This document shows, piece by piece, positions 1 to 64,000 of a stretch of 64,000 bases of DNA (positions within the stretch are counted from its first letter, which is position 1; every line of letters begins with the position of its first letter). The position numbers and the translations under genes are program-made. This stretch comes from an uncultured Cryomorphaceae bacterium (GTDB lineage: Bacteria > Bacteroidota > Bacteroidia > Flavobacteriales > Schleiferiaceae). Where the stretch lies: assembly GCA_937120475.1 (NCBI GenBank), contig CAKZJV010000007.1, positions 1,566,068 to 1,630,067 on the forward strand. Reading direction: 5' to 3'. The notes beneath the pieces are model-generated. The model was not told the DNA's origin. It ran no database searches and saw only the letters and a program-made list of their open reading frames with translations.

Positions 1-770
1 TAAAAAGAAATTTTCACGAGGTATCCTGAGTGGCCTCTGACATTGAGCACACCCCCACCTTCAAAAATGAGGTACTGCCCGCGTATTCCCTGTAAAAGTG
101 CCTGTATCTCCGGGTTTTTATCCAGGTTAACTCCCTTCACTTTGGCGGGGTAGTTATTTACAGGATACGTTAATTTATAGAGGGTTTCATCCTTTGAAAC
201 AAACCTGGCCATGTCTTCATCCAGATGTTGCGCCAACCTTTTCTTTTCGGCTACCAGGTCCACTTCGGAGTCTTCATTTTTCAGCATCTTTTGCCAAACC
301 GTTTTATCGGCTACCACTTCCTTAAGGGCCACCTCTATAACGCCTGCTTCATATCGATTAGTGGTTTGTGCCAGCACAATAGCCTGAGATGCCCCCTGAT
401 CGGTCCAGCGGCTGGTTTTCTGAATTTCGCGGGTAACCCCCACTTTCAGACCTCCTGAATTGGCCAGATAAACCACGTGGGGCTGTAACTGGTAACCTTT
501 CTCAAAAGCTAAATCACGGTCTTCTATGCCCTCGTGAGCTTTGCTTAGCTCCGGGCGGATGATACTTTCACCGGCCTCAGGCTTGGTAAAAAAGCAGTTT
601 TTACAAAATCCCATACGGTACAAATCCTGGAAACGGTTGCCACAGGAAATACAATACTTCTCATTCTGAAATTCTACCTTAATTTCACGCCCTACAAACT
701 CGTTCATCTTAAGGAAATCGTGATCGGTGATTAACTGGTACTGCACCGGGTCTTCCACGTATGAACTCAT
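1..770 (-). CDS. DUF2797 family protein, 3' end cut by window edge
   Basis: The reading frame is open from an ATG at 770 to the first base of the window, about 256 residues, so only a little of the C-terminus can be missing if the protein has the usual family length of about 260. The N-terminal part carries CISCG and CKNCF pairs, a probable zinc-binding knuckle. It is followed by stretches such as HVVYLANSGGLKVGVTR and TNRYEAGVIE that are typical of DUF2797. The function is unknown. The gene is transcribed divergently from the GH3-family gene with only 70 bp between the two start codons, so both promoters must sit there. The family assignment comes from motif memory, not a search. Confidence 0.8.
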   Translation of the reverse strand, partial: MSSYVEDPVQYQLITDHDFLKMNEFVGREIKVEFQNEKYCISCGNRFQDLYRMGFCKNCFFTKPEAGESIIRPELSKAHEGIEDRDLAFEKGYQLQPHVVYLANSGGLKVGVTREIQKTSRWTDQGASQAIVLAQTTNRYEAGVIEVALKEVVADKTVWQKMLKNEDSEVDLVAEKKRLAQHLDEDMARFVSKDETLYKLTYPVNNYPAKVKGVNLDKNPEIQALLQGIRGQYLIFEGGGVLNVRGHSGYLVKISF

Positions 771-840
771 TTTAGCGAGCTTGGAAACAAATTCCATAAA
801 AAGGGATTTATTAAATTTAAGCAGGGAAATTACTATAAAT

Positions 841-2376
841 ATGAAGCTCGACCTAGTAAATTCTTTTATCTCCTGGCGGATGAAAAAGCGATTCCACCAG
901 ATAGAGCTATTCATGAAATACCCCATGGAGATGCAGCAGGAAGTGCTGCAAGGTTTGCTGAGCCGTGCGGCCAAAACGGAATGGGGCCAACGTTATGGTT
1001 TCAGCGATATTGAGTCTTACGATGACTTTCGCTCCCGCGTTCCACTTCACTTTTATGAAACCATTGAAAAGGACGTAAACCGCCTGCGGGCCGGTGAACA
1101 GAATATTATGTGGCCTAGTGAAATAAAATGGTTCGCCAAATCAAGCGGCACCACTTCCAGTAAAAGCAAGTTTATACCGGTTAGCCAGGAGGCCATTGAA
1201 GAATGCCACTTTAAAGGTGGTAAAGACCTGCTGAGCATTTACTGCAATAACCACCCGGAAACTTCCGTATTCTCCGGTATGAGCCTGCGCCTGGGCGGTA
1301 GTACTTTTATTAATAATAGCGAAAACAACTCCTTTTACGGTGACCTTTCGGCCATTATTATTGAAAACCTTCCCTTTTGGGTGGAGATGCGCAGCACTCC
1401 CAATAATAAAATCAGCCTGATGACGGAATGGGAGGAAAAGATAGAAGCCATTGCCAATACCAGTATTAAGGAGGATGTTAGCAGCCTGGCGGGTGTACCG
1501 AGCTGGATGCTGGTTTTAGCCCACAAGGTTTTGGATAAAACCGGCAAATCGAACCTCCATGAGGTTTGGCCAAACCTGGAACTGTATATGCACGGGGGCG
1601 TAAACTTTTCACCTTACCGTTCGCAGTTTGCGGATATTTTGCCGGGTTCCCATTTCAACTTTTTGGAAACCTACAATGCCTCGGAAGGATTTTTCGGCAT
1701 ACAGGATACTACGGACCGGCATGAGCTTTTACTGATGCTGGATTACGGAATCTTTTACGAGTTTATACCCATGGATCATTTCCAGGGCGAAATGTCGCCT
1801 ACCATTCCGCTTAGCGAAGTAGAGGAAGGTGTGAATTATGCCGTAGTTATCAGTACCAATGCCGGGCTTTGGCGTTACATTGTAGGTGATACCGTGAAAT
1901 TCACCAGCACCTCACCCTACCGCATTCAAATAACCGGGCGTACCAAACATTTTATCAATGCCTTTGGTGAAGAATTGATTATTGAAAATGCGGAAGAAGC
2001 CCTTCAAAAAGCTTGCACTGAAACCAGTGCTGTAATACTGGAATACACGGCTGCCCCGGTTTATATGGAAAGCAAGGAGAGCGGTGCCCATGAGTGGCTG
2101 ATCGAGTTCAGTAAAGAACCGGAAAGCCCCGAGCAGTTTATGGACATTCTGGATCGCCATTTAATGGAACTGAACAGTGATTACGAAGCCAAGCGTTACA
2201 AGGATATGGCTCTTAAAAAACCCCTATTGAACCGTGCTCGTGCAGGCTTGTTTTACGACTGGCTTAAATCCAAGGGTAAATTAGGTGGGCAGCATAAAGT
2301 ACCCCGCCTGTCCAACGACCGTAAACACCTGGATGAACTGTTGGAGATGAACTCCCTGCAAGCCGTAGCCGGATAA
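841..2376 (+). CDS. GH3 auxin-responsive promoter family protein (acyl-adenylating type)
   Basis: A 511-residue protein. The frame is open further upstream, but the upstream part would overlap the divergent DUF2797 gene, and the ATG at 841 starts the usual GH3 N-terminus (MKLDLVNSFISWRMKKRFHQ). Family hallmarks are visible: the SSGTTSSKSKFIPVS phosphate-binding loop near residue 100, the YNASEGFFG region, and GLWRYIVGDTVKF followed by ITGRTKHFINAFGEE near residue 350. Plant GH3 enzymes adenylate carboxylic acids and join them to amino acids. Bacteroidota homologues of about 500 residues are common but their substrate is unknown. The stop codon overlaps the start of the next gene by one base (TAATG), so the two are translationally coupled. 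Confidence 0.9.
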   Translation: MKLDLVNSFISWRMKKRFHQIELFMKYPMEMQQEVLQGLLSRAAKTEWGQRYGFSDIESYDDFRSRVPLHFYETIEKDVNRLRAGEQNIMWPSEIKWFAKSSGTTSSKSKFIPVSQEAIEECHFKGGKDLLSIYCNNHPETSVFSGMSLRLGGSTFINNSENNSFYGDLSAIIIENLPFWVEMRSTPNNKISLMTEWEEKIEAIANTSIKEDVSSLAGVPSWMLVLAHKVLDKTGKSNLHEVWPNLELYMHGGVNFSPYRSQFADILPGSHFNFLETYNASEGFFGIQDTTDRHELLLMLDYGIFYEFIPMDHFQGEMSPTIPLSEVEEGVNYAVVISTNAGLWRYIVGDTVKFTSTSPYRIQITGRTKHFINAFGEELIIENAEEALQKACTETSAVILEYTAAPVYMESKESGAHEWLIEFSKEPESPEQFMDILDRHLMELNSDYEAKRYKDMALKKPLLNRARAGLFYDWLKSKGKLGGQHKVPRLSNDRKHLDELLEMNSLQAVAG

Positions 2377-3164
2377 TGAGATGGGCTGTTCCGTTTATCC
2401 TGCTGATGCTCCTGGCTTCCTTTTCGGATACCCGCCCTGAAAAGGAAATCAAGCTTAAAAACCTGGACTATTTCACCATTGACCAGTTCAGCAATATCTA
2501 CGGCATACGCTTTGACCAGCTTAGAAAATACGATTCCAACGGTAAAATTATATTTGAATACAGCAACCCGTTGCTGGGCTCCATCCATTCCCTGTCTGCT
2601 TTAGACCCTCTCAACCTTTTGCTTTTTTATAAAGACCAGGCCCAGATCACCACTTTGGATAACCGCCTGAATGAAAGTACCGCTATTCAGCTTATCGATA
2701 TCGGCCTGAATGATGTGCAACTGGTGAGCCAGTCTGACGAGAACTTTGTTTGGGTGTACGACCAGGCTACGGATCGGCTGTACCGCCTGGATCTGAACCG
2801 GGCTTCCATTTCCAATAAAAGCCTGAACATTACACAACTGGTACAGCTGGAAAACCAACCCACCCAACTGGAAAGCACCTATGACAATGTCTTTCTGAAC
2901 ATTCCCGAAAAGGGCATCCTGATTTTTGATGCCACGGGGTCGTTATTACAAACCGTAGCTTTAAAGCACGTTGATTATTTTGACGTTTGGGGTGAAAGAA
3001 TATTTTATTTAAAGCAGGACACGGTACGAAGCATTGATTTTAAAAAGAATACTATGGGTAAACAGTTGTGGCCCCTGGAAGAAGTACTGTCCTTTACGGT
3101 GGAGGCCCGTAAACTTTATGTGCTGAAACCCAAAAAACTCAATATTTACGGGATCAATCCCTAG
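2376..3164 (+). CDS. Secreted beta-propeller-like protein of unknown function
   Basis: A 262-residue protein with an N-terminal signal peptide (MRWAVPFILLMLLASFSDT). The body contains repeated short strands such as FDQLRKYDSNGKIIFEY, WVYDQATDRLYRLD and GILIFDATGSLLQTV, which resemble blades of a small propeller. It has no catalytic motif that I recognise. It overlaps the GH3 gene by one base and is followed by 92 bp of promoter-containing DNA before the deoxynucleoside kinase, so it is the last gene of the GH3 transcription unit. The propeller fold is inferred from the strand pattern only. Confidence 0.7.
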   Translation: MRWAVPFILLMLLASFSDTRPEKEIKLKNLDYFTIDQFSNIYGIRFDQLRKYDSNGKIIFEYSNPLLGSIHSLSALDPLNLLLFYKDQAQITTLDNRLNESTAIQLIDIGLNDVQLVSQSDENFVWVYDQATDRLYRLDLNRASISNKSLNITQLVQLENQPTQLESTYDNVFLNIPEKGILIFDATGSLLQTVALKHVDYFDVWGERIFYLKQDTVRSIDFKKNTMGKQLWPLEEVLSFTVEARKLYVLKPKKLNIYGINP

Positions 3165-3206
3165 ATTTTAACTCTCAAAATCCACCCGACTTTTGGCTCA
3201 AAATAC

Positions 3207-3214
3207 TAGATTTG
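3207..3214 (+). promoter_or_regulatory. TAnnTTTG-type -7 element upstream of the deoxynucleoside kinase
   Basis: TAGATTTG matches the Bacteroidota -7 consensus TAnnTTTG and lies 42 bp before the kinase ATG. No well-spaced TTTG/TTG -33 element is seen, so the call rests on the -7 match and its position in a 92-bp intergenic gap. Confidence 0.45.
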
Positions 3215-3256
3215 TGTCTTTGTCGCTAAGGCTTTTGGCCTAATAAATTTGAACTC

Positions 3257-3871
3257 ATGCACATTGCTGTTTCAGGAAACATCGGATCGGGTAAAACCAC
3301 ATTAACCCGGCTATTGGCCAAACATTACAATTGGGAGCCCCAGTTTGAAGATGTGGAAGACAACCCCTACCTGGACGATTTTTACCGTGAAATGCAACGC
3401 TGGTCGTTCAATTTGCAGATCTACTTTTTGAACTCCCGTTTTCGCCAGGTTAAGGAGATCAGAGACTCCGGCAAGAGCGTTATTCAAGACCGTACCATTT
3501 ACGAGGATGCCCATATTTTTGCACCCAACCTGCATGCTATGGGCCTAATGCCCAGTCGCGATTTCGAGAATTATCTCTCCCTTTTCAATCTTATGGAAAG
3601 CTTTATCGACCCACCCGACCTGTTGATCTATCTAAGAGCTTCCATCCCCACCCTGGTGGATCAGATTCAGAAGCGGGGCCGTGACTATGAAAACAATATC
3701 CGCCTGGACTACCTCAACCGTTTGAATGAACGTTACGAAGCCTGGATCAGCAGTTACGATAAAGGCAAGTTACTGGTCATAAACGTGGATGAAAATAAAT
3801 TCGCGGTAAACCCCGAACACCTGGGGGAAATCATCAACCGCATTGATGCGGAGAACCGGGGTCTCTTCTAA
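3257..3871 (+). CDS. Deoxynucleoside kinase (dNK/dGK family)
   Basis: A 204-residue protein that phosphorylates deoxynucleosides in the salvage pathway. The P-loop GNIGSGKT is at residues 7-14. EDVEDNPYLDDFY supplies the acidic residue that activates the 5' hydroxyl, followed by the QIYFLNSRF helix and the DRTIYEDAHIFA segment (DR/ERS-type motif) near residue 75. The lid region KRGRDYENNIRLDYL is near residue 135. The length fits bacterial deoxyadenosine/deoxyguanosine kinases (about 200-220). Substrate preference cannot be read from the sequence. It sits between the GH3 unit and a convergent terminator shared with the pyrophosphatase gene. Confidence 0.93.
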   Translation: MHIAVSGNIGSGKTTLTRLLAKHYNWEPQFEDVEDNPYLDDFYREMQRWSFNLQIYFLNSRFRQVKEIRDSGKSVIQDRTIYEDAHIFAPNLHAMGLMPSRDFENYLSLFNLMESFIDPPDLLIYLRASIPTLVDQIQKRGRDYENNIRLDYLNRLNERYEAWISSYDKGKLLVINVDENKFAVNPEHLGEIINRIDAENRGLF

Positions 3872-3888
3872 CCATCAGCCATAAAAAA

Positions 3889-3908
3889 AGCCCCCTTTAA
3901 AGGAGGCT
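3889..3908. terminator. Bidirectional terminator between kinase and pyrophosphatase genes
   Basis: An imperfect hairpin (AGCCCCCTTT / AAAGGAGGCT) preceded by seven A and followed by a T-rich stretch, between two convergent genes. It can act for the kinase on the plus strand and for hppA on the minus strand. Confidence 0.7.
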
Positions 3909-3933
3909 TAGGTCTTTAAAAAGGCTGGTTTGC

Positions 3934-6459
3934 TTACATTTTCACGGTTGCTTCAAACCGCTCATTACCGATCATGGCAAAACGCATACGAAAGCTGTGC
4001 TCAGCCGTACGTCCCATTTGCAAAACACCCATACCCGAGTAAGAGTTATCGGCATTCTTCTGCAATTCGTTAGCCAAAATATATACCTCACCACCACTTA
4101 CTTCTGTACCCATAAAGTTACCTACCTGGTTAGGGTCCAGAATTATAGCCAGATTAATCAGGTCCCCGGTTTCGGTAACCTGAAATTCAGCGGCACGGGT
4201 ATCGGCAACCAACTTGTTGGATTCGCTGCCATTGTAAATTGTTACTTTACCCTGGTTGGCCTCAAAGCTGTAGCTGGAACCTGAATTTATTTCAATAGCG
4301 TTAGCGGTGGAAGTGTGATGAGTGCCTCCATCGCCCGCATGAATATGAGGAGCAATAACCAGGGATACGATGGACATCAACTTGATAAGGATGTTCATGG
4401 AAGGACCGGATGTATCCTTAAAAGGATCACCTACGGTATCACCGGTAACCGAAGCTTTGTGTGCATCAGAGCCTTTGTATTCCATTTTACCGTTGATCTC
4501 TACACCGGCCTCAAAAGATTTTTTAGCGTTATCCCAGGCACCACCGGCATTGTTCTGGAAAATACCCATCAACACACCGCTAACGGTTACACCGGCTAAT
4601 AAGCCTCCCAGCATTTCTGCTGAAGAAGTGGTTTCAAAAACTCCTTTAAAACCGAAACCGATTAACACCGGGGTGATCAAAGCAATGGCTCCTGGCAACA
4701 TCATCTCACGGATAGAAGCACGGGTGGAGATTTCCACACACTTTTCATATTCGGGTTTGGCCTTGTACTCCATAATACCGGGAATTTCCTTGAACTGACG
4801 TCTTACCTCGTGAACCATAGCCATAGCTGCCCGGCCCACCGCTGAAATAGCCAATGAAGAAAAGATAAAAGGAATCATTCCCCCGATGAAGAGCATAGCC
4901 AATACCGGAGCTTTATAGATATCTATCGTATTGATGCCGGCAATACCCACAAAAGCCGCGAAAAGGGCTAAGGCGGTAAGGGCAGCCGAGGCAATGGCAA
5001 AACCTTTACCGGTGGCGGCAGTAGTATTACCTACGGCATCCAGGTTATCGGTACGCCCGCGAACTTCTTCCGGTAAGCCACTCATTTCCGCAATACCACC
5101 CGCGTTATCCGCGATAGGTCCAAAAGCATCGATAGCCAATTGCATAGCTGTGGTAGCCATCATACCGGCCGCGGCAATGGCCACACCGTACAATCCGGCA
5201 AAAGCATAGGATGAAATAATACCGGCCGCCAGGATAATGATAGGCACCACCGTGGATTGCATACCCATCGCTAAACCAGCGATAATGTTAGTGGCATGAC
5301 CGGTTGAAGATTGCTGGATAATACTGTTTACCGGGCGCTTACCCATAGAGGTGTAAAATTCCGTAATCCAGCTCATCAGCGCTCCTACCACGGAACCTAC
5401 CAAAATGGCCAGGAATACATCCAGGTTGCTGAAGCTATAACCTCTTAAAACCAGTTCTTCAGGCAGCATCCACATGGTTAAAGGGTAGGACGCAATCACT
5501 ACCATTATAATGGATGACCAGTTACCGATATTTAAAGCATTTTGTACCGAGCTGTTTTCATTGCTGATGCGAACAAAAGCCATGGAGATAATGGAGAAAA
5601 TCAAACCTAAACCGGCAATAACCATCGGTAAAAGAATGGGGGCCATGCCGTTAAAATTATCGGTGGAGCTGATTTCCTGCCCCAGTACCATCGTAGCAAG
5701 AATGGTAGCTACATACGAACCAAAAAGATCGGCACCCATACCGGCCACATCACCTACGTTGTCACCCACGTTATCGGCAATGGTTGCCGGGTTACGTGGA
5801 TCGTCTTCCGGAATTCCGGCTTCTACCTTACCTACCAGGTCGGCACCCACGTCAGCAGCTTTGGTATAAATACCTCCGCCTACCCGGGCGAAAAGGGCGA
5901 TGGATTCAGCACCCAGTGAAAAACCAGCCAATACTTCGATAGCGGTTTTCATTTCACCACCGGTCATTAATGCACCTTCCGGCACAAATACATTATAAAA
6001 TACGATAAAGAGGCTTCCCATTCCCAATACAGCGAGACCAGCCACTCCCAGTCCCATAACGGAACCTCCTCTAAAGGAAACTTTTAAGGCCTTTACCAGG
6101 CTGGTACGGGCGGCTTCGGTAGTACGAACGTTGGACTTGGTAGCAATACGCATACCTATGTACCCGGCCAGGGCCGATAGTACCGCTCCAATAACAAAGG
6201 CAATGGCAATAACAGGACTGGAATGTTCTACTAAGGTTCCGGAGTAGCCTAAAAGAATAGCGGCAATAATTACAAAGTAACCCATGATTTTCCACTCCGC
6301 TTTGAGGAATGACATCGCACCATCGGCTATGTAACCGGCCAGCTCACGCATATTGGCCTCACCGGCACTTTGTTTTGATACCCAGCTCGATTTAGCGATC
6401 ATCACTAACAATCCCACCAAACCTAAAGCGGGTACAACATACAACATCCAATTATCCAT
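3934..6459 (-). CDS. hppA: K+-dependent membrane-bound ion-translocating pyrophosphatase with C-terminal extension
   Basis: An 841-residue integral membrane enzyme that couples pyrophosphate hydrolysis to H+ or Na+ export. Visible hallmarks are [18 protein letters not shown] (residues 194-211), the Mg-PPi loop [18 protein letters not shown] (229-246), and DNAGGIAEM plus [10 protein letters not shown] (477-486). The alanine in GNTTAA is the signature of K+-dependent enzymes; K+-independent ones have lysine. The ion-gate helix reads [11 protein letters not shown] and lacks glutamate at both commonly used positions (D+3 is G247, D+7 is A251), while an extra glutamate, E185, sits in TM5 (LGAES). 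The last 130 residues, from about 711, are an unusual hydrophilic beta-rich extension after the final membrane helix. The family usually ends at 680-770 residues. Confidence 0.95.
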
Positions 6460-6542
6460 TAGTAGAAAGTATTGATAGACAAAACATTAATTACAAGGGG
6501 CGCAAAAGTAAACCAAAATCACAAAATGGCAAAAACTAAAAA

Positions 6543-6560
6543 CCGCCCGGTTTAGGGCGG
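6543..6560 (-). terminator. Terminator of pdhB
   Basis: A perfect 6-bp GC stem (CCGCCC GGTTTA GGGCGG). On the minus strand it is followed by a T-rich run. It lies 31 bp past the pdhB stop, as expected for a rho-independent terminator. Confidence 0.75.
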
Positions 6561-6590
6561 CTTATTATATTGAAAGTCAATAATTTATTA

Positions 6591-7571
6591 CTAAATATAA
6601 AGTACTCCTTTTACGGCTTCGATAAGCTGTTGGGCGTTAGGTAAAAATGCATCTACCAGGGTAGGCGAATAAGCCATAGGTGTATCGGTAGTAGTAAGCC
6701 TGCGCACCGGGGCATCCAAAAAGTCAAACGCCTCGCGTTGTACCACAAAGGTCACCTCGGTAGCGATAGAACCCAAAGGCCAGGCTTCCTCTAAAAACAC
6801 CATGCGGTTGGTTTTTTTCACCGATTTAATCACCGTATCGTAATCGATAGGACGCACACTGCGCAGGTCGATCACCTCACAGCTAATATCATCTTTGGCC
6901 AACTCTTCGGCTGCCTTAAGGGCCTCTTTAATAATCTTCCCGAAAGATACGATGGTTACATCCGTACCTTCCCTGCGGATGTGGGCCTTGCCCAACTCCA
7001 GGGTATATTCTTCTTCAGGCACTTCACCCTTATCTCCGTACATCTGCTCTGACTCCATTACCAATACCGGATCGTCATCACGAATCGCACTCTTTAAAAG
7101 TCCTTTAGCATCGTAAGGGGTTGAAGGCACTACTACCTTTAAACCGGGGGTATTGGCGTACCAACTTTCAAAGGCTTGTGAGTGGGTAGCTCCCAACTGA
7201 CCGGCCGAAGCGGTAGGCCCCCTGAAGGTGATGGGTATATTGAACTGCCCGCCACTCATCTGGTACATTTTGGCGGCATTATTAATAATCTGGTCAATAG
7301 CTACCAGTGAGAAGTTAAAGGTCATGAACTCGATAATGGGACGCAGCCCGTTCATGGCTGAACCTACTCCGATACCGGCAAAGCCGAGTTCTGAGATAGG
7401 AGTATCAATCACCCGCTTGGGCCCGAACTCATCCAACATACCTTTTGAGGCTTTGTACGCACCGTTATACTCGGCTACCTCTTCACCCATAAGGTAAATG
7501 TTTTCGTCCCTGCGCATTTCTTCACTCATAGCTTCAGCTATGGCTTCCCTGAACTGAATAACACGACTCAT
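6591..7571 (-). CDS. pdhB: Pyruvate dehydrogenase E1 component, beta subunit
   Basis: A 326-residue subunit that forms the alpha2-beta2 E1 enzyme, decarboxylating pyruvate and acetylating lipoyl-E2. The sequence is full length and typical: FREAIAEAMSEEM at the start, MGEEVAEYNGAYKASKGM with the thiamine-diphosphate-activating glutamate, DTPISELGFAGIGVG, and the C-terminal transketolase domain with EVIDLRSVRPID and FLEEAWPLGS. The gene for the alpha subunit is not next to it. The upstream neighbour is the divergent etfB, so pdhB is a single-gene unit here. Confidence 0.95.
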   Translation of the reverse strand: MSRVIQFREAIAEAMSEEMRRDENIYLMGEEVAEYNGAYKASKGMLDEFGPKRVIDTPISELGFAGIGVGSAMNGLRPIIEFMTFNFSLVAIDQIINNAAKMYQMSGGQFNIPITFRGPTASAGQLGATHSQAFESWYANTPGLKVVVPSTPYDAKGLLKSAIRDDDPVLVMESEQMYGDKGEVPEEEYTLELGKAHIRREGTDVTIVSFGKIIKEALKAAEELAKDDISCEVIDLRSVRPIDYDTVIKSVKKTNRMVFLEEAWPLGSIATEVTFVVQREAFDFLDAPVRRLTTTDTPMAYSPTLVDAFLPNAQQLIEAVKGVLYI

Positions 7572-7724
7572 TAAATGTGATTTTTAAGAAGTGAGCAAAA
7601 ATAGAAATTAATAAACATTACTCAGGGCCTGAGGTTTAAATTGATATGCATGCATAATTTTAATGCTGCTCCATTTTTAGCTATTTTCGCAGTCCTACTA
7701 GAAATTTGATATTAAATCCTATTT

Positions 7725-8471
7725 ATGAAGGTATTAGTTTGTATCAGTCACGTGCCGGATACTACTTCCAAAATCAATTTTACCAACGATAATAAAGAAT
7801 TCGACAAGAACGGTATCCAGTTCGTTATCAATCCTTACGATGAGTTCGGGTTAACCCGTGCCATCTGGATTAAGGAAAAACAAGGAGGTACCGTAACTGT
7901 GCTCAACGTGGGTCGGGCCGAAACCGAACCTACCTTACGTAAAGCCCTGGCCATTGGTGCCGATGATGCTATTCGCATAGATGCCGACCCTACCGATGCT
8001 TTTTACGTAGCCCAACAGATTGCTGCCGTGGTTAAGGAAAATGAATACGATTTGGTTATTGCCGGTCGTGAAAGCATTGATTACAACGGAGGGCAGGTAC
8101 CTGGTATGCTGGCCGCCCTGCTGAACTGGCCCTTTATTAATGGTTGCATGGGCCTTGAACTGGATGGCTCTAAGGCTTCACTGATCCGCGAAATTGACGG
8201 AGGAAAGGAAAAGCTTTCAGCCGAATTACCTCTGGTTATCGGTGGTCAAAAGGGATTGGTGGAAGAAAAGGACCTGCGCATTCCCAATATGCGTGGTATC
8301 ATGAGCGCGCGCTCAAAGCCTTTGAATGTTAAAGAGGCCAGTGATGCCGGTCAACGCACTTCCGTAGGAACTTTCTCCAAGCCCGCTCCCAAGAGCGCGG
8401 TGAAAATGATAGATCCGGAAAATGTAGAGGAGTTGGTGAAACTACTCCATGATGAAGCCAAGGCAATCTAA
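7725..8471 (+). CDS. etfB: Electron transfer flavoprotein, beta subunit
   Basis: A 248-residue small subunit that binds AMP and passes electrons from acyl-CoA dehydrogenases to the quinone pool through ETF dehydrogenase. Typical segments are MKVLVCISHVPDTTSK, NPYDEFGLTRAI, ALAIGADDAIRID and AGRESIDYNGGQVPGMLA. The family's LPLVIGGQKGLVEEKDLRIP signature region is near residue 165. The alpha subunit starts 20 bp downstream, so both are co-transcribed. A weak -7-like element (TATTTTCG) lies about 40 bp before the start. Confidence 0.96.
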   Translation: MKVLVCISHVPDTTSKINFTNDNKEFDKNGIQFVINPYDEFGLTRAIWIKEKQGGTVTVLNVGRAETEPTLRKALAIGADDAIRIDADPTDAFYVAQQIAAVVKENEYDLVIAGRESIDYNGGQVPGMLAALLNWPFINGCMGLELDGSKASLIREIDGGKEKLSAELPLVIGGQKGLVEEKDLRIPNMRGIMSARSKPLNVKEASDAGQRTSVGTFSKPAPKSAVKMIDPENVEELVKLLHDEAKAI

Positions 8472-8491
8472 AAATCCATTAAAAAGAAGAC

Positions 8492-9460
8492 ATGTCAGTA
8501 TTAGTATATATAGAAAGCTGGGAAGGTAAATTCAAGAAGAACTCTTTTGAAGCCGCACAATACGCAGCCAAAACAGCCGAAATGATGGGAACCGAAGCCA
8601 TTGGCGTTACCCTCGGTAAGCTGGATGACGATGCCTCGGTGCTTGGTAAGCATGGCCTTAAAAAAGTGGTGAGCGTTAAAGGAGATGACTTTAACCAGTT
8701 TAATAATTACAAAGCTGCCGAAGCTCTGAAATCGGTAGCGGAAAAGGAAGGAGCGGACACTATAATTATCAGCGGAACCTGGAACGGTAAAGCGGTTGCT
8801 CCCGTTTTGGCGGTAGCTACCGAAGCCGGACTGATCACCAATGCGGTAGAACTTCCCTCCAATGCTTCTCCTCTTACAGTTAAGCGCAGTGTATTTTCCA
8901 GTAAAGGTTTGGTGGAATATTCTACCGAAGCCGAAAAAAGGATTATTTCTTTTATCCCCAACTCTATGGGAGTAACGGAAGGTGAAGGGCAAGCCGAAAT
9001 AAGTGAAGCTTCTGTTTCAGCCGGTGACGTTCCGCAAAGTGAAGTAACTGAGGTAGATCGCGTAAAAGGAAAGATTCTGCTCCCCGAAGCGGAAAGAGTA
9101 GTATCCGGTGGCCGTGGTATGAAAGGTCCCGACAATTGGGGAATGCTCGAAGAACTGGCCGATGTGCTGGACGCAGCTACGGCTTGCTCCAAACCCGTTT
9201 CCGACATGGGTTGGCGACCACATACGGAACACGTGGGCCAAACCGGTATTGCTATTAATCCTAATTTATACGTAGCCGTAGGTATTTCCGGAGCTATTCA
9301 GCACCTGGCCGGTGTAAGTAGTTCCAATACCATCGTAGTAATAAACAATGATGCTGAAGCACCGTTCTTCAAAGCAGCAGATTACGGTATAGTGGGTGAT
9401 GCCTTTGAGGTGGTTCCCAAACTTACCGCGGCCCTGCGCAACTTTAAGGAAAACAACTAA
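8492..9460 (+). CDS. etfA: Electron transfer flavoprotein, alpha subunit
   Basis: A 322-residue FAD-binding partner of EtfB. The C-terminal FAD domain is clear: VVSGGRGMKG, PVSDMGWRPHTEHVGQTG, LYVAVGISGAIQHLAG and INNDAEAPFFKAADYGIVGD are the diagnostic segments, between residues 200 and 305. The N-terminal domain (1-190) is the Rossmann-like half. The gene directly follows etfB and lies two bases before the nuclease gene, so the three form one operon. Confidence 0.96.
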   Translation: MSVLVYIESWEGKFKKNSFEAAQYAAKTAEMMGTEAIGVTLGKLDDDASVLGKHGLKKVVSVKGDDFNQFNNYKAAEALKSVAEKEGADTIIISGTWNGKAVAPVLAVATEAGLITNAVELPSNASPLTVKRSVFSSKGLVEYSTEAEKRIISFIPNSMGVTEGEGQAEISEASVSAGDVPQSEVTEVDRVKGKILLPEAERVVSGGRGMKGPDNWGMLEELADVLDAATACSKPVSDMGWRPHTEHVGQTGIAINPNLYVAVGISGAIQHLAGVSSSNTIVVINNDAEAPFFKAADYGIVGDAFEVVPKLTAALRNFKENN

Positions 9461-9462
9461 GT

Positions 9463-10092
9463 ATGGAGCGCATACGGCTTCATATAAAGGGATTGTCGTA
9501 CAGCCAAACCCAGTCCGGTGCTTATGCCTTGGTTTTGGGTGAGGAAGGAGGAGAAAGGAGATTGCCCATCATTATAGGTGGTTTTGAAGCGCAGTCCATT
9601 GCCATTGCCCTGGAGAAGGACGTAAATCCTCCCCGGCCCCTTACGCATGACCTTTTCAAGAATTTTGCTGATAATTTCCAGATTAATATTAAAGAAGTCA
9701 TCATCCATAAATTGCAGGATGGTGTCTTCTTTTCTGTTTTAGTTTGTGAGAAAGACGGTGAAGAACAGGTACTGGATGCGCGCACTTCGGATGCGGTAGC
9801 CCTGGCCATCCGTTTTGAATGCCCGGTTTACACCTACAAGGAAATTCTGGAAAAAGCCGGTGTAATACTTAAGGAAGGGGGTGAAGCCGGTTCCGAAAAG
9901 GAAAAATCACGCCCCTCCGGTTCCGGGTCGGCCAAGCCCACTCCTCAAACTTCGCGCGAAAGCAGTGCAACTGACCTTAAATCGAAAAGTACTAAGGAGC
10001 TATACGCCCTGCTTGATAAGGCGGTAAAAGAGGAAAACTACGAGTTGGCCGCCCGCCTCAGGGATGAAATTGATCAACGTAGTGCCAATTAA
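9463..10092 (+). CDS. Bifunctional nuclease domain (DUF151) protein with C-terminal UVR motif
   Basis: A 209-residue protein. Residues 1-135 match the bifunctional nuclease family: LPIIIGGFEAQSIA, PRPLTHDLFKNFAD and DARTSDAVALAIRF are its conserved blocks. A low-complexity Ser/Pro/Lys linker follows. The last 35 residues (ELYALLDKAVKEENYELAAR) form a UvrB/UvrC-type UVR motif, as is common for this family in Bacteroidota. The protein probably acts on nucleic acid, but its biological role is not established. It starts two bases after etfA and is the third gene of that operon. Confidence 0.88.
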   Translation: MERIRLHIKGLSYSQTQSGAYALVLGEEGGERRLPIIIGGFEAQSIAIALEKDVNPPRPLTHDLFKNFADNFQINIKEVIIHKLQDGVFFSVLVCEKDGEEQVLDARTSDAVALAIRFECPVYTYKEILEKAGVILKEGGEAGSEKEKSRPSGSGSAKPTPQTSRESSATDLKSKSTKELYALLDKAVKEENYELAARLRDEIDQRSAN

Positions 10093-10143
10093 TATCCCTC
10101 TCATTTCTAAAGCTTAAATTCGCAGCTTTCGACACTAAAAACT

Positions 10144-11889
10144 ATGCTGTTGCGAATAGTTCTGAGTATTCTCTTTGTTGGTTTAACCCAGTTGTTATCT
10201 GCCCAGGAAGGTCTTAAATACCGTTGGGACTTTTACAGTATTGAAGACCAGGCCGGACAAGCACTATTACCGGTGGATACCGCAGATTATTTCCTGCTTC
10301 GTGAAGACCAGTCTTTTCGTTACGAACTGAAAGCCAAAAACAACCTCATCGCGGAGGGTCAGTGGCAGTTCCGCAACGATACACTGGTGTTGAAGTACAG
10401 CCAACCAACCGACACTACACGTTATTATCACATGCTGGCTTTAAATGATAGCCTGCTGGTAATAAACGAAGGCCCGGTTAACTTTTCCTTTTCCAAAACC
10501 CGGCAAGAGGCAGTAAGCGCGGTTGGTATGGTAGATTATGACTTTACCGGCAACAACATCACCCTAGCTTCCCTGGCGCGGGGCATACTGGGTATCACTG
10601 TACTGGTATTTATCGGGTTTTTACTCTCTTCTAAAAGACGAAAAATTAATTGGGCACTGATTGTTAAGGGCCTCATTATACAGGTACTTTTTGCCCTGGC
10701 TATACTTAAAATAGGTTTTGTACGGAGCCTTTTCGACTGGCTCAGCGAAAAGTTTGTGGTGTTATTAGGGTTTACCCGCGAAGGAGCTGAATTCCTGTTT
10801 GGAGGTTTAATATCGGATACCGAGTCTTTCGGTTACATTTTTGCCTTCCAGGTTTTACCCACCGTTATCTTTTTCTCGGCCCTTACCAGCCTGATGTTCT
10901 ACTACGGTATTCTGCAAAAGATTGTTTACGGTTTTGCCTGGATCATGAAACGCACTATGAAACTCTCTGGAGCGGAAAGCCTGGCGGCTGCCGGTAATGT
11001 ATTTTTAGGGCAAACCGAATCGCCTTTACTGGTAAAACCTTACATCGGTAAAATGACCCTGTCCGAACTACTGTGCCTGATGAGCGGGGGAATGGCGACT
11101 ATAGCCGGAGGTGTATTGGCTGCCTACATCGGTTTTTTGGGCGGAACGGAAGTGGCACAGCAGGTATTTTTTGCCAAACACCTTTTGGCGGCTTCCGTAA
11201 TGAGCGCACCGGCCGCAGTAGTAGCGGCCAAACTTTTACTTCCGGAAACCGAAAAAGTAAACGAGGATATGACCATTGAGCAGTCGCGCATTGGTACCAA
11301 TGCCCTGGAAGCCATTTCCAATGGAACCACCGAGGGTTTAAAGCTGGCGGTAAACGTGGGTGCCATGTTGTTGGTATTTCTGGCTTTTATTGCTTTTGCC
11401 AATAGTATTTTCGGTTTTATAGGCGACCCACACCAATTAGTAGTGGGTGATTCGGTATGGATCAATTATCCTGGTTTTAACGATTGGGTGGCCAGGATCT
11501 CCAACGGGCGTTATGATCAATTTTCGCTGCAATTCATTTTGGGGTATTCGCTGGCTCCTATTACCTGGCTAATGGGTGTGGATAGTCGCGATATGGTACT
11601 AGTGGGCCAGTTGTTGGGTGAAAAAACCATACTTAACGAATTTGTGGCCTACGTTTCATTGGGCGAAATGAAACAAGCGGCCGAATTCGCCAGTCCCAAA
11701 TCTATTATTATAGCGACTTACATACTGTGCGGATTCTCCAACTTTGCCAGCATTGGTATCCAGATTGGGGGAATTGGCTCCCTGGCTCCCGACCGCAAGG
11801 CCGACCTTTCCAAACTGGGTTTTAAAGCGCTTATCGGTGGTACACTGGCCTCGCTATTCACCGCAGTGATTGTGGGTATGCTCATTTAA
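10144..11889 (+). CDS. Concentrative nucleoside transporter (NupC/CNT family) with extra N-terminal extracytoplasmic domain
   Basis: A 581-residue protein. A signal peptide (to about residue 21, LLSAQ) is followed by a beta-rich domain of about 110 residues (for example SFRYELKAKNNLIAEGQWQF) that resembles a lipocalin-like fold. From about residue 140 there are many membrane segments. The transport core is typical of CNT: AAGNVFLGQTESPLLVKPY (substrate loop, near 280), MATIAGGVLAAYIGFLG, and the C-terminal GFSNFASIGIQIGG segment. It imports nucleosides with Na+ or H+. The N-terminal domain is absent from E. coli NupC, and its function is unknown. Confidence 0.92.
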   Translation: MLLRIVLSILFVGLTQLLSAQEGLKYRWDFYSIEDQAGQALLPVDTADYFLLREDQSFRYELKAKNNLIAEGQWQFRNDTLVLKYSQPTDTTRYYHMLALNDSLLVINEGPVNFSFSKTRQEAVSAVGMVDYDFTGNNITLASLARGILGITVLVFIGFLLSSKRRKINWALIVKGLIIQVLFALAILKIGFVRSLFDWLSEKFVVLLGFTREGAEFLFGGLISDTESFGYIFAFQVLPTVIFFSALTSLMFYYGILQKIVYGFAWIMKRTMKLSGAESLAAAGNVFLGQTESPLLVKPYIGKMTLSELLCLMSGGMATIAGGVLAAYIGFLGGTEVAQQVFFAKHLLAASVMSAPAAVVAAKLLLPETEKVNEDMTIEQSRIGTNALEAISNGTTEGLKLAVNVGAMLLVFLAFIAFANSIFGFIGDPHQLVVGDSVWINYPGFNDWVARISNGRYDQFSLQFILGYSLAPITWLMGVDSRDMVLVGQLLGEKTILNEFVAYVSLGEMKQAAEFASPKSIIIATYILCGFSNFASIGIQIGGIGSLAPDRKADLSKLGFKALIGGTLASLFTAVIVGMLI

Positions 11890-11894
11890 AGCAA

Positions 11895-11935
11895 AAAAAG
11901 GCTACTCCCCTGAGGAAGCAGCCCTTTATTTCACT
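11895..11935. terminator. Probable bidirectional terminator between transporter and repeat protein
   Basis: AAAAGGCT and AGCCCTTT flank an interrupted stem between two convergent genes, with A-rich and T-rich shoulders. The pairing is imperfect, so confidence is moderate. Confidence 0.45.
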
Positions 11936-11955
11936 TTTATTCCGTGTAGGAATGG

Positions 11956-14900
11956 TTATCGATCCAGCACCATAATGCGTTGGGTATATACTTCACCTTC
12001 AAATACCAGTTGTAAAGTATAAGTTCCGCTGGCCAAACCATTTACCGCTAAGTTCAGCTGTTCCGCTACTTCGGTTTTATTTTCACGCACTACTTTGCCA
12101 AACATATCCATCAAACGGATTTCTACATCCCCGTCCAACTGTGGGTCCAGTTCAATGTGAATCAAACCATCGGTGGCAGGGTTCGGATAAATTCTGCTTT
12201 GGGCAAGGGCTTTATACTCTTCTATGCCGATGGAGCAGCTATCCTGCAATTCGAAGGCACCGATATCCCGAACACCCAAAAAGATACTAAAACCTCTTTG
12301 GTCTGTGCTATTGTCAGCCGGATCACCGGCATTGATGGCCGGGCTCCCGCACAATAAGGCGTGGGTTAAAGTAGGACCACCGTTGTCGGCCAGAACATCC
12401 AGCATCGGATCAATGGCACTACCTGCTGATCCTTCAATATCGGTAGAAATCGAGGCGAACAAATTTCCGTCATCTTCACCTACCAGGTTATACCCTCCTG
12501 AATTGAGAGCCCCGTTTACGTTGTGAATATCCACGTTGGCAGCGGATGAATTGTCCGCTATAATATTTCCGGCAAGGGAAGTATTGCTGTTGGCCGAATC
12601 TTGGGCTATTCCCCCTCCACTGATTGTAGCCGAATTGGCCGCAATGGTGTTGGAGGTAAGGGTAGCGTTACCGGCACTAAAAATACCTCCTCCCAAAGTA
12701 ACGCTGGAATTGGCGGTTACGGTACTATACATCACCATTAGGGTACCTCCGGCAATGTTGAAAATACCTCCTCCGCTGGAAGAGCCCACGGCATCGTTCT
12801 GAGAAACGGTACTGCGATTTACTTCAAGGGTTCCCCCGTTGTTGAATATTCCGCCACCACCATTATCGGCAGCAACGCCACTGGCGGTATTCATGATTAC
12901 CGTTACGGAATCCAGGCGCATCAGTCCGGTGTTATTCCAAAGTGCTCCACCCTCGGCCGAGGCCTGGTTATTTTGGAAAAGCCCGCCCATAATATGCATA
13001 TCACCATCACCGCTAATGTGTATGGCACCTCCGTTTCCGGGAGCGGAACCGGTAGTATTACCATCAAAAAGTGAAGCAGTGATCGTTACCGTAGAGGCAC
13101 TTCCTGAATTGTCTTCAATAGCACCACCGGCACGGTTGGAGCTGTTTTGCAGAAACTGTGAGTTGTTCACACTCAGGGTAGCTCCGGCATCGTTCAGAAT
13201 GGCTCCTCCACTACCGCTGGCACCGGTAGCCATATTACTGTTGAAAGAACTTTGCATTACATTGAGAGTACCACTGAGGTTATACAGGGCACCACCACCT
13301 TGATCGGCCGATGCGCCAGCGGCTGTATTTCCGTCAAAAGAAACACTATCTACCGTCATTACACCACTTCCATTCCACAGACCGCCCCCTTCTGCACTGG
13401 CCATATTATTATTTACCAATGAGCTACTGATGTTTACGGTTCCGGCCCCGGTTACGTGCAGGCCGCCACCATTACCGGGTGCTGGCCCGGTAGTATTGTT
13501 ATTGAGGGTAATAAGATTGAGGCTTACCATACCGTTGGCCCCTGAATTATCTTCAATACCCCCACCGGCACGGCTGGCACTATTGTATGAAATCACGGTG
13601 TTGGAAACATCAAGGGTAGCGGCTGAATCGTTAAGAATTCCTCCACCACTGCCGCTGGTTCCGGTAGCCGTGTTATAAGATATAGTGCTGTTCATTACGG
13701 TGAGCATACCGCGGAGGTTGTAAATTCCGCCACCGCCCTGGTCAGAAGAGTTGCCTGCTGCCGTATTACCGTCAATGGTAACACCATCTATCATCATACT
13801 CCCGGTTCCATTCCAAAAGGCACCCCCTTCGGCTCCGGCCATATTTCCATTGGCTGAACCTCCGCTGATGTTGGCACTACCGTTGCCCGTAATGTGAAAC
13901 CCGCCACCATTTCCAGGGCTGTTGAAAGTGGTATTGCTATCCAGGTTAACGTTGGTAAGGGTCACCAAAGTGGCCGAGCCAGAATTGTCTTCTATACCTC
14001 CTCCCGCACGATTGGAAGTATTCAGGCGAATGGTACTGTTCGTTACACTCAGGGTAGCTCCGGCATCATTGAGGATTCCCCCTCCACTACCGGCCATACC
14101 GTCCGCTTCATTTTCCACAATCAAAGTTCCGTTCAACACATTTACGGTACCGGACAGGTTGTAAATTCCACCACCGCCCTGGTCAGGTGCGTCACCGCTG
14201 GCGATGTTCAAACGAATTTCCACCCCATCCACAGTCATGGTTCCGGAACCATTCCAAAGAGCTCCCCCTTCCGCTGAAGCTACGTTGGCCTGAAGGCGAC
14301 CCCCGCTAATATTCATATCACCGTTGCCGGTAATGTGAATACCTCCACCGTTACCGGGTGATGAAGCGGTCATATTACTATCAATCATGGTACTCATAAT
14401 GGTCACCAGCGTGGAAGCCCTGGAGTTATCTTCAATACCACCACCGGCACGTACTGCACTGTTACCGGAAATGGTGCTATTCATTACGGTAAGTGTGGCA
14501 GCCGAATCGTTGAGGATTCCTCCTCCGCTACCAGCTGTCCCATCGGCACTATTATTTTTGATCACCGTTCCGTTTTGCACAGTAAGAGTACCTCCGATAA
14601 GGTTGTAAATTCCACCACCACCCTGGTTGGAAAGGTCTCCACTGGCGATATTACCATCCAGTAACACGGCATCTACCGTCATGCTACCGCTGCCATTCCA
14701 CAGGCCACCACCTTCTGAAGCAGCGGTATTACCGTTTACCGTTCCCCCGGTAATACTCACCGTTCCGGCACCGGTTACGTGTAAACCCCCACCGTTACCC
14801 GGTGCTGAACCGGTAGCATTGTTATCCAGGTTCACATCGATAAGGTTTACCATCCCCATAGCTCCGGAGTTGTCTTCAATACCGCCACCGGCACGGTTGG

Positions 14901-16473
14901 AGCTATTGCCACTGATGGTGGTATTGTTTACGGACAGGCTGGCACCGGCATCGTTCAAAATTCCACCTCCGCTGCCGGAAGTTCCGTCTGCCATATTATT
15001 CAATATACTACTGTTGCTGATGGTTAATGTGCCACTCAGGTTGTAAAAACCGCCACCGCCCTGATCGGCTGCGTTACCGCTGGCGGTATTTCCGGTTACG
15101 GTGGCACTATCTACCAACATGGTACCGGAACCATTCCAAATAGCACCACCTTCTGCTGAAGCCGTATTATTAGTAGCCTGGCAGGAAATAAGGGTGGCGT
15201 TACCGGCTCCGGTAATGTGAATGGCTCCACCGTTTCCGGGATTGGAGGCAGTAGAGTTGTTGTCCATCACTACCCTTGTAAGAAGCATGGTAGTGGCCGC
15301 CCCTGAATTGTCTTCAATGCCGCCACCGGCCCTGGCTGCACTATTACCGGAAACTTCACTATCCATAATGTTGAGTGTAGCACCGGCATCATTTAAAATT
15401 CCACCACCGCTACCCGAAGTTCCATTCGCGCTATTATTAGTAATCATAGTGTTATTCATGATATTGAGCGTACCGGAGAGGTTGTACACTCCGCCACCAC
15501 CCTGGTCGGCTGCGTTACCGCTGGCTACGTTGTTATCAATTTCAACGCTATCCACATTCATGGTACCGCTACCGTTCCACAGGCCACCACCCTCGGCTGA
15601 AGCGGTATTGTTATTTACCGTTCCCCGGGTGATGTTGGCATTACCGGCACCCGTAATGTGCAAGCCTCCCCCATTACCGGGATTGTTAGAGGTGGTATTA
15701 CCATTCAGACTTACATCGGTAAGGGTAATCAGGCCGCTAGGCCCTGAATTGTCTTCAATACCACCACCGGCACGGTTTGCGGTGTTGGTGGTTATGGAGC
15801 TATTGGCAACCGTTACGGCACCTCCGTTGAGATTCAGTATTCCACCGCCACTACCGCTGGTTCCGGTAGCCATGTTACCGGTTATTTGCGAATTGTTTCT
15901 TACGGTGAGCGTTCCGCCATCAACGGCAATAGCGCCACCACCTTCAGCGGCAGCGTTACCCATAGCCATATTGGCTGAAAGGCTTACATCATCCAAAATG
16001 GCTGAACCTCCATCAACAAAAAGAGCCCCACCACTGGTTGAGGCCTGGCAGTTGGCCATAGCACTGTTATTCATTTCCAATTGCGCATTAGTACCTACGT
16101 TAATGGCACCGCCATTACCAGTAACTGAACCATTGGTAAAAGTTACGTTATCAACCCTCACGGTTGCACTGCCGGTGATATTTAAGATACGATTGGCACT
16201 GTTACCGCTCACTACGGTTAGCAGAGCACCATTACCGTCAATAAAAAGGTTTTTGTTGATTCCAATCTCACCACTGCTCAATACAATGGTGTTCAGGTTG
16301 GTCAATACACTGAAAGTGATAGTATCACCGGGATTGGCATCCATTACGGCCTGGCGGAAGGAACCTGCACCAACATCATTGGAATTGGTAACTTGAACGG
16401 TAGCCCCCTGGACGGTAACATTAAACAGTAAAAAGGTTGTGACAACAAGCTTGAATAGTAGATTACATCTCAT
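11956..16473 (-). CDS. Giant secreted parallel beta-helix repeat protein with type IX secretion (T9SS type A) sorting domain
   Basis: A 1505-residue protein with an N-terminal signal peptide (to about residue 23). The body consists almost wholly of beta-helix turns in which GGG(I/L)xN and N-rich strands alternate, as in polymorphic outer membrane protein and pectate-lyase-like repeats. The C-terminal 80 residues (SRIYPNPATDGLIHIEL, then GLASGTYTLQL) are a classic T9SS type A sorting domain, so the protein should be exported and anchored or released at the cell surface. No catalytic residues of a lyase are recognisable, so an adhesin or surface-coat role is more likely than an enzyme. About 147-residue superrepeats, each made of about four helix turns, occur eight times. 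Confidence 0.9.
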   Translation of the reverse strand: MRCNLLFKLVVTTFLLFNVTVQGATVQVTNSNDVGAGSFRQAVMDANPGDTITFSVLTNLNTIVLSSGEIGINKNLFIDGNGALLTVVSGNSANRILNITGSATVRVDNVTFTNGSVTGNGGAINVGTNAQLEMNNSAMANCQASTSGGALFVDGGSAILDDVSLSANMAMGNAAAEGGGAIAVDGGTLTVRNNSQITGNMATGTSGSGGGILNLNGGAVTVANSSITTNTANRAGGGIEDNSGPSGLITLTDVSLNGNTTSNNPGNGGGLHITGAGNANITRGTVNNNTASAEGGGLWNGSGTMNVDSVEIDNNVASGNAADQGGGGVYNLSGTLNIMNNTMITNNSANGTSGSGGGILNDAGATLNIMDSEVSGNSAARAGGGIEDNSGAATTMLLTRVVMDNNSTASNPGNGGAIHITGAGNATLISCQATNNTASAEGGAIWNGSGTMLVDSATVTGNTASGNAADQGGGGFYNLSGTLTISNSSILNNMADGTSGSGGGILNDAGASLSVNNTTISGNSSNRAGGGIEDNSGAMGMVNLIDVNLDNNATGSAPGNGGGLHVTGAGTVSITGGTVNGNTAASEGGGLWNGSGSMTVDAVLLDGNIASGDLSNQGGGGIYNLIGGTLTVQNGTVIKNNSADGTAGSGGGILNDSAATLTVMNSTISGNSAVRAGGGIEDNSRASTLVTIMSTMIDSNMTASSPGNGGGIHITGNGDMNISGGRLQANVASAEGGALWNGSGTMTVDGVEIRLNIASGDAPDQGGGGIYNLSGTVNVLNGTLIVENEADGMAGSGGGILNDAGATLSVTNSTIRLNTSNRAGGGIEDNSGSATLVTLTNVNLDSNTTFNSPGNGGGFHITGNGSANISGGSANGNMAGAEGGAFWNGTGSMMIDGVTIDGNTAAGNSSDQGGGGIYNLRGMLTVMNSTISYNTATGTSGSGGGILNDSAATLDVSNTVISYNSASRAGGGIEDNSGANGMVSLNLITLNNNTTGPAPGNGGGLHVTGAGTVNISSSLVNNNMASAEGGGLWNGSGVMTVDSVSFDGNTAAGASADQGGGALYNLSGTLNVMQSSFNSNMATGASGSGGAILNDAGATLSVNNSQFLQNSSNRAGGAIEDNSGSASTVTITASLFDGNTTGSAPGNGGAIHISGDGDMHIMGGLFQNNQASAEGGALWNNTGLMRLDSVTVIMNTASGVAADNGGGGIFNNGGTLEVNRSTVSQNDAVGSSSGGGIFNIAGGTLMVMYSTVTANSSVTLGGGIFSAGNATLTSNTIAANSATISGGGIAQDSANSNTSLAGNIIADNSSAANVDIHNVNGALNSGGYNLVGEDDGNLFASISTDIEGSAGSAIDPMLDVLADNGGPTLTHALLCGSPAINAGDPADNSTDQRGFSIFLGVRDIGAFELQDSCSIGIEEYKALAQSRIYPNPATDGLIHIELDPQLDGDVEIRLMDMFGKVVRENKTEVAEQLNLAVNGLASGTYTLQLVFEGEVYTQRIMVLDR
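12841..15930. repeat. Tandem ~441-bp repeats inside the beta-helix protein gene
   Basis: The block that starts GTTGTAAATTCC... on the plus strand (encoding YNLSGTL on the minus strand) recurs at about 12841, 13279, 13717, 14158, 14602, 15040, 15481 and 15922. The spacing is 438-444 bp, always a multiple of three. Copies have diverged but keep long shared stretches, so unit gain or loss by recombination is likely. Confidence 0.9.
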
Positions 16474-16674
16474 AATTAGTGTGTTTAGCGATTAATAAAA
16501 ATGGCGAACCCCGAAAAGTGTTTTCCAATTCCTACATAAATAACTTACGCAAAAACCTTGATTCCGGTTCACTATTGCTCCTGATTATTACCTTTTGATG
16601 AACAGGTACCGCTACTGTTGAAAGACTGTTCAGAACTGAACTCCTTGCGGGAGGTGTAACCAAAACGACCTTTG

Positions 16675-16682
16675 TATCTTTG
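16675..16682 (+). promoter_or_regulatory. TAnnTTTG -7 promoter element of thyA
   Basis: TATCTTTG is a perfect match to TAnnTTTG and ends 16 bp before the thyA ATG. A TTG lies at 16645-16647, but the spacing (27 bp) is longer than usual. The short leader leaves little room for a ribosome binding site. Confidence 0.55.
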
Positions 16683-16698
16683 AGTTTTGCCATTTTCT

Positions 16699-17604
16699 AT
16701 GCAGCAATACCACGATTTATTACAACATGTTTTAAAGCACGGCAACCGTAAAAGTGACCGTACCGGCACAGGAACTATCTCGGTTTTTGGTTACCAGATG
16801 CGCTTTAATCTGGAAGAAGGTTTCCCCCTGCTCACCACCAAAAAGATACACCTTAAATCTATTATCCACGAACTACTTTGGTTTTTGAATGGTGATACCA
16901 ATATTCGCTACCTGGTACAAAACGGGGTTAACATTTGGAATGAATGGCCTTATCAAAACTACCTCAATGAAACGGGCCAGGCCGAAAATCTTCCTAAGCA
17001 TACCGTGGGTTGGAAGGAAGAGATGAAAAGCTTCATCGTAAAAATTAAAGAAGAGCCTGCTTTTGCTGCAAAGTGGGGTGAGTTAGGCCCGGTTTACGGC
17101 AAACAGTGGCGTGACTTTGAGGGGGTGGATCAGATCAGCCAATTGATAGATGATATTCAACAAAAACCGGATTCCCGCAGATTGATCGTTTCGGCCTGGA
17201 ACCCCAAAGAAATTCCGGTAATGGCCAAATCAGGCCTGCCACCCTGCCACACATTATTTCAGTTTTACGTAGCCAATGGCCAATTAAGTTGCCAGCTATA
17301 TCAGCGTAGTGCCGATATCTTTTTGGGGGTTCCTTTTAACATTGCTTCCTATGCCCTGCTTACCATGATGGTAGCGCGGGTGTGTGGTCTGCAGTACGGT
17401 GACTTTATTCATACCATGGGTGATGCTCACATTTACAGCAACCACATGGACCAAGTACAGGAGCAGCTCAGCCGCGACTTCCGGCCATTGCCCCAAATGA
17501 AAATTAATCCCGAGGTAAAGGATATTTTTGGCTTTACCTACGATGATTTTGAATTAACCAATTACGACCCACACCCGCCCATTAAAGCTCCGGTGGCGGT
17601 TTAA
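16699..17604 (+). CDS. thyA: Thymidylate synthase
   Basis: A 301-residue enzyme that methylates dUMP to dTMP with methylene-tetrahydrofolate. I chose the ATG at 16699 rather than an in-frame TTG 12 bp upstream because [12 protein letters not shown] aligns with the E. coli start. Visible motifs are the SDRTGTGT phosphate loop, [19 protein letters not shown], and the nucleophile C183 in [12 protein letters not shown]. It is longer than E. coli ThyA (264) because of an insertion in the small domain around residues 90-130, as in Lactobacillus-type enzymes. It heads a unit that ends with folA, the partner enzyme that recycles dihydrofolate. Confidence 0.96.
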
Positions 17605-17613
17605 TTTTATTTC

Positions 17614-18942
17614 ATGAAAAACTTCCGAATATTTATTTTAAGCCTGTTTCTTCAGGCTCATCTTGTAAGTGCACAAGATGAAGTACCTTATTTTAACTCA
17701 TGTGCAAACCAAGGCCCTGAGTGTCATGAGGCCAAATACAAAGCACTGAAAGATAGCATTGTACAAAAGGCCTTCGCGCAAACAGGCTATTTTTTTAATG
17801 ATAGCCTGTATCTGAGTTTTCATATTGGCAGCGACCACAGCATTAAAATAAAAGATCAGTTTTATTTAAATATTGGAGCTGGCGCAGCTATCGCCAAGCA
17901 ATACATTATTCATCTTGAGGACTTGGTGAATGCTCAGAATGCTGATCAGGATTTTGACTTGGGCATTATTTTCAGACTGCCCGAGAGCTTTGACACTTAC
18001 CAGGAAATTGAAGAAGTTAAGTACCCCCTTAAAACCAATCTTTGCCCGGGTTTTAATGAAAAAGGTGACATTGGCTGCTCGCGCTACCTGACTACGATGA
18101 CCGGTTTTAAATTAATGGATTTACAAAAGGTAATTGGTGTTACTGAGGCCAGATTGTATTTTCATGAGGGCAAACTATCTGCAATACGCTTTGAAAAATT
18201 CAGTCAGGAAAAGTTTTACAATGGACTGATTTACCAAACCTTCAATGAGGTTTCCGATACAGTGCTTAAAGGTTCACTTTCTAAAACCAGTGATCAGTAT
18301 ATTGATTTTAGCCTGAGATACTTCGGTGATAGCAAGGCCATGGATTATTACCAAAGTAACCTTGACTATTTGGCTACATTGGCTAACAAAGAACCTTTTT
18401 TAGAAGAGCTCTTTAGCATAAGTAACGGGTATAATGAAAAGGAAGAGCGAAATGAGTACATCCTGCAGCAATTAAAAAAGATCGGTTATGATAAGAAAGA
18501 AGCCTTTCGATACAATGGCTGGGTTTACCGCTTAGACAGCCTCCGGAGCTATGATTTTGACCGGAAAAAGTCAAAGAAAGACACTGAACAGTTCAATGAA
18601 GTTCATAAGGTACCCGTTTTTCAGGGTTGTGATGCTGACGACAATAATAAAAAGCTACAACACTGTTTTCAAAAAAGCATGCAAGAGTTTGTAGCACAAA
18701 CCTATGCTTTTCCCGAGAGGGCAAGGCAAGCTGGTATTCAAGGCCGGGTATATGTTGATTTTGTGATTGAAAAAGACGGTACCTTTAATCAAATCAGAGT
18801 GGTAAAGGGTGTTCATCCCTTACTTGATTTGGAGTCCATTCGAGTGATTTCGTTAATTCCCAACGCTACCCAACCGGCCATGAAAGAAGGGGAAGCGGTT
18901 CGAATACGCTTTACCATGCCTTTTAATCTGAAACTACAATGA
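17614..18942 (+). CDS. Secreted protein with C-terminal TonB domain, unknown function
   Basis: A 442-residue protein with a signal peptide (to about residue 20, LVSAQ). The middle 300 residues are not recognised. The last 90 residues form a TonB C-terminal-like domain: FPERARQAGIQGRVYVDFV, then IEKDGTFNQIRVVKGVHPLL. A second conserved element just before it (VPVFQGCDADDNNKKLQHCF) is common in Bacteroidota TonB-like envelope proteins. A proper TonB would have an inner-membrane anchor and a proline-rich span, and neither is seen, so this is not an energy transducer in the usual sense. It lies 9 bp after thyA and overlaps folA by 4 bp, which makes it an odd passenger in a folate operon. Confidence 0.75.
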   Translation: MKNFRIFILSLFLQAHLVSAQDEVPYFNSCANQGPECHEAKYKALKDSIVQKAFAQTGYFFNDSLYLSFHIGSDHSIKIKDQFYLNIGAGAAIAKQYIIHLEDLVNAQNADQDFDLGIIFRLPESFDTYQEIEEVKYPLKTNLCPGFNEKGDIGCSRYLTTMTGFKLMDLQKVIGVTEARLYFHEGKLSAIRFEKFSQEKFYNGLIYQTFNEVSDTVLKGSLSKTSDQYIDFSLRYFGDSKAMDYYQSNLDYLATLANKEPFLEELFSISNGYNEKEERNEYILQQLKKIGYDKKEAFRYNGWVYRLDSLRSYDFDRKKSKKDTEQFNEVHKVPVFQGCDADDNNKKLQHCFQKSMQEFVAQTYAFPERARQAGIQGRVYVDFVIEKDGTFNQIRVVKGVHPLLDLESIRVISLIPNATQPAMKEGEAVRIRFTMPFNLKLQ

Positions 18943-19430
18943 ACCTCACCCTCATAGCCGCCATGGGCCAAAACCGGGTTATCGGTAAAAACAACGACCT
19001 GATCTGGAAGCTTCCGCGGGATATGCGTCACTTTAAAGAGTTAACCACCGGGCACCACGTTATTATGGGGCGCAAAACCCTGGAAAGCATGAACGGTAAA
19101 CCCTTACCGAAGCGCACTAATATCGTAATTACGCGACAGCAAGGTTATACCGCGGAAGGTTGTATTGTGGTAAACAGCCTGAAAGAGGCTCTGGGAAAAG
19201 TGAAGGATGACGAACAGCCTTTTGTGATAGGCGGTGCGGAAATTTACAAACTGGCCTTACCCAAGGCTAATACCATGGAGTTAACGTTGGTGCATAACAC
19301 TTTTGCGGGAGACACTTATTTTCCAGAATTCGACTCCAACCAATGGCTACTCGAAAAAGAGGAAAAGTTTCCGGCCGATGAAAAAAACCCCTATGCCCTT
19401 ACGTTCCAGAAATTCATCAAAAAAACATAG
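18939..19430 (+). CDS. folA: Dihydrofolate reductase
   Basis: A 163-residue enzyme that regenerates tetrahydrofolate after the ThyA reaction. Typical features are LIAAMGQNRVIGKNNDLIWKL with the Trp-Lys-Leu-Pro loop and the acidic catalytic residue in that region, VIMGRKTLESM, and the NADPH loop FVIGGAEIYKLAL. The ATGA overlap with the previous gene indicates translational coupling. The length fits bacterial DHFR. Confidence 0.96.
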   Translation: MNLTLIAAMGQNRVIGKNNDLIWKLPRDMRHFKELTTGHHVIMGRKTLESMNGKPLPKRTNIVITRQQGYTAEGCIVVNSLKEALGKVKDDEQPFVIGGAEIYKLALPKANTMELTLVHNTFAGDTYFPEFDSNQWLLEKEEKFPADEKNPYALTFQKFIKKT

Positions 19431-20762
19431 TTGAATTGGGTTTATAATATTGGGAATAGCCAAAAGCTAAAATTAGTACTTACCTTGGTGCTGACTGCTC
19501 TGCTCAGTTTCCTGTTATTCCAATTTACAGACCGTTATGCCGCTGTCCTTCTTATCCGGGATCGTTGGCAAAGTTTAACACCTCTTTTTGAATCTTCATC
19601 CTTTTGGGAGGGGTTTACCCATCAACACGGCCCCCATAGAATGGGTTGGGCCTACGTACTTTTTAAAGCCAATGCCTCGCTCAGCGGCTGGAACAGTCGC
19701 TGGGACATGTTTACCCAGGTAACTCTATTTGTACTTAGTGCCGTCATGGCCTTAAGGCTAAAGTTCATCCTCTTCCAAAAATGGCATTGGTCAGATGTTT
19801 TGATTCCCATGATATTCATTACTCTGCATGCAGCCATCAACATCACTTTAAACCCATACATCCATGGCCTTATACCTTTTTGGGCCCTACTGGCCTGCCT
19901 GAGCTATTTTATCACCAATATTTATTGGCGCACTTCAAGCCTTTCACTACTAACCTTTACGGGAGTATTCAGCGGGTTTACCCTGGTGGTAAGTGGGGCC
20001 ATTGTGTTTTTGGAACTTTTGAAGATGCTCAGGCAAAAAGGAAGCTGGGCGGCATCGCTCTGCATTGCACTCAGTGGCCTGGCGGGCTTTTTTTATATGA
20101 TCCTTACTCAACGTTCTGATGAAGCCTCCTTTTTAATGGCCCCGGATACTCCTTTTAGTTTTTGGATGGAATACAGCTTACTCCTTAGTGGTAACTTCAT
20201 TTTTTCCTCCGTAAATCCTCAAAACTACTGGTTGGGAATACTCGTATTGGTGGCTATAATACCCTTAATGGTCATGTGTGTAAAAAGCTTTTTCTCCTCT
20301 AACTCAAAAGGCAGCGAAGCCTATTTAATCCTATTGGCATCCTCTTTCATTTTTATTATCCTCAATACTTATGGCCGTACGGATAACGGCCTGTTCAACG
20401 CGCTCAATTCCCGCTACATCCCTGCTACCATGCCTATGGTACTATTCATTTACCTCGCAAGCCTGCGATTAAAACCATACGCCATACGCTCTATCTACCT
20501 GATTGCCTTTTCTCTCTTGATTTTACGCTTCCAGTTAAATAGATCGGCCCGAACGGATTTTGTAAAACGTGAATACCACCAAATACAAAAACTGGAGGAA
20601 TGCCTTCTTAAAGGAAACACTTATGCAAGCTGTTCAGAGAAAGTTAATTGTACGATCCATCCGAAACCCGAACAGGCGCAAATAGAGCAAAAACTCAAAT
20701 TTTTCCGAGAAAATGGATTGAATATCTATCGTTCAGATAGGGAGGTTAGGAAACAGCCTTGA
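19431..20762 (+). CDS. Polytopic membrane protein, possible GT-C-like
   Basis: A 443-residue protein with about ten hydrophobic segments. The first (near residues 14-32) needs a start at or near the TTG at 19431, directly after the folA stop. There is no ATG before residue 70, so a TTG start is likely but uncertain. A conserved-looking loop [13 protein letters not shown] after the first membrane span recalls the EHR-type loops of GT-C-like polytopic proteins. I do not recognise the family with confidence. The 3' end overlaps the convergent clpX gene by 17 bp. Confidence 0.6.
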
Positions 20763-21990
20763 GGGCCTTGAGTGACATCTTCTCCATCTTGTGGGCTGCA
20801 TAATCACGATCCACCGTTAATTTTTGCTCTTCCTCTACGCTGGGCATTTCAAACATGGCATCGGTAAGTATGGTCTCAATAATGGAGCGTAAACCTCTGG
20901 CTCCCAGCTTGAATTCGATGGCTTTTTCCACCACGTATTTCAGCGCATCTTCTTTAAAATCAAGGCTAACACCATCCAGTTCCAGTAACTTGGTGTATTG
21001 CTTCAAGATGGCATTTTTAGGCTTGGTAAGAATCAATGCCAGGGTTTCTTCGTCCAGCGGATTTAAAAAAGTCAACACCGGAATACGACCAATAAGCTCG
21101 GGAATCAAACCAAAGGTTTTCAAATCCTGCGGTGCAATGTAGCGCAACAGGTTGGAGCTATCGTAATCTTCCCTTTCCTTACTACTGTGGAAACCTACCG
21201 AACGGGTGTTGAGACGCTTGGCGATATGGCGGTGAATACCGTCAAAGGCACCACCGGCAATAAACAGGATATTGGAGGTATCCACTTCAATAAACTTCTG
21301 GTCAGGATGCTTGCGACCACCCTGGGGTGGTACATTTACTTTGGTACCCTCCAGCAACTTGAGTAGTGCCTGCTGCACCCCCTCGCCACTAACATCACGC
21401 GTTATGGATGGGTTATCGCTTTTACGGCTGATCTTGTCGATCTCATCGATAAAGATGATACCGCGTTCGGCCGCTTTAATGTCGTAATTGGCGGCTTGTA
21501 GCAAGCGGGTCAATATGCTTTCAACATCTTCGCCCACATAACCGGCTTCCGTAAGTACGGTAGCATCTACAATGGTGAACGGTACGTTCAGCATCCGTGC
21601 AATGGTGCGGGCCAAAAGGGTTTTACCGGTACCGGTTTCACCTACCAGGGCAATGTTGGATTTTTCAATTTCCACCTCCTGGGTAGAAGAATTACCATTG
21701 GTTAGTCTTTTGTAGTGGTTATATACCGCAACGGACAATACTTTTTTGGCCTCATCCTGGCCAATTACGTATTGATCCAAAAAGTCTTTAATTTCTTTGG
21801 GCTTAATGAGTTGCAAAGATTTTGAAAGTTCTTTGCGCTCCTTCATATCCATCTCTTCCACCACTATGCCATGCGCCTGGCGGATACAATGGTCGCAAAT
21901 ATGACCATTGATACCGGCAATCAGCACGTTGGTATCTTTCTTATCTCGTCCGCAAAAGGAACAACTCAGATTTTCTTTTTTTGCACTCAT
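20746..21990 (-). CDS. clpX: ATP-dependent Clp protease, ATP-binding subunit ClpX
   Basis: A 414-residue AAA+ unfoldase that feeds substrates to ClpP. The N-terminal zinc domain has C-S-F-C and C-D-H-C pairs (residues 10-36). Walker A GETGTGKT (near 116), the pore loop GYVGEDVE, Walker [11 protein letters not shown], and the sensor-2 motif LGARGLRSI near 368 are all present. It is the last gene of the tig-clpP-clpX group and lies 88 bp after clpP. Confidence 0.97.
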
Positions 21991-22078
21991 ATTAAAATAA
22001 CCTCTGCAAAAGTATAAAATCCACCCCCGGTATTTGATAGATGGATTTTATACTCTCAATGGTAACTAAAGATTATAA

Positions 22079-22753
22079 CTAATCTTTAGCCTTTTTAGTT
22101 TCCAACACTTCGTCAATCATACCATAATCTTTAGCTTCGGTGGAGCTCATCCAGTAATCACGATCAGAGTCGCGTTCTACTTTTTCAAACTCCTGTCCGC
22201 TATGGTCAGCTATGATGCGGTATAGCTCCTCCTTCATCTTCAACACTTCCTTTACCGCAATTTCCATATCACTGGCCTGGCCCTGGGCTCCACTCATAGG
22301 TTGGTGAATCATTACCCGACTATGCCTGAGCGCACTGCGCTTTTTAGGTGCTCCGGCACACAACAATACGGCCCCCATAGAAGCGGCCATACCCGTACAG
22401 ATAGTAGCCACATCGGGATTTACCAATTGCATAGTATCGTAAATTCCTAAACCGGCATATACCGAACCTCCCGGGCTATTCAGGTAAATCTGGATGTCTT
22501 TTTTGGAATCTACCGATTCCAAAAACAGCAACTGAGCCTGCACAATATTAGCTACCTGATCGTTGATTCCGGTTCCCAGGAAAATAATCCGGTCCATCAT
22601 AAGGCGCGAAAAAACGTCCATTTGAGCCACGTTCAACTGGCGCTCTTCAATAATGTAGGGGGTTAATGAAGCGTCTATGTAGTTGCCTACGCGGCTGGAG
22701 CTGATACCCAGGTGGCCGGTGGCATATTTTTTAAATTCTTTTCCGAAGTCCAT
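22079..22753 (-). CDS. clpP: ATP-dependent Clp protease, proteolytic subunit ClpP
   Basis: A 224-residue serine peptidase subunit. The triad is Ser125 in TGMAASMGAVLL, His150 in HSRVMIHQP, and Asp199 in DSDRDYWMS. The YLNSPGGSVYAGLGIYDTM oxyanion strand is intact. The N-terminal about 30 residues (before YIIEERQL) are longer than in E. coli and may be a propeptide. It lies between tig and clpX, and a strong hairpin lies between tig and this gene. Confidence 0.96.
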   Translation of the reverse strand: MDFGKEFKKYATGHLGISSSRVGNYIDASLTPYIIEERQLNVAQMDVFSRLMMDRIIFLGTGINDQVANIVQAQLLFLESVDSKKDIQIYLNSPGGSVYAGLGIYDTMQLVNPDVATICTGMAASMGAVLLCAGAPKKRSALRHSRVMIHQPMSGAQGQASDMEIAVKEVLKMKEELYRIIADHSGQEFEKVERDSDRDYWMSSTEAKDYGMIDEVLETKKAKD

Positions 22754-22780
22754 TGATTGGAAATTTTTGATTTATAACAA

Positions 22781-22808
22781 GAATGGCTCGACAAGTTTCG
22801 AGCCATTC
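22781..22808 (-). terminator. Strong intercistronic hairpin between tig and clpP
   Basis: An 11-bp perfect stem (GAATGGCTCGA / TCGAGCCATTC) with a 6-base loop. On the minus strand it is followed only by TTGTTATAAAT, so it is a weak terminator, attenuator or RNA-processing site that could separate tig from clpP expression. Confidence 0.6.
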
Positions 22809-22846
22809 CAAATATCTGACAAAAGTTCCGAACTTCGAAGAGAGTA

Positions 22847-24190
22847 CTACTTGGTAGCCTCTTTCAAAAATTCATCAAAACTTACTTCTTTTTCTACCAA
22901 CTTTAAATTCTCCTTAAAGAACTGTATCAGTTTGGCACTGAAAAGCTGGTCGGTAATCCGCTGTGTTTCATCCTTGTTTTCCATTACACGCGCGGCAATG
23001 GATTCCAGGTCAGCTTCTTCCGGAGCCTGGCCGTACTGGGCCATTTGCTGACGAACCAGGTTCATAGTGTATTGCTTGAGTTCCTCTTCGGTAACTTCAA
23101 TATTATACTCTTTAATCACGCGGTTTTCCACCAACTGCCATTTCATGCTATCCTCCATATCGGGATACTGAGCTTCCACCTCATCGGCTGAAATAGGTTT
23201 TTCACCAGCGGTTTGCATCCATTTTTTCAAAAATTCCTTCGGCAGGTCGAATTTCATCTTCTTGAGGAGCGTTTCCTTCACATCATCGTAAAATCTGCGC
23301 TCACTCTCACCTACAAACATGCCTTCCGCATCCTGCTTGATCTTATCCCGGAATTCCTGCTCGCTCTTAATAGCTCCTTCACCGAATACCTTGTCGAACA
23401 ATTCCTGATTTAACGGAGCCGGGGTAAGTTCACTGATCTCTTCGATGGTAAACAGGAACTGATCGTTAGCGTGCTCCAACTCCTCCGTATCCAGGCTAAG
23501 CATGCGGGCTAAATTGGTATCCTTGGTAAAGGTTTTGCGGATATTGATCTCCACCTGGTCGCCTTTCTTTTTACCGGAAAAGTTCTTTACTATTTTTTTC
23601 CCATCCAATGACTCCATATTGAAGGAACCGGTACTGTCCACGCCCTCTTCCTTAGGCTGGGAATCGGTACCCAACTCCTGGAAGCGACCTTTTACGATGG
23701 TATTTTCACCCACCTCAGCAGGATAAGACATGCTCCCGAAACGCTTGGCGTAGTCATTGACATAACGATCCACCATTTTCTGATCCGCTACAATCCGGTA
23801 GTAGTTGACTTTGGTTTTATCGTCAAAATTCAATTTGAAATCAGGGGTCAGGCCAATTTCAAAATCAAACGAAAAGGCCGTTTCGCGATCCCAGTCGATA
23901 TCATCCTGGGGTACCGGTATCGGGTTACCCAATATATCTAGCTTTTCATCGCGAATATGATCATATACCGCATGCTGTAAAATATGGTTCACCTCTTCAA
24001 TGAGTACTGCTTTACCATATTGCTTTTTGATGAGAGAAGCGGGTACTTTTCCAGGCCTGAAACCGGGTATGTTAGCCCTCTTGCGATAGTCAACCAGTGT
24101 TTTATTAACCTTCTCCTGGTAGTCTTCGGGTTGAATCTCAACGGTCAAAACAGCACTTAAATCACCTGTATTTGTGGTGGTTACATTCAT
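22847..24190 (-). CDS. tig: Trigger factor, ribosome-associated chaperone
   Basis: A 447-residue protein. The ribosome-binding signature near residues 42-49 reads IPGFRPGKVP, close to the classical GFRxGxxP. Residues 1-125 form the tail domain. The region around 130-250 corresponds to the PPIase domain but is degenerate, as is normal in Bacteroidota. The C-terminal chaperone arms are helical (EFRDKIKQDAEGMFVGE, then KFDLPKEFLKKWMQ). It is first in the tig-clpP-clpX order, which is also found in Proteobacteria. Confidence 0.95.
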   Translation of the reverse strand: MNVTTTNTGDLSAVLTVEIQPEDYQEKVNKTLVDYRKRANIPGFRPGKVPASLIKKQYGKAVLIEEVNHILQHAVYDHIRDEKLDILGNPIPVPQDDIDWDRETAFSFDFEIGLTPDFKLNFDDKTKVNYYRIVADQKMVDRYVNDYAKRFGSMSYPAEVGENTIVKGRFQELGTDSQPKEEGVDSTGSFNMESLDGKKIVKNFSGKKKGDQVEINIRKTFTKDTNLARMLSLDTEELEHANDQFLFTIEEISELTPAPLNQELFDKVFGEGAIKSEQEFRDKIKQDAEGMFVGESERRFYDDVKETLLKKMKFDLPKEFLKKWMQTAGEKPISADEVEAQYPDMEDSMKWQLVENRVIKEYNIEVTEEELKQYTMNLVRQQMAQYGQAPEEADLESIAARVMENKDETQRITDQLFSAKLIQFFKENLKLVEKEVSFDEFLKEATK

Positions 24191-24319
24191 ACAATCAACA
24201 ATTTATCCCTTAATTTTTGGGAGCGCAAAGATAGTAATATCCTTTTAGCTGGTATAAGGGTAAAAGGGTTTTCCGGTTTGGCTATGAACTTTAGGTGCCC
24301 CATGTAGTATTAATAGGGT

Positions 24320-25519
24320 ATGAATATTTCCCGGATTATAAATCACCTCTCTTCAAAATTCAGTAGGCTTTCCATCACCGCATGCTTTGTGTTGGCAATA
24401 GGTTCGGTTAGCGGCCAGGAAATGAAAAATCTTCTTTTTGATGGCCATGCCAGTACGGGTTTTATAATCAATCAAACCGACCTGGAAAGCAGCAATTACC
24501 CGGGTGAAAGGCCCAATCTCTTTGTATCGGGTGGGCTCTCTTACTACCTCAAACCTCTCGATGCCTGGATCAGTGGCGATGTAATGTTTGGTAATGTGGA
24601 CGGCAATAACGACACGGCTTTTTTCAATACCATACTTTACAATGCCTCAGCCCATATCAAATTTGATATGCTGAAGTGGTTTTGGAATACTCCCCTTACC
24701 CTAAGCCCTAAAGTAGGCCTGGGTATAATCTTTTACAATTCTCAACTGGTGAGTATTGAAACCGGTCGCATATTGCAGCAGTCACCCAACCCGGAAACCA
24801 AAACCATGTCACCCAATCCCAACGTTTTGGCAGGTTTTGAAATAGCTTATCCCTTAACTGATAAGGTAAGTATTCAAGTGGGTTTTGACCGCAGAACCAT
24901 GTTCGGTAATGATTATTTCGACTCCTTTCTTTTCGATTCACCCTTCGAATCAATAGACGTGTATTCGGCCGGGCTTTCGTTTGAGTTTGGCCGTGGTAAA
25001 AAGAAAAAAACAAAACGTTTTGCCAATACCAACCGTGCAGACCGTGACGATATCGTTGAAATGACCAATGCCGAATACAGTGCTTTGGTTATGCAAATTG
25101 ACAGCCTGCAAACTGAATTGGCCCGGGCTGAGGATGAGCAAAACAATCGTTATAAGGAAAAGAACGAGGAGTTGAGAACCGAGATCGCATCTCTTAACCG
25201 CGTAATTGACAGCTTGCAGGCCGATAGCTTTAGGTTTGACATTGGTGGGTTTAGCGATACTACCATGCTGGACCTGGACGAAGATGCCTTTTCCGAGGCT
25301 AAGTACCATTTAGTACTGCACAATGTAAAGTCTAAAGCCGAAGCCCAGGCCTATATCGATCGATCCAGCCTGGACCGCTCCAAGATGAACATCATTTTTG
25401 TACCCATAGAAAACCGGTATTCAATCCTTTATAAATCATTCGACAACTTTTTATTGGCCCGCAAGGAAAGGGATATTGTTAAGCGGGTAGAGCCCCATGT
25501 ATGGATCGCTCGATTCTGA
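24320..25519 (+). CDS. Envelope protein: barrel-like N-terminus, coiled coil, SPOR-like C-terminus (copy 1)
   Basis: A 399-residue protein with a long signal peptide (cleavage after about residue 33, VSGQ). Residues 35-230 alternate in an outer-membrane-barrel manner (GHASTGFIINQ, LSAGLSFEFGRGKKKK-like end). Residues 235-300 are a charged coiled coil, and the last 75 residues (YHLVLHNVKSKAEAQAYIDR ... ILYKSFDNFLLARKE) resemble a SPOR-type fold. The next gene is a diverged paralogue with the same three-part plan. An anchoring role between the outer membrane and peptidoglycan is an inference from this plan. Confidence 0.75.
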   Translation: MNISRIINHLSSKFSRLSITACFVLAIGSVSGQEMKNLLFDGHASTGFIINQTDLESSNYPGERPNLFVSGGLSYYLKPLDAWISGDVMFGNVDGNNDTAFFNTILYNASAHIKFDMLKWFWNTPLTLSPKVGLGIIFYNSQLVSIETGRILQQSPNPETKTMSPNPNVLAGFEIAYPLTDKVSIQVGFDRRTMFGNDYFDSFLFDSPFESIDVYSAGLSFEFGRGKKKKTKRFANTNRADRDDIVEMTNAEYSALVMQIDSLQTELARAEDEQNNRYKEKNEELRTEIASLNRVIDSLQADSFRFDIGGFSDTTMLDLDEDAFSEAKYHLVLHNVKSKAEAQAYIDRSSLDRSKMNIIFVPIENRYSILYKSFDNFLLARKERDIVKRVEPHVWIARF

Positions 25520-25681
25520 ATTTATTGATTATCATTGAATTAACTTTGGATCAAGAAATTTCCACAGATTATCTATTTTCACAAAAAGAAGGATAAATCT
25601 TACTTTTTCCCATTAGCCTTTAGTGTCTAAAGCCTATTTGAACACTATTTTTATTTACATTTAACCCGTAAATACGTTTAG

Positions 25682-26791
25682 ATGAGATCACTACTACTTA
25701 CCCTATCTATTCTGCTAGCAGGTAGTTACACCTTACAGGCACAAGAATCGCTCTCCGGACATCTCAATACCGGTTTGGTAGTTCCCTTTAATGATTTTAC
25801 GAACAACGACTTTAGGGGTGTTAAACCCAACCTGCTTATTTCAGCGGGTTTAGGTTACGCCTTAAGCGTGCCCAACCTAAGGCTCAGAGGTGATGTTACG
25901 GCCGCCATACTCAATGGGTCCAACAATTCTTCCTTTTACGAAACCACCTTTTATGAGGGCTTGGTTTCTTTACAATATAACCTGGTACCTCTCTTTAATG
26001 AATCGTCAGACTTCAGGTTTTACTTAACCGGTGGTGCAGGGGTTACGGCCTACTATGCCAAACTTTACGACATAAGAACCCGTACCCTCAGGGGAGAATC
26101 GCCCATTCCCTCCGAAAGTAGTTTTTCCTTAAACCCGGTAGTTGCGGCAGGTTTTGAAATGGGTTACGCGGTAACTCCCAACCTGGAGATTAACCTGGGC
26201 TTTACCGAAAGGTTAATGCTCTTTAACGACTTTATGGACGCCTTTGAAAGCGGCAGCTCAGATGACCTTTATGGTAATGCCACGGTGGGGCTGACTTTTT
26301 ACCTCAAAAAACAAAAAGACAAGAGTAAGGTGGAACTGGACAAGAATAAGTACAACCAGCTTATTTCAACTATCGATAGCCTGGAGCAGGCCAACAACCG
26401 GGTGGATACCGAAAAAGTAGCCCGCCTGGAAATGGAAAGCCAGGAAAAAGAGCTTAAAATTCAGATGCTGCAGAATAAACTGGACAGTATGCGGGCTAAG
26501 GTAGTTAAGATTGATACCGACCAACCGGCAACGCAGCCCAAACCTGATGCGCAGGCTCTGCTGGCTGAATCCAAATACCGTATCATTGTGGCCAGCCTTC
26601 CTTCAAGAACCATGGCCCAGCGCTGGATAGATCGCAGTAGCCTGGATAAATCGGAAATGTTTATTGTTTATGTCGATGATCTCAACACCTACCGTGTGGT
26701 GTATAAATCTTTCGACACCTTCCAGGCAGCTCGTAAAGAGCAGGGACAGGTAAAATCAATTGTTGCCGATGCCTGGATCAAGAAATTTTAA
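25682..26791 (+). CDS. Envelope protein: barrel-like N-terminus, coiled coil, SPOR-like C-terminus (copy 2)
   Basis: A 369-residue paralogue of the preceding gene. It has a signal peptide (to about residue 20), a barrel-like region with PNLLISAGLGYAL, a coiled coil around residues 215-280, and a C-terminal SPOR-like domain (YRIIVASLPSRTMAQRWIDR ... VVYKSFDTFQAARKE). IDRSSLDKSEM here equals IDRSSLDRSKM in copy 1, which is the best-conserved part. The 162-bp gap before it holds a TACGTTTA promoter-like element, so it is probably transcribed separately from copy 1. Confidence 0.75.
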   Translation: MRSLLLTLSILLAGSYTLQAQESLSGHLNTGLVVPFNDFTNNDFRGVKPNLLISAGLGYALSVPNLRLRGDVTAAILNGSNNSSFYETTFYEGLVSLQYNLVPLFNESSDFRFYLTGGAGVTAYYAKLYDIRTRTLRGESPIPSESSFSLNPVVAAGFEMGYAVTPNLEINLGFTERLMLFNDFMDAFESGSSDDLYGNATVGLTFYLKKQKDKSKVELDKNKYNQLISTIDSLEQANNRVDTEKVARLEMESQEKELKIQMLQNKLDSMRAKVVKIDTDQPATQPKPDAQALLAESKYRIIVASLPSRTMAQRWIDRSSLDKSEMFIVYVDDLNTYRVVYKSFDTFQAARKEQGQVKSIVADAWIKKF

Positions 26792-26806
26792 TACCCGGTA
26801 AAACAA

Positions 26807-26843
26807 AAACAAGCGCGCCCTCCATTGGAGGGCGCGCTTGTTT
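26807..26843. terminator. Very strong bidirectional terminator
   Basis: A 17-bp perfect stem with an ATT loop (core AAGCGCGCCCTCC / GGAGGGCGCGCTT), flanked by A-rich and T-rich sequence, between two convergent units. Confidence 0.9.
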
Positions 26844-26862
26844 GAAACCGGAGCCTTTCTAC

Positions 26863-27222
26863 TTAAACGCTCTCCAGTACATCCACCAAATCATCAGCCT
26901 GGAAAGGCTTAACAATGTAACGCACTATATTGGGGTAAAGCGAGGATTGCTCCCGGTCCATCTCACTGGTGCTGGAAGTTACCATGGCCACTTTATTATG
27001 TTTATTGGTTTCTGCCATTTTTCGCAAAAAATCCCAGCCATCCATAATGGGCATGTTGATATCCAGAAAAATTAAATCAGGATTAATTCCATCGAGTTCC
27101 GCAAAAGCTCCTTCTGGATCAGTAAAGTCAAACACTTCACAGTCCGGGGCTTTTATTTCCAGAAATTTTCGCATGATAAAGTTGGACATGTCCTTATCAT
27201 CTACCAGCATAACTCTTTTCAT
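26863..27222 (-). CDS. Single-domain response regulator (CheY-like receiver)
   Basis: A 119-residue receiver domain with no output domain. The start at 27222 (MKRVMLVDDKDMS) is preferred over the longer frame because it gives a normal beta-1 strand and an ATGA overlap with the upstream gene. The acid pocket is D8-D9, the phosphoacceptor is D54 in LIFLDINMPIMDGW, the conserved threonine/serine is in MVTSST, and the lysine is in IVKPFQ. It is translationally coupled to the sensor-like gene. It probably receives phosphate and acts by protein contact. Confidence 0.9.
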   Translation of the reverse strand: MKRVMLVDDKDMSNFIMRKFLEIKAPDCEVFDFTDPEGAFAELDGINPDLIFLDINMPIMDGWDFLRKMAETNKHNKVAMVTSSTSEMDREQSSLYPNIVRYIVKPFQADDLVDVLESV

Positions 27223-28016
27223 GATAAATGAGGTTTTAGTTTGGTTTCGGCACGAACAATAATCTGACATAAAGCCTGATCGAGATCATTACAGGCTTCT
27301 TCTAAAAGTTGCAATTCCTGTAATTCCATATTCGCATTGGTAATTTTAATAACGTTCATGATACCCATAATGCGGGATAAGGGCTCTCTTACACCATGAG
27401 CATTGAATTTTACAATTTGCTGCAGCTCCTCGTTTTTGCTTCTGATATCCTTGGTTTTTTCCGCTAGCTCCACGCCCTGCCTGCGGGCCAGGGCATGGAT
27501 TTCTTCGTGCTGAAACCGAACGGTCTGTAACGCCCCGTTCAGCTTTTCATTTTTTTCATCCAGGGCCTCCATCAGGTTAAACTGTTTGAACCTTGCACTC
27601 AGGCTTTCCACCAAAAGGCGCAAAATACTGGCATTGTACAGAAAGGTTTGTTCGTTAGAGGTAGTAAGACATATTAAAAGAACTCCTTGCTCTCCTGAAT
27701 CGAAACACCAGCCCCGGGCAGTTTCGGTTTCTGAAATTTCACGCACCAGTGGAATTTTTTCCGAAAATAATTCCGCCTCAAAATCATCCAGTTGATCTAC
27801 ACTGGCACTGCCCATTAGGTTTACCTTTCCCACCCGGTGCCCCTGCACCTTACCATCCTGCACGTAACAAATGGCGGCTTGGCTAAAGTTAAACAGGTAT
27901 TTAAGGTGTAGTTCCAAAAGGTTTTGCAGATCCTGCCGGGTAATACAAGACGCCAGCCTGCTGCTGAAACGAGCATAGGCTTCAAACGCCACTCTTATGT
28001 TGGAGTTATTATTCAA
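27219..28016 (-). CDS. GAF-like plus DHp (HisKA-type) protein lacking the kinase ATPase domain
   Basis: A 265-residue protein. Residues 1-145 look like a GAF-type sensory domain (LLELHLKYLFNFSQAAICYV). Residues 148-200 are a coiled coil. From 201 the H-box reads IVKFNAHGVREPLSRIMGIM with H207 as candidate phosphoacceptor, as in Bacteroidota hybrid kinases (usually SHExRxPLxRIMG). The protein ends about 60 residues later, just after the second DHp helix, so there is no HATPase_c domain (no N, G1, F or G2 box). It may take part in phosphotransfer or need a kinase in trans. It overlaps the receiver gene by 4 bp. Confidence 0.8.
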   Translation of the reverse strand: MNNNSNIRVAFEAYARFSSRLASCITRQDLQNLLELHLKYLFNFSQAAICYVQDGKVQGHRVGKVNLMGSASVDQLDDFEAELFSEKIPLVREISETETARGWCFDSGEQGVLLICLTTSNEQTFLYNASILRLLVESLSARFKQFNLMEALDEKNEKLNGALQTVRFQHEEIHALARRQGVELAEKTKDIRSKNEELQQIVKFNAHGVREPLSRIMGIMNVIKITNANMELQELQLLEEACNDLDQALCQIIVRAETKLKPHLS

Positions 28017-28026
28017 CAGGTATCCC

Positions 28027-28608
28027 TCAGGCTTGAGCCTCCATTAATTCATTGTCTATTTTCACCCCGGTAACATAGGCGATGGTGTTCAGCATATTGG
28101 CCAGGTCTGCCTGTGCAAAAAGCTCCGATATCTCACTCTGGTTGAAACCGGCCTCTTCAAGGGCGCGAAACTCCTCGTCTCCTACATTTTCAGGATGTAA
28201 GGCCGCTTCGGTAATTACCCGCAGAGCTATTCTGAAGCTTTCAGGTATATGGTCGCTATCAATATTGTCCGTTAACTTGAAATCAGGATCTTCTGAAATA
28301 CTGCTAGCCATACTATCCGCAAATATCCCGTGGGCATGTGCACAATAGGTGCAGCCCCTCTTCTGGCTGATGTTGTAAATGATCAACTGTTTCAGAACAT
28401 TGGGCACATCTCCGAACATGAGTGTACGCTTAAGCTTTTCCCAGTTGGCCCTTAATAAATTAGGATTTGAACCCTGGTACTTAAACCAATTCAGCACAAA
28501 AGGAAGTTGTAAGGTACGCCTGGTGTCATCGTAAATTTCCCGCACCTCAACACTGGCCGATTCATAAGGTACCGGAGTATATAATTTTTCACGAACGGAA
28601 TTATTCAT
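28027..28608 (-). CDS. Carboxymuconolactone decarboxylase / AhpD-like alkylhydroperoxidase family protein
   Basis: A 193-residue all-helical protein. The AhpD-type redox site KRGCTYCAHAHG (CxxC followed by a histidine two residues later) is near residues 90-100. In this family the cysteine pair reduces peroxides or is a vestige of the decarboxylase fold. The gene is 10 bp upstream of the GAF-DHp protein and in the same direction, so a redox-responsive signalling operon is possible, but the substrate is unknown. Confidence 0.85.
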   Translation of the reverse strand: MNNSVREKLYTPVPYESASVEVREIYDDTRRTLQLPFVLNWFKYQGSNPNLLRANWEKLKRTLMFGDVPNVLKQLIIYNISQKRGCTYCAHAHGIFADSMASSISEDPDFKLTDNIDSDHIPESFRIALRVITEAALHPENVGDEEFRALEEAGFNQSEISELFAQADLANMLNTIAYVTGVKIDNELMEAQA

Positions 28609-28857
28609 ATTAGCTCTTTTTAATCATTTTAAATCACTAAAGCATTGTTAACAAGGTAAACAGCCTCGCAAAAATAATTAAAAAAACTGAAAGAGAGTAT
28701 AATCTGTCAGATTTTCTTTTCACAAAACTACAGCTATACTTAGTTGCGTATAAGACAAGGCCTGCATCGCGCGCAAAGCACGTGACGCTTCTTTAAGCAG
28801 CCTTAGTTGCAAAAGCCTTTGCGAAAATTTACCGGAAAAACCTTGAACTTAAGGAAT

Positions 28858-29295
28858 TTACCTTACCTCCACCGCTTCCTCCAGGAGATAGTTGGATTTA
28901 TACATATCATCCTGATTTAGCTTAAGAATTCCTTTCAGGGTTACCACTTCGTCATTCCTAAACTTTCGATGAGTCCCCTTAAAATCCGGTTCAATGATCG
29001 ACTCCGGTCCGCTGTTGCCACAGAAGAAACACGCGGAATAGGGATAGCGCGATAAAATATAAATGCCCTTGGCAGGGTCTATAGGAAGCATATAACCGGT
29101 AATCTGCACTTCTTTTCCATCCATCTCTTTCACCGATTTTCCAAAATGGGGATAGTAATAGTAGGCTTCTACTTCGGTACTGTACTTATCTTCAAACCAT
29201 ACGTCCGTAAGCCTCTCCCAGGTAAGGGTAATCGGCTTGAAGGCCAGGTGGAAAAATGCCAGTCCTATCCAAACAATTAAGTGTTGTCTATTCAT
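28858..29295 (-). CDS. DUF3299-like membrane-anchored or secreted protein
   Basis: A 145-residue protein from the ATG at 29295. The frame is open 57 bp further upstream, but the sequence there is not protein-like and the ATG gives a hydrophobic N-terminal segment (HLIVWIGLAFFHLAF). The conserved block GKEVQITGYMLPIDPAKGIY followed by PYSACFFCGNSGPESIIE is typical of DUF3299 (COG3495); the cysteines could bind metal. The promoter upstream contains a Zur-type box, which ties this gene to the zinc regulon. The function is unknown. Confidence 0.7.
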   Translation of the reverse strand: MNRQHLIVWIGLAFFHLAFKPITLTWERLTDVWFEDKYSTEVEAYYYYPHFGKSVKEMDGKEVQITGYMLPIDPAKGIYILSRYPYSACFFCGNSGPESIIEPDFKGTHRKFRNDEVVTLKGILKLNQDDMYKSNYLLEEAVEVR

Positions 29296-29399
29296 TGGTT
29301 CGATTCTTTGAGGTGTAAATTCCGGAACTCTTACCGCTAGCTTCCGCCACACCAGCCACCTCTCTTACCGGGTGCTACCTTGGTTTTTTACAGCAAACA

Positions 29400-29438
29400 C
29401 AAAACTACACGCTTTTAATTAATCGCAACATTGTTGCG
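29400..29438 (-). promoter_or_regulatory. Zur-type operator overlapping a -33/-7 promoter (box 1)
   Basis: CGCAACA-T-TGTTGCG at 29424-29438 is a perfect 7-1-7 palindrome, the shape of Fur/Zur family boxes. On the minus strand TTG (29428-29426), an 18-bp spacer and TAGTTTTG (29407-29400) form a near-consensus Bacteroidota promoter for the DUF3299 gene. The box covers its -33 element, so bound repressor would block it. On the plus side TACGTTTG at 29472-29479 may serve the oxidoreductase gene. Confidence 0.75.
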
Positions 29439-29593
29439 TTTATTGATTAAAAGCATACATTTGTCCATTATTACGTTTGGGATCGTTTGAAAATTACCCC
29501 GTACTAGGAGAGTAAATCAGTTGGATTGGCAGAGCTGGCCAGTGCTATTGGTGTTGCCCTACTCTACATAGTGCATTCCCAGAATTTTACAAA

Positions 29594-30502
29594 ATGACAG
29601 CCAAGAATCACTTCGATGTAATTATAATAGGTGGAAGTTATGCCGGGCTTTCCGCTGCCATGGCCTTGGGGCGAGCTTTGCGAACGGTATTAATAATTGA
29701 CGGTGGACTACCATGTAACCGGCCAACTCCTCACTCCCATAATTTCATTACCCAGGACGGTGAAAAACCTCATATAATTACCGACAAAGCCCGTTCCCAG
29801 GTTTTGCAGTATCCAACCGTAAGTTTCCTAACGGACCAAGCGGTTAGCGGAGCTCAAACTGATCAAGGCTTTACCATCATTACCAAAACCGGTGCTACTT
29901 TTCATTCTGAAAAACTAATTTTTGCTACGGGCCTTCAGGACCATCTGCCTGATATCAAAGGTTTTTCCGAATGTTGGGGCATTTCGGCAATTCATTGTCC
30001 GTATTGTCATGGTTATGAAGTGAAGCAGGCGAAGACCGGGATCTTGGCCAATGGAGATGTGGCGTTTCACTATGCCCAACTCATTAGTAACTGGACCAAC
30101 AAACTTGCCATTTTTACCAATGGTATTTCTACGCTTACACCCGAGCAAACGCGAAAAGTTGGCAAACGCAATATCCGCGTTGTTGAAAAGGAAATTATGC
30201 ACCTGGATCATCAAAATGGGCAGGTAAGCCGTATTGTTTTTAAAGACCTTTCTACCTATGACCTTAAAGTCATCTACCATCGGGCAAATTATGAGCAACA
30301 CTGTAAAATTCCACAGGAATTGGGTTGTGAACTAACGGAACAGGGTGTTTTGAAGGTAGATATGTTCCAAAAAACTACGGTAGATAATGTGTTTGCCTGT
30401 GGTGATAATGCCAATCCGCTGCGCTCCGTAGCCTGTGCCGTAGCCGCTGGAAACGTGGCAGGCGCTGCTCTTAATAACAGCCTGACCGAAGCCGAATTTT
30501 AA
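29594..30502 (+). CDS. NAD(P)/FAD-dependent oxidoreductase, thioredoxin-reductase-like
   Basis: A 302-residue flavoprotein. The FAD Rossmann motif DVIIIGGSYAGLSAAMALGR is at residues 8-28. A redox pair sits in CPYCHGYE near residue 135. NVFACGDNANPLRSV near 270 is the second FAD-binding motif. The lengths and spacing fit the small thioredoxin-reductase-like group without a thioredoxin partner domain. The NADPH glycine motif is weak (TGILANGDVAFHYAQ). It is followed 18 bp later by the merC-type gene, so the two are co-transcribed and may share the Zur box region. Confidence 0.88.
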   Translation: MTAKNHFDVIIIGGSYAGLSAAMALGRALRTVLIIDGGLPCNRPTPHSHNFITQDGEKPHIITDKARSQVLQYPTVSFLTDQAVSGAQTDQGFTIITKTGATFHSEKLIFATGLQDHLPDIKGFSECWGISAIHCPYCHGYEVKQAKTGILANGDVAFHYAQLISNWTNKLAIFTNGISTLTPEQTRKVGKRNIRVVEKEIMHLDHQNGQVSRIVFKDLSTYDLKVIYHRANYEQHCKIPQELGCELTEQGVLKVDMFQKTTVDNVFACGDNANPLRSVACAVAAGNVAGAALNNSLTEAEF

Positions 30503-30520
30503 AACACTTATTCCTTCACC

Positions 30521-30973
30521 ATGAGATATCTGCTGAGCAATATTAACCTGGACTTCCTGGGATTTGGAGCCTCCTTTTTATGTGCTATTCACTGTGCGGC
30601 TTTACCCTTTATTGTTTCTATTTTACCTTTGGCCGGCCGGGAACTTTTGGGCCATGAATGGGTGGAGTATACCACCATTATTTTGAGTTTTATAATTGCC
30701 TCTATGGCCTTGTTTCACGGTTATAACGGGCATCACCGGAAGTTAATGCCCCTGCTGATGGTGGCCTTGGGTTTTATATGCATCGGGTTCGGTCACCTGA
30801 TTTTTACGGAAGGCCATTTCCTGGAGCTTGTCTTTACCGTTACTGGAGCGCTAATCATTTCCGCTGCCCATATTGTCAACTGGAAACTGATTACTAAATC
30901 CAAAGAGCTAAGCAAGAACAATAGGTATGCCCAGCAAAAGAAACACCTTGTGCGTAACTCAACCGGCCATTAG
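30521..30973 (+). CDS. MerC domain-containing membrane protein
   Basis: A 150-residue protein with four hydrophobic segments. The FLGFGASFLCAIHCAALPF segment in the first helix carries the paired cysteines and histidine of MerC. MerC was first known from mercury uptake. In Bacteroidota such proteins often sit beside Fur/Zur regulators, where zinc or another divalent metal is a more likely substrate. The local context (Zur box upstream, zur gene 970 bp downstream) supports that reading. Confidence 0.85.
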   Translation: MRYLLSNINLDFLGFGASFLCAIHCAALPFIVSILPLAGRELLGHEWVEYTTIILSFIIASMALFHGYNGHHRKLMPLLMVALGFICIGFGHLIFTEGHFLELVFTVTGALIISAAHIVNWKLITKSKELSKNNRYAQQKKHLVRNSTGH

Positions 30974-31009
30974 TTATTTTACGTTTATCAGCTTAGGATA
31001 TTTAGAAAT

Positions 31010-31918
31010 ATGAGTAGAACCATAATTGCGATTTTATTCCTTTTTAGCGGTGTGCTTACCGCACAGAAAACGGATGGTGCCAGCTTAAAATTAGCTTCCT
31101 GGAATATGGAACATCTGGCAGAAAACAATGGCGAGGGCTGTGTGCCGCGAAATGATAGTGATTATTACAAGTTGCGTGATTTTGCCAGGACTTTTGAGGC
31201 GGATGTGGTGGCTCTGCAGGAAGTAGAATCAGCCAAAGCAGTGGCCCGGGTTTTTCCGGAAAGGGATTGGCATATTATCGTTTCTGATCGTGCTCCAAGT
31301 GCATCTTACGAATGCTATGGCAACGGTCAAAAATCAACGCAACAGCGCGTAGCTATGGTCATACGAAAAGGTATTGCCTTCAAAAATGCGGGCACCCTCA
31401 AGGAGCTTGGTCTTGATGAAGATGGATTGCGTTACGGGCTGGTGGTTAAATTAATATGGGCAGCCGATACGCTTGAAGTGATGGCCATACACCTTAAAAG
31501 CGGGTGTTTTGTGGATGACTATACCCTATCCGATAAGGAAGCTTGCGAAATTTTTGAAAGGCAGGTTCCCGTTTTGGATGATTGGATGGAAACGCGAATT
31601 AAAGAGAACCGGCCGTTCGTTGTTTTGGGAGATTTTAATCACCGGATTTCCAGGCCCGAAAACAAACTCAGGCAGGTGCTGAGCGAAATGGACCAACAAC
31701 CAGTGGTGATTAAAAACAGCATGGAAAATCTGAAAAGCTGCCACCCCAGGTATCCGGACCCGATCGATCACATACTATTGGGCTCTGGTGCTGAAAGGTT
31801 CTATGTACCGGGAAGCGAAGCCGTTTATTATTATGCTGAAACACCCGAGGCTATGTTAGAGGAAGATATGCTCAGTGATCACTGCCCGATAAGTGTGGTG
31901 TTGGAAGCAAGGCAGTAG
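31010..31918 (+). CDS. Secreted endonuclease/exonuclease/phosphatase family protein
   Basis: A 302-residue protein with a signal peptide (to about residue 19, LTAQ). The DNase I-like fold shows all core motifs: LASWNMEHL, VVALQEVES with the catalytic glutamate, VMAIHLKSGC, VVLGDFNHRI and DHILLG, and the final LSDHCPISVVL. Substrate (nucleic acid, phosphoinositide-like or other phosphodiester) is not evident. It is the last gene of the oxidoreductase-MerC unit and is convergent with zur. Confidence 0.88.
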   Translation: MSRTIIAILFLFSGVLTAQKTDGASLKLASWNMEHLAENNGEGCVPRNDSDYYKLRDFARTFEADVVALQEVESAKAVARVFPERDWHIIVSDRAPSASYECYGNGQKSTQQRVAMVIRKGIAFKNAGTLKELGLDEDGLRYGLVVKLIWAADTLEVMAIHLKSGCFVDDYTLSDKEACEIFERQVPVLDDWMETRIKENRPFVVLGDFNHRISRPENKLRQVLSEMDQQPVVIKNSMENLKSCHPRYPDPIDHILLGSGAERFYVPGSEAVYYYAETPEAMLEEDMLSDHCPISVVLEARQ

Positions 31919-31942
31919 CAGAATTAGGCGTGGATACTCTGG

Positions 31943-32353
31943 TTAATCCACACACTCATTGCAGAGACCTTCCAGTAATAAAAAGCTCTGGTTTACCTGA
32001 AAACCGCGGGGAATATTGATTTCAGGTATGGATGATTCTTCCAGGCAAACGGTATCTCCACACGAGTTGCACTTGAAATGAGCGTGATTGTCAGAATGGG
32101 CATGATCGAGATCGTGTACATGGTCACATAAGGCATACTTTACCGATACCTGGTCATCAGGCACTTTATGCAATAGCCCGTTCTCTTCAAAACTTTGAAG
32201 GATACGATAAAGCGTTACGCGGTCCATTTTTTGACCAACCAGCTCCTGCACTTCACCGTGCGAGAGAGCCTTTCCACACTCCAGAAAGCACTGAAGTACG
32301 GAAAGGCGCCCGCTTGTTTTTCTAAGATTGTGTTTTTTTAAGAGTGCTTCCAA
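31943..32353 (-). CDS. Fur-family transcriptional repressor, probably Zur
   Basis: A 136-residue metalloregulator. The winged helix (residues 1-75) contains KTSGRLSVLQCFLEC and the recognition segment DRVTLYRILQSFEENGLL. The dimerisation domain has a histidine-rich stretch HVHDLDHAHSDNHAHF and two cysteine pairs, CNSCGDTVC and CNECVD, which hold the structural zinc. The zinc assignment (Zur rather than Fur) rests on context: a histidine-rich lipoprotein five bases upstream, a ZnuD-like receptor before that, and three matching palindromic boxes in the same 6 kb. Confidence 0.88.
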   Translation of the reverse strand: MEALLKKHNLRKTSGRLSVLQCFLECGKALSHGEVQELVGQKMDRVTLYRILQSFEENGLLHKVPDDQVSVKYALCDHVHDLDHAHSDNHAHFKCNSCGDTVCLEESSIPEINIPRGFQVNQSFLLLEGLCNECVD

Positions 32354-32358
32354 AAGGA

Positions 32359-33159
32359 TTACATAATATGAACTTCTGCTTCAAAGATATTCATGTTGTC
32401 CTCATTGTCAATTACAACTACCTTCATCACGTAATAACCGGTTTCAGCATCGGAAGGGATGGCAATATTCACATTTCCGTCCACCTGAAAATCCCAAGTA
32501 ATATCCGCAGAACCGGTAAGGTCAAAATCGGCCTCGTAGATCGCTTCATCCAAAGCACCTTTATGGCTATGACCATGATCGTCATGCTCTTCCTCCAAAC
32601 TTATCCTGATCTCTGCCAGGTCCGTCTCATCTGTTACGGTTCCCATAATGCTTAAGGTACTTCCCTTGGGAGCATGTACTTCATCACTGAAATCAGGGTC
32701 GGTGATGTTAATTTGGGGTTGGCTTGCATTGCTGATCATAAAATCAATTTCCGCAAACTCACCCTCGTTTCCTTCCGCATCAATTAAACGGAATACGGCA
32801 TGGTAAGGGCCAGCCTGGGCATCCTGGGGCACATCCATATGATCATGTACTTTCTGCTCCTTTCCGGAAAGAGCAATGGTCAGTACCTCAGCCCACTTAA
32901 TGGCAGTTTTACCGTGGCTATGCCCATCAAAAATGTCATGTACATCCACCTTTAATTCTCCCAGTGCTTCGTTATCGCTAAGCTCGGCATCAATGTGAAT
33001 TTCATCACCGGCCATAACCACAATGTCATGATCCTCTTCATTAATGGTTACCGACTTGATTACCGGTGCGGTGGTATCTTGATTGTCTTCTTCTTTATCA
33101 CAAGCCACCAACAAAATAGCGAAAGCCGCCATCGAGCTTAAAATTTTAAATCTTTTCAT
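32359..33159 (-). CDS. Histidine-rich DUF4625 lipoprotein
   Basis: A 266-residue lipoprotein (lipobox ILLVACDK, Cys20). Two Ig-like DUF4625 units follow: APVIKSVTINEEDHDIVVMAGDEI and QINITDPDFSDEVHAPKGSTL. Both carry histidine clusters (DIFDGHSHG and EEHDDHGHSHKG) suited to zinc binding. The gene lies between the receptor and zur, with a Zur-type box and a good promoter (TTG-N19-TACATTTG) just upstream. A role as surface or periplasmic zinc chaperone is an inference from composition and context. Confidence 0.85.
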   Translation of the reverse strand: MKRFKILSSMAAFAILLVACDKEEDNQDTTAPVIKSVTINEEDHDIVVMAGDEIHIDAELSDNEALGELKVDVHDIFDGHSHGKTAIKWAEVLTIALSGKEQKVHDHMDVPQDAQAGPYHAVFRLIDAEGNEGEFAEIDFMISNASQPQINITDPDFSDEVHAPKGSTLSIMGTVTDETDLAEIRISLEEEHDDHGHSHKGALDEAIYEADFDLTGSADITWDFQVDGNVNIAIPSDAETGYYVMKVVVIDNEDNMNIFEAEVHIM

Positions 33160-33190
33160 AACTTTTAGTTTAAATCGGAACTTATTTCTA

Positions 33191-33220
33191 CAAATGTAAC
33201 AAAACGCAACAATGTTACAA
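33191..33220 (-). promoter_or_regulatory. Zur-type operator in the DUF4625 promoter (box 2)
   Basis: CGCAACA-A-TGTTACA at 33205-33219 keeps five of seven symmetric positions of box 1. On the minus strand TTG (33220-33218), 19 bp and TACATTTG (33198-33191) form a promoter whose upstream half the box covers. The start codon is 31 bp further on. Confidence 0.7.
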
Positions 33221-33232
33221 AAACGAATTTCG

Positions 33233-35557
33233 CTAAAATCCCAGGTGGAGTGAGAGGATAATATTTCTACCCTGCTCCGGCAAATTCAAAATGCGGTAGC
33301 GCGAAAGGTGTTGCAGGTAAGGGGTATTAAAGATGTTTTGAACCCGTAGGCCTACTTTCAGGCTTATCTTATTGAAATCTCTTTTATAGCCCAGGTTTCC
33401 ATGCACCAAGTGGTAAGCCGGTGTGGCCGCTTCATTGCGATCCGTACGATTCTGAGCAGCCGTCCAACGGTATTCCCCACCTATGCTCCAGCTTTGCTTT
33501 TGGCTCCTTTTCCACACGTATTCCGCACCAAATAAATTGGACAATGGGGGTGTAAAAGGCAGCGGCAGCCCGGTTTCGACATTATAGCTATGCACGTATT
33601 CCAGAGCCGTAGAGAGGTGGAGCGGTTGTACCGGGTGATATTCGGCAAAAAACTCAGCCCCGGTATGAATGGCCTCGGCTTGTGTATAGCGATAGAGCTG
33701 TCCGGCATCGGGTAGCGGAGAAAAACGCGCTGATGGCCGGAGATACAGGAAATTTTGAAAATAGTTGAAAAAAGGAGTGAGCTTCAGGTACAGGTCTTTC
33801 TGGATAAAACTAATACCCAGGTCGGCCTGGTAACCTACTTCCGAATCGAGGTCCGGGGTACCGATCTCGTGTCTGAAAGTACCGTGGTGGATGCCATTGC
33901 TTACCAGCTCTGCGGGTACCGGTATCCTGAAACTACGGGCCAAATTTAGCTTCACATTCCATACCTCATTGGGGTTGTAGGCCAACCCGAAAGCCAGGGC
34001 ATAATTGAGAAAGTCACGCTGTAAGGCGGGTGAACGCTCCACCAGTGAATCCAAGTTGTTAAACCAGGGCTGCAGGTGTTGGCTGGACTTCATATACGCA
34101 TAATCCACCCTGGCCCCGGCATTCCAGTTCCAGGTTGGGGTAAACTCCCCTTCTACCAGGGCAAAAACTCCTCCGTTGTAGCGGTCAAAATCGGGTAGTA
34201 AGTACTCCCAGCCCCGCTTGCGGTTTTGCTGAAACTGATGATTGGTACCCAGGTTGAACTTCAGCTTATGTGCCCGCCAACTGTATATGGAATTGAGGCT
34301 ATAGGTTTTCAGGTCCAGGCCCAGGGCCAGGGTGTTATCGTCATCTATCTCTTGAAAGCCATGAGCATGAGGCCTTGAATTTTCCTGCCTTATATTCTGT
34401 TGAAATCCAAAATCGGTAACCAACCAGTTATTCCCGATTTTAAAGTTCAACTTGGCGTAAGCCTTGGTATGCGTGATGTCCTGGTTGGGCAAACCAATAT
34501 CACCTACATCCCCGATATCACCTACATCATACGCCCTGGGTATGCCGGTTGCACCGGGATACAGTCCCACATTTTGCCGGTATTGGCTCAGCATCAAGCG
34601 TAGGTTAAAGCCGGGTTTCAGCAGACCGTAGTTTAACCTTCCGCTCAGGAGTTTACCGGCCGTGTTCTTTAAGGTATTGTCCGTTACCGGTAGCACAAAA
34701 CCATTATACACAAACTCTTGGGCCGGTATGCGGTAATCTTCATACTGCTGGTAACTTACACGGCCGCTGATAAACTGATTTTTATGACGGTAGGCCGTTT
34801 GCAGTGAATTGCCCAGGCTGTTGTTATTGCTCTTGTAAATTACCGAATAGCTGCCACTCCAGCCTTCTTCCGGGAACGGAGCGGGCAAAACCTTCATTAC
34901 GCCACTAATGGCATCCGAACCGTACTGCAAAGCACCCGGGCCTTTGATAATCTCAACCGATTGAGCGTTGAACGGGTCGATCTCCAGGCCATGGTCCATG
35001 CCCCACTGCTGGCCTTCCTGTTTAATACCCTGGTCGAATACCGCCACCCGGGTTCCGGTAAACCCACGGATCACCGGTTTAGCAATTCCGACACCCGTGT
35101 TGTAGGCATTTAAACCAGGAGACTTCTTTAAAGCTTCGGCCAGGGAGGATTCCATGCCGCCTTCACCATCCTCCAGGTTCACCTTTTCAATGGACAGGGA
35201 AGATTTACGCTGTTGGGTTTTGGAATAGCTCTCTTCTACCAATACTTCCTGAAGCTCGAGAAAAGTAGGGGCTAGCCGAAAGATTAGTACCGTATCTTTT
35301 TGCGCCACTAAATCAAAGTCCTTGGCCTGGTAGCCCGGTACCTCAATGTGGAGGTGATAATTACCGGGTTTTACAATAAACCGGAAATTACCATCCAAAT
35401 CGGTCTGGGCTTGTTGCCCGCTTTCGTGTACCTGAATTTCGCCATAAGGAATAACCTCACCCGATTGCGCATCGAGCAATTGCCCACTGACCTGCACCTG
35501 GGCCGGTAGTACTGCTATGGACAGTAAAAACGGGAGTAAGACTAAAAATTTTCGCAA
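33233..35557 (-). CDS. TonB-dependent outer membrane receptor, ZnuD-like
   Basis: A 774-residue receptor. A signal peptide (to PAQ, residue 20) is followed by a carboxypeptidase-like domain (DAQSGEVIPYGEIQVHESG), a plug (SLAEALKKSPGLNAYNTGVG, VIRGFTGTRVAVFDQG, KGPGALQYGSDAISGV) and a 22-strand barrel ending in HLGF. A histidine-bearing loop (SRPHAHGFQEIDDD) near residue 395 recalls ZnuD-type zinc receptors. The frame starts with TTG; no ATG occurs in the signal region, so TTG is the likely start. Box 3 lies 12 bp upstream. Zinc as substrate is inferred. Confidence 0.88.
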   Translation of the reverse strand: MRKFLVLLPFLLSIAVLPAQVQVSGQLLDAQSGEVIPYGEIQVHESGQQAQTDLDGNFRFIVKPGNYHLHIEVPGYQAKDFDLVAQKDTVLIFRLAPTFLELQEVLVEESYSKTQQRKSSLSIEKVNLEDGEGGMESSLAEALKKSPGLNAYNTGVGIAKPVIRGFTGTRVAVFDQGIKQEGQQWGMDHGLEIDPFNAQSVEIIKGPGALQYGSDAISGVMKVLPAPFPEEGWSGSYSVIYKSNNNSLGNSLQTAYRHKNQFISGRVSYQQYEDYRIPAQEFVYNGFVLPVTDNTLKNTAGKLLSGRLNYGLLKPGFNLRLMLSQYRQNVGLYPGATGIPRAYDVGDIGDVGDIGLPNQDITHTKAYAKLNFKIGNNWLVTDFGFQQNIRQENSRPHAHGFQEIDDDNTLALGLDLKTYSLNSIYSWRAHKLKFNLGTNHQFQQNRKRGWEYLLPDFDRYNGGVFALVEGEFTPTWNWNAGARVDYAYMKSSQHLQPWFNNLDSLVERSPALQRDFLNYALAFGLAYNPNEVWNVKLNLARSFRIPVPAELVSNGIHHGTFRHEIGTPDLDSEVGYQADLGISFIQKDLYLKLTPFFNYFQNFLYLRPSARFSPLPDAGQLYRYTQAEAIHTGAEFFAEYHPVQPLHLSTALEYVHSYNVETGLPLPFTPPLSNLFGAEYVWKRSQKQSWSIGGEYRWTAAQNRTDRNEAATPAYHLVHGNLGYKRDFNKISLKVGLRVQNIFNTPYLQHLSRYRILNLPEQGRNIILSLHLGF

Positions 35558-35561
35558 GCTG

Positions 35562-35584
35562 CAAAATTACGCAACAAAGTTGCA
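35562..35584 (-). promoter_or_regulatory. Zur-type operator and -7 element at the receptor gene (box 3)
   Basis: CGCAACA-A-AGTTGCA at 35570-35584 keeps five of seven symmetric positions. On the minus strand TAATTTTG (35569-35562) fits TAnnTTTG and ends only five bases before the TTG start, which would make the message nearly leaderless. The same box could affect the divergent lipoprotein gene at 35740. Confidence 0.65.
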
Positions 35585-35739
35585 AAAAGTCCACTCAATT
35601 AAAAAAACAGAAAAACTTACTTTGCCCCCGGTCAAACCAGCCTGGCATGGTTGTTTAAAATGCGGGTTAAGTTTAATTTGTCAATCCGCAGAAGTAACTG
35701 TTTATCCCCACAATTGAAATCATTAAAAATGAAAATTCA

Positions 35740-36321
35740 ATGAAACCAATCCGCAAGATGACAAGAATCGCTCGCTTTGGCTTAGCCAGCCTTTTGGGGT
35801 TGCTTAGCTCCTGCGGTAAGGAAGACAGTGAGCTTACCAATGCAAATCAGATTAAGATCATAACCACGGTAGTAATTACACTTTCTCCAGAAGATGAAAG
35901 CGAGGATGTAGTCCTTCGTTTTGAGGACCTGGACGGTAATGGACCGGCACCAGCTCAAATTACGAACGCCACCTTACAAGACAGCTTATGCTACCGTGTA
36001 AGTGTGTTGTTCCGCAATGCCACTACCGATCCGGTGACGGATGTTACCGGTAAGATAAGGACTGAAGCAGAGGAGTACCAGGTTTTCTACCAGTTTGAAC
36101 CAGACCTGAATGTTACACTCGCCTATACGGATAGCGACAGAAACGGTAACCCTTTAGGCTTGGCAAGCCGCCTTTGTACGCTGGCCGAAGGCTCCGTTGA
36201 ATTTACCCTGACGCTACGCCATCAACCGGACAAAAACGGGCTTGACGTTAGTGACGGTGACCTTAGCAATGCCGGTGGTGAAACGGGTATTAAAGCAACT
36301 TTTGACCTAACGGTTCAATAA
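35740..36321 (+). CDS. Lipoprotein of the Bacteroidota 'type 1 periplasmic binding fold' group (copy 1)
   Basis: A 193-residue lipoprotein (lipobox LGLLSSCGK). The body has the pattern of a common Bacteroidota family: ITTVVITLSPEDESEDVVL, FEDLDGNGPAPAQI, EAEEYQVFYQF, YTDSDRNGNPLGL, then LRHQPDKNG and GGETGIKATFDLTVQ. Such genes often stand beside metal-related TonB receptors. It is divergent from the ZnuD-like receptor, sharing the region with Zur-type box 3, so zinc control is plausible. Ligand unknown. Confidence 0.78.
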   Translation: MKPIRKMTRIARFGLASLLGLLSSCGKEDSELTNANQIKIITTVVITLSPEDESEDVVLRFEDLDGNGPAPAQITNATLQDSLCYRVSVLFRNATTDPVTDVTGKIRTEAEEYQVFYQFEPDLNVTLAYTDSDRNGNPLGLASRLCTLAEGSVEFTLTLRHQPDKNGLDVSDGDLSNAGGETGIKATFDLTVQ

Positions 36322-36481
36322 TCTTCAAAAACACAGCTCCGGAAAAGCCGCCCGAATTATCACCATCTACAAACCTGATAGTCCATTGGTTAAGGGTAAA
36401 AAAAATTGATCTAAATTTCATCCTAAATAATTAGGTTTGCCGGACTGTGGACAAAGTCAATTCCACCTGATATAACCTTTT

Positions 36482-37051
36482 ATGAAAAACGTCTTATTTA
36501 AATTGCTTTGCCTGGTTCTGATAGCTTCAGCTTGCAGTAAAGATGATGATTCAGATAACAACCAACAGCCCAACAACGACCCTGAGTTGATTACTACATT
36601 ACGTATGAAACTCATGCCTAATGGTGGTGGCCCTGAAATTACCTTCACCTCCATTGATATGGATGGTACCGGACCAACTCCAGCCACGGTTTATCACGAG
36701 CCTTTGGAGCGTTTTGAACAATATACCGCTACACTCGAATTCTTCAATCAAAGTAAAGATCCGGCCACAGACCTTACCAATGAAATAAAATCCAAAGGGG
36801 CCGAGTATCAGGTTTTTTTCAGTTTTAGTGGTGATGCCACTGTTGATACTGAATATCAGGATGCCGATACCGATGGAAACCCCATTGGATTGAGATCAGA
36901 AATCGAACATATTTCAGGATCTGCCGGTCAGATGAAAATTATACTACGCCACAAACCAAACAAGGCGGGTAATCTTGTAAAGGAAGGAATAATTACCAGT
37001 GCTGGTGGAACCACTGACTTTGAAACGAATTTTCCCGTTTTCTTCCAATAG
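36482..37051 (+). CDS. Lipoprotein of the same group (copy 2)
   Basis: A 189-residue paralogue of the gene at 35740 with lipobox LIASACSK and an Asp/Asn-rich linker. Shared blocks are ITTLRMKLMPNGGGPEITF, IDMDGTGPTPATV, AEYQVFFSF, YQDADTDGNPIGL, LRHKPNKAGN and GGTTDFETNFPVF. The 160-bp gap before it has no clear box. The two copies have drifted well apart, so the duplication is old. Confidence 0.78.
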   Translation: MKNVLFKLLCLVLIASACSKDDDSDNNQQPNNDPELITTLRMKLMPNGGGPEITFTSIDMDGTGPTPATVYHEPLERFEQYTATLEFFNQSKDPATDLTNEIKSKGAEYQVFFSFSGDATVDTEYQDADTDGNPIGLRSEIEHISGSAGQMKIILRHKPNKAGNLVKEGIITSAGGTTDFETNFPVFFQ

Positions 37052-37108
37052 CAATCCTATTGGTGCCCTGGAAAATCTCTTGGATTTCACAAGGTAATTT
37101 TACATCCT

Positions 37109-37116
37109 TATCTTTG
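37109..37116 (+). promoter_or_regulatory. TAnnTTTG -7 element at the HYC_CC_PP gene
   Basis: TATCTTTG fits the consensus and ends 10 bp before the ATG at 37127, so transcription would begin close to the start codon. A TTG at 37080-37082 is 26 bp away, a longer spacer than usual. Confidence 0.5.
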
Positions 37117-37126
37117 CATTGTGAAA

Positions 37127-37558
37127 ATGCTGAAAGCCATACTTTCTTTGGGCCTGAGTGGTATCCTGATTCTCTCCACTATAGGCTTTTCCGTAAGCCG
37201 CCATTACTGCATGGGCAGCCTGGTAACGGAAAGCTTTTTCAACGTGGAAACCGATTGCCCGGCCGATGAACACCTGCATTGTTCGGGTGATGGTGAGCAC
37301 AATTCTCATGAAAAACTGCACTTAAATAGTTGCTGCGAAGATCAGTTGCTTCTTATCAATGGTCTTGAGGTACTCAGCCTTTCCAAGCAACCTATTCAGG
37401 TTTCGGCTCATTTTGTAGCGGCTTTCATTTACACTTCCCTGCCGTTTCAGAAGGAAGCCTTATCACTTTATTCCCAAAAAACTTATTTACCACCCCCGGA
37501 GGCCACGCTGCTGTCCGGAACTGAAATATTGATTCGCGTACAACGTTTTCTGATTTAG
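37127..37558 (+). CDS. HYC_CC_PP family protein
   Basis: A 143-residue protein from the ATG at 37127 (a GTG six bases earlier is possible). It has a signal peptide or N-terminal anchor, then the three motifs that name the family: HYCMG near residue 26, SCCED near 68, and LPPPE near 125. The stretch between them is rich in His, Cys and Asp (DEHLHCSGDGEHNSHEKLH). It lies at the head of a unit with a heavy-metal-associated domain protein and a TonB receptor. The order is recurrent in Flavobacteriia, and copper or a similar soft metal is the likely substrate. Confidence 0.8.
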   Translation: MLKAILSLGLSGILILSTIGFSVSRHYCMGSLVTESFFNVETDCPADEHLHCSGDGEHNSHEKLHLNSCCEDQLLLINGLEVLSLSKQPIQVSAHFVAAFIYTSLPFQKEALSLYSQKTYLPPPEATLLSGTEILIRVQRFLI

Positions 37559-37578
37559 ACCATCTATTTAAAGTAGCG

Positions 37579-37596
37579 GCCATTGTAAGTAATGGC
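37579..37596 (+). other. Small intercistronic hairpin
   Basis: GCCATT GTAAGT AATGGC, a perfect 6-bp stem 20 bp after the HYC_CC_PP stop, without a T-run. It may adjust expression between this gene and the next. Confidence 0.4.
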
Positions 37597-37635
37597 TAAT
37601 TCTCCGTTGAATTATTAAATAGAAATCTGAATATT

Positions 37636-37998
37636 ATGAAAACCTTATATAAAATTCCCCTTTTTTTAATCGGCCTGCTGGCTTTTTCAACTTTCCATGC
37701 CCAGGCACAAACCGAAACCGACACTACGCTCATTGTAAATGGCGTTTGCCACATGTGCAAAATGACCATTGAAAATGCCGCTGAAATTAAAGGCGTAAGC
37801 CAAGTGGAGTGGGACGTGGACAGCAAAGTCCTGGCCCTGGTGTACAATCCTGAAATTACCTCACTGGAAGCCATCAGCCAGGCCATTAATAATTCCGGTT
37901 ACGATACCGAGATCGATACCGCCCCGGAAGAGGCTTATCAGAGTCTTCATAAATGTTGCCACTACCGCGATCCTGAGGTAGTGAAAGAGCACCAGTAA
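37636..37998 (+). CDS. Secreted heavy-metal-associated (HMA) domain protein
   Basis: A 120-residue protein with a signal peptide (to about residue 25, AQAQ). It is followed by one HMA domain: LIVNGVCHMCKMTIENAAE holds the CxxC metal site (CHMC), and LALVYNPEITSLEAISQAIN completes the ferredoxin-like fold. A short C-terminal tail contains HKCCHYRD, a second possible soft-metal site. It probably carries Cu(I) or a related ion in the periplasm for the TonB receptor 19 bp downstream. Confidence 0.88.
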   Translation: MKTLYKIPLFLIGLLAFSTFHAQAQTETDTTLIVNGVCHMCKMTIENAAEIKGVSQVEWDVDSKVLALVYNPEITSLEAISQAINNSGYDTEIDTAPEEAYQSLHKCCHYRDPEVVKEHQ

Positions 37999-38017
37999 AA
38001 ACTTAAATTTCAAGTTT

Positions 38018-40258
38018 ATGAAGATTTTAAGACTGCTGCTGATTACAGCGGGATGTCCGCTCCTGGCCTGGAGCCAGATCACCGGTACAGTGAACGGACT
38101 GGACAATGGGAAAACATTCCCCCTGGCCGGTGCCAATGTATTTTGGGACGGTACCGAAACCGGAACCACCACCGATCAGGACGGAAAGTATGAGCTGCCC
38201 AAGGTAAACGGTCATAACACCCTCACAGTAAGCTTTGTGGGCTATCAAACCCAATCTAAAATTGTGATTTCCCGTAAAGGAACCATGGATTTTACCCTTA
38301 AACCGGGAGTGGAGCTGGAAGGAGCCGAGGTAGTTGGAAAGGTGGATGCCACCAAGGTGGACGTTACCAAAGCTAACCTTTCGTATAAGATCGATGACAA
38401 GGAGCTCCGCAAAGCGGCCTGTTGCAACCTTAGCGAAAGCTTTGAAACCAACGCATCCGTGGATGTTTCCTTTACCGATGCCGTTACGGGCACCCGGCAA
38501 ATTGAAATGCTGGGGCTGGCCGGAAAGTATGCGCTCATCCAGAGGGAGAATATCCCCTTTGCCCGCGGGCTTAACGCCAATACCGGCCTCACCTATATTC
38601 CCGGGCCCTTTGTGGAAAGCATTCAGTTAACCAAGGGTTTGAGCTCAGTGCTTAATGGTTATGAGAGCATTACCGGGCAAATTAACGTGGAGTTTTACAA
38701 GCCGGAAACGGCACCGAAACTGTACGTAAATGCTTTTGCAAACCAGGGAAGCCGTGCGGAGCTAAACGTACTGTCGGCTTTACCGGTTAACGATCGTTTA
38801 TCTACGGCCGTGCTGGCCCATGCCAGTAACATCGGCATCCCCCAGGACGTTAACAACGATGGTTTTGCGGATATGCCTACGGGCAGCCAGCTTAATTTCA
38901 TGAATCGCTGGCATTTTGAAAATAACGGTGACGGTTGGGAAGGTCAAATCGGTATATCGGCCATACAAAGCCGTAAGGTGAGTGGCCAGATAGACTATAT
39001 AGAAAGTGATGCTCCGGCTGACTCCCTTTGGGGTTACGAATCCGAAGGAAGAAGGGTGGAACTTTTTGGAAAAACGGGTTACATTTTTGAAAACCATCCT
39101 TTTCGGAGTTTTGGAATCATTTACGACCTGAGCTACCAGGACCACAACGGTCGTTTCGGGAGGCGATTTCACTATGGAGAACAACAAAGTGCCTATTTGA
39201 ACACTATTTTCCAGGACATTATCGGCACCACCGCCCATGAATACCGCACGGGTTTTTCTTTTCAGATAGACCGGGTAACGGATCGCCTGAGCACTCAGAA
39301 CCTGGAAGAACCTTTATACAATATGGAGCGTACCGAAGCCGTGCCCGGAGCCTATTTTGAATATGCTTTTGAGCCCAGCCCACGCTTTACTTTGGTGGCC
39401 GGTATCAGGAGTGATTACAACAGTTACTTTGAGGAGTTATATGTAACGCCCCGCCTGAACGTACGCTACTCCGTTTCTGATAATACCACTTTTCGGTTGG
39501 GGGGTGGCCGTGGACAACGCACGGCCAATGTAATGATCGAAAACCTGAACCTTTTGGCGTCTTCACGTATCATGAATTTCCAGGCACTGGCGATACTGCC
39601 GGAAGTAGCCTGGAATACGGGAGCCAGCATCGTTCAGGACGTAAATATTGGTAACCGTAAAATGAGCTTTACGGTAGATGCTTTTTATACCTGGTTTGAT
39701 AATAAAGTAGTGGCGGATATGGACCTTGACCCCAACACAGCCTACCTCATCAGCAGCCGGGGTAGCCGATCACTGAGTTTGCTGGCTCAGGTTGATTACG
39801 AAATTGTAAAAAACCTGGACATCCGGTTGGCTTATAAATACCTGGATGCCCAGGACCAGTTTTTGGGTGGTTTGCGCCAGAGCTACCTCATTCCCCGGCA
39901 CCGTGCTTTTGTGAACCTAGCCTACCAAACGGCTAAGCAGTGGAAGTTTGATGCTACTTTAAATTGGTTTGGTGCTAAACGTTTACCTATAACGGAAAGC
40001 AGTCCGCAGCAATTCCAGCGGGAGAGCGAATCACCCGGCTTTTTTACCGTAAATAGCCAGGTAAACAAAGCTTTTAAAAACGGACTGGAAGTTTTTGTGG
40101 GTGTGGACAACCTGTTGAACTTCCGCCAGGACGATCCGATTATAAATGCTGACAACCCGTATGCCCCCTACTTTGATACCAACTTCACCTGGGGGCCTAT
40201 TTTCGGGCGGAACATTTACGTGGGTTTGTACTATACTTTGCCGGATAAGAAAGAATAG
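38018..40258 (+). CDS. TonB-dependent receptor of the HYC_CC_PP/HMA unit
   Basis: A 746-residue receptor. A signal peptide (to WSQ) is followed by a carboxypeptidase-like domain (FPLAGANVFWDGTETGTTTD), a plug with the group-specific ELRKAACCNLSESFETNASV segment, LLGLAGKYALIQ-type strand, and NGYESITGQINVEF, then the barrel. The paired cysteines in the plug and the HMA partner suggest soft-metal, probably copper, transport rather than siderophore uptake. The barrel ends in YTLPDKKE rather than a terminal aromatic residue, which is unusual. A strong terminator follows. Confidence 0.87.
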   Translation: MKILRLLLITAGCPLLAWSQITGTVNGLDNGKTFPLAGANVFWDGTETGTTTDQDGKYELPKVNGHNTLTVSFVGYQTQSKIVISRKGTMDFTLKPGVELEGAEVVGKVDATKVDVTKANLSYKIDDKELRKAACCNLSESFETNASVDVSFTDAVTGTRQIEMLGLAGKYALIQRENIPFARGLNANTGLTYIPGPFVESIQLTKGLSSVLNGYESITGQINVEFYKPETAPKLYVNAFANQGSRAELNVLSALPVNDRLSTAVLAHASNIGIPQDVNNDGFADMPTGSQLNFMNRWHFENNGDGWEGQIGISAIQSRKVSGQIDYIESDAPADSLWGYESEGRRVELFGKTGYIFENHPFRSFGIIYDLSYQDHNGRFGRRFHYGEQQSAYLNTIFQDIIGTTAHEYRTGFSFQIDRVTDRLSTQNLEEPLYNMERTEAVPGAYFEYAFEPSPRFTLVAGIRSDYNSYFEELYVTPRLNVRYSVSDNTTFRLGGGRGQRTANVMIENLNLLASSRIMNFQALAILPEVAWNTGASIVQDVNIGNRKMSFTVDAFYTWFDNKVVADMDLDPNTAYLISSRGSRSLSLLAQVDYEIVKNLDIRLAYKYLDAQDQFLGGLRQSYLIPRHRAFVNLAYQTAKQWKFDATLNWFGAKRLPITESSPQQFQRESESPGFFTVNSQVNKAFKNGLEVFVGVDNLLNFRQDDPIINADNPYAPYFDTNFTWGPIFGRNIYVGLYYTLPDKKE

Positions 40259-40264
40259 ATGTTA

Positions 40265-40298
40265 TTAAAAAGGCCCCGTAATTACGGGGCCTTTTTAA
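40265..40298. terminator. Strong bidirectional terminator
   Basis: A perfect palindrome of 17 bp per arm (core AAAAAGGCCCCGTAA / TTACGGGGCCTTTTT) between convergent genes. The distal arm overlaps the stop of the downstream minus-strand gene. Confidence 0.92.
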
Positions 40299-41332
40299 TT
40301 TTCCTCTTCGTAAAACAACTTATAGTATTTCCGGCCACCGTCATCGGTGCCCTTCTCGATCATCTGGCGATTGCCATGAATATACACGTGAAAGTTCTTG
40401 TCCAGTTTCAGCACACTCTTAAAGATGCGTGACTTCTTTTTCACCGCTTCGGGCGCAATGTTGAAAGATTCATTGAGTTGCATATTGTTACGGTCGTTCT
40501 CCTCGGTGTAAGCCTTAAAACGGTCGATGGCCTCATCATCCTGGAAAACCTTTTGATTGAAGTCATCGTAATCAAAGGCTTCAGACTCCTTGAAGTAGTC
40601 CAACGAGCGGTTTAAAAGATCAATGCTATCCTCACGTTCCAAGGGCCGCTCCCCTTCCAGGTCTTTTTCAATAAAGTTTTTGGTGAGTGATAACAATGAA
40701 CTGGTTTTTTGGTATTCGGTGGAACGGGGTGTGATCTTTAAAAAATCATCGAACCAAAACTTGGCTTCGTCTCCTTTATTGAGATTATCCACCGCTAAAA
40801 CCTGGTAACCGTCTTCCTCTTCTTCGTTAAAAATCAGGCAGGCCTTATCCACTTTAAAGGGACTGATGCCCGAATAGCTGAACAGGTCAATGATTCCCTC
40901 CTGCTCTTCCGTAAAAAAGAACGGCTGCTTCTTCTCCGATTTAAAAAGACCGATGGCATCGGCCGTAACGGAGCCAAAAGTGAGCTTGGTGAAATGCACC
41001 ACAAACAATTCACCGGACTTGATATTGGGGTGTTGTGAGTGCTCGTACAACAATTTAGCCAAGGCTGCGGAACGTTCTTCAAAAGTTTTGTTATCACCAA
41101 AAACCGAACGACAAATACTAAACACATTGTTGAGCTCCAACTCGGCCGGGTGGGTAAAACGGTAAAATTCAGGGGTTTTAAAAGCGGAATAGAGGTAATT
41201 CCAAAGTTGCTTTTCGGTATTGGCATCCATGCCCGAAGGCTGGATACTCAGTTGCAAGGGGTCTTCCTTTAAACGGTTTCCCACGTAATGCACCATCACC
41301 GACTGGATGGAACTCAGCGTATTGTCAAACAT
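40295..41332 (-). CDS. Nucleoid-associated protein, NdpA/YejK family
   Basis: A 345-residue protein with the family pattern: MVHYVGNRLKEDPLQLS near the start, a central FVVHFTKLTFGSVTADAIGLFK and LIFNEEEEDGYQVLAVD strand pair, WFDDFLKI, and the C-terminal FKSVLKLDKNFHVYIHG region. E. coli YejK binds the nucleoid. Its role in Bacteroidota is unclear. The stop overlaps the shared terminator by four bases. Confidence 0.85.
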   Translation of the reverse strand: MFDNTLSSIQSVMVHYVGNRLKEDPLQLSIQPSGMDANTEKQLWNYLYSAFKTPEFYRFTHPAELELNNVFSICRSVFGDNKTFEERSAALAKLLYEHSQHPNIKSGELFVVHFTKLTFGSVTADAIGLFKSEKKQPFFFTEEQEGIIDLFSYSGISPFKVDKACLIFNEEEEDGYQVLAVDNLNKGDEAKFWFDDFLKITPRSTEYQKTSSLLSLTKNFIEKDLEGERPLEREDSIDLLNRSLDYFKESEAFDYDDFNQKVFQDDEAIDRFKAYTEENDRNNMQLNESFNIAPEAVKKKSRIFKSVLKLDKNFHVYIHGNRQMIEKGTDDGGRKYYKLFYEEEN

Positions 41333-41398
41333 ATCCGCACTTTATTAAGGTGCCGGCAAATATCAGCAAACGGCAATGGAAAACCTTGAAAAGCACCC

Positions 41399-41707
41399 TT
41401 ACAATTTCCTTTGCAGACTCATCCAGCCACCACCGTTGTACACCTCAAAACCCGCAGACTTCAGTATGCCTTTAGCCATACCACTACGCATACCGGACGC
41501 ACAACATGTAATAACCACCTTGTCCTTATCCAGTTTCTTTAAACCCGTAGAAAGCTCATTCAAGGGAATGTTCTGGGAGCTTTTAATGTGGCCTTGGTTA
41601 AACTCAGCGGGCGTGCGCACATCTACAATCTGAGCTCCGTTTTTTACCAGGTCGCTATACTTCACCTTGGGTCCAAAACCAAGCATTTGCCTGAAGCTTC
41701 CGAACAT
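41399..41707 (-). CDS. Single-domain rhodanese (sulfurtransferase)
   Basis: A 102-residue rhodanese-like domain. VDVRTPAEFNQGHI is the first signature, and the active cysteine is in ITCCASGMRSG. It transfers sulfane sulfur from a persulfide on that cysteine. It lies two bases after the next rhodanese gene in the same direction; the two are about 45% alike, so this is a local duplication. Substrates may be thiosulfate or polysulfide. Confidence 0.9.
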   Translation of the reverse strand: MFGSFRQMLGFGPKVKYSDLVKNGAQIVDVRTPAEFNQGHIKSSQNIPLNELSTGLKKLDKDKVVITCCASGMRSGMAKGILKSAGFEVYNGGGWMSLQRKL

Positions 41708-41709
41708 AC

Positions 41710-41988
41710 CTACGCCTTCTGCATCTGATCCACCTCTACCCAGCCACCACCGTTATAGCACTCAATGCCCTGTTGCGAAAGCATTTGGGTAGCCATACCG
41801 CTGCGGTTTCCGGAAGCACAACAAAGTATCAGGGGCTGTTCCAGGGATTTAACCTCCTCCATACGGTCGTTCAGTTCCTGCAGGGGAATATTTTTGGAAT
41901 CCGCTACATGACCTTCCAGGTATTCGCCCTGGGTACGCACATCCACTATGGTTCCCTGCTTGTTTTTTACAATTTCTTCAACGTTCAT
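41710..41988 (-). CDS. Single-domain rhodanese (sulfurtransferase), paralogue
   Basis: A 92-residue domain with VDVRTQGEYLEGHV and active site LILCCASGNRSG. The CCASGxRSG loop is shared with the neighbouring copy. It stands between a TauE/SafE-type permease (66 bp upstream) and the second rhodanese, which forms a compact sulfur-handling unit. Confidence 0.9.
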   Translation of the reverse strand: MNVEEIVKNKQGTIVDVRTQGEYLEGHVADSKNIPLQELNDRMEEVKSLEQPLILCCASGNRSGMATQMLSQQGIECYNGGGWVEVDQMQKA

Positions 41989-42054
41989 AATATTTGGGGT
42001 ATTTAATTTCTAATTAAGGAGTACTAATGCCTGAAGGCTTTTAACGCAACCGTT

Positions 42055-42852
42055 TTACAAAAGTCCGCTTTCACGGAGAATCATGAAAATGGCCATAATC
42101 ATTAAAAAATATCCAAAGCCTTTTTTTAGCCGTGAGCCATCCACAATTTTACCCAAAAACATTCCAAGAAATATACCCGCACTGGCGATGGCTGAAAGGG
42201 TGATTAAAAAAGGCCAGTCAATATCCAGGTTTTGCACGTCACCAATAAAGCCGATAAGAGATTTCACCGCGATAATGACCAGGGATGTAGCTACCGCCTT
42301 TTTCATGGGAAGCCCTACCAATAGTACCAAGGCAGGGATGATTAAAAAGCCTCCGCCAGCTCCTACAAAGCCCGTAACTGCGCCAACTACTATACCTTCA
42401 ATGATGATCAGTAAAAAATTGGGGGATGACTTCTCCCCCACCGCACTTTTGGGTTTGCCTGAACGCACCATCTTTACTGCTGCCCAAAGCATCACCACCG
42501 CAAAAAATACCAAAATAAAGGTGTCGCGGCTCACGGTAAAATCACCAACGGTGAAGAATACACGGGGCAGATTAGGCATTAAAAAACGCCTTACCAGGTA
42601 AACGGCTACCAGTGCCGGAGCGGCAAAATAGGCGGCCGTTTTCAGGTCGGCCTGCCCTCTTACTATAAAGCGGGTAGCTCCTACTGCGGACGAAATGCCC
42701 ACTATAAATAAAGAGTAAGCCGTAGCTAAAATGGCGTTAAGGCCAAAGAAATACACCAACAGGGGAACGGTAAGTATAGAGCCTCCGCTACCGATAAGCC
42801 CCAGGGAAAGACCAATGATGCTGGCGAGGATGTATCCGATTATTTCGAGCAT
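42055..42852 (-). CDS. TauE/SafE family sulfite/anion exporter
   Basis: A 265-residue membrane protein with eight hydrophobic segments in two inverted halves. GLIGSGGSILTVPLLVY near the N-terminus and AVTGFVGAGGGFLIIPALVLL near residue 155 are the duplicated family motifs. It probably exports sulfite or another sulfur anion. With the two rhodaneses downstream it forms a sulfur detoxification or transfer operon. Confidence 0.9.
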   Translation of the reverse strand: MLEIIGYILASIIGLSLGLIGSGGSILTVPLLVYFFGLNAILATAYSLFIVGISSAVGATRFIVRGQADLKTAAYFAAPALVAVYLVRRFLMPNLPRVFFTVGDFTVSRDTFILVFFAVVMLWAAVKMVRSGKPKSAVGEKSSPNFLLIIIEGIVVGAVTGFVGAGGGFLIIPALVLLVGLPMKKAVATSLVIIAVKSLIGFIGDVQNLDIDWPFLITLSAIASAGIFLGMFLGKIVDGSRLKKGFGYFLMIMAIFMILRESGLL

Positions 42853-43249
42853 TATACTTTACCGCAATTGTAATCCAGTATTCAAAGATGCTGAAAAGCA
42901 GCGAGCTGCTACCTTATTCCCTTGCGAAAGGATGATTTCACCGTCCGTGAACCCTCCATTACACCAACCTTCAACAATTTTTGAGGTAAGCCTGGCAGTG
43001 ATCAGGTTCAACGGTTTCCTTTATTTCTGCGGCTCAAAGTTACTATTTCCCGTTGCTTCAACCGCAAAGCCCCGCCTGTGGGCGGGGCTTTGTAAAGTTT
43101 GGTTAACTGGCGATTATCCAAAGGGAAGGGTAACCGTCAACTTGGTGAATTAAAGTTGGATAGACTTTGAGTTCCGGCCTAAAGTTTAGTGTAAAGGGTG
43201 GCTTAAATTGAGCCAAGGGCACTGGTAAGCGATTAAGCGGAAAGCTAGC
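42853..43249. other. Intergenic region with one strong hairpin
   Basis: About 400 bp with no convincing gene. A 12-bp perfect stem with a TGTG loop at 43065-43092 (CAAAGCCCCGCC / GGCGGGGCTTTG) stands out. It is about 160 bp past the GNAT stop on the minus strand and may end the O-acetylation operon. Its T-run is short. The rest holds the promoter of the TauE-type gene, not resolved. Confidence 0.55.
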
Positions 43250-43747
43250 TCATTTTCTGATCCAACGGATTTTCACGGCCGATAGCTCCGCACTTTCCAA
43301 ACGGGTTCCCGGTAGCACTTGAAAACCTTGCTGCAGGTAAAATGGCAGTGGCGAATGGTAAGGCTCACCATTTTGTTTAGTAAAGCCTTCTTTATCAATT
43401 ACCCATCCGTTGAGGAGGTTTTCCTCCTGCCGCGCAAAGTTCAAAAGGTTTTTCCCTACCCCATTCCCCTGAAAATCGGTATGCATCAGGATAGCAAACC
43501 AAGGCTCCCCTTCACGCTCAAAAACAGGCATCCAGCCCACCAATTGATCTTTGTTTATGGCCAGGTAATGCCTTATATCCCCTAGCCTGGAAAGGTATTC
43601 GTCAAACTCCTTTGGTTTGGAATAGCTCAACGTAGCGGGATACACGGAATTCCATATCTCTATAATCCGCAGCTTGTGCTCAGCCGATAAGTCGGTGGTT
43701 TTTTTAAACTGGATGGAGAAATTAGTATAGGCCATCGCCCAAAACAT
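43250..43747 (-). CDS. GNAT family N-acetyltransferase
   Basis: A 165-residue protein. The acetyl-CoA motif is DFQGNGVGKNLLNFAR (residues 90-105), preceded by the beta-4 strand AILMHT. The substrate is unknown. The start codon is directly adjacent to the stop of the AlgJ-like gene, so it is the third gene of the O-acetylation unit; a shared role is possible but not proven. Confidence 0.85.
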   Translation of the reverse strand: MFWAMAYTNFSIQFKKTTDLSAEHKLRIIEIWNSVYPATLSYSKPKEFDEYLSRLGDIRHYLAINKDQLVGWMPVFEREGEPWFAILMHTDFQGNGVGKNLLNFARQEENLLNGWVIDKEGFTKQNGEPYHSPLPFYLQQGFQVLPGTRLESAELSAVKIRWIRK

Positions 43748-44833
43748 TTAGTTGGAAACAGCGGGTAAACCGCTGACGTATAAATCGAGCTTGCGCTCCA
43801 CTACCTGTTGAATAACCAAGTCCGGTTGTTCCTGCCGGATCAGTTCTTCATCCAGGGCATAACCGGAAATAAAAACGGATTCACCGAAAGATTCTTTTAA
43901 AAATCGCCTGAGGTCAGGCCCGAAGGAATCGTGCCACACCAGCACTTTTAGTTCGTTAACGTTACTTTTATAACGTACCCGACCCCGGCCGAGCTGTTCC
44001 GTTTTCCGGGCGCGGGGCTCTTTCATCTCCAACACCGGCTGCCGCTCGGTTTCCGGGATATCCAGCAAGCGGTTTAAGCCACCCTGCCGGTTTACCTGCC
44101 GCACTTTAAGATCGCTAAGCTCAATGAGCTCCAGTTGAGGAAACTGCCGTTGCAGTTCCTGCATGAGGGCTACGTAACCCCAGTAGGCACCCCAACCGTT
44201 CCAATGGCTATCGCTTTTGTAATACAGCAGGCTATCGCTATGTTGGGCGTATAGTTCACCCATATCCACCACCGGCATTTGCACCGCACCGGCAGCAGCC
44301 ACAAATTGATGGAGCAAAGTGGGCTGTTGCTGTGTAATCGGCAAATATTCACCGTAAACGCTGTGTTTATTGCGGGCAATGGCAATGTAATACGGGGCAT
44401 TCAGACCTTGCATCTGATGCTGCAAGGTAGTAAGGTTTTGTTTCAGCTTATTTACTTCATCATCGCTGAGTTTCAGAATTCCCTTGGACTCGCGGATGGA
44501 GTTGGAGTGAATGTCGCCCAGAAACATCCAGCCTTCGGTACCGTGCACCACCTTACGCGGCAAGGGCTCGGCCCCCATACAATTTTGCAAGGCGGCATAG
44601 GTTTTAAAAACAGCCGACTTAAAGGGATAATGATCACGGTAGTAACCGGCATATTCCTGCAGCAGGCGGGGCACCTCATCGGTAAGCGCATTGTTCTTAT
44701 TCCACTGTGGCCGTTCTTTAAGCTGACGGTTTTCGGAATCAGTATCATCCAAAAAAACACCGCTTACCAATGAAAAGAAACCCAGGGCCATGGCCGCTAT
44801 AAAGAGGAACGGTATGATATTGATCTGCTTCAT
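43748..44833 (-). CDS. AlgJ/AlgX-like SGNH acyltransferase (DHHW group)
   Basis: A 361-residue protein with an N-terminal signal anchor. The beginning SENRQLKERPQWN and the later YKSDSHWNGWGAYWGYVAL and VWHDSFGPDLRRFL segments are the signatures of periplasmic alginate-type O-acetyltransferases, where the His-Trp and Asp-Ser elements form the active site. It works with the MBOAT membrane protein encoded immediately upstream to acetylate an exported polysaccharide. The polymer is not known. Confidence 0.87.
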   Translation of the reverse strand: MKQINIIPFLFIAAMALGFFSLVSGVFLDDTDSENRQLKERPQWNKNNALTDEVPRLLQEYAGYYRDHYPFKSAVFKTYAALQNCMGAEPLPRKVVHGTEGWMFLGDIHSNSIRESKGILKLSDDEVNKLKQNLTTLQHQMQGLNAPYYIAIARNKHSVYGEYLPITQQQPTLLHQFVAAAGAVQMPVVDMGELYAQHSDSLLYYKSDSHWNGWGAYWGYVALMQELQRQFPQLELIELSDLKVRQVNRQGGLNRLLDIPETERQPVLEMKEPRARKTEQLGRGRVRYKSNVNELKVLVWHDSFGPDLRRFLKESFGESVFISGYALDEELIRQEQPDLVIQQVVERKLDLYVSGLPAVSN

Positions 44834-46243
44834 TTAAAAACGATAATAAATGAAGGGGTTGTAAGTATCCGCCCCCATATAAATCAGTGAAAGAATGAGC
44901 AGGCCGGTAATCCACACCGGGCGGATCATTTGCCAGGTGAGCAGGGCTCGCTGTGAAAAATGAGCTCTAAAAGGTATGGAGAACAAACTCGCTACCGCCA
45001 GGAAAAACCAGGTGCGCCCGGTGGCATGAAAAAAGTGCAGGTAACTATCTAAACCCTCATTACCGGGCGACCAACTGAACATCTTACCAAGGTACAGCCA
45101 GGCATCAGACACATCTTCAATGCGAAAGAAAACCCAGGCAGCCACTACTACCAAAAGGGTGTATAGGTGTTGAAGAGCTTTAGGAAGACGATCTAAAAGT
45201 TTACCCCACCAGCCGCGTTCCAGTATCATAAAAAGTCCGTGAAAGAGGCCCCACACCACAAAATTCCAACTGGCCCCGTGCCATAGGCCGGTTACAAAAA
45301 ACACCAATAGCAGGTTGAAATAGGTCCGGGCATTACCCCTGCGGTTACCGCCCAGGGAGATATATACGTAGTCGCGAAACCAGGTGGACAAGGTGATGTG
45401 CCACCTGCGCCAAAATTCGCGGATGTTGCGGGCGATGTAGGGAAAATTAAAGTTTTCCGGAAAGTGAAAACCGAGCATACGCCCTAAACCGATGGCCATA
45501 TCGGAATAGCCGGAAAAATCGAAATATATCTGGAAGGTATAGGCGATAATGCCCAACCAGGCGTAGGGTGTGGACAAATCGGCCGTGTTTTGCCGGAAAA
45601 TATCATCGGCTACCACCGCCATAGTATTGGCCACCAAAACCTTTTTGGCCAAACCGATAATGAAACGTTCCGCGCCTACCGTAAAGCCCGCCCACGAAAT
45701 GGCTTTTTCCCGCAACTGCTTCTGGATTTCCGCGTAGCGCACAATAGGCCCGGCCACCAGTTGCGGAAACATAGTTACGTAGGTGGCAAATTCAATAAAC
45801 CTCCGGCTGGCCTGCACCTTCCCGCGGTACACATCAATGGTGTAACTCATGGTTTGGAAGGTAAAAAAGCTCACCCCAATGGGTAAAAGTATCCTGGGCA
45901 ATTCTTGTATCCAGGCCGCCTCTGCGCCCAAAGCATGAAAAAGGTAACCCAGGTTATTGAAGGTAAAGTTGAAATACTTGAAAAAACCCAGTATGGCCAG
46001 GTTGCTACCAATGGAGAGCCAAAGCCCTAATTTCCTGCGGCCGCCTTGTACCAACCATCCACAACTGAAGTCTATTACGGCTGATAACAGCATAATGAGT
46101 ACAATGGCTCCTTCACCCCAGGCGTAAAACACCAGGCTGCTAAGGAAGAGTACCCAGTTTTTAAGCCGGCCTTTCGCCAGGTAAAACAGGGCCAGCACCA
46201 GGGGCAGAAAAAGAAAGAGAAATACCGTACTGCTGAATACCAT
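44834..46243 (-). CDS. MBOAT family O-acyltransferase (AlgI-like)
   Basis: A 469-residue polytopic membrane protein. Family motifs are YFDFSGYSDMAIGLGRMLGF, NFPYIARNIREFWRRWHITLS and LWHGASWNFVVWGLFHGL with the catalytic histidine. It passes acetyl groups across the inner membrane to the AlgJ-like partner, whose gene starts at the next base. The pair resembles alginate, cellulose and teichoic-type acetylation systems. Confidence 0.95.
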   Translation of the reverse strand: MVFSSTVFLFLFLPLVLALFYLAKGRLKNWVLFLSSLVFYAWGEGAIVLIMLLSAVIDFSCGWLVQGGRRKLGLWLSIGSNLAILGFFKYFNFTFNNLGYLFHALGAEAAWIQELPRILLPIGVSFFTFQTMSYTIDVYRGKVQASRRFIEFATYVTMFPQLVAGPIVRYAEIQKQLREKAISWAGFTVGAERFIIGLAKKVLVANTMAVVADDIFRQNTADLSTPYAWLGIIAYTFQIYFDFSGYSDMAIGLGRMLGFHFPENFNFPYIARNIREFWRRWHITLSTWFRDYVYISLGGNRRGNARTYFNLLLVFFVTGLWHGASWNFVVWGLFHGLFMILERGWWGKLLDRLPKALQHLYTLLVVVAAWVFFRIEDVSDAWLYLGKMFSWSPGNEGLDSYLHFFHATGRTWFFLAVASLFSIPFRAHFSQRALLTWQMIRPVWITGLLILSLIYMGADTYNPFIYYRF

Positions 46244-46318
46244 ATCGATCTACTGCCGGAATTCATTTTTCTGGCAACGGCCTAAAGTAATAAGAAATCC
46301 GGTGGGCCGGGGATATGC

Positions 46319-47101
46319 TTATTCTTCCATTACAATCTCAAAATCACCTTCCACTTTACCGGATAGCATATCCATTAGCTTATAGGTAAAGGTCACCTCT
46401 TTTTCAGCGGTAATTCTGCCACCCTCATTTACCAGCTTTACTTTACGGGGTGTATGTACAATGGTGGTGTACTCTGCGTCTCCCATTAGCGTCATTAAAA
46501 ACTTCATGGAAGGGTCTTCTAAATCCTGGGGACTTATCACTTCTACGCTACGACTGAATGTTCGGTTGCGCCACGTGTAAGTAGTATTGGTTTGTGTATT
46601 CATACCACCCATGAGCTTACCCGTTCTTTCCGCACTTTTTTCATTCATGGCTTCGTTGGCAAAACTCAGGAAGCCATTAAGATTTTCCATATCGGAAAAG
46701 GTGTATTCCATGCCTTGATGTACATAGCCCTTGCTTTTACCACCTCGCATAAAGCCGGTCATATTCTCCATGTACTTGCGGTTATTGCCATAATTGACCA
46801 GGCTATCGGGGGCACCCTCGGCCAGGTTGTAGGTAGAGTCGATTTCATCCGGAAAATCTTCCCATACTTTTTCGATGGCTTTTTTACGGATGGCCTCCTC
46901 ACTGGTGTCACCGGTAGAATCCATTTTAGCCGTCATGGAAGTTATTTCCGTGGCCATTTTCACCATGCCCGGAATTACATCGCTGTATATCCGGTATTCC
47001 CCCGATCCATCTTCATTCAGGTGAATTTCTTCGGTTATATTATCGCAGGAAAACAAAAAGAAAGATGCCACGGCCAGCACCAAAAAGCGGATGGTTCGCA
47101 T
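46319..47101 (-). CDS. Lipoprotein of unknown function
   Basis: A 260-residue lipoprotein (lipobox FFLFSCDN). The mature part begins EEIHLNEDGSGEYRIYSDV, a pattern common in Bacteroidota lipoproteins of unknown role, and continues with an acidic, helical middle and a beta-rich end (VTFTYKLMDMLSGKVEGDF). No enzyme motif is seen. It is in line with the MtfA-like and MBOAT genes but separated by 49 and 75 bp. Confidence 0.8.
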   Translation of the reverse strand: MRTIRFLVLAVASFFLFSCDNITEEIHLNEDGSGEYRIYSDVIPGMVKMATEITSMTAKMDSTGDTSEEAIRKKAIEKVWEDFPDEIDSTYNLAEGAPDSLVNYGNNRKYMENMTGFMRGGKSKGYVHQGMEYTFSDMENLNGFLSFANEAMNEKSAERTGKLMGGMNTQTNTTYTWRNRTFSRSVEVISPQDLEDPSMKFLMTLMGDAEYTTIVHTPRKVKLVNEGGRITAEKEVTFTYKLMDMLSGKVEGDFEIVMEE

Positions 47102-47150
47102 AGGTTTTAATTTTGGTCTAAAGTAAGAAATCAGGCTTTGACGGGGTCAG

Positions 47151-47960
47151 TCAGGCGGTGGTTTGGGTATTCTCCTTTTCCGGTTCGGCCGGGTCTTGCT
47201 TAAAGATGTCCGTCATAGCTTTGTACAACTGCGGGTGCTTACGCTTGAAAAGCCGGGGGCGTTTAAAGAAATATTCACTGGCTACCGAGTAAAATTCGGC
47301 CTGATTGGTGGCTCCGTATGGGTTGATATCCGAATCATTTTCCATGATCTTACGGATTTCTTCCCTCATCATCTTGAGCCAGGGTATGCTTTGCGGGTTG
47401 CGGATGAGTACATCGGGAACTCCATCGGTCGCACCGTCCATTTTATCGATAAGGTGCACAAACTCATGGATGCCTACGTTTTGTTTGCTGGTTTTATTGG
47501 AGAAGCCTAAATGCAGGGAAGGTTTGGAAAGTGTCATGGTACCATTCATAAAGCCCCAACCCACCATACCGGAAATGTTGCGGTCTTTGCCCTTCGTTTC
47601 AAAGTTTGGATTGAAGGTATCCGGATACAGCAGCACCTCATTAAGGTTGGAATAATCCCACTCCTCAAAACCAAATACGGGGATAATGGCACTGGCGGCC
47701 ACCAAAACACGGTCTTCTTCGGTAACCTCGGTGCTTACCCCGGTGATCTTACAACCGGATAGAAAGCGCATAATGCGGTATTCGAAATTCCTGCGGTCAT
47801 TACCACGCAGGCGTTGGTAAAAATCTACCTTGTTTTTGAGTATGGCCTTTTTCTTCGCGTCAATAGGAATTTTTTTCCCGTGGTAATTGGGGTACATGTG
47901 GGTACGCAGGTACCAGCCGGTACTGGCCAGGATGATGAGAAGGAAAAGAATACTACCCAT
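47151..47960 (-). CDS. MtfA-like zinc metallopeptidase (M90 family)
   Basis: A 269-residue protein with one N-terminal membrane helix. The zinc site HEFVHLIDKMDGATDG (near residue 168) and the AASAIIPVFGF and VLLYPDTF segments match E. coli MtfA, which binds the Mlc repressor and has peptidase activity. Homologues with an N-terminal anchor are common in Bacteroidota. The target here is unknown. Confidence 0.88.
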   Translation of the reverse strand: MGSILFLLIILASTGWYLRTHMYPNYHGKKIPIDAKKKAILKNKVDFYQRLRGNDRRNFEYRIMRFLSGCKITGVSTEVTEEDRVLVAASAIIPVFGFEEWDYSNLNEVLLYPDTFNPNFETKGKDRNISGMVGWGFMNGTMTLSKPSLHLGFSNKTSKQNVGIHEFVHLIDKMDGATDGVPDVLIRNPQSIPWLKMMREEIRKIMENDSDINPYGATNQAEFYSVASEYFFKRPRLFKRKHPQLYKAMTDIFKQDPAEPEKENTQTTA

Positions 47961-48029
47961 TGTTAAAACTTCAGCATCTTTTTAAGCTGCAGCGGCTGCA
48001 TTTGTTCTTTCTGTCTGAAAAAAATAACC

Positions 48030-50435
48030 TTAAAAAGAAGCTCTTAACGCTCCGATAAAATTGATACCGGGGGCTACAATTCCCGAAGAATAAGGCCGGT
48101 AGCGTTGATCGGTAATATTCTCCACACCCAGGTTTAGCTGCAGGTAAGGCGTAAACTGGTAGCTGGTTTTAAAATTCAGAGTGTACCAGGCCGGTGAGTA
48201 GGGATTACCGTTTTCGTCCGTGGCGTACATCCAGGGCTTATCCTGTTCAGTAGGGGCCAGGCCAGCGTTGCTTACCTCTCCATTATACACTGCGTAAAAA
48301 TCGGCTTTGAACTTTTTAATGGTATAGGTTAATCGCGCCAAACCAAACCAGGGGGCTGCGTGGCGCAGTGGTGCCGTGGTACCATTATCCAGCTCCTCTT
48401 CACCAAACTGGTAGTTATAGCGCAGCTCCGCATTCAGGTTGTAAGGCAAACGGGCATTAATACCGGCCTGGAAACCGTACACATACGCACTGGACGCGTT
48501 CTGAATGGCCTGCACCCTGCTGGTTTCTCCCCGGTAATCGATACTATCCATTCCGTTTAGGGTAAAATTTCTGCGCACCAGGGCATCGTCCAGGTAAGTA
48601 TAGTAGGCGGACACGTCCAGTTTCAAGGCCTGACTCACCACTTTGGCTACCCCCAATTCAAAATTATAAGCCTGCTCAGGTTTTAAACCCGGATTGGGTA
48701 TCACCACCTGCCGGTCACCGGAGTCGAAAACCTTACCGATGTCATCGATATTGGGAGCGCGAAAACCGGTGGACACATTGAACTTAATCATCCAGCTTTC
48801 CTGGGGCCGGTAACTGAAACCGGTGGCTGCGGTTACGGCTCCCGTGGTGAGGCTGGTGCGGGTAAAGGGCAAGGGGTAAAATGTGGTATCGAAACTTGCG
48901 GACAGATCCACCAGGTTCAGGCGCAGGCCGGTATTCCAGGTCAGTTTTTCGGTGAGATCGGCTTTCAGGTTGGCATAGGCTGCGTAAGAGTTCCAATTGG
49001 CCCCATCGGGATAGCGGGTACCGATGGGTGTTTGCTCGCCACTTTCAATATTTTCTGCAAAGGCGGTGGAACCCACCTCGTTCAATACCACTTCGGCACC
49101 GTAATACAAACCGAGGCGATCGCCAAAGCCTTTATCAAAATCGAGGTTGGCGGTGTAGGCGTTCACCTGTTCTGTGGAGTTGTTGCGTATGGGATCGCCA
49201 AAATCGCGATCGTGGCGACTTTCTTCAAAAAACTGGTAAGCCAGTATCAAACGGGCATGGTCATATAAAGCATTGGAAGCATGGTGCTCTATTTCCAGGC
49301 GATTCATCCACCATACTTGCGGACCGTAGTACCATTCAGCTGATCGTAGTTGGTCGCCCCGGTAGCGGATCAGCCGGTCATAACGCGGTACATCGGAAGT
49401 GGCGGAATAATGAAAATCGGCCTTGAAGCTCCAGAATTTATTGGGCCGGAAATGCACTTTTTGCATCAGGTTCATCTGGCTGTAGCCGGAAGGGGTTTGC
49501 ACTTCCGGGTCGGGATTGGGTACCTGTACATCTATTCCGTTTTGCCGGGTGGCGTATACGGGTCGTAAATACTCATCTGGCCCGTTGGAGCCCATGCGCT
49601 GATCTTCGTAGTCGGTATAGGTAATGCTGCTGAGGAAGGCCCACTTTTCAAACCCGAAGTTTACATCGGCATGAGCGGTTTTTTCCTGGTTGGCACTGCT
49701 ATAGCGGGTAAGGGCATTCACCTGTAGCAAAAGACTATCGTTAGGGGAAAGACTGGCATCCAGCGTATGGAAATCCATCACGCCACCGATGGCATCACTC
49801 CCGTAAATGAGGGAACCGGGGCCAAACACCACCTCGGCACTTTGCATGGCGTTAGGGTCCAGCGAGATTACGTTTTGCAAATTTCCACTGCGAAAGATGG
49901 CGTTGTTCATACGCACCCCGTCCACCACCAGTAGTATGCGGTTGGTAGAAAAACCGCGGATCATGGGACTTCCCCCACCCAACTGGCTTTTCTGGATATA
50001 CACCTCCCCGCTGGTGCCCAGCAGGTCGGCTGCAGTTTGCGGGTTTTGAAAGGCAATTTCGCGCGCCTTAATGGTGGTGATTTTATTGGGGACTTTGCTT
50101 TTGCTTTGTTCCCAGCGGTTGGCGGAAACCACAATTTCATCCAGGTCCAGGTTACCAGGTGCCAGGAAAATTTCGCGCTCTCCCCCGGTCAGTTCTGCAA
50201 AGCTGAGGTTGAGGGTTACGTAGCCGTAATAGCGCACTTCGATGTTTGAGCTATTGGCCAGGCCTTTAACATCCGCTTCGCCACGGGCATTGGTAAAGCG
50301 TATGATGTTGTTTTTATTATCGGCAATACGCACCCCTTCAATGGGTTGCAGACTTACCTGGTCTTTAATGGTGATGGTTTGGGCTTGCATACCGCAGAAT
50401 ATTATGCTTAACAAGCCTGCCCAGAATCCCTTCAT
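48030..50435 (-). CDS. TonB-dependent outer membrane receptor
   Basis: An 801-residue receptor. I start it at the ATG at 50435 (MKGFWAGLLSIIFCGMQAQ, a clear signal peptide); the open frame upstream to 50576 is not needed. A carboxypeptidase-like domain is followed by LDEIVVSANRWEQSKSKVP, the plug (TAADLLGTSGEVYIQKSQLG, MIRGFSTNRILLVVDGVRMN, FGPGSLIYGSDAIGGV) and a barrel that ends in LRASF. The FGPGSLIYGSDAIGG plug and the VRMNNAIFRSG loop are like haem or cobalamin/siderophore-type receptors; substrate not assignable. Confidence 0.9.
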   Translation of the reverse strand: MKGFWAGLLSIIFCGMQAQTITIKDQVSLQPIEGVRIADNKNNIIRFTNARGEADVKGLANSSNIEVRYYGYVTLNLSFAELTGGEREIFLAPGNLDLDEIVVSANRWEQSKSKVPNKITTIKAREIAFQNPQTAADLLGTSGEVYIQKSQLGGGSPMIRGFSTNRILLVVDGVRMNNAIFRSGNLQNVISLDPNAMQSAEVVFGPGSLIYGSDAIGGVMDFHTLDASLSPNDSLLLQVNALTRYSSANQEKTAHADVNFGFEKWAFLSSITYTDYEDQRMGSNGPDEYLRPVYATRQNGIDVQVPNPDPEVQTPSGYSQMNLMQKVHFRPNKFWSFKADFHYSATSDVPRYDRLIRYRGDQLRSAEWYYGPQVWWMNRLEIEHHASNALYDHARLILAYQFFEESRHDRDFGDPIRNNSTEQVNAYTANLDFDKGFGDRLGLYYGAEVVLNEVGSTAFAENIESGEQTPIGTRYPDGANWNSYAAYANLKADLTEKLTWNTGLRLNLVDLSASFDTTFYPLPFTRTSLTTGAVTAATGFSYRPQESWMIKFNVSTGFRAPNIDDIGKVFDSGDRQVVIPNPGLKPEQAYNFELGVAKVVSQALKLDVSAYYTYLDDALVRRNFTLNGMDSIDYRGETSRVQAIQNASSAYVYGFQAGINARLPYNLNAELRYNYQFGEEELDNGTTAPLRHAAPWFGLARLTYTIKKFKADFYAVYNGEVSNAGLAPTEQDKPWMYATDENGNPYSPAWYTLNFKTSYQFTPYLQLNLGVENITDQRYRPYSSGIVAPGINFIGALRASF

Positions 50436-50584
50436 ACAAACTAGTTTGAGCGGCAAACCTATCAAAAATCTTACCGGGAAATTTGGGGCTTTACATTTAT
50501 CCAGCTTATAAGTAAGCACGAACATGACACCTTCACTTTTCAAGCTTCGGTGCCTGAAAAACGCTTGTGCAAGCAATAGCGGTG

Positions 50585-50740
50585 ATATGGATTTTTTTTC
50601 GATCTTTTCGGTTTGTAAGCGTTTAACATTCGCTTATAAATGTTTGTAAATACTTAGCGAGCACTTATCCTTTTTAAGACATTCATTTTCAAGGTTCTAA
50701 AATCGAAAACTTAAAAAAGCGCTATTATGTTTATTCACTA
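50585..50740 (+). repeat. Conserved cassette leader, copy L1
   Basis: This stretch is homologous to 62772-62895. Shared blocks in order are a T-run plus CGATCTT, TCGGTTTGTAAG, TACTTAGC-AGC, CTTTTTAAG, ATTTTCAA, TTAAAAA-G, GCTATT and finally TTTATTCACTAGTTGT. L1 has about 30 extra bases after GTTTGTAAG. Both copies stand directly before an accessory gene. It may hold a promoter, a recombination site, or both. Confidence 0.8.
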
Positions 50741-50750
50741 GTTGTGCATA
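50741..50750 (+). repeat. Left inverted repeat of cassette 1
   Basis: GTTGTGCATA is perfectly complementary to TATGCACAAC at 51606-51615. It begins inside the last conserved bases of the leader and continues into sequence unique to this cassette. Confidence 0.85.
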
Positions 50751-50762
50751 ATTTAAAATGAC

Positions 50763-51548
50763 ATGTCAGACATTAACTTCAAAGAGAAGAAATTTTTGGA
50801 ACGACTGCTCGAGATGGGAGGAGGTTATGTCTTAGACTTCTCGAATAGAACTATGCAAGAATTCATAATGGATACAATGGACGTGGATATATATCATGAC
50901 AGGTATTCATTCAAAGGAGACTCAAAAGCTAATCGGCTTCGTTCATTTTGGGAAATTGAGTCTAATTATCATGTTGGACTATTACTTGAGAATCTTTTGG
51001 ATTATTGGCTCACTCAAATTCACACAGGAGAACGGGATTACGACTATACAGATGAAAACTTACATAAAGAGTGTTTAAAAATTGTCGAGAGACTGAAATC
51101 AGGAGGTCCTGTCGAAAATTTAGACTCAATAAAGCCAAATTCAAAAGACGAATCATTTGAGAAGCTATCAAAGTCTATAAAACAAAGTATCAATAATAAT
51201 GAGCCAGAAGTTGGAATTGACCGACTGCATACTTTCGTAACTAAATACATTAGACAGCTCTGTGAAGAACATGACATCGAGTTTCAAAAAGACACTCCAC
51301 TTCACAGTCTTTTTGGTTCATACATTAAACATTTGAAAGCTTCTGAATTGATTGATTCTGAAATGACAGAAAGGATTCTTAAATCATCAATTTCCGTGAT
51401 GGAAGCCTTCAATAAGGTGAGAAATGATCAGAGCTTCGCACATGACAATGAAATTTTAAGCTACAACGAAAGTCTTCTAATATTTAATGACATTGCTAAT
51501 GTGATCAGATTTATAGAAGCTCTAGAAAAAGAAAAACAAACCGATTGA
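50763..51548 (+). CDS. Abortive infection family protein (Abi C-terminal type), 3' end frameshifted
   Basis: A 261-residue protein as read. The N-terminus FLERLLEMGGGYVLDFSNRT and the C-terminal FNKVRNDQSFAHDNE (the RN...AH pair) match abortive-infection family proteins found in defence regions. The frame stops at 51548, but the +1 frame continues through an acidic tail EESENEDEWDLPF to a TAA at 51594, 11 bp before the cassette repeat. One extra A in the A-rich run near 51526-51540 would explain the break. The intact protein would be about 276 residues with a DLPF tip. Base composition is much more AT-rich than the neighbours, which suggests transfer. Confidence 0.75.
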   Translation: MSDINFKEKKFLERLLEMGGGYVLDFSNRTMQEFIMDTMDVDIYHDRYSFKGDSKANRLRSFWEIESNYHVGLLLENLLDYWLTQIHTGERDYDYTDENLHKECLKIVERLKSGGPVENLDSIKPNSKDESFEKLSKSIKQSINNNEPEVGIDRLHTFVTKYIRQLCEEHDIEFQKDTPLHSLFGSYIKHLKASELIDSEMTERILKSSISVMEAFNKVRNDQSFAHDNEILSYNESLLIFNDIANVIRFIEALEKEKQTD

Positions 51549-51605
51549 GAAAGAAGAAAGTGAAAATGAGGATGAATGGGATTTGCCTTTCTAAATAAAA
51601 AAAAC

Positions 51606-51745
51606 TATGCACAACATCGGCTATAGCAAATGCGGGCTGACTGCTTAAAAATGAAGATATTGCAACTAAATAAATTTACGGTAGGCGGACAAGAAAGCGG
51701 CTTCGAAATCCCGCACTTGCCATAGCCAGGGCCGTTGGCTATAAT
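51606..51745 (+). repeat. attC-like hairpin element between cassettes 1 and 2
   Basis: It begins with TATGCACAAC (right repeat of cassette 1). GGCTATAGCAAATGCGGG (51619-51636) pairs with CCCGCACTTGCCATAGCC (51710-51727): 16 of 18 positions pair, and the two exceptions are A-C on this strand, hence T-G wobbles on the other strand. The element ends in GTTGGCTATAAT (51734-51745), the left end of cassette 2. A competing 7-bp stem, ATAGCCA/TGGCTAT (51722-51728 with 51736-51742), is possible. Confidence 0.8.
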
Positions 51746-51766
51746 CCGAAAATACAAAATTAAGTA

Positions 51767-53692
51767 ATGAGCGAAAGCAAGTCCATAGATTTTCTAGTAA
51801 TAGCTGCTCTTGAAGAAGAACGAGACGCTATGCTTGATTTATTGGGAGAATATGAAAAGCTTGACAAGGAAGGTGACATATATACCACTTATCTTTCAAG
51901 TGTTAAAAGTAACCGAAAGGATAAGTCAATATTTTCCGTTGCAGTTGTATGTCCTTTAAACATGGGACCAATAAATGCTGCGACACTTGCAAATTCAGCT
52001 ACTCGCAAATGGAATCCTCAATTCGTAATTCTGATGGGTATAGCTTTGGGAGTTGAAGGAGAGGTTAATCATGGTGATGTCATGATTTCAACTCAAATAG
52101 CAGATTACACCCTAGGTAAAGTAAAAAACGGAGAACGGGCAATTCGATGGGAAGTTTTCCCATCTGGCCCATCATTAATTGATTCAGCTAACAATTTAAA
52201 GAAAGATTGGTCTGATTCTATCCCTAAGAAGCATCCTGCAAATAAAACATGTTCAAAGTTTAAAGGGGTTATTGCATCTGGTGGTGACGTGATTTCAGAC
52301 GACCAAGTAATCTCCTCCTATTCAAAGAACTGGCCTAAACTAATTGGCATTGAAATGGAATCTGGTGGCGTAGCATCTGGAGTCTATCAAACCCCAAGCC
52401 GCCCTGAATTTATAATGATTAAGTCTGTTTCTGATTTTGGTAAGGATAAACACGACCCTGAAGTGCTTCCTTTCAGAGCTTACGCTTCATACAGTTCTGC
52501 TACGTTCGTTTTAGAACTTATCAAAAGTGGACCTGCAACAAGCATTACTAAGTCTGTCTCTATTAAAGCTGACAAAGAAAATAAGAATGAAGAGCTGAAA
52601 CGAGCTGAAAGGCGGTGGGCATATATTCAAAATCATGAAATTCAAAAATTCGAATTCAAGTTTTTGCTTAAAAATGAAGTTGGTAAAGATTGGTTGCTAG
52701 GGGCTTTTAAAGATATTCGAGTCTTTATTTCAAGAGATAAAAAAGGGCTTAGTCTTCAAGACATTCTTTCATTGAGTGAAAAGCCCAATACGATAAAAAG
52801 CCTTAGAAAATTAGAAAAACCGATTTCATCATTTTGGCAACTATATGAAAAAGAAACAGGTTTTTGGTGTAAACGAATAAAACCTCTATCAGAAATACCT
52901 GAACTTGTTGCAGGTTTTGACTGCGAATTTCCTTTTAGTCTTTTAGAAGAAAACAAGTTGACGTTACAAAATCTTGCTGAACATGATGATATAGGTGTTT
53001 CTTTTCCACCAAGTGTTTTTCAAGCAGGTATAGAAGAGATTATGTTCACAATCTCTGGAGATTCTTTTCATTTTCCAATTTATATATCAGATGAGAAATC
53101 ATTAGATATGTATCACACAATGGCAGCAACCTTTCAAGGTATTTCCCAAAAACAAAGTGACCCAATCAATTTCGCCTTTGGATATCAAGGGTTTCAACTT
53201 CTAGAAATGTTTCATGAACAAACCTTACCTAGAAAAGAAGACGAGAAAAAATTTGAAAAAAGAAGTCCACTTGGCGCTCAATCTGGTCCAAATGGAATTT
53301 CTATATCATTCTATCCTTCAATACCAAAATCTTTCAATAAAAGTGAAGAATCAAAAGAGTATTCTTTTACATTTCAAAACAATTTCATTAATTACAGTAA
53401 AATAGAAAAAGAATTACGTTCAAAAATCGAAAGTGAGAGCTATGAAAGGCAAGATTTTTTGAACTTATGCAGCCTACTATCAGTGCAGCATAGATTCAGT
53501 GAATTATTGGAAATGGTAAAAACAGAAGAGAACTTAAACGGTGAACTTCCAAATGATATGTATGGTTTTAGAGGAAGCCCCCCGCTGGCGCGAGCGTCAC
53601 GCTCGTGCCCTTCACTACAACCAGATATAAATACCGTTTTGAATGGTCAAAAACCCCTTCTAAGCGTAGTGCCCACTACGCTTGGGTATTGA
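51767..53692 (+). CDS. Nucleosidase/phosphorylase-superfamily domain protein, probable defence effector, C-terminus altered by repeat
   Basis: A 641-residue protein. Residues 7-255 match the MTA/SAH nucleosidase-purine phosphorylase fold: FLVIAALEEERDAML, the GIALGVEGEVNHGDVMIST strand, GIEMESGGVA (E196-E198 region) and KSVSDFGKDK (D223) carry the ribose-binding and catalytic residues. Residues 270-600 are a large domain that I do not recognise. Such nucleosidase domains joined to other domains occur in predicted anti-phage systems. From about residue 605 the frame runs into a REP-like repeat and low-quality sequence (ending TTLGY), so the natural C-terminus is lost. It is AT-rich like the gene before it and lacks its own leader. 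Confidence 0.78.
   Translation: MSESKSIDFLVIAALEEERDAMLDLLGEYEKLDKEGDIYTTYLSSVKSNRKDKSIFSVAVVCPLNMGPINAATLANSATRKWNPQFVILMGIALGVEGEVNHGDVMISTQIADYTLGKVKNGERAIRWEVFPSGPSLIDSANNLKKDWSDSIPKKHPANKTCSKFKGVIASGGDVISDDQVISSYSKNWPKLIGIEMESGGVASGVYQTPSRPEFIMIKSVSDFGKDKHDPEVLPFRAYASYSSATFVLELIKSGPATSITKSVSIKADKENKNEELKRAERRWAYIQNHEIQKFEFKFLLKNEVGKDWLLGAFKDIRVFISRDKKGLSLQDILSLSEKPNTIKSLRKLEKPISSFWQLYEKETGFWCKRIKPLSEIPELVAGFDCEFPFSLLEENKLTLQNLAEHDDIGVSFPPSVFQAGIEEIMFTISGDSFHFPIYISDEKSLDMYHTMAATFQGISQKQSDPINFAFGYQGFQLLEMFHEQTLPRKEDEKKFEKRSPLGAQSGPNGISISFYPSIPKSFNKSEESKEYSFTFQNNFINYSKIEKELRSKIESESYERQDFLNLCSLLSVQHRFSELLEMVKTEENLNGELPNDMYGFRGSPPLARASRSCPSLQPDINTVLNGQKPLLSVVPTTLGY
53583..53608 (+). repeat. 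REP-like palindromic repeat, copy 1
   Basis: A 26-bp sequence identical to 63910-63935, with a core palindrome GCGAGCGTCACGCTCG. It lies in the last part of the nucleosidase-domain gene. Similar repeats in Bacteroidota are associated with REP-linked tyrosine transposases; no such transposase is in this window. Confidence 0.85.
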
Positions 53693-53720
53693 ACTCATAC
53701 AGATGGTCCATCCTTCGACT
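53654..53720 (+). repeat. 67-bp direct repeat, copy A
   Basis: It matches 55157-55223 with about six mismatches. Both include the palindrome AAGCG(T/C)AGTG(C/T)CCACTACGCTT followed by TATTGAAC-CATACA-ATGGTCCATCC. Copies A and B bracket the metallopeptidase gene. The rest of 53693-53965 holds low-complexity repeat debris (a GACAG...CTCAGGATGACG run) and no gene. Confidence 0.85.
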
Positions 53721-53965
53721 GCTGGTTCGACAGACTGCGCCATCGCTGAAGCTAAGGCGTAAGCAATCACCACACAGGCTCAGGATGACGAATAAGTAAA
53801 GGACCTTGTCGGGCGGGCAAGAAGTCCAAGTGCGACCGATCTGATCTAATTCTTTCACACTTCTTTAGCGGTATTTAACAAAGCCTTGGCTTTTTCAGGG
53901 GCATGAATTCCCTATGTTCGTATGGGATTTAGATAATTCCGCTTGAAACCCTAAAAACAAAACCC

Positions 53966-55081
53966 ATGAAATACTGCATTGGCCTGCTTCTGCTGTTTAG
54001 CGCTACCCATTCTTTTGCACAATCCCAACTTTCTCAAAGCGGAACGGATTGCACCTTTATTCTGCCCTGGGAGTGTGAAACTTGTACTTTTAAATGGAGT
54101 GGTGACTGCGAGAACAAACTACCGGAAGGAAAAGGGATTTTGACCGTTTTGAATGAGGGTAACGAGATTATGCGCTATGAAGGGGAAATGAAAAACGGAA
54201 AGTTTGACGGTGAAGGAAAATACCGTGATGCTATGAATGAACTGGAAGGAAATTTTGAGCAAGGTGCTTTTCATCCGGACAATTCCTTCATTACCAGCCG
54301 CAATACGCGCCTGGACACCACACGGTTTAACAAAACGAATGACTGGGAGCCACAAACTTTGGTAACCAAACAAATAGACAACTTTTACTTCACCTTTCCG
54401 GCCAGCGGTTACGCTTATGACCACCGGGAAGAGCTGACCCAAAAATGTCTGGAAGCTTTTAAACAAAACTGTGCGTTAATCCATGATCCAGACTATACCG
54501 AATTCACCCGGATACGCTTTGTAACTTCTAAAAACGAGGTGTTGCTTCATGCGAATCTCTACGTGAGTAATATGGCCGACATCCAAAGCCAATCTCTGTA
54601 TATGCTGGTTACTGATCAAAAGGTAAATGGTATGGCACGTACCAATCCCCCGATAACACACGAAGCCATGCACCTGGTAGCCATGACGGCCTGGGGGCCA
54701 CCTCCCACGAACAACAACTGGTTGAATGAGGGCCTGGCCACTTATGCCCAAAACAATTGTTCCGGTTATTCCGTAGCTGAAATATATCGTTACTTTTTAG
54801 AGACAGATAGGCTGGTACCCCTGGAATCTCTGGCTCACCAATTTTACCAAACGGAAGAGATGATCAGTTACCATCAATCCGCTTTTGTGGTGGAATACCT
54901 GATTTCCAAATACGGCATACCCAAACTGGAAACTTTCTGGAAAAATGGCTTTCAGAGCTTTGAAAGTGTGTACGGTATCAACCCATCTCAATTGGTAGCC
55001 GCAATGAAAGATGTTGTTCTGGAGCAACACCCTCACTCTCCAGCCATTGACTGGGAAGTATTGAAAAGCGGATGTGAATAA
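53966..55081 (+). CDS. Secreted gluzincin metallopeptidase-like protein with MORN-type repeats
   Basis: A 371-residue protein with a signal peptide (to about residue 19, SFAQ). Residues 45-100 contain MORN-like repeats (YEGEMKNGKFDGEGKYRD). A zinc site HEAMH near residue 232 (HExxH) and a third ligand in NEGLATY about 20 residues later identify a gluzincin, as in the M1/peptidase MA group. Several cysteines in the mature N-terminus (CTFILPWECETCTFKWSGDC) may form disulfides. Substrate unknown. It stands between two copies of a 67-bp repeat. Confidence 0.82.
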   Translation: MKYCIGLLLLFSATHSFAQSQLSQSGTDCTFILPWECETCTFKWSGDCENKLPEGKGILTVLNEGNEIMRYEGEMKNGKFDGEGKYRDAMNELEGNFEQGAFHPDNSFITSRNTRLDTTRFNKTNDWEPQTLVTKQIDNFYFTFPASGYAYDHREELTQKCLEAFKQNCALIHDPDYTEFTRIRFVTSKNEVLLHANLYVSNMADIQSQSLYMLVTDQKVNGMARTNPPITHEAMHLVAMTAWGPPPTNNNWLNEGLATYAQNNCSGYSVAEIYRYFLETDRLVPLESLAHQFYQTEEMISYHQSAFVVEYLISKYGIPKLETFWKNGFQSFESVYGINPSQLVAAMKDVVLEQHPHSPAIDWEVLKSGCE

Positions 55082-55156
55082 GCCGGTTGATCAGCACTAC
55101 CGTGGGCATCAACATCTGTTAATCCTCAAAAATTTCTGAAACGACTTTCTGGATAG

Positions 55157-55223
55157 CCCCTTCTAAGCGCAGTGTCCACTACGCTTTGGTATTGAACCCA
55201 TACATATGGTCCATCCCTCGACT
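55157..55223 (+). repeat. 67-bp direct repeat, copy B
   Basis: The partner of 53654-53720, in the same orientation, 75 bp after the metallopeptidase stop. The remaining sequence up to 55381 has no recognised gene. Confidence 0.85.
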
Positions 55224-55381
55224 TCCTATCAAACAGCAACTGTAAACCATGCTCAAACTCCTAAATTTCATACCTTCCTTTTTCTAAAAACTACCACTTT
55301 TGTTTACCCTAAGGCCCGCCAGTATAAACAGCCTGGAGTTGCTCCGTTATTGGGATAACCAGGCTCCTATTAAATGCAATA

Positions 55382-56599
55382 ATGCAAAGCTTTCTTGAGA
55401 AATGGGCTGAAGCGGCTTACATCACCACTGGATTGTTCTGGATGGCTCTCTGGGCCTTTGCCCTGGGTTACCTGGTAAGCAGTATGATACAGGTTTTTGT
55501 AACGCAGGAACGCATGCAAAAGCTGATGGGAAAGGACAACCTCAAAAGCATTTCCCTGGGCACTTTCTTTGGCTTTATCAGTAGCAGTTGCAGTTTTGCG
55601 GCCCTGGCCACCACCAAATCTCTTTTTAAGAAGGGCTCCGGGTTCATTTCTTCAATGGCCTTTTTACTGGCTTCCACCAACCTGGTGGTAGAGTTGGGCA
55701 TTATCATAGCACTTTTTTTAAGCTGGCAGTTTGTGGTAGGTGAATACATCGGAGGTGTACTTCTGATATTGATCAGTTGGGGTTTCATTAAACTTACCAA
55801 ACCGCAAAAGCTCATTGAGAAAGTCCGAAACCGACTGGGTTCCGCTTCCGGGGAACATCAACATAAAACCAGTTGGAAAAAAGAAATAAAAACCCGTGAA
55901 GGCTGGGCCAAAGTAGGCATGCAGTACCACATGGAATGGGATATGGTTTGGAAGGACGTTTCCGTGGGTTTTACCATAGCCGGCATTATTGCAGCCTTTG
56001 TACCCGCTTCTTTCTTTGAAACCTTATTTATAGGTACCGGACAAAGCTCCCAGGCTGATCTTTCTTTTCTGCAGATCCTACAACACACGGTAATAGGTCC
56101 CGTAGCCGCTTTTTTCACCTTTATTGGCTCTATGGGAAATATTCCGCTGGCGGCCCTTCTTTTTGAAAACGGAGTAAGCTTTGCCGGGGTGATGGCCTTC
56201 ATTTTTTCGGACTTGGTGGTATTTCCGGTTTTGCGTATCCACGCTCGTTATTACGGGTGGCGAATGTCGCTATACATTCTTTTGATGTTATTTACAGCCT
56301 TGGTAGGTACTACCTTGTTATTGCACTATGGCTTGCTGAGTTTTGATCTTTTACCCGAACGCAAGGGAGGCGGCATCTCTCAAATGCAATACTTTCAAAT
56401 CGATTACGGCTTCTTTCTGAATATCGTTTTCCTGGCTTTGAGTGCTTACGTTATCTATCTTTCCAGAAGCACCAAAATGAGCGGCCACCATGGCCATGAA
56501 ATGCCGGACAAGGGTTGGCTGGAAACCATTTTGCGCTATGCTGCCTGGATTAGTTATTTGTGGCTTGCCGTAGGTCTTTTCCTTAGGTTTATATTGTGA
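55382..56599 (+). CDS. Permease of the ArsP/DUF318 family
   Basis: A 405-residue polytopic protein with about nine hydrophobic segments. LGTFFGFISSSCSFAALATTKSLF near residue 65 carries the conserved Ser-Ser-Cys-Ser motif of the family, and PVAAFFTFIGSMGNIPLAALLF near 240 is the second half motif. Members export organoarsenicals or have unknown substrates. A His-rich stretch SGHHGHEMPD near residue 365 is notable for a possible metal link. It stands alone. Confidence 0.85.
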   Translation: MQSFLEKWAEAAYITTGLFWMALWAFALGYLVSSMIQVFVTQERMQKLMGKDNLKSISLGTFFGFISSSCSFAALATTKSLFKKGSGFISSMAFLLASTNLVVELGIIIALFLSWQFVVGEYIGGVLLILISWGFIKLTKPQKLIEKVRNRLGSASGEHQHKTSWKKEIKTREGWAKVGMQYHMEWDMVWKDVSVGFTIAGIIAAFVPASFFETLFIGTGQSSQADLSFLQILQHTVIGPVAAFFTFIGSMGNIPLAALLFENGVSFAGVMAFIFSDLVVFPVLRIHARYYGWRMSLYILLMLFTALVGTTLLLHYGLLSFDLLPERKGGGISQMQYFQIDYGFFLNIVFLALSAYVIYLSRSTKMSGHHGHEMPDKGWLETILRYAAWISYLWLAVGLFLRFIL

Positions 56600-56694
56600 A
56601 ACTTTATCACTTTAAAGCTTTACAACCCAATACTAAATTCCCTTTGGCCTTATTTTTGGAATTCCTGGGTAACTGATTGCTCAATTACGTTCCG

Positions 56695-57132
56695 ATGAAA
56701 AGAATACTACCTCTAATAGCACTAAGCCTGATAATGCTGGCCTGTGAAAAAGACAGCAACTTTGTTGATCCTCCCAACCGCTACATCAAGCTGGCTGAAA
56801 TTATAGCCCTTCCCCAACTGAATTACGATCCGGATAATAGCCCTCCAGATTTGCGGGTGGACCTTAAAAGACGCTCCGCCAGTTTTTGGGAGTTCAGCAC
56901 GGAAACGGAGATAAACGCAGCTTCGCTACCCACTTTTGCAGTTTTTCCGGCTGAAATACTGGCCACCGATGAAATGTACGAAATCCGCATAGTGGATGAA
57001 GACCTGGAAAACCCGAATGACTACGAGATTTTTTACTGGGTATTTCACCCCATTGATGAAGGCCGTAACGGGGAATATGAGTTTATTGCGGATGGTAAAG
57101 TGATCATGATCCTGAACTTCAACCAGAAGTAA
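56695..57132 (+). CDS. Small lipoprotein of unknown function
   Basis: A 145-residue lipoprotein from the ATG at 56695, which gives the signal sequence MKRILPLIALSLIMLACEK with cysteine 18. The mature part is beta-rich and acidic (YEIRIVDEDLENPNDYEIFY). No family recognised. A convergent tetR gene lies 19 bp past its stop. Confidence 0.72.
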   Translation: MKRILPLIALSLIMLACEKDSNFVDPPNRYIKLAEIIALPQLNYDPDNSPPDLRVDLKRRSASFWEFSTETEINAASLPTFAVFPAEILATDEMYEIRIVDEDLENPNDYEIFYWVFHPIDEGRNGEYEFIADGKVIMILNFNQK

Positions 57133-57150
57133 TATTTTTTACTAAAAAGC

Positions 57151-57732
57151 CTAGTCCAGCAAAGAGAGTGCGGTCGATACGGTGCGTTGCATCTGCTCCT
57201 TTTCCGGCTCCACCTTGGATACTACTTTAAGACCGTTGTATAGGGTGAATAATAACGAAGCAATGGCCTTGAGGTCTTTACCTTCGGGAAACTGATTTTC
57301 CAGCTCACCTTTTTGAAGGTAGTTCAAAAATATGCCCTCGAAATTTTTCTTATTCTCCCTTACTACAGTCAGCATCTTTTTATCCCGGGGCACCAATTCC
57401 GTGGTAACGTTTACCACAAAGCACCCTTTGCGCCCCTGGTCTTGTATAGCCTCCTGAATGCCCATTTCAAAAAGCGATCTTAATCCCTTTCGAACATCGG
57501 GTTCGTTATTCAAAAACTCCAATATGGCGCGGGTATTTTTCTGGCGGTAAAGCTCAAAAGACTTGCAAAATAGCTCCTCCTTACCCCCATAAGTATCGTA
57601 CAGACTGGCCCGGTTAATCCCCAAATGACTCACCAAATCCTGGATAGAAGTAGCCGCAAAACCCTTTTCCCAAAAGAGCTCCATCGCCTTTTCCAAAACC
57701 TGTTGCTGATCAAATGTTTTAACCCTGGGCAT
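57151..57732 (-). CDS. TetR family transcriptional repressor
   Basis: A 193-residue regulator. The start at 57732 (MPRVKTFDQQQVLEKAMELF) is preferred over an upstream frame. The helix-turn-helix reads FAATSIQDLVSHLGINRASLYDTYGGKEEL (residues 23-50, split in two motifs here: TSIQDLVSHLGINRASL and YDTYGGKEELF). The C-terminal domain has KGCFVVNVTTELV, common in Bacteroidota TetR proteins beside SDR genes. An operator-like palindrome lies 48 bp upstream, so it probably represses itself and the SDR gene. Confidence 0.92.
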   Translation of the reverse strand: MPRVKTFDQQQVLEKAMELFWEKGFAATSIQDLVSHLGINRASLYDTYGGKEELFCKSFELYRQKNTRAILEFLNNEPDVRKGLRSLFEMGIQEAIQDQGRKGCFVVNVTTELVPRDKKMLTVVRENKKNFEGIFLNYLQKGELENQFPEGKDLKAIASLLFTLYNGLKVVSKVEPEKEQMQRTVSTALSLLD

Positions 57733-57780
57733 AGTAAAAAGAATGTGGGAGTGTTTTACAACTCCCACAAAATTAGCTTA

Positions 57781-57798
57781 TTGGAACTTTCGTTCCAA
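57781..57798. promoter_or_regulatory. Operator-like palindrome upstream of tetR
   Basis: TTGGAACTTTCGTTCCAA has perfect outer arms (TTGGAAC/GTTCCAA). The same arms recur at 58636-58649 before the SDR gene, which points to a TetR operator. Confidence 0.75.
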
Positions 57799-57814
57799 AT
57801 TGACACAAAAAATT

Positions 57815-58570
57815 TTAGCTCAACAGCGGATTCACATTAATACCCCCGTCAATATTGTACTCACCACCGGTGATAAAGGAGGCATCGTCCGAAGCCAGGA
57901 AAGCTACGAGATTGGCAATATCCGCAGGCTCTCCAAAACGTTTAAGAGGCACACGGTTTTGCATGGCCTCGGCAAAGCCGTTCAATTGTTCCTCCGGCAT
58001 ACCGGTTTTACTGAAAATAGGCGTGGCCACCGGGCCGGGGTTCACTGCGTTTACACGGATCTTACGGGGAGCCAGCTCGGTAGCAGCCGTACGGGTATAA
58101 GAGTTTAGAGCCGCTTTGGAGGCTGCGTACACCGCAGTGTTAGGCATACCGGTGTAGGCGTTTACCGAAGAGAGGTTGATAATACTGGCTCCTTCATTCA
58201 GTATGGGCAAGAACTTCTCAATGGTGAATACCGCTCCCTTAAAGTTAATCCCCATTTGATGATCCAGCATTTCCTCGGAAACCTGACCTACCGGAGCAGG
58301 TTGAAAAATACCGGCATTCACAAACAGCACATCCACCTTACCGAATTCGCTTTGCACCTGCTTCACCAACTCGTCAATGGCAGATACGCTGGACACATCG
58401 GCCACCAAACCTTTAACATCCAGCTCAGCGGCTGCCGCTGAAACTTTTTCAGCGTTTCTCCCGGTAATGATTACGCGGGCGCCCTCTTGTTTTAACTTTT
58501 GGGCGGAGGCATACCCAATGCCGCTATTACCCCCGGTAACCACGGCTACTTTTCCTTCTAACTTACTCAT
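57815..58570 (-). CDS. Short-chain dehydrogenase/reductase family oxidoreductase
   Basis: A 251-residue SDR enzyme. The cofactor motif TGGNSGIGYASAQ (residues 12-24) suggests NAD(P) binding, VLFVNAGIF holds the NAG element, and the catalytic tetrad is N/S/Y/K in INLSSVNAYTGMP and YAASKAAL. MITGGEYNIDGG-like end (FITGGEYNIDGGINVN) is typical. Substrate unknown. Its promoter region holds two operator copies and its 3' end is followed by the tetR gene, so it is the regulated target. Confidence 0.93.
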   Translation of the reverse strand: MSKLEGKVAVVTGGNSGIGYASAQKLKQEGARVIITGRNAEKVSAAAAELDVKGLVADVSSVSAIDELVKQVQSEFGKVDVLFVNAGIFQPAPVGQVSEEMLDHQMGINFKGAVFTIEKFLPILNEGASIINLSSVNAYTGMPNTAVYAASKAALNSYTRTAATELAPRKIRVNAVNPGPVATPIFSKTGMPEEQLNGFAEAMQNRVPLKRFGEPADIANLVAFLASDDASFITGGEYNIDGGINVNPLLS

Positions 58571-58610
58571 GTTTAATTTTTTTATCGGTTATTTTATTTC
58601 AGAACGATCA

Positions 58611-58649
58611 TTCCAAAAACAAAACTAGGCTATTCGGAACGAATGTTCC
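58611..58649. promoter_or_regulatory. Two operator-like palindromes upstream of the SDR gene
   Basis: GGAACGAATGTTCC (58636-58649) is palindromic in its outer arms. A weaker copy, AGAACGATCATTCC (58611-58624), is 11 bp nearer the gene. Both match the box upstream of tetR. Confidence 0.7.
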
Positions 58650-58721
58650 AAATAAAATTTCATTTTTCTTTATGGCAGTCTCAAAAGTGGCTGTAGAAGC
58701 CTGCTGCGGATTGGGTTCAGG

Positions 58722-59225
58722 CTACTTTTCTATCGTTGGAACGCTCAGAAAAACCTGCCACAGCACTTCGGACCGCTTCCCGAATTTTTTGGGAGCTTGT
58801 TTCAGGATGAGTTGGTACGTGAGCTTAGGCCTCACTTTCACGGTTTCCACACCGGCCAGGCAACCCTTCGCTTCGATTAATCGAAGCTCGGGTACCTCTA
58901 CCTTACTCTGAATTTGATCTATAGCCCGGAACATAGGTGCCAGATCCAGCGTATCCCCCTCTTCCACGTAAAATTGCTCATCCACACTTTGAGAGATATA
59001 GCTTTGGTTACTCAGATTGCCCTGGTTTTTTTGGTAGAGATCCACTTTATAAAACAGTGATCTCACTTTCTGGAGGCCTTGCTCCTTAAAGGCAGCACTA
59101 TCTTCAGCCGTGAGTTTTTCACGCGAAAAGCGATTTTCCAATTTATCGTACGACTGTGCCTGAATCGCTGAAATACCGGTCAGCAGCAACAAAAGGGTAT
59201 AAAATTTAGGGCTTATTCTCATCAT
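58722..59225 (-). CDS. Secreted protein of unknown function
   Basis: A 167-residue protein with a signal peptide (to IQAQ, about residue 24). The mature part is helical at first (NRFSREKLTAEDSAAFKEQGLQKVR) and then beta-rich (VETVKVRPKLTYQLILKQAP). No motif recognised. It overlaps the upstream gene by 20 bp, so both are co-expressed and may act together. Confidence 0.7.
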   Translation of the reverse strand: MMRISPKFYTLLLLLTGISAIQAQSYDKLENRFSREKLTAEDSAAFKEQGLQKVRSLFYKVDLYQKNQGNLSNQSYISQSVDEQFYVEEGDTLDLAPMFRAIDQIQSKVEVPELRLIEAKGCLAGVETVKVRPKLTYQLILKQAPKKFGKRSEVLWQVFLSVPTIEK

Positions 59226-60093
59226 CTTCTGGTATTTGCGTGAAGCGCAGGCGAAAAATTTTATCCCCGCGGTATATAATATCCTGGATTTCTAAATTTC
59301 TAAGGCTATTAATCGGTAAGGTCAATCGTTCAATAAACTCATCCCGGTTGAGCAACTCAATGCCTTCGTAGCGGGGATGGCTCTGGAATATTTTCGCTTC
59401 CGGGTGAAAAGCTTCCATCAGCCGCATTCTCCTTTTCTGCCAGTTTTCGGTGCTGCTGCGCGAAAAGTAGTTGAGCATCAAAGCGTAATCATCGGGATAC
59501 AAACTGATCCAGAGGGTATCCTCGGTTCCCACCTTTCGCTTTTGTCGTTTGTAATAAGGCCCGTCTATGTAAAGCGTATCCCCACAGCAGTTCTTTATTC
59601 TTCCTGCGCTAAGCTGAATATACTGGCCGTGCGTAAACCACATTTTCACCCGTTCAGCGGGTATCTCCTCCCGGGTGTAGGCATCTTGCAGCATTATAAT
59701 TTTACCCTTGGTTGAAGGCCATAGCCACCAAACTGCCCCTGCCATTATCAATAGTCCGGTTAACACCATCCAGCGTGCCTGGCCAGACCTATCCTCACTC
59801 TTCTCCGATCTTTTTTCACGGATGAAATCATCCCAATTTTTAAAGCCTGCATATTCGCTTAAGAGGTTCAGTACATCGATGCGCGGCAGCCGCTGCCCCT
59901 CGTTTTTAAAGTGGTTGTAAAACCATTTTTCACTAATGCTGCTCTTGCACTGTGCTTCCAGGTCGGCCTGGAAATCAGCAATATCATTCAGGCTCCATTC
60001 GGCAAAAGGTTTGGTAATATTCAGGCGATTTTGCGCCTGGCGGTGCACACTTTCTTTAAGGCGCGAAAAAAGGACGGCATCCGATTCAATCAT
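59206..60093 (-). CDS. Single-pass membrane protein with N-terminal cytoplasmic domain, family unknown
   Basis: A 295-residue protein. Residues 1-95 are cytoplasmic, with SISEKWFYNHFKNEGQRLP and DVLNLLSEYAGFKNWDDFI, a block seen in many Bacteroidota membrane proteins. A membrane helix spans residues 107-125 (WMVLTGLLIMAGAVWWLWP), and a periplasmic domain of about 165 residues follows (FTHGQYIQLSAGRIKNCCGDT). The family is unnamed to me. Its 3' end overlaps the next gene by 20 bp. Confidence 0.7.
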   Translation of the reverse strand: MIESDAVLFSRLKESVHRQAQNRLNITKPFAEWSLNDIADFQADLEAQCKSSISEKWFYNHFKNEGQRLPRIDVLNLLSEYAGFKNWDDFIREKRSEKSEDRSGQARWMVLTGLLIMAGAVWWLWPSTKGKIIMLQDAYTREEIPAERVKMWFTHGQYIQLSAGRIKNCCGDTLYIDGPYYKRQKRKVGTEDTLWISLYPDDYALMLNYFSRSSTENWQKRRMRLMEAFHPEAKIFQSHPRYEGIELLNRDEFIERLTLPINSLRNLEIQDIIYRGDKIFRLRFTQIPEDDENKP

Positions 60094-60233
60094 TAGCAGT
60101 AGTAAATGTATGAAGCCCTCCGTAATGAGGATTGTAAAACGCTTGCAAAATAGCTACAAGCTAAAAACAAGGGTGTTACGGCTAGCTGAAATTTATTAGA
60201 GGCTGTTTTGCTGAACATTAAAAATTACAAATT

Positions 60234-61244
60234 ATGCAAACCACAAAATGGATTTTAAGTATGGCCCTGGGTGTTTTAACGTTGCCGGCCATGGCTCAGG
60301 TAAAAGGAAATTACAATTATCGCACCGGAACGTCTCTATCTTCGAGCAGCCCGATTCAAATGCCCCGGGCCAGTAGCTTGGCCAGCCTGGAAAATTTCCG
60401 GCATCATACTTTTAGTATTAAAGGCCTGTACAATGTGCCAGCGGATAGCTACCTGGCTATTTTCACCATTACCCAAATCGGCAAAACTCAATCGGAAACA
60501 GATTCGCTGGTACAGCTAAAAATCAACCGGATTAAGGAGACCTTAAAAACCAGCGCGGCCTCGGTAGAAACCTACGTGGATATGGTGTCTTTCATACCCA
60601 TCTTTGAAGTGGAACATACCAAAAAACTATTTCGAAAGGATACCTATAACGAAATACCCAAGGGCTTTGAACTAAAGCAAAATTTGCACTTCCGCTATAC
60701 GGATGCCGCCCTGCTCAACACTTTGGTTAGCTTATGTGCCCAGCAGGAAATTTATGACCTGGTGCGCGTAGATTATTTTATAGAAGATCTGGCCGCCAAA
60801 AAAGCCGAACTGATGACCAGGGCCGAGGCGCTGCTGAATAAACAACTAAACCGCTACCAGAAATTACTGGGTGAGGATTTTAGTTCCTATCAAAAGCGGA
60901 TGTCCGATGGTTTTGCCACCCACTACCCCCTTGAGCAATATCAAAGCTACACCGCCTATTGCAGCAATAAGCTGAACATGGTGAAGGAAAACGGTGCGTT
61001 TGTACAAGCTACCAAAACCACCTCGGAGTTTTACATGCCCAAAACCAGCAAAGGTTACGACTATGTGATTAACGCCAGCTTACTGGAACCGGTGGTACAG
61101 ATTGAATACGAATTACTCTTTAACCTGGTTCCGCAACCGGAAAAGCCGAAGGAAGTGGTGCCAACGCCAGTAGTAGAAACCAAAATTGAAAAGCAAATAC
61201 ACCTGATTACGCCTGACGGACAGGTAAAAAGGTTGCCTTTATAG
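60234..61244 (+). CDS. SIMPL-like (DUF541) periplasmic protein
   Basis: A 336-residue protein with a signal peptide (to AMAQ, about residue 22). The start of the mature region after a Ser-rich linker (KGLYNVPADSYLAIFTITQIGKT) resembles SIMPL-domain proteins, which have V-x-ADxAxxxF patterns; the rest (DAALLNTLVSLCAQQEIYDL, and KKAELMTRAEALLNKQ) fits the two-lobed fold. The C-terminal 40 residues are Pro- and charge-rich. The assignment is tentative. Confidence 0.6.
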   Translation: MQTTKWILSMALGVLTLPAMAQVKGNYNYRTGTSLSSSSPIQMPRASSLASLENFRHHTFSIKGLYNVPADSYLAIFTITQIGKTQSETDSLVQLKINRIKETLKTSAASVETYVDMVSFIPIFEVEHTKKLFRKDTYNEIPKGFELKQNLHFRYTDAALLNTLVSLCAQQEIYDLVRVDYFIEDLAAKKAELMTRAEALLNKQLNRYQKLLGEDFSSYQKRMSDGFATHYPLEQYQSYTAYCSNKLNMVKENGAFVQATKTTSEFYMPKTSKGYDYVINASLLEPVVQIEYELLFNLVPQPEKPKEVVPTPVVETKIEKQIHLITPDGQVKRLPL

Positions 61245-61257
61245 GTGCGTTTGCAGG

Positions 61258-61306
61258 AAACCCGCAGGTATCCCATTGCACAGCAATGGGAGCCGGTGGG
61301 TTTTTA
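61258..61306 (+). terminator. Nested-hairpin terminator
   Basis: An inner perfect stem CCCATTGC-ACA-GCAATGGG and an outer AAACCC/GGGTTT pairing, followed by TTTTT. It lies 14 bp past the SIMPL-like gene. Confidence 0.7.
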
Positions 61307-61383
61307 AAAATCCGGGTGTTACTCCATCCCTTGGTTTTTACGACTTATCTTGCTGAGGCTTACATTTTCTTATTCAGCCCGGT

Positions 61384-62739
61384 ATGCGCAACTACTTTAG
61401 TTTATTCCTCATTTTGGCCCAACTGAGCCTTATGGCTCAAAACGATAAGATTCAGCTCCAGGAACCGCTGGAAGGCTACTGGACAGGTGCCCTGGTTCGT
61501 TTGGGCAATTCCGTACAAATATTAACCGCAGATATTTACAAAGAAGAAGAAGATACCCTCCGCTTTGCGGGTTCCATCCCGGATTGGGCGTATTACGGAC
61601 CAAGTGTTTCCGGACTTCGACAAAGGGATGATAGCCTCGAATTCAATACTTACTATGGTCCCGCCAGCGTACGGTTGGACACTGCCTTTATGGAAATGAC
61701 CGGCACGGTGGGTACTTATGATCCCCCGCTATTTATTCATTTAAAGAAAAGCCTTAAGCCTTACCAGCCGGAAATATTGTCCACCGAACTGGCCCTGCAA
61801 AACGAAGGGGCAAACATCAGCGGTACCCTTTATTACCCGGACTACGCAGCTCGTTCAAAATTGGCCTGTGCAGTTATGGTACACGGTCGCGGTTGCTCCA
61901 GCCGGAAATCCCTGGCCAGCCGGGCAAGATTACTGGCCCGGTACGGACTGGCCACCTTTGTGTATGATAAACGAGGAAGCGAAGCCAGTGGCTTTGCCTG
62001 TTACCAATCCAACCATGACCTCAACGTATCAGACGTTAAGCACATTGTAAACCAACTGGCTAAAAACCCTCGGGTAGATGCCAACCGGATTGGCCTAATT
62101 TCCTACAGTGCCGGGGGATGGATCGCTCCGCAGGTAGCAGCCACCTCGGAAACACCGGTAGCCTTTCTGATCACACTAGTTGGTCCCACAACCAGTGTTT
62201 TACAGCAACAACTGGACGGAATGGAAGCTTTTGTATTAGAGGAAGGCCTGGACGAAGCATCCCAAAAAGATGCTTTGCGCTATACCCGCCTACTGTTTGC
62301 CAGGGACGACCAAAATAAAGTGTTCGATGAGCTGCAAAACCTGGTGGACCGGGGTAAAAAAGCCGGGTGGACCGAGTGGCTTGAAACGGATGACTACGTT
62401 TACTCAGCGGATAGTTTTGATCAACTTTGGGTGCAACGTTTCAGCCATGATCCGGCCCCGGACCTGAAAGCCTACCCGGGTCCCTTTTTGGCTATTTTTG
62501 GGGAGAAAGACTTTATTGTACCGTACCGGATACAAGTGGAACAGTTGGAAAGCCTGATGCAGGAGGCACAAAAAGAAAATTACCAGGTTAAAGTGCTGTC
62601 CCAGGCCCGCCACGACCTGGAACACGGTTCACAAATCCGGGAATTAGGGGGTAATGCCCGCTATTTTAAATACGACCGGGTGGCCTACGGTGCGGTACAG
62701 TATATCATTGATTTTTTGCGGGAGGAAGGGGTTTTATAG
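61384..62739 (+). CDS. Secreted alpha/beta-hydrolase with N-terminal beta domain
   Basis: A 451-residue protein with a signal peptide (to LMAQ). Residues 25-130 are a beta-rich domain (GYWTGALVRLGNSVQIL). The hydrolase domain begins near residue 135 (GTLYYPDYAARSKLACAVMV) with HGRGCSS as the oxyanion HG motif. The nucleophile is the serine in ISYSAGGW near 243; the usual first glycine of GxSxG is serine here. LAIFGEKDFIVP holds the acid and ARHDLEHG the histidine. It is probably a peptidase- or esterase-like enzyme of the periplasm. Confidence 0.85.
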   Translation: MRNYFSLFLILAQLSLMAQNDKIQLQEPLEGYWTGALVRLGNSVQILTADIYKEEEDTLRFAGSIPDWAYYGPSVSGLRQRDDSLEFNTYYGPASVRLDTAFMEMTGTVGTYDPPLFIHLKKSLKPYQPEILSTELALQNEGANISGTLYYPDYAARSKLACAVMVHGRGCSSRKSLASRARLLARYGLATFVYDKRGSEASGFACYQSNHDLNVSDVKHIVNQLAKNPRVDANRIGLISYSAGGWIAPQVAATSETPVAFLITLVGPTTSVLQQQLDGMEAFVLEEGLDEASQKDALRYTRLLFARDDQNKVFDELQNLVDRGKKAGWTEWLETDDYVYSADSFDQLWVQRFSHDPAPDLKAYPGPFLAIFGEKDFIVPYRIQVEQLESLMQEAQKENYQVKVLSQARHDLEHGSQIRELGGNARYFKYDRVAYGAVQYIIDFLREEGVL

Positions 62740-62771
62740 TTTTTAGGTTTTCTTTGGCACAAGAAGGTTAC

Positions 62772-62895
62772 ATTGGATTTTTTTCGATCTTATCGGTTTG
62801 TAAGTACTTAGCAAGCCATTAAGCCTTTTAAGGTACTTATTTTCAATTCATTAGAATTAAGCACTTTAAAAAGGTGCTATTGCGTTTATTCACTA
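62772..62895 (+). repeat. Conserved cassette leader, copy L2
   Basis: The partner of 50585-50740; the last 16 bases, TTTATTCACTAGTTGT, are identical in both (running to 62900). It contains a small hairpin (AGCACTTT / AAAGGTGCT region at 62860-62880). It ends 49 bp before the cassette gene. Confidence 0.8.
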
Positions 62896-62905
62896 GTTGT
62901 AGGGC
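62896..62905 (+). repeat. Left inverted repeat of cassette 3
   Basis: GTTGTAGGGC pairs perfectly with GCCCTACAAC at 63792-63801. The first five bases equal those of cassette 1; the last five differ. Confidence 0.85.
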
Positions 62906-62944
62906 ATTAGAAACAGATACAGAACAATGATAAAATGAACCATT

Positions 62945-63790
62945 ATGACAGAAAAGGAAATAACAGAGTTAATTGTTAATCATATTTCTGAAAACCTATT
63001 TAAGGTAATTGGATTAATATTTACAGTTTTAGGAGTGATTATTTCTTCAACTTGGTTTGTTTGCAAAAAATGGTTTCAAAGAGAAATTAAGCATCTGCGT
63101 GATTCTAAATCATCTGAATGCAATATATTAAAAGAAAGAATTGAATACTTAACTCAAAAGCTGCAAGACAATAATTCCTATGCGAAAGGCATTATAGAAG
63201 TTGCGAAACATCAACTTTTGGAGGAACGAAATGAGATAAAGTCAATCGAAGACAATGAATTAGTTTCTGAGTATGAAAATAAAATTGCAAGAATAACCCA
63301 GAATTATAATGACCAAATAAAAATATTAACAGAAGAAAAGGATACTCTATATAATTTACTTAAAAAGTCTAAGATTGAAAAAACAGAAATGCTGGATAAG
63401 TTATATACTTTGGTGCTGTATTCGGAAAAACTTAATTATAATAAAGATTTTAAGTATCACATAAATCTTTGTTTTAATGATTTATCTAATAACCAGAATG
63501 ATTCCAACTTCTATTTCACGTATTCAAGATTTACTTTATTATTATCTACCTACATTATTCATTCATTTGAAATATTAAAAAAGGATAAGAAGAAGCTTGA
63601 TTTTAAGTTTTTTAACAATCGTTTGGACAATCTAAATCATACAATAAAAATTATCAAACCATTTATGTATGATAATGATAGCGATAACCCTCAGTTAAAA
63701 TCTTTAATAGATAAAATTAAAAAATCGCTTAATGATTTAAATGATAAAGGGAATGACAAAGAAAATATGGAAGATGAGGAAAAAGAATAA
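62945..63790 (+). CDS. Membrane-anchored coiled-coil protein, cassette cargo
   Basis: A 281-residue protein. One membrane helix at about residues 20-40 (VIGLIFTVLGVIISSTWFV) is followed by a long charged coiled coil (about 45-155) and a helical C-terminal region with a very acidic/basic end (NDKGNDKENMEDEEKE). The codon use is strongly AT-rich, unlike neighbouring core genes. Its stop TAA is one base before the right inverted repeat. No family recognised; the location in a cassette suggests an accessory, possibly defence, role. Confidence 0.7.
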   Translation: MTEKEITELIVNHISENLFKVIGLIFTVLGVIISSTWFVCKKWFQREIKHLRDSKSSECNILKERIEYLTQKLQDNNSYAKGIIEVAKHQLLEERNEIKSIEDNELVSEYENKIARITQNYNDQIKILTEEKDTLYNLLKKSKIEKTEMLDKLYTLVLYSEKLNYNKDFKYHINLCFNDLSNNQNDSNFYFTYSRFTLLLSTYIIHSFEILKKDKKKLDFKFFNNRLDNLNHTIKIIKPFMYDNDSDNPQLKSLIDKIKKSLNDLNDKGNDKENMEDEEKE

Positions 63791-63791
63791 C

Positions 63792-63906
63792 GCCCTACAA
63801 CAAATAAATATACGTAATGCGGGGTGATTTGCTTAATTTGAGTTTTCGAGCAATTAATAAGCAAAGTAGCGGTTTGTTAGTGAAATGCCCTGAAATCCCG
63901 CACTAC
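63792..63906 (+). repeat. attC-like hairpin element of cassette 3, right half interrupted
   Basis: It begins with GCCCTACAAC. GTAATGCGGG (63814-63823) pairs with CCCGCACTAC (63897-63906) with a single A-C mismatch at the same place as in the element of cassette 1. An inner stem, TTTGCTTA / TAAGCAAA, is visible. The sequence that should complete the outer right arm is replaced by the REP-like repeat at 63910. Confidence 0.75.
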
Positions 63907-63909
63907 CCT

Positions 63910-63935
63910 CGCTGGCGCGAGCGTCACGCTCGTGC
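63910..63935 (+). repeat. REP-like palindromic repeat, copy 2
   Basis: Identical over 26 bp to 53583-53608, directly after the truncated hairpin of cassette 3. The remaining 65 bases to the window end show no gene. Confidence 0.85.
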
Positions 63936-64000
63936 TGCAACCCTACTAAAAGTATAGCCGTACCTTTCCATTGTGAGCCGTAAGTATAAATTTCACGATA

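Follow-up and report, generated by a model that had tools for sequence, protein, structure and literature searches.

Covarying ends of cassette genes in a Schleiferiaceae genome are probable halves of integron-type attC sites linked to an IntI-related recombinase without the additional domain

In the 64-kb stretch of DNA analyzed here (64,000 nucleotides of an uncultured Cryomorphaceae bacterium, referred to as the window), two genes are each enclosed by an inverted repeat whose inner bases are specific for that gene, and the question is what makes the two ends of each gene match. The arms of cassette 1 are GTTGTGCATA (50741 to 50750) and TATGCACAAC (51606 to 51615), those of cassette 3 are GTTGTAGGGC (62896 to 62905) and its complement (63792 to 63801), and one open reading frame (ORF) is enclosed by each pair. 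A sequence-only reading had described these inverted 10-nt arms with cassette-specific inner bases and had considered ten matches to be beyond chance, and we confirmed both points: no further perfect 10-nt inverted pair beginning with GTTGT has a spacing of 150 to 1,500 nt in the 64-kb window, and the expectation from 100 first-order Markov sequences is 0.08 per strand. The agreement extends past base 10 in both cassettes, since positions 12 to 14 also match (TTT in cassette 1 and TTA in cassette 3), while position 11 presents an A on the 5′ arm and a G on the complement of the 3′ arm. A third GTT pair of the window (4300/4575) was rejected, as it is without attC features by eye and 2.6 GTT pairs per strand are expected by chance.

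In cassette 1, a long imperfect palindrome (GGCTATAGCAAATGCGGG ... CCCGCACTTGCCATAGCC) comes after the 3′ arm, which lies downstream of the gene; next comes GTTGG, the start of cassette 2. This layout (arm, palindrome, and next GTTGG) is the anatomy of an integron attC site (Table 1). For cassette 2 (GTTGGCTATA at 51734), no matching 3′ arm was found within the 64-kb window and no attC was found behind the ORF, whose 3′ portion extends into a REP-like repeat at 53579. The protein of cassette 3 matched no Pfam or PADLOC family at an E value of ≤0.01, and an Rfam search of positions 50400 to 54000 gave no match at an E value of ≤0.5.

Table 1. Positions of the cassettes, leaders and attC elements in the window
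Feature	Positions	Strand	Similarity or profile match
Cassette 1 leader, putative orphan attI-like site, ending in GTTTATTCACTA just before the crossover GTT	50588..50740	+	77% identity to the second leader over 107 nt, plus 32 nt at 94%
R′ (5′ arm, cassette 1): GTTGTGCATA followed by A (position 11) and TTT	50741..50755	+	
Cassette 1 gene, 261 aa, abortive-infection C-terminal domain (Abi_C)	50763..51548	+	PF14355, 42 bits versus cut-off of 24
R″ (3′ arm, cassette 1), with GTTGTGCATAGTTTT as reverse complement	51601..51615	+	
L″ box of cassette 1 attC: GGCTATAGCAAATGCGGG	51619..51636	+	
L′ box of cassette 1 attC: CCCGCACTTGCCATAGCC; against L″, two A.C (top) = G.T (bottom) positions	51710..51727	+	
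5′ end (R′) of cassette 2: GTTGGCTATA	51734..51743	+	
Cassette 2 ORF, 641 aa as read, nucleoside-phosphorylase-type defence protein	51767..53692	+	PF01048; PADLOC PDC-M60C, 104 bits
Cassette 3 leader, second copy of the putative orphan attI-like site	62774..62895	+	
R′ (5′ arm, cassette 3): GTTGTAGGGC followed by A and TTA	62896..62910	+	
Cassette 3 gene, 281 aa	62945..63790	+	
R″ (3′ arm, cassette 3), with GTTGTAGGGCGTTAT as reverse complement	63787..63801	+	
Remnant attC of cassette 3: GTAATGCGGG ... CCCGCACTAC	63814..63906	+	Partial profile match at 63816-63905, E 0.0023

The scan of genome contigs with a pattern of the R″ end and the L″ box returned 82 stretches; among the 80 titles listed, most were Bacteroidota, and some were Chlorobiaceae-labelled and other records. 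Together with the loci of the family, 83 sites were collected. The arm test started from 84 sites, of which 71 had enough upstream DNA, and the partner of each 3′ arm was taken as the best GTT-anchored match 150 to 2,500 nt upstream. At least six of the seven inner bases were matched in 44 of the 71 sites, compared to 4.2 expected with the arms of other cassettes; five off-targets (L121, L138, L149, L163, and L181) are still among the 71, none of them reached six of seven (44/66 without them), and they were excluded from all tabulations after this test. Two sets of cassettes, overlapping in part, were then tabulated: 47 cassettes chosen on positions 4 to 9 alone (46 by script and cassette 3 by hand, with L150 possibly a chance match), and 85 distinct cassettes chained behind recombinase genes, chosen on 9 matching bases (87 before the removal of duplicates). 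Position 11 is an A on the 5′ arm in 47/47 and 85/85 cassettes, respectively, and the complemented 3′ arm shows a G there in 34 and 65. At the unselected positions 12 to 14, the arms match in 77/79/64% of the 47 cassettes versus 41/38/30% of non-cognate pairs, and in 85/79/76% of the 85 chained cassettes versus 47/34/33%.

The tabulation of both arms in more cassettes, which the sequence-only reading had proposed, thus went largely its way, with 63 different inner hexamers among the 85 chained cassettes, although 27 of the 71 sites fell short of six of seven bases. Its constant outer GTTGT did not hold: 47 of the chained cassettes have A and 38 have G at position 4, position 5 varies among G (47), T (27), and C (10), and therefore only GTT plus a purine is constant. 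Independent change of the arms was examined in two pairs of homologous cassettes with differing 5′ arms. In the first (L131/L145, 80% identical), the arms are GTTAGTGCC and GTTGGCGCT, each perfectly matched by its own 3′ arm, with positions 4, 6, and 9 changed on both arms; in the second, the L113 copy is without a matching 3′ arm and looks decayed. The pattern matched three times in viral contigs, where no attC body could be seen by eye, and Kovacikia minuta, used as a canonical control, yielded no cassette by this method.

The matching of the arms is within the cassette and not between neighbours, as the neighbouring halves that face each other across an integrated attC agree in 58/49/38/33/45/40% of cases at positions 4 to 9 (n = 139). 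Furthermore, 15 distinct pairs have a cassette in common (78 to 100% identical over at least 85% of the length, for example, 99.25% identity over 933 nt), while the 60 nt to the left are 20 to 55% identical; the query began at the GTT, and 158 of the 180 matches, self matches included, were set aside for a similar left flank.

In our opinion, it is very probable that the arms are the R′ and R″ halves of an integron-type attC, that the cassettes are moved by an IntI-related recombinase without the additional domain, and that the window carries an orphan, decaying version of this arrangement; what the sequences provide for it is the covariation, the attC architecture, the chaining behind a recombinase, the shared cassettes with different neighbours, and a genome with no enzyme of the group. 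In the excised circular cassette, R″ (...YAAC) and R′ (GTTR...) would lie at the two ends of one attC, and the cassette-specific bases would pair and close the outer stem of a bottom-strand DNA hairpin. A tyrosine recombinase would cut beside the GTT and insert the cassette behind attI or behind another cassette, and this integration would separate the two attC halves, so that in the chromosome the ends of one cassette would match each other and those of neighbours would not. We infer from these patterns both the recombination chemistry and the exact position of the cut at the GTT. The pairing put forward by the sequence-only reading is retained for the cassette-specific inner bases, whereas pairing across the integrated gene is unsupported because the arms would be the ends of a single attC, a site made whole only when the cassette is excised as a circle; its proposal of strand exchange between matching ends finds support.

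Calculated folds were compared for 44 reconstituted sites, 3 of the 47 cassettes having been skipped. The bottom strand is the more stable in 43/44 of them (mean of −30.4 versus −26.3 kcal/mol), and on this strand, the reconstituted circle sites beat the integrated hybrids in 44/44 cases, by a mean of 8.4 kcal/mol, a gain that is partly built in because matched arms were selected. Four of the five displayed folds have unbroken stems, and that of L117 has one mismatch. The integrated attC of the window is unexceptional with respect to shuffles (z of −1.46, with 15/200 shuffles as stable).

The L′ partner was found in 77/81 sites, and their 18-nt L stems align without gaps when up to six mismatches are allowed. 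Of the 197 mismatches in these 77 stems, 156 form a G.T wobble on the bottom strand, 12 form one on the top strand, and 29 are of other kinds; in particular, 75 of the 77 sites have A/G at position 12 and 74 have it at position 7. The sites belong to one sequence family. Among 71 distinct L 14-mers outside that family, oriented by the shorter left spacer, 49 carry A/G at position 12, 29 carry it at position 7, and 6 have any G/A. With a coarser alignment of the stems, the chained cassettes display a weaker wobble bias (78 bottom, 33 top, and 52 other), and T/C recurs at their position 3 (22 cases), opposite to the bottom-strand bias. Extrahelical bases gave no sign in the L box of the one sequence family, and 12 single extra bases occur further out, at arm columns 10 to 14 of the 47 cassettes. 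In the arms, the invariant A opposite C corresponds to a G.T wobble on the bottom strand, and the pairing continues beyond it.

This strand asymmetry argues for a single-stranded bottom-strand substrate of recombination, which we likewise infer, and against an RNA stem around the gene serving transcript stability or regulation, one of the structures that had been suggested for these arms. Each pair of arms does flank one gene, and the transcripts could pair; on the transcript strand, however, the invariant position is mostly an A opposite C and the wobble is available solely on the other strand, the 3′ arm runs on into a palindromic body outside the gene, and the similarity of shared cassettes is lost left of the GTT. 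An RNA stem has, in our estimate, almost no probability. A symmetric DNA cruciform, also suggested earlier, is at odds with the same A.C (gene strand) and G.T (other strand) asymmetry and with the better folding of the bottom single strand.

The cassettes found elsewhere are associated with a recombinase gene. In 11 of the first 19 loci, a 9-nt arm lies 30 to 181 nt past the recombinase stop codon and its complement 590 to 1,192 nt further on, before a site, and the same 9-nt arms are present in 0 to 2 of the 18 other loci. Out of 60 recombinase ORFs, 31 are followed on their own strand by a chain of one to seven cassettes that begins 30 to 240 nt past the stop codon, compared to 0/60 on the opposite side; the 60 include Xer-like proteins, contig-end cases, and one contig taken twice (L223 and L321, with two hits and two misses). 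The strict test gave no cassette for 29 ORFs; some of these are Xer-like or lie at the end of a contig, but they also include full-length cases in long contigs (e.g., L291, L292, L295, and L296), which count against the proposed link. The cognate Bacteroidota enzyme would accordingly be a tyrosine recombinase related to IntI that lacks the additional domain, and its gene would lie directly upstream of the cassettes on their strand, in the order recombinase, attI, and cassettes. As a candidate element of a promoter Pc that would read into the cassettes, the motif TAnnTTTG, the Bacteroidota −7 box, occurs at most 110 nt upstream in 9/31 loci, compared to 1.4 in shuffles and 2 on the other strand. 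Regarding distribution, 120 of 395 sampled Bacteroidota genomes match the recombinase group at an E value of ≤1e−60, and 17 of 31 regions chosen from this sample head cassette chains.

Two side observations concern the recombinase-proximal junction. By eye, direct and inverted repeats (e.g., TGTCATACATAT) lie between the recombinase stop codon and the first GTT in L220, L299, L230, L298, and L309, and they resemble attI binding sites, as which they are putative. In L225 and L232, the same cassette start occurs at this junction and later in the array, which suggests a recent duplication or reinsertion.

Profile searches covered 44 genomes, reached through 45 loci (L181 being off-target) that were a chosen subset of the loci. 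A TIGR02249 match at an E value of ≤1e−20 was obtained in 42/44 of them versus 4/14 control genomes, and in many of the 44, a tyrosine recombinase matches this profile in two stretches, with a gap around positions 180 to 238. TIGR02249 is below its cut-off in 8/8 Bacteroidota recombinases, NF040815 (XerA_Arch, "site-specific tyrosine recombinase/integron integrase") exceeds its own in 5/8, and PF00589 and PF13495 were detected in the nine different recombinases scanned with Pfam. In a 34-row alignment, the columns of the additional domain are empty in 26/26 Bacteroidota recombinases and filled in 4/4 canonical IntI proteins. The Bacteroidota enzymes share with IntI (VchIntIA, PDB 2A3V, and IntI1) the SAM-like and catalytic domains and an IntI-like C terminus; different from IntI, they are without the additional domain and present an N-terminal extension. 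With XerA, XerC, and XerD they share sequence and fold family, but they adjoin cassette arrays, and in the tree, which was sampled with four Xer rows and no other tyrosine recombinase families, they are grouped with IntI apart from the four Xer proteins (100/100). In the same tree, IntI is nested inside the Bacteroidota recombinase group (93/86), on long branches. IntI relatives from phages were identified and set aside.

VchIntIA residues 183 to 246 remain unaligned to the recombinase of L225, which has 21 residues there. The contacts to extrahelical bases listed for VchIntIA in PMC3053210 are K209, Y210, W219, P232, H240, H241, and also Q145 and W157; six of these eight fall in the unaligned stretch, with Q145 and W157 outside it. 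As for the N-terminal extension, Pfam HARP (PF07443) was matched below its cut-off in one protein (E value of 0.002), and one low-confidence AlphaFold model predicted a beta-beta-alpha-beta-beta-alpha arrangement. The model has a pTM of 0.47 and three aligned rows, and its fold matches (4A8E and 5HXY at the top, 2A3V third) therefore give weak support. It was also observed by eye that the N termini of L219 to L238 (e.g., L223:8991-10367:-) contain one to three copies of modules such as I.F.yd..lI..iK.l...rWs...k.W.iP.

These features bear on whether the cassettes could be ordinary integron cassettes moved by a canonical IntI with the additional domain, the Bacteroidota sites being mere acceptors or relics. 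The overall logic (cassette, palindromic attC, and GTT crossover) is indeed that of the integron, and a canonical IntI over the TIGR02249 cut-off was identified in one of the 44 genomes, a Chlorobiaceae-labelled metagenome-assembled genome (MAG). However, the other 43 are without one, the arrays start directly behind the non-canonical recombinase, and the T at position 5 of the window arms does not fit GTTRRRY, so that we consider this explanation very unlikely. A Chlorobiaceae-labelled MAG (G111, L189, found via L125) contains a canonical IntI, two-stretch tyrosine recombinases, and a site of the attC family of the window, and the canonical and the Bacteroidota-type systems may coexist in it.

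In the genome of the window, no match to a recombinase of the Bacteroidota IntI-like group was found (the assembly is 99.92% complete, in nine contigs), and therefore its cassettes are orphan in this assembly. The best match to the recombinase profile reaches 190.8 bits, inside the band of 173 to 208 bits typical of most genomes of the family, and is read as XerD. Matches of at least 291 bits occur in 30/88 genomes of the same family, including the congener G002, behind whose recombinase gene (L313) no cassette was found; in G016, G017, G018, and G037, of the same family, the recombinases head chains of 2, 2, 6, and 1 cassettes, respectively. A further cassette of the window's genome (G000:C7:855235-855377) has a related attC body, 84% identical, and the arms GTTGTGCGT. 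A 98-aa ORF (L086, 6499 to 6795, minus strand), by eye a C-terminal piece of an AraC-type regulator, adjoins that genome's other cassette pair, and the regulator gene may have been disrupted by the insertion region. The loci of the window thus appear to be orphan, decaying cassettes, two of which carry defence-type genes: besides the two attI-like leaders, the window would comprise a defence-type cassette whose attC is complete, a truncated second cassette, and a third with an attC interrupted by a REP-transposase element.

This last element occupies positions 63907 to 64000 of the window, continues in L089 (2475 to 3133), has 29-nt perfect inverted repeats, and encodes a 183-aa REP-associated tyrosine transposase (NF047646, 93 bits; PF01797); a 97% copy of its repeat is located at the end of cassette 2 (53579 to 53608). 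The arms could on these grounds be taken for transposon ends, of an IS200/IS605-like or REP element, considering that such a transposase adjoins cassette 3 and that such elements use hairpins. Against this, the REP element has inverted repeats of its own and interrupts the attC, and the cassettes stand in consecutive chains behind another enzyme; we attribute practically no likelihood to transposon ends.

The two leaders are alike over most of about 120 to 150 nt, and each adjoins a different chromosomal gene. No third copy was found at an E value of ≤0.001 across the window's genome, and none in two congeners; a partial match at G000:C7:1183851 (E value of 0.0127) was rejected, being by eye the upstream region of another gene. 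A/T-rich ends that by eye resemble the leader ends precede some of the first cassettes behind recombinase genes. We regard the leaders as attI-like, with a presumed attI role. It is also conceivable, even if rather unlikely, that the window loci are single cassettes inserted at chromosomal sites other than attI (attG-like), the leader being host sequence. The genome with no match of the recombinase group and the occurrence of two copies only, each beside a different gene, would agree with such insertions, whereas the similarity of the leaders is more than independent targets would have, and their ends have the counterparts elsewhere just mentioned. An empty site for the window loci was not found, as G002 has a different neighbour and G001 is without a match to the downstream gene.

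Compared to class 1 and chromosomal integrons, the system shares one gene plus a palindromic site per cassette, the GTT crossover, ends that are the two halves of one attC, the better folding of the bottom strand, and tandem arrays of up to seven cassettes beside a recombinase. Different from them, the Bacteroidota core is GTT plus a purine and departs from the canonical GTTRRRY/RYYYAAC, the 18-nt L stems are gap free in 77/81 sites without sign of extrahelical bases and fixed G.T wobbles mark the bottom strand, and the array is colinear with the recombinase. Long arms were discarded as a unique trait, because in R100 the arms of aadA1 (GTTAAACATCATG on the 5′ side and GTTAGACATTATT as the complement of the 3′ arm) likewise match past the 7-bp core, with a difference at position 5. 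A CALIN consists of at least two attC sites with no integrase nearby. The window cassettes resemble a CALIN or a lone attC in having no matching recombinase in the genome, but the window has one complete and one broken attC, leaders precede cassettes 1 and 3, and the cognate enzyme would not be a canonical IntI. From the sequence comparisons, the system seems to work like an integron that departs from the canonical family in two of its defining traits (the additional domain and GTTRRRY) and would belong beside that family by enzyme descent and cassette logic.

Integron surveys identify the integrase by the additional domain (PMC9668308; PMC2426708, which also accepts the intI patch), and intI was found in the Bacteroidetes/Chlorobi group (PMC2426708). 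In the passages of the IntegronFinder 2.0 paper on this phylum, a complete integron within Bacteroidetes proper is given only for Salinibacter ruber M1 (PMC9024848), and a review counts Bacteroidota among the phyla with integrons (PMC8618304). No description of such a Bacteroidota system was found in the open literature by titles and abstract openings, bioRxiv and most subscription papers not being covered.

It is possible to hypothesize, tentatively and with less than even confidence, a branch of integrons proper to Bacteroidota and frequent among them, in which the recombinase lost the additional domain of IntI or never possessed it, the polarity of the site is given by fixed G.T wobbles and not by extrahelical bases, and a long, cassette-specific outer stem checks that the two ends are of the same cassette. 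If canonical IntI is truly nested in the Bacteroidota group, the additional domain and the extrahelical bases would be a later invention. The role of both also becomes a directly testable question. With the recombinase group matched in so many genomes of the phylum, searches based on that domain would overlook a large pool of mobile genes, whose cargo in this window includes defence-type genes.
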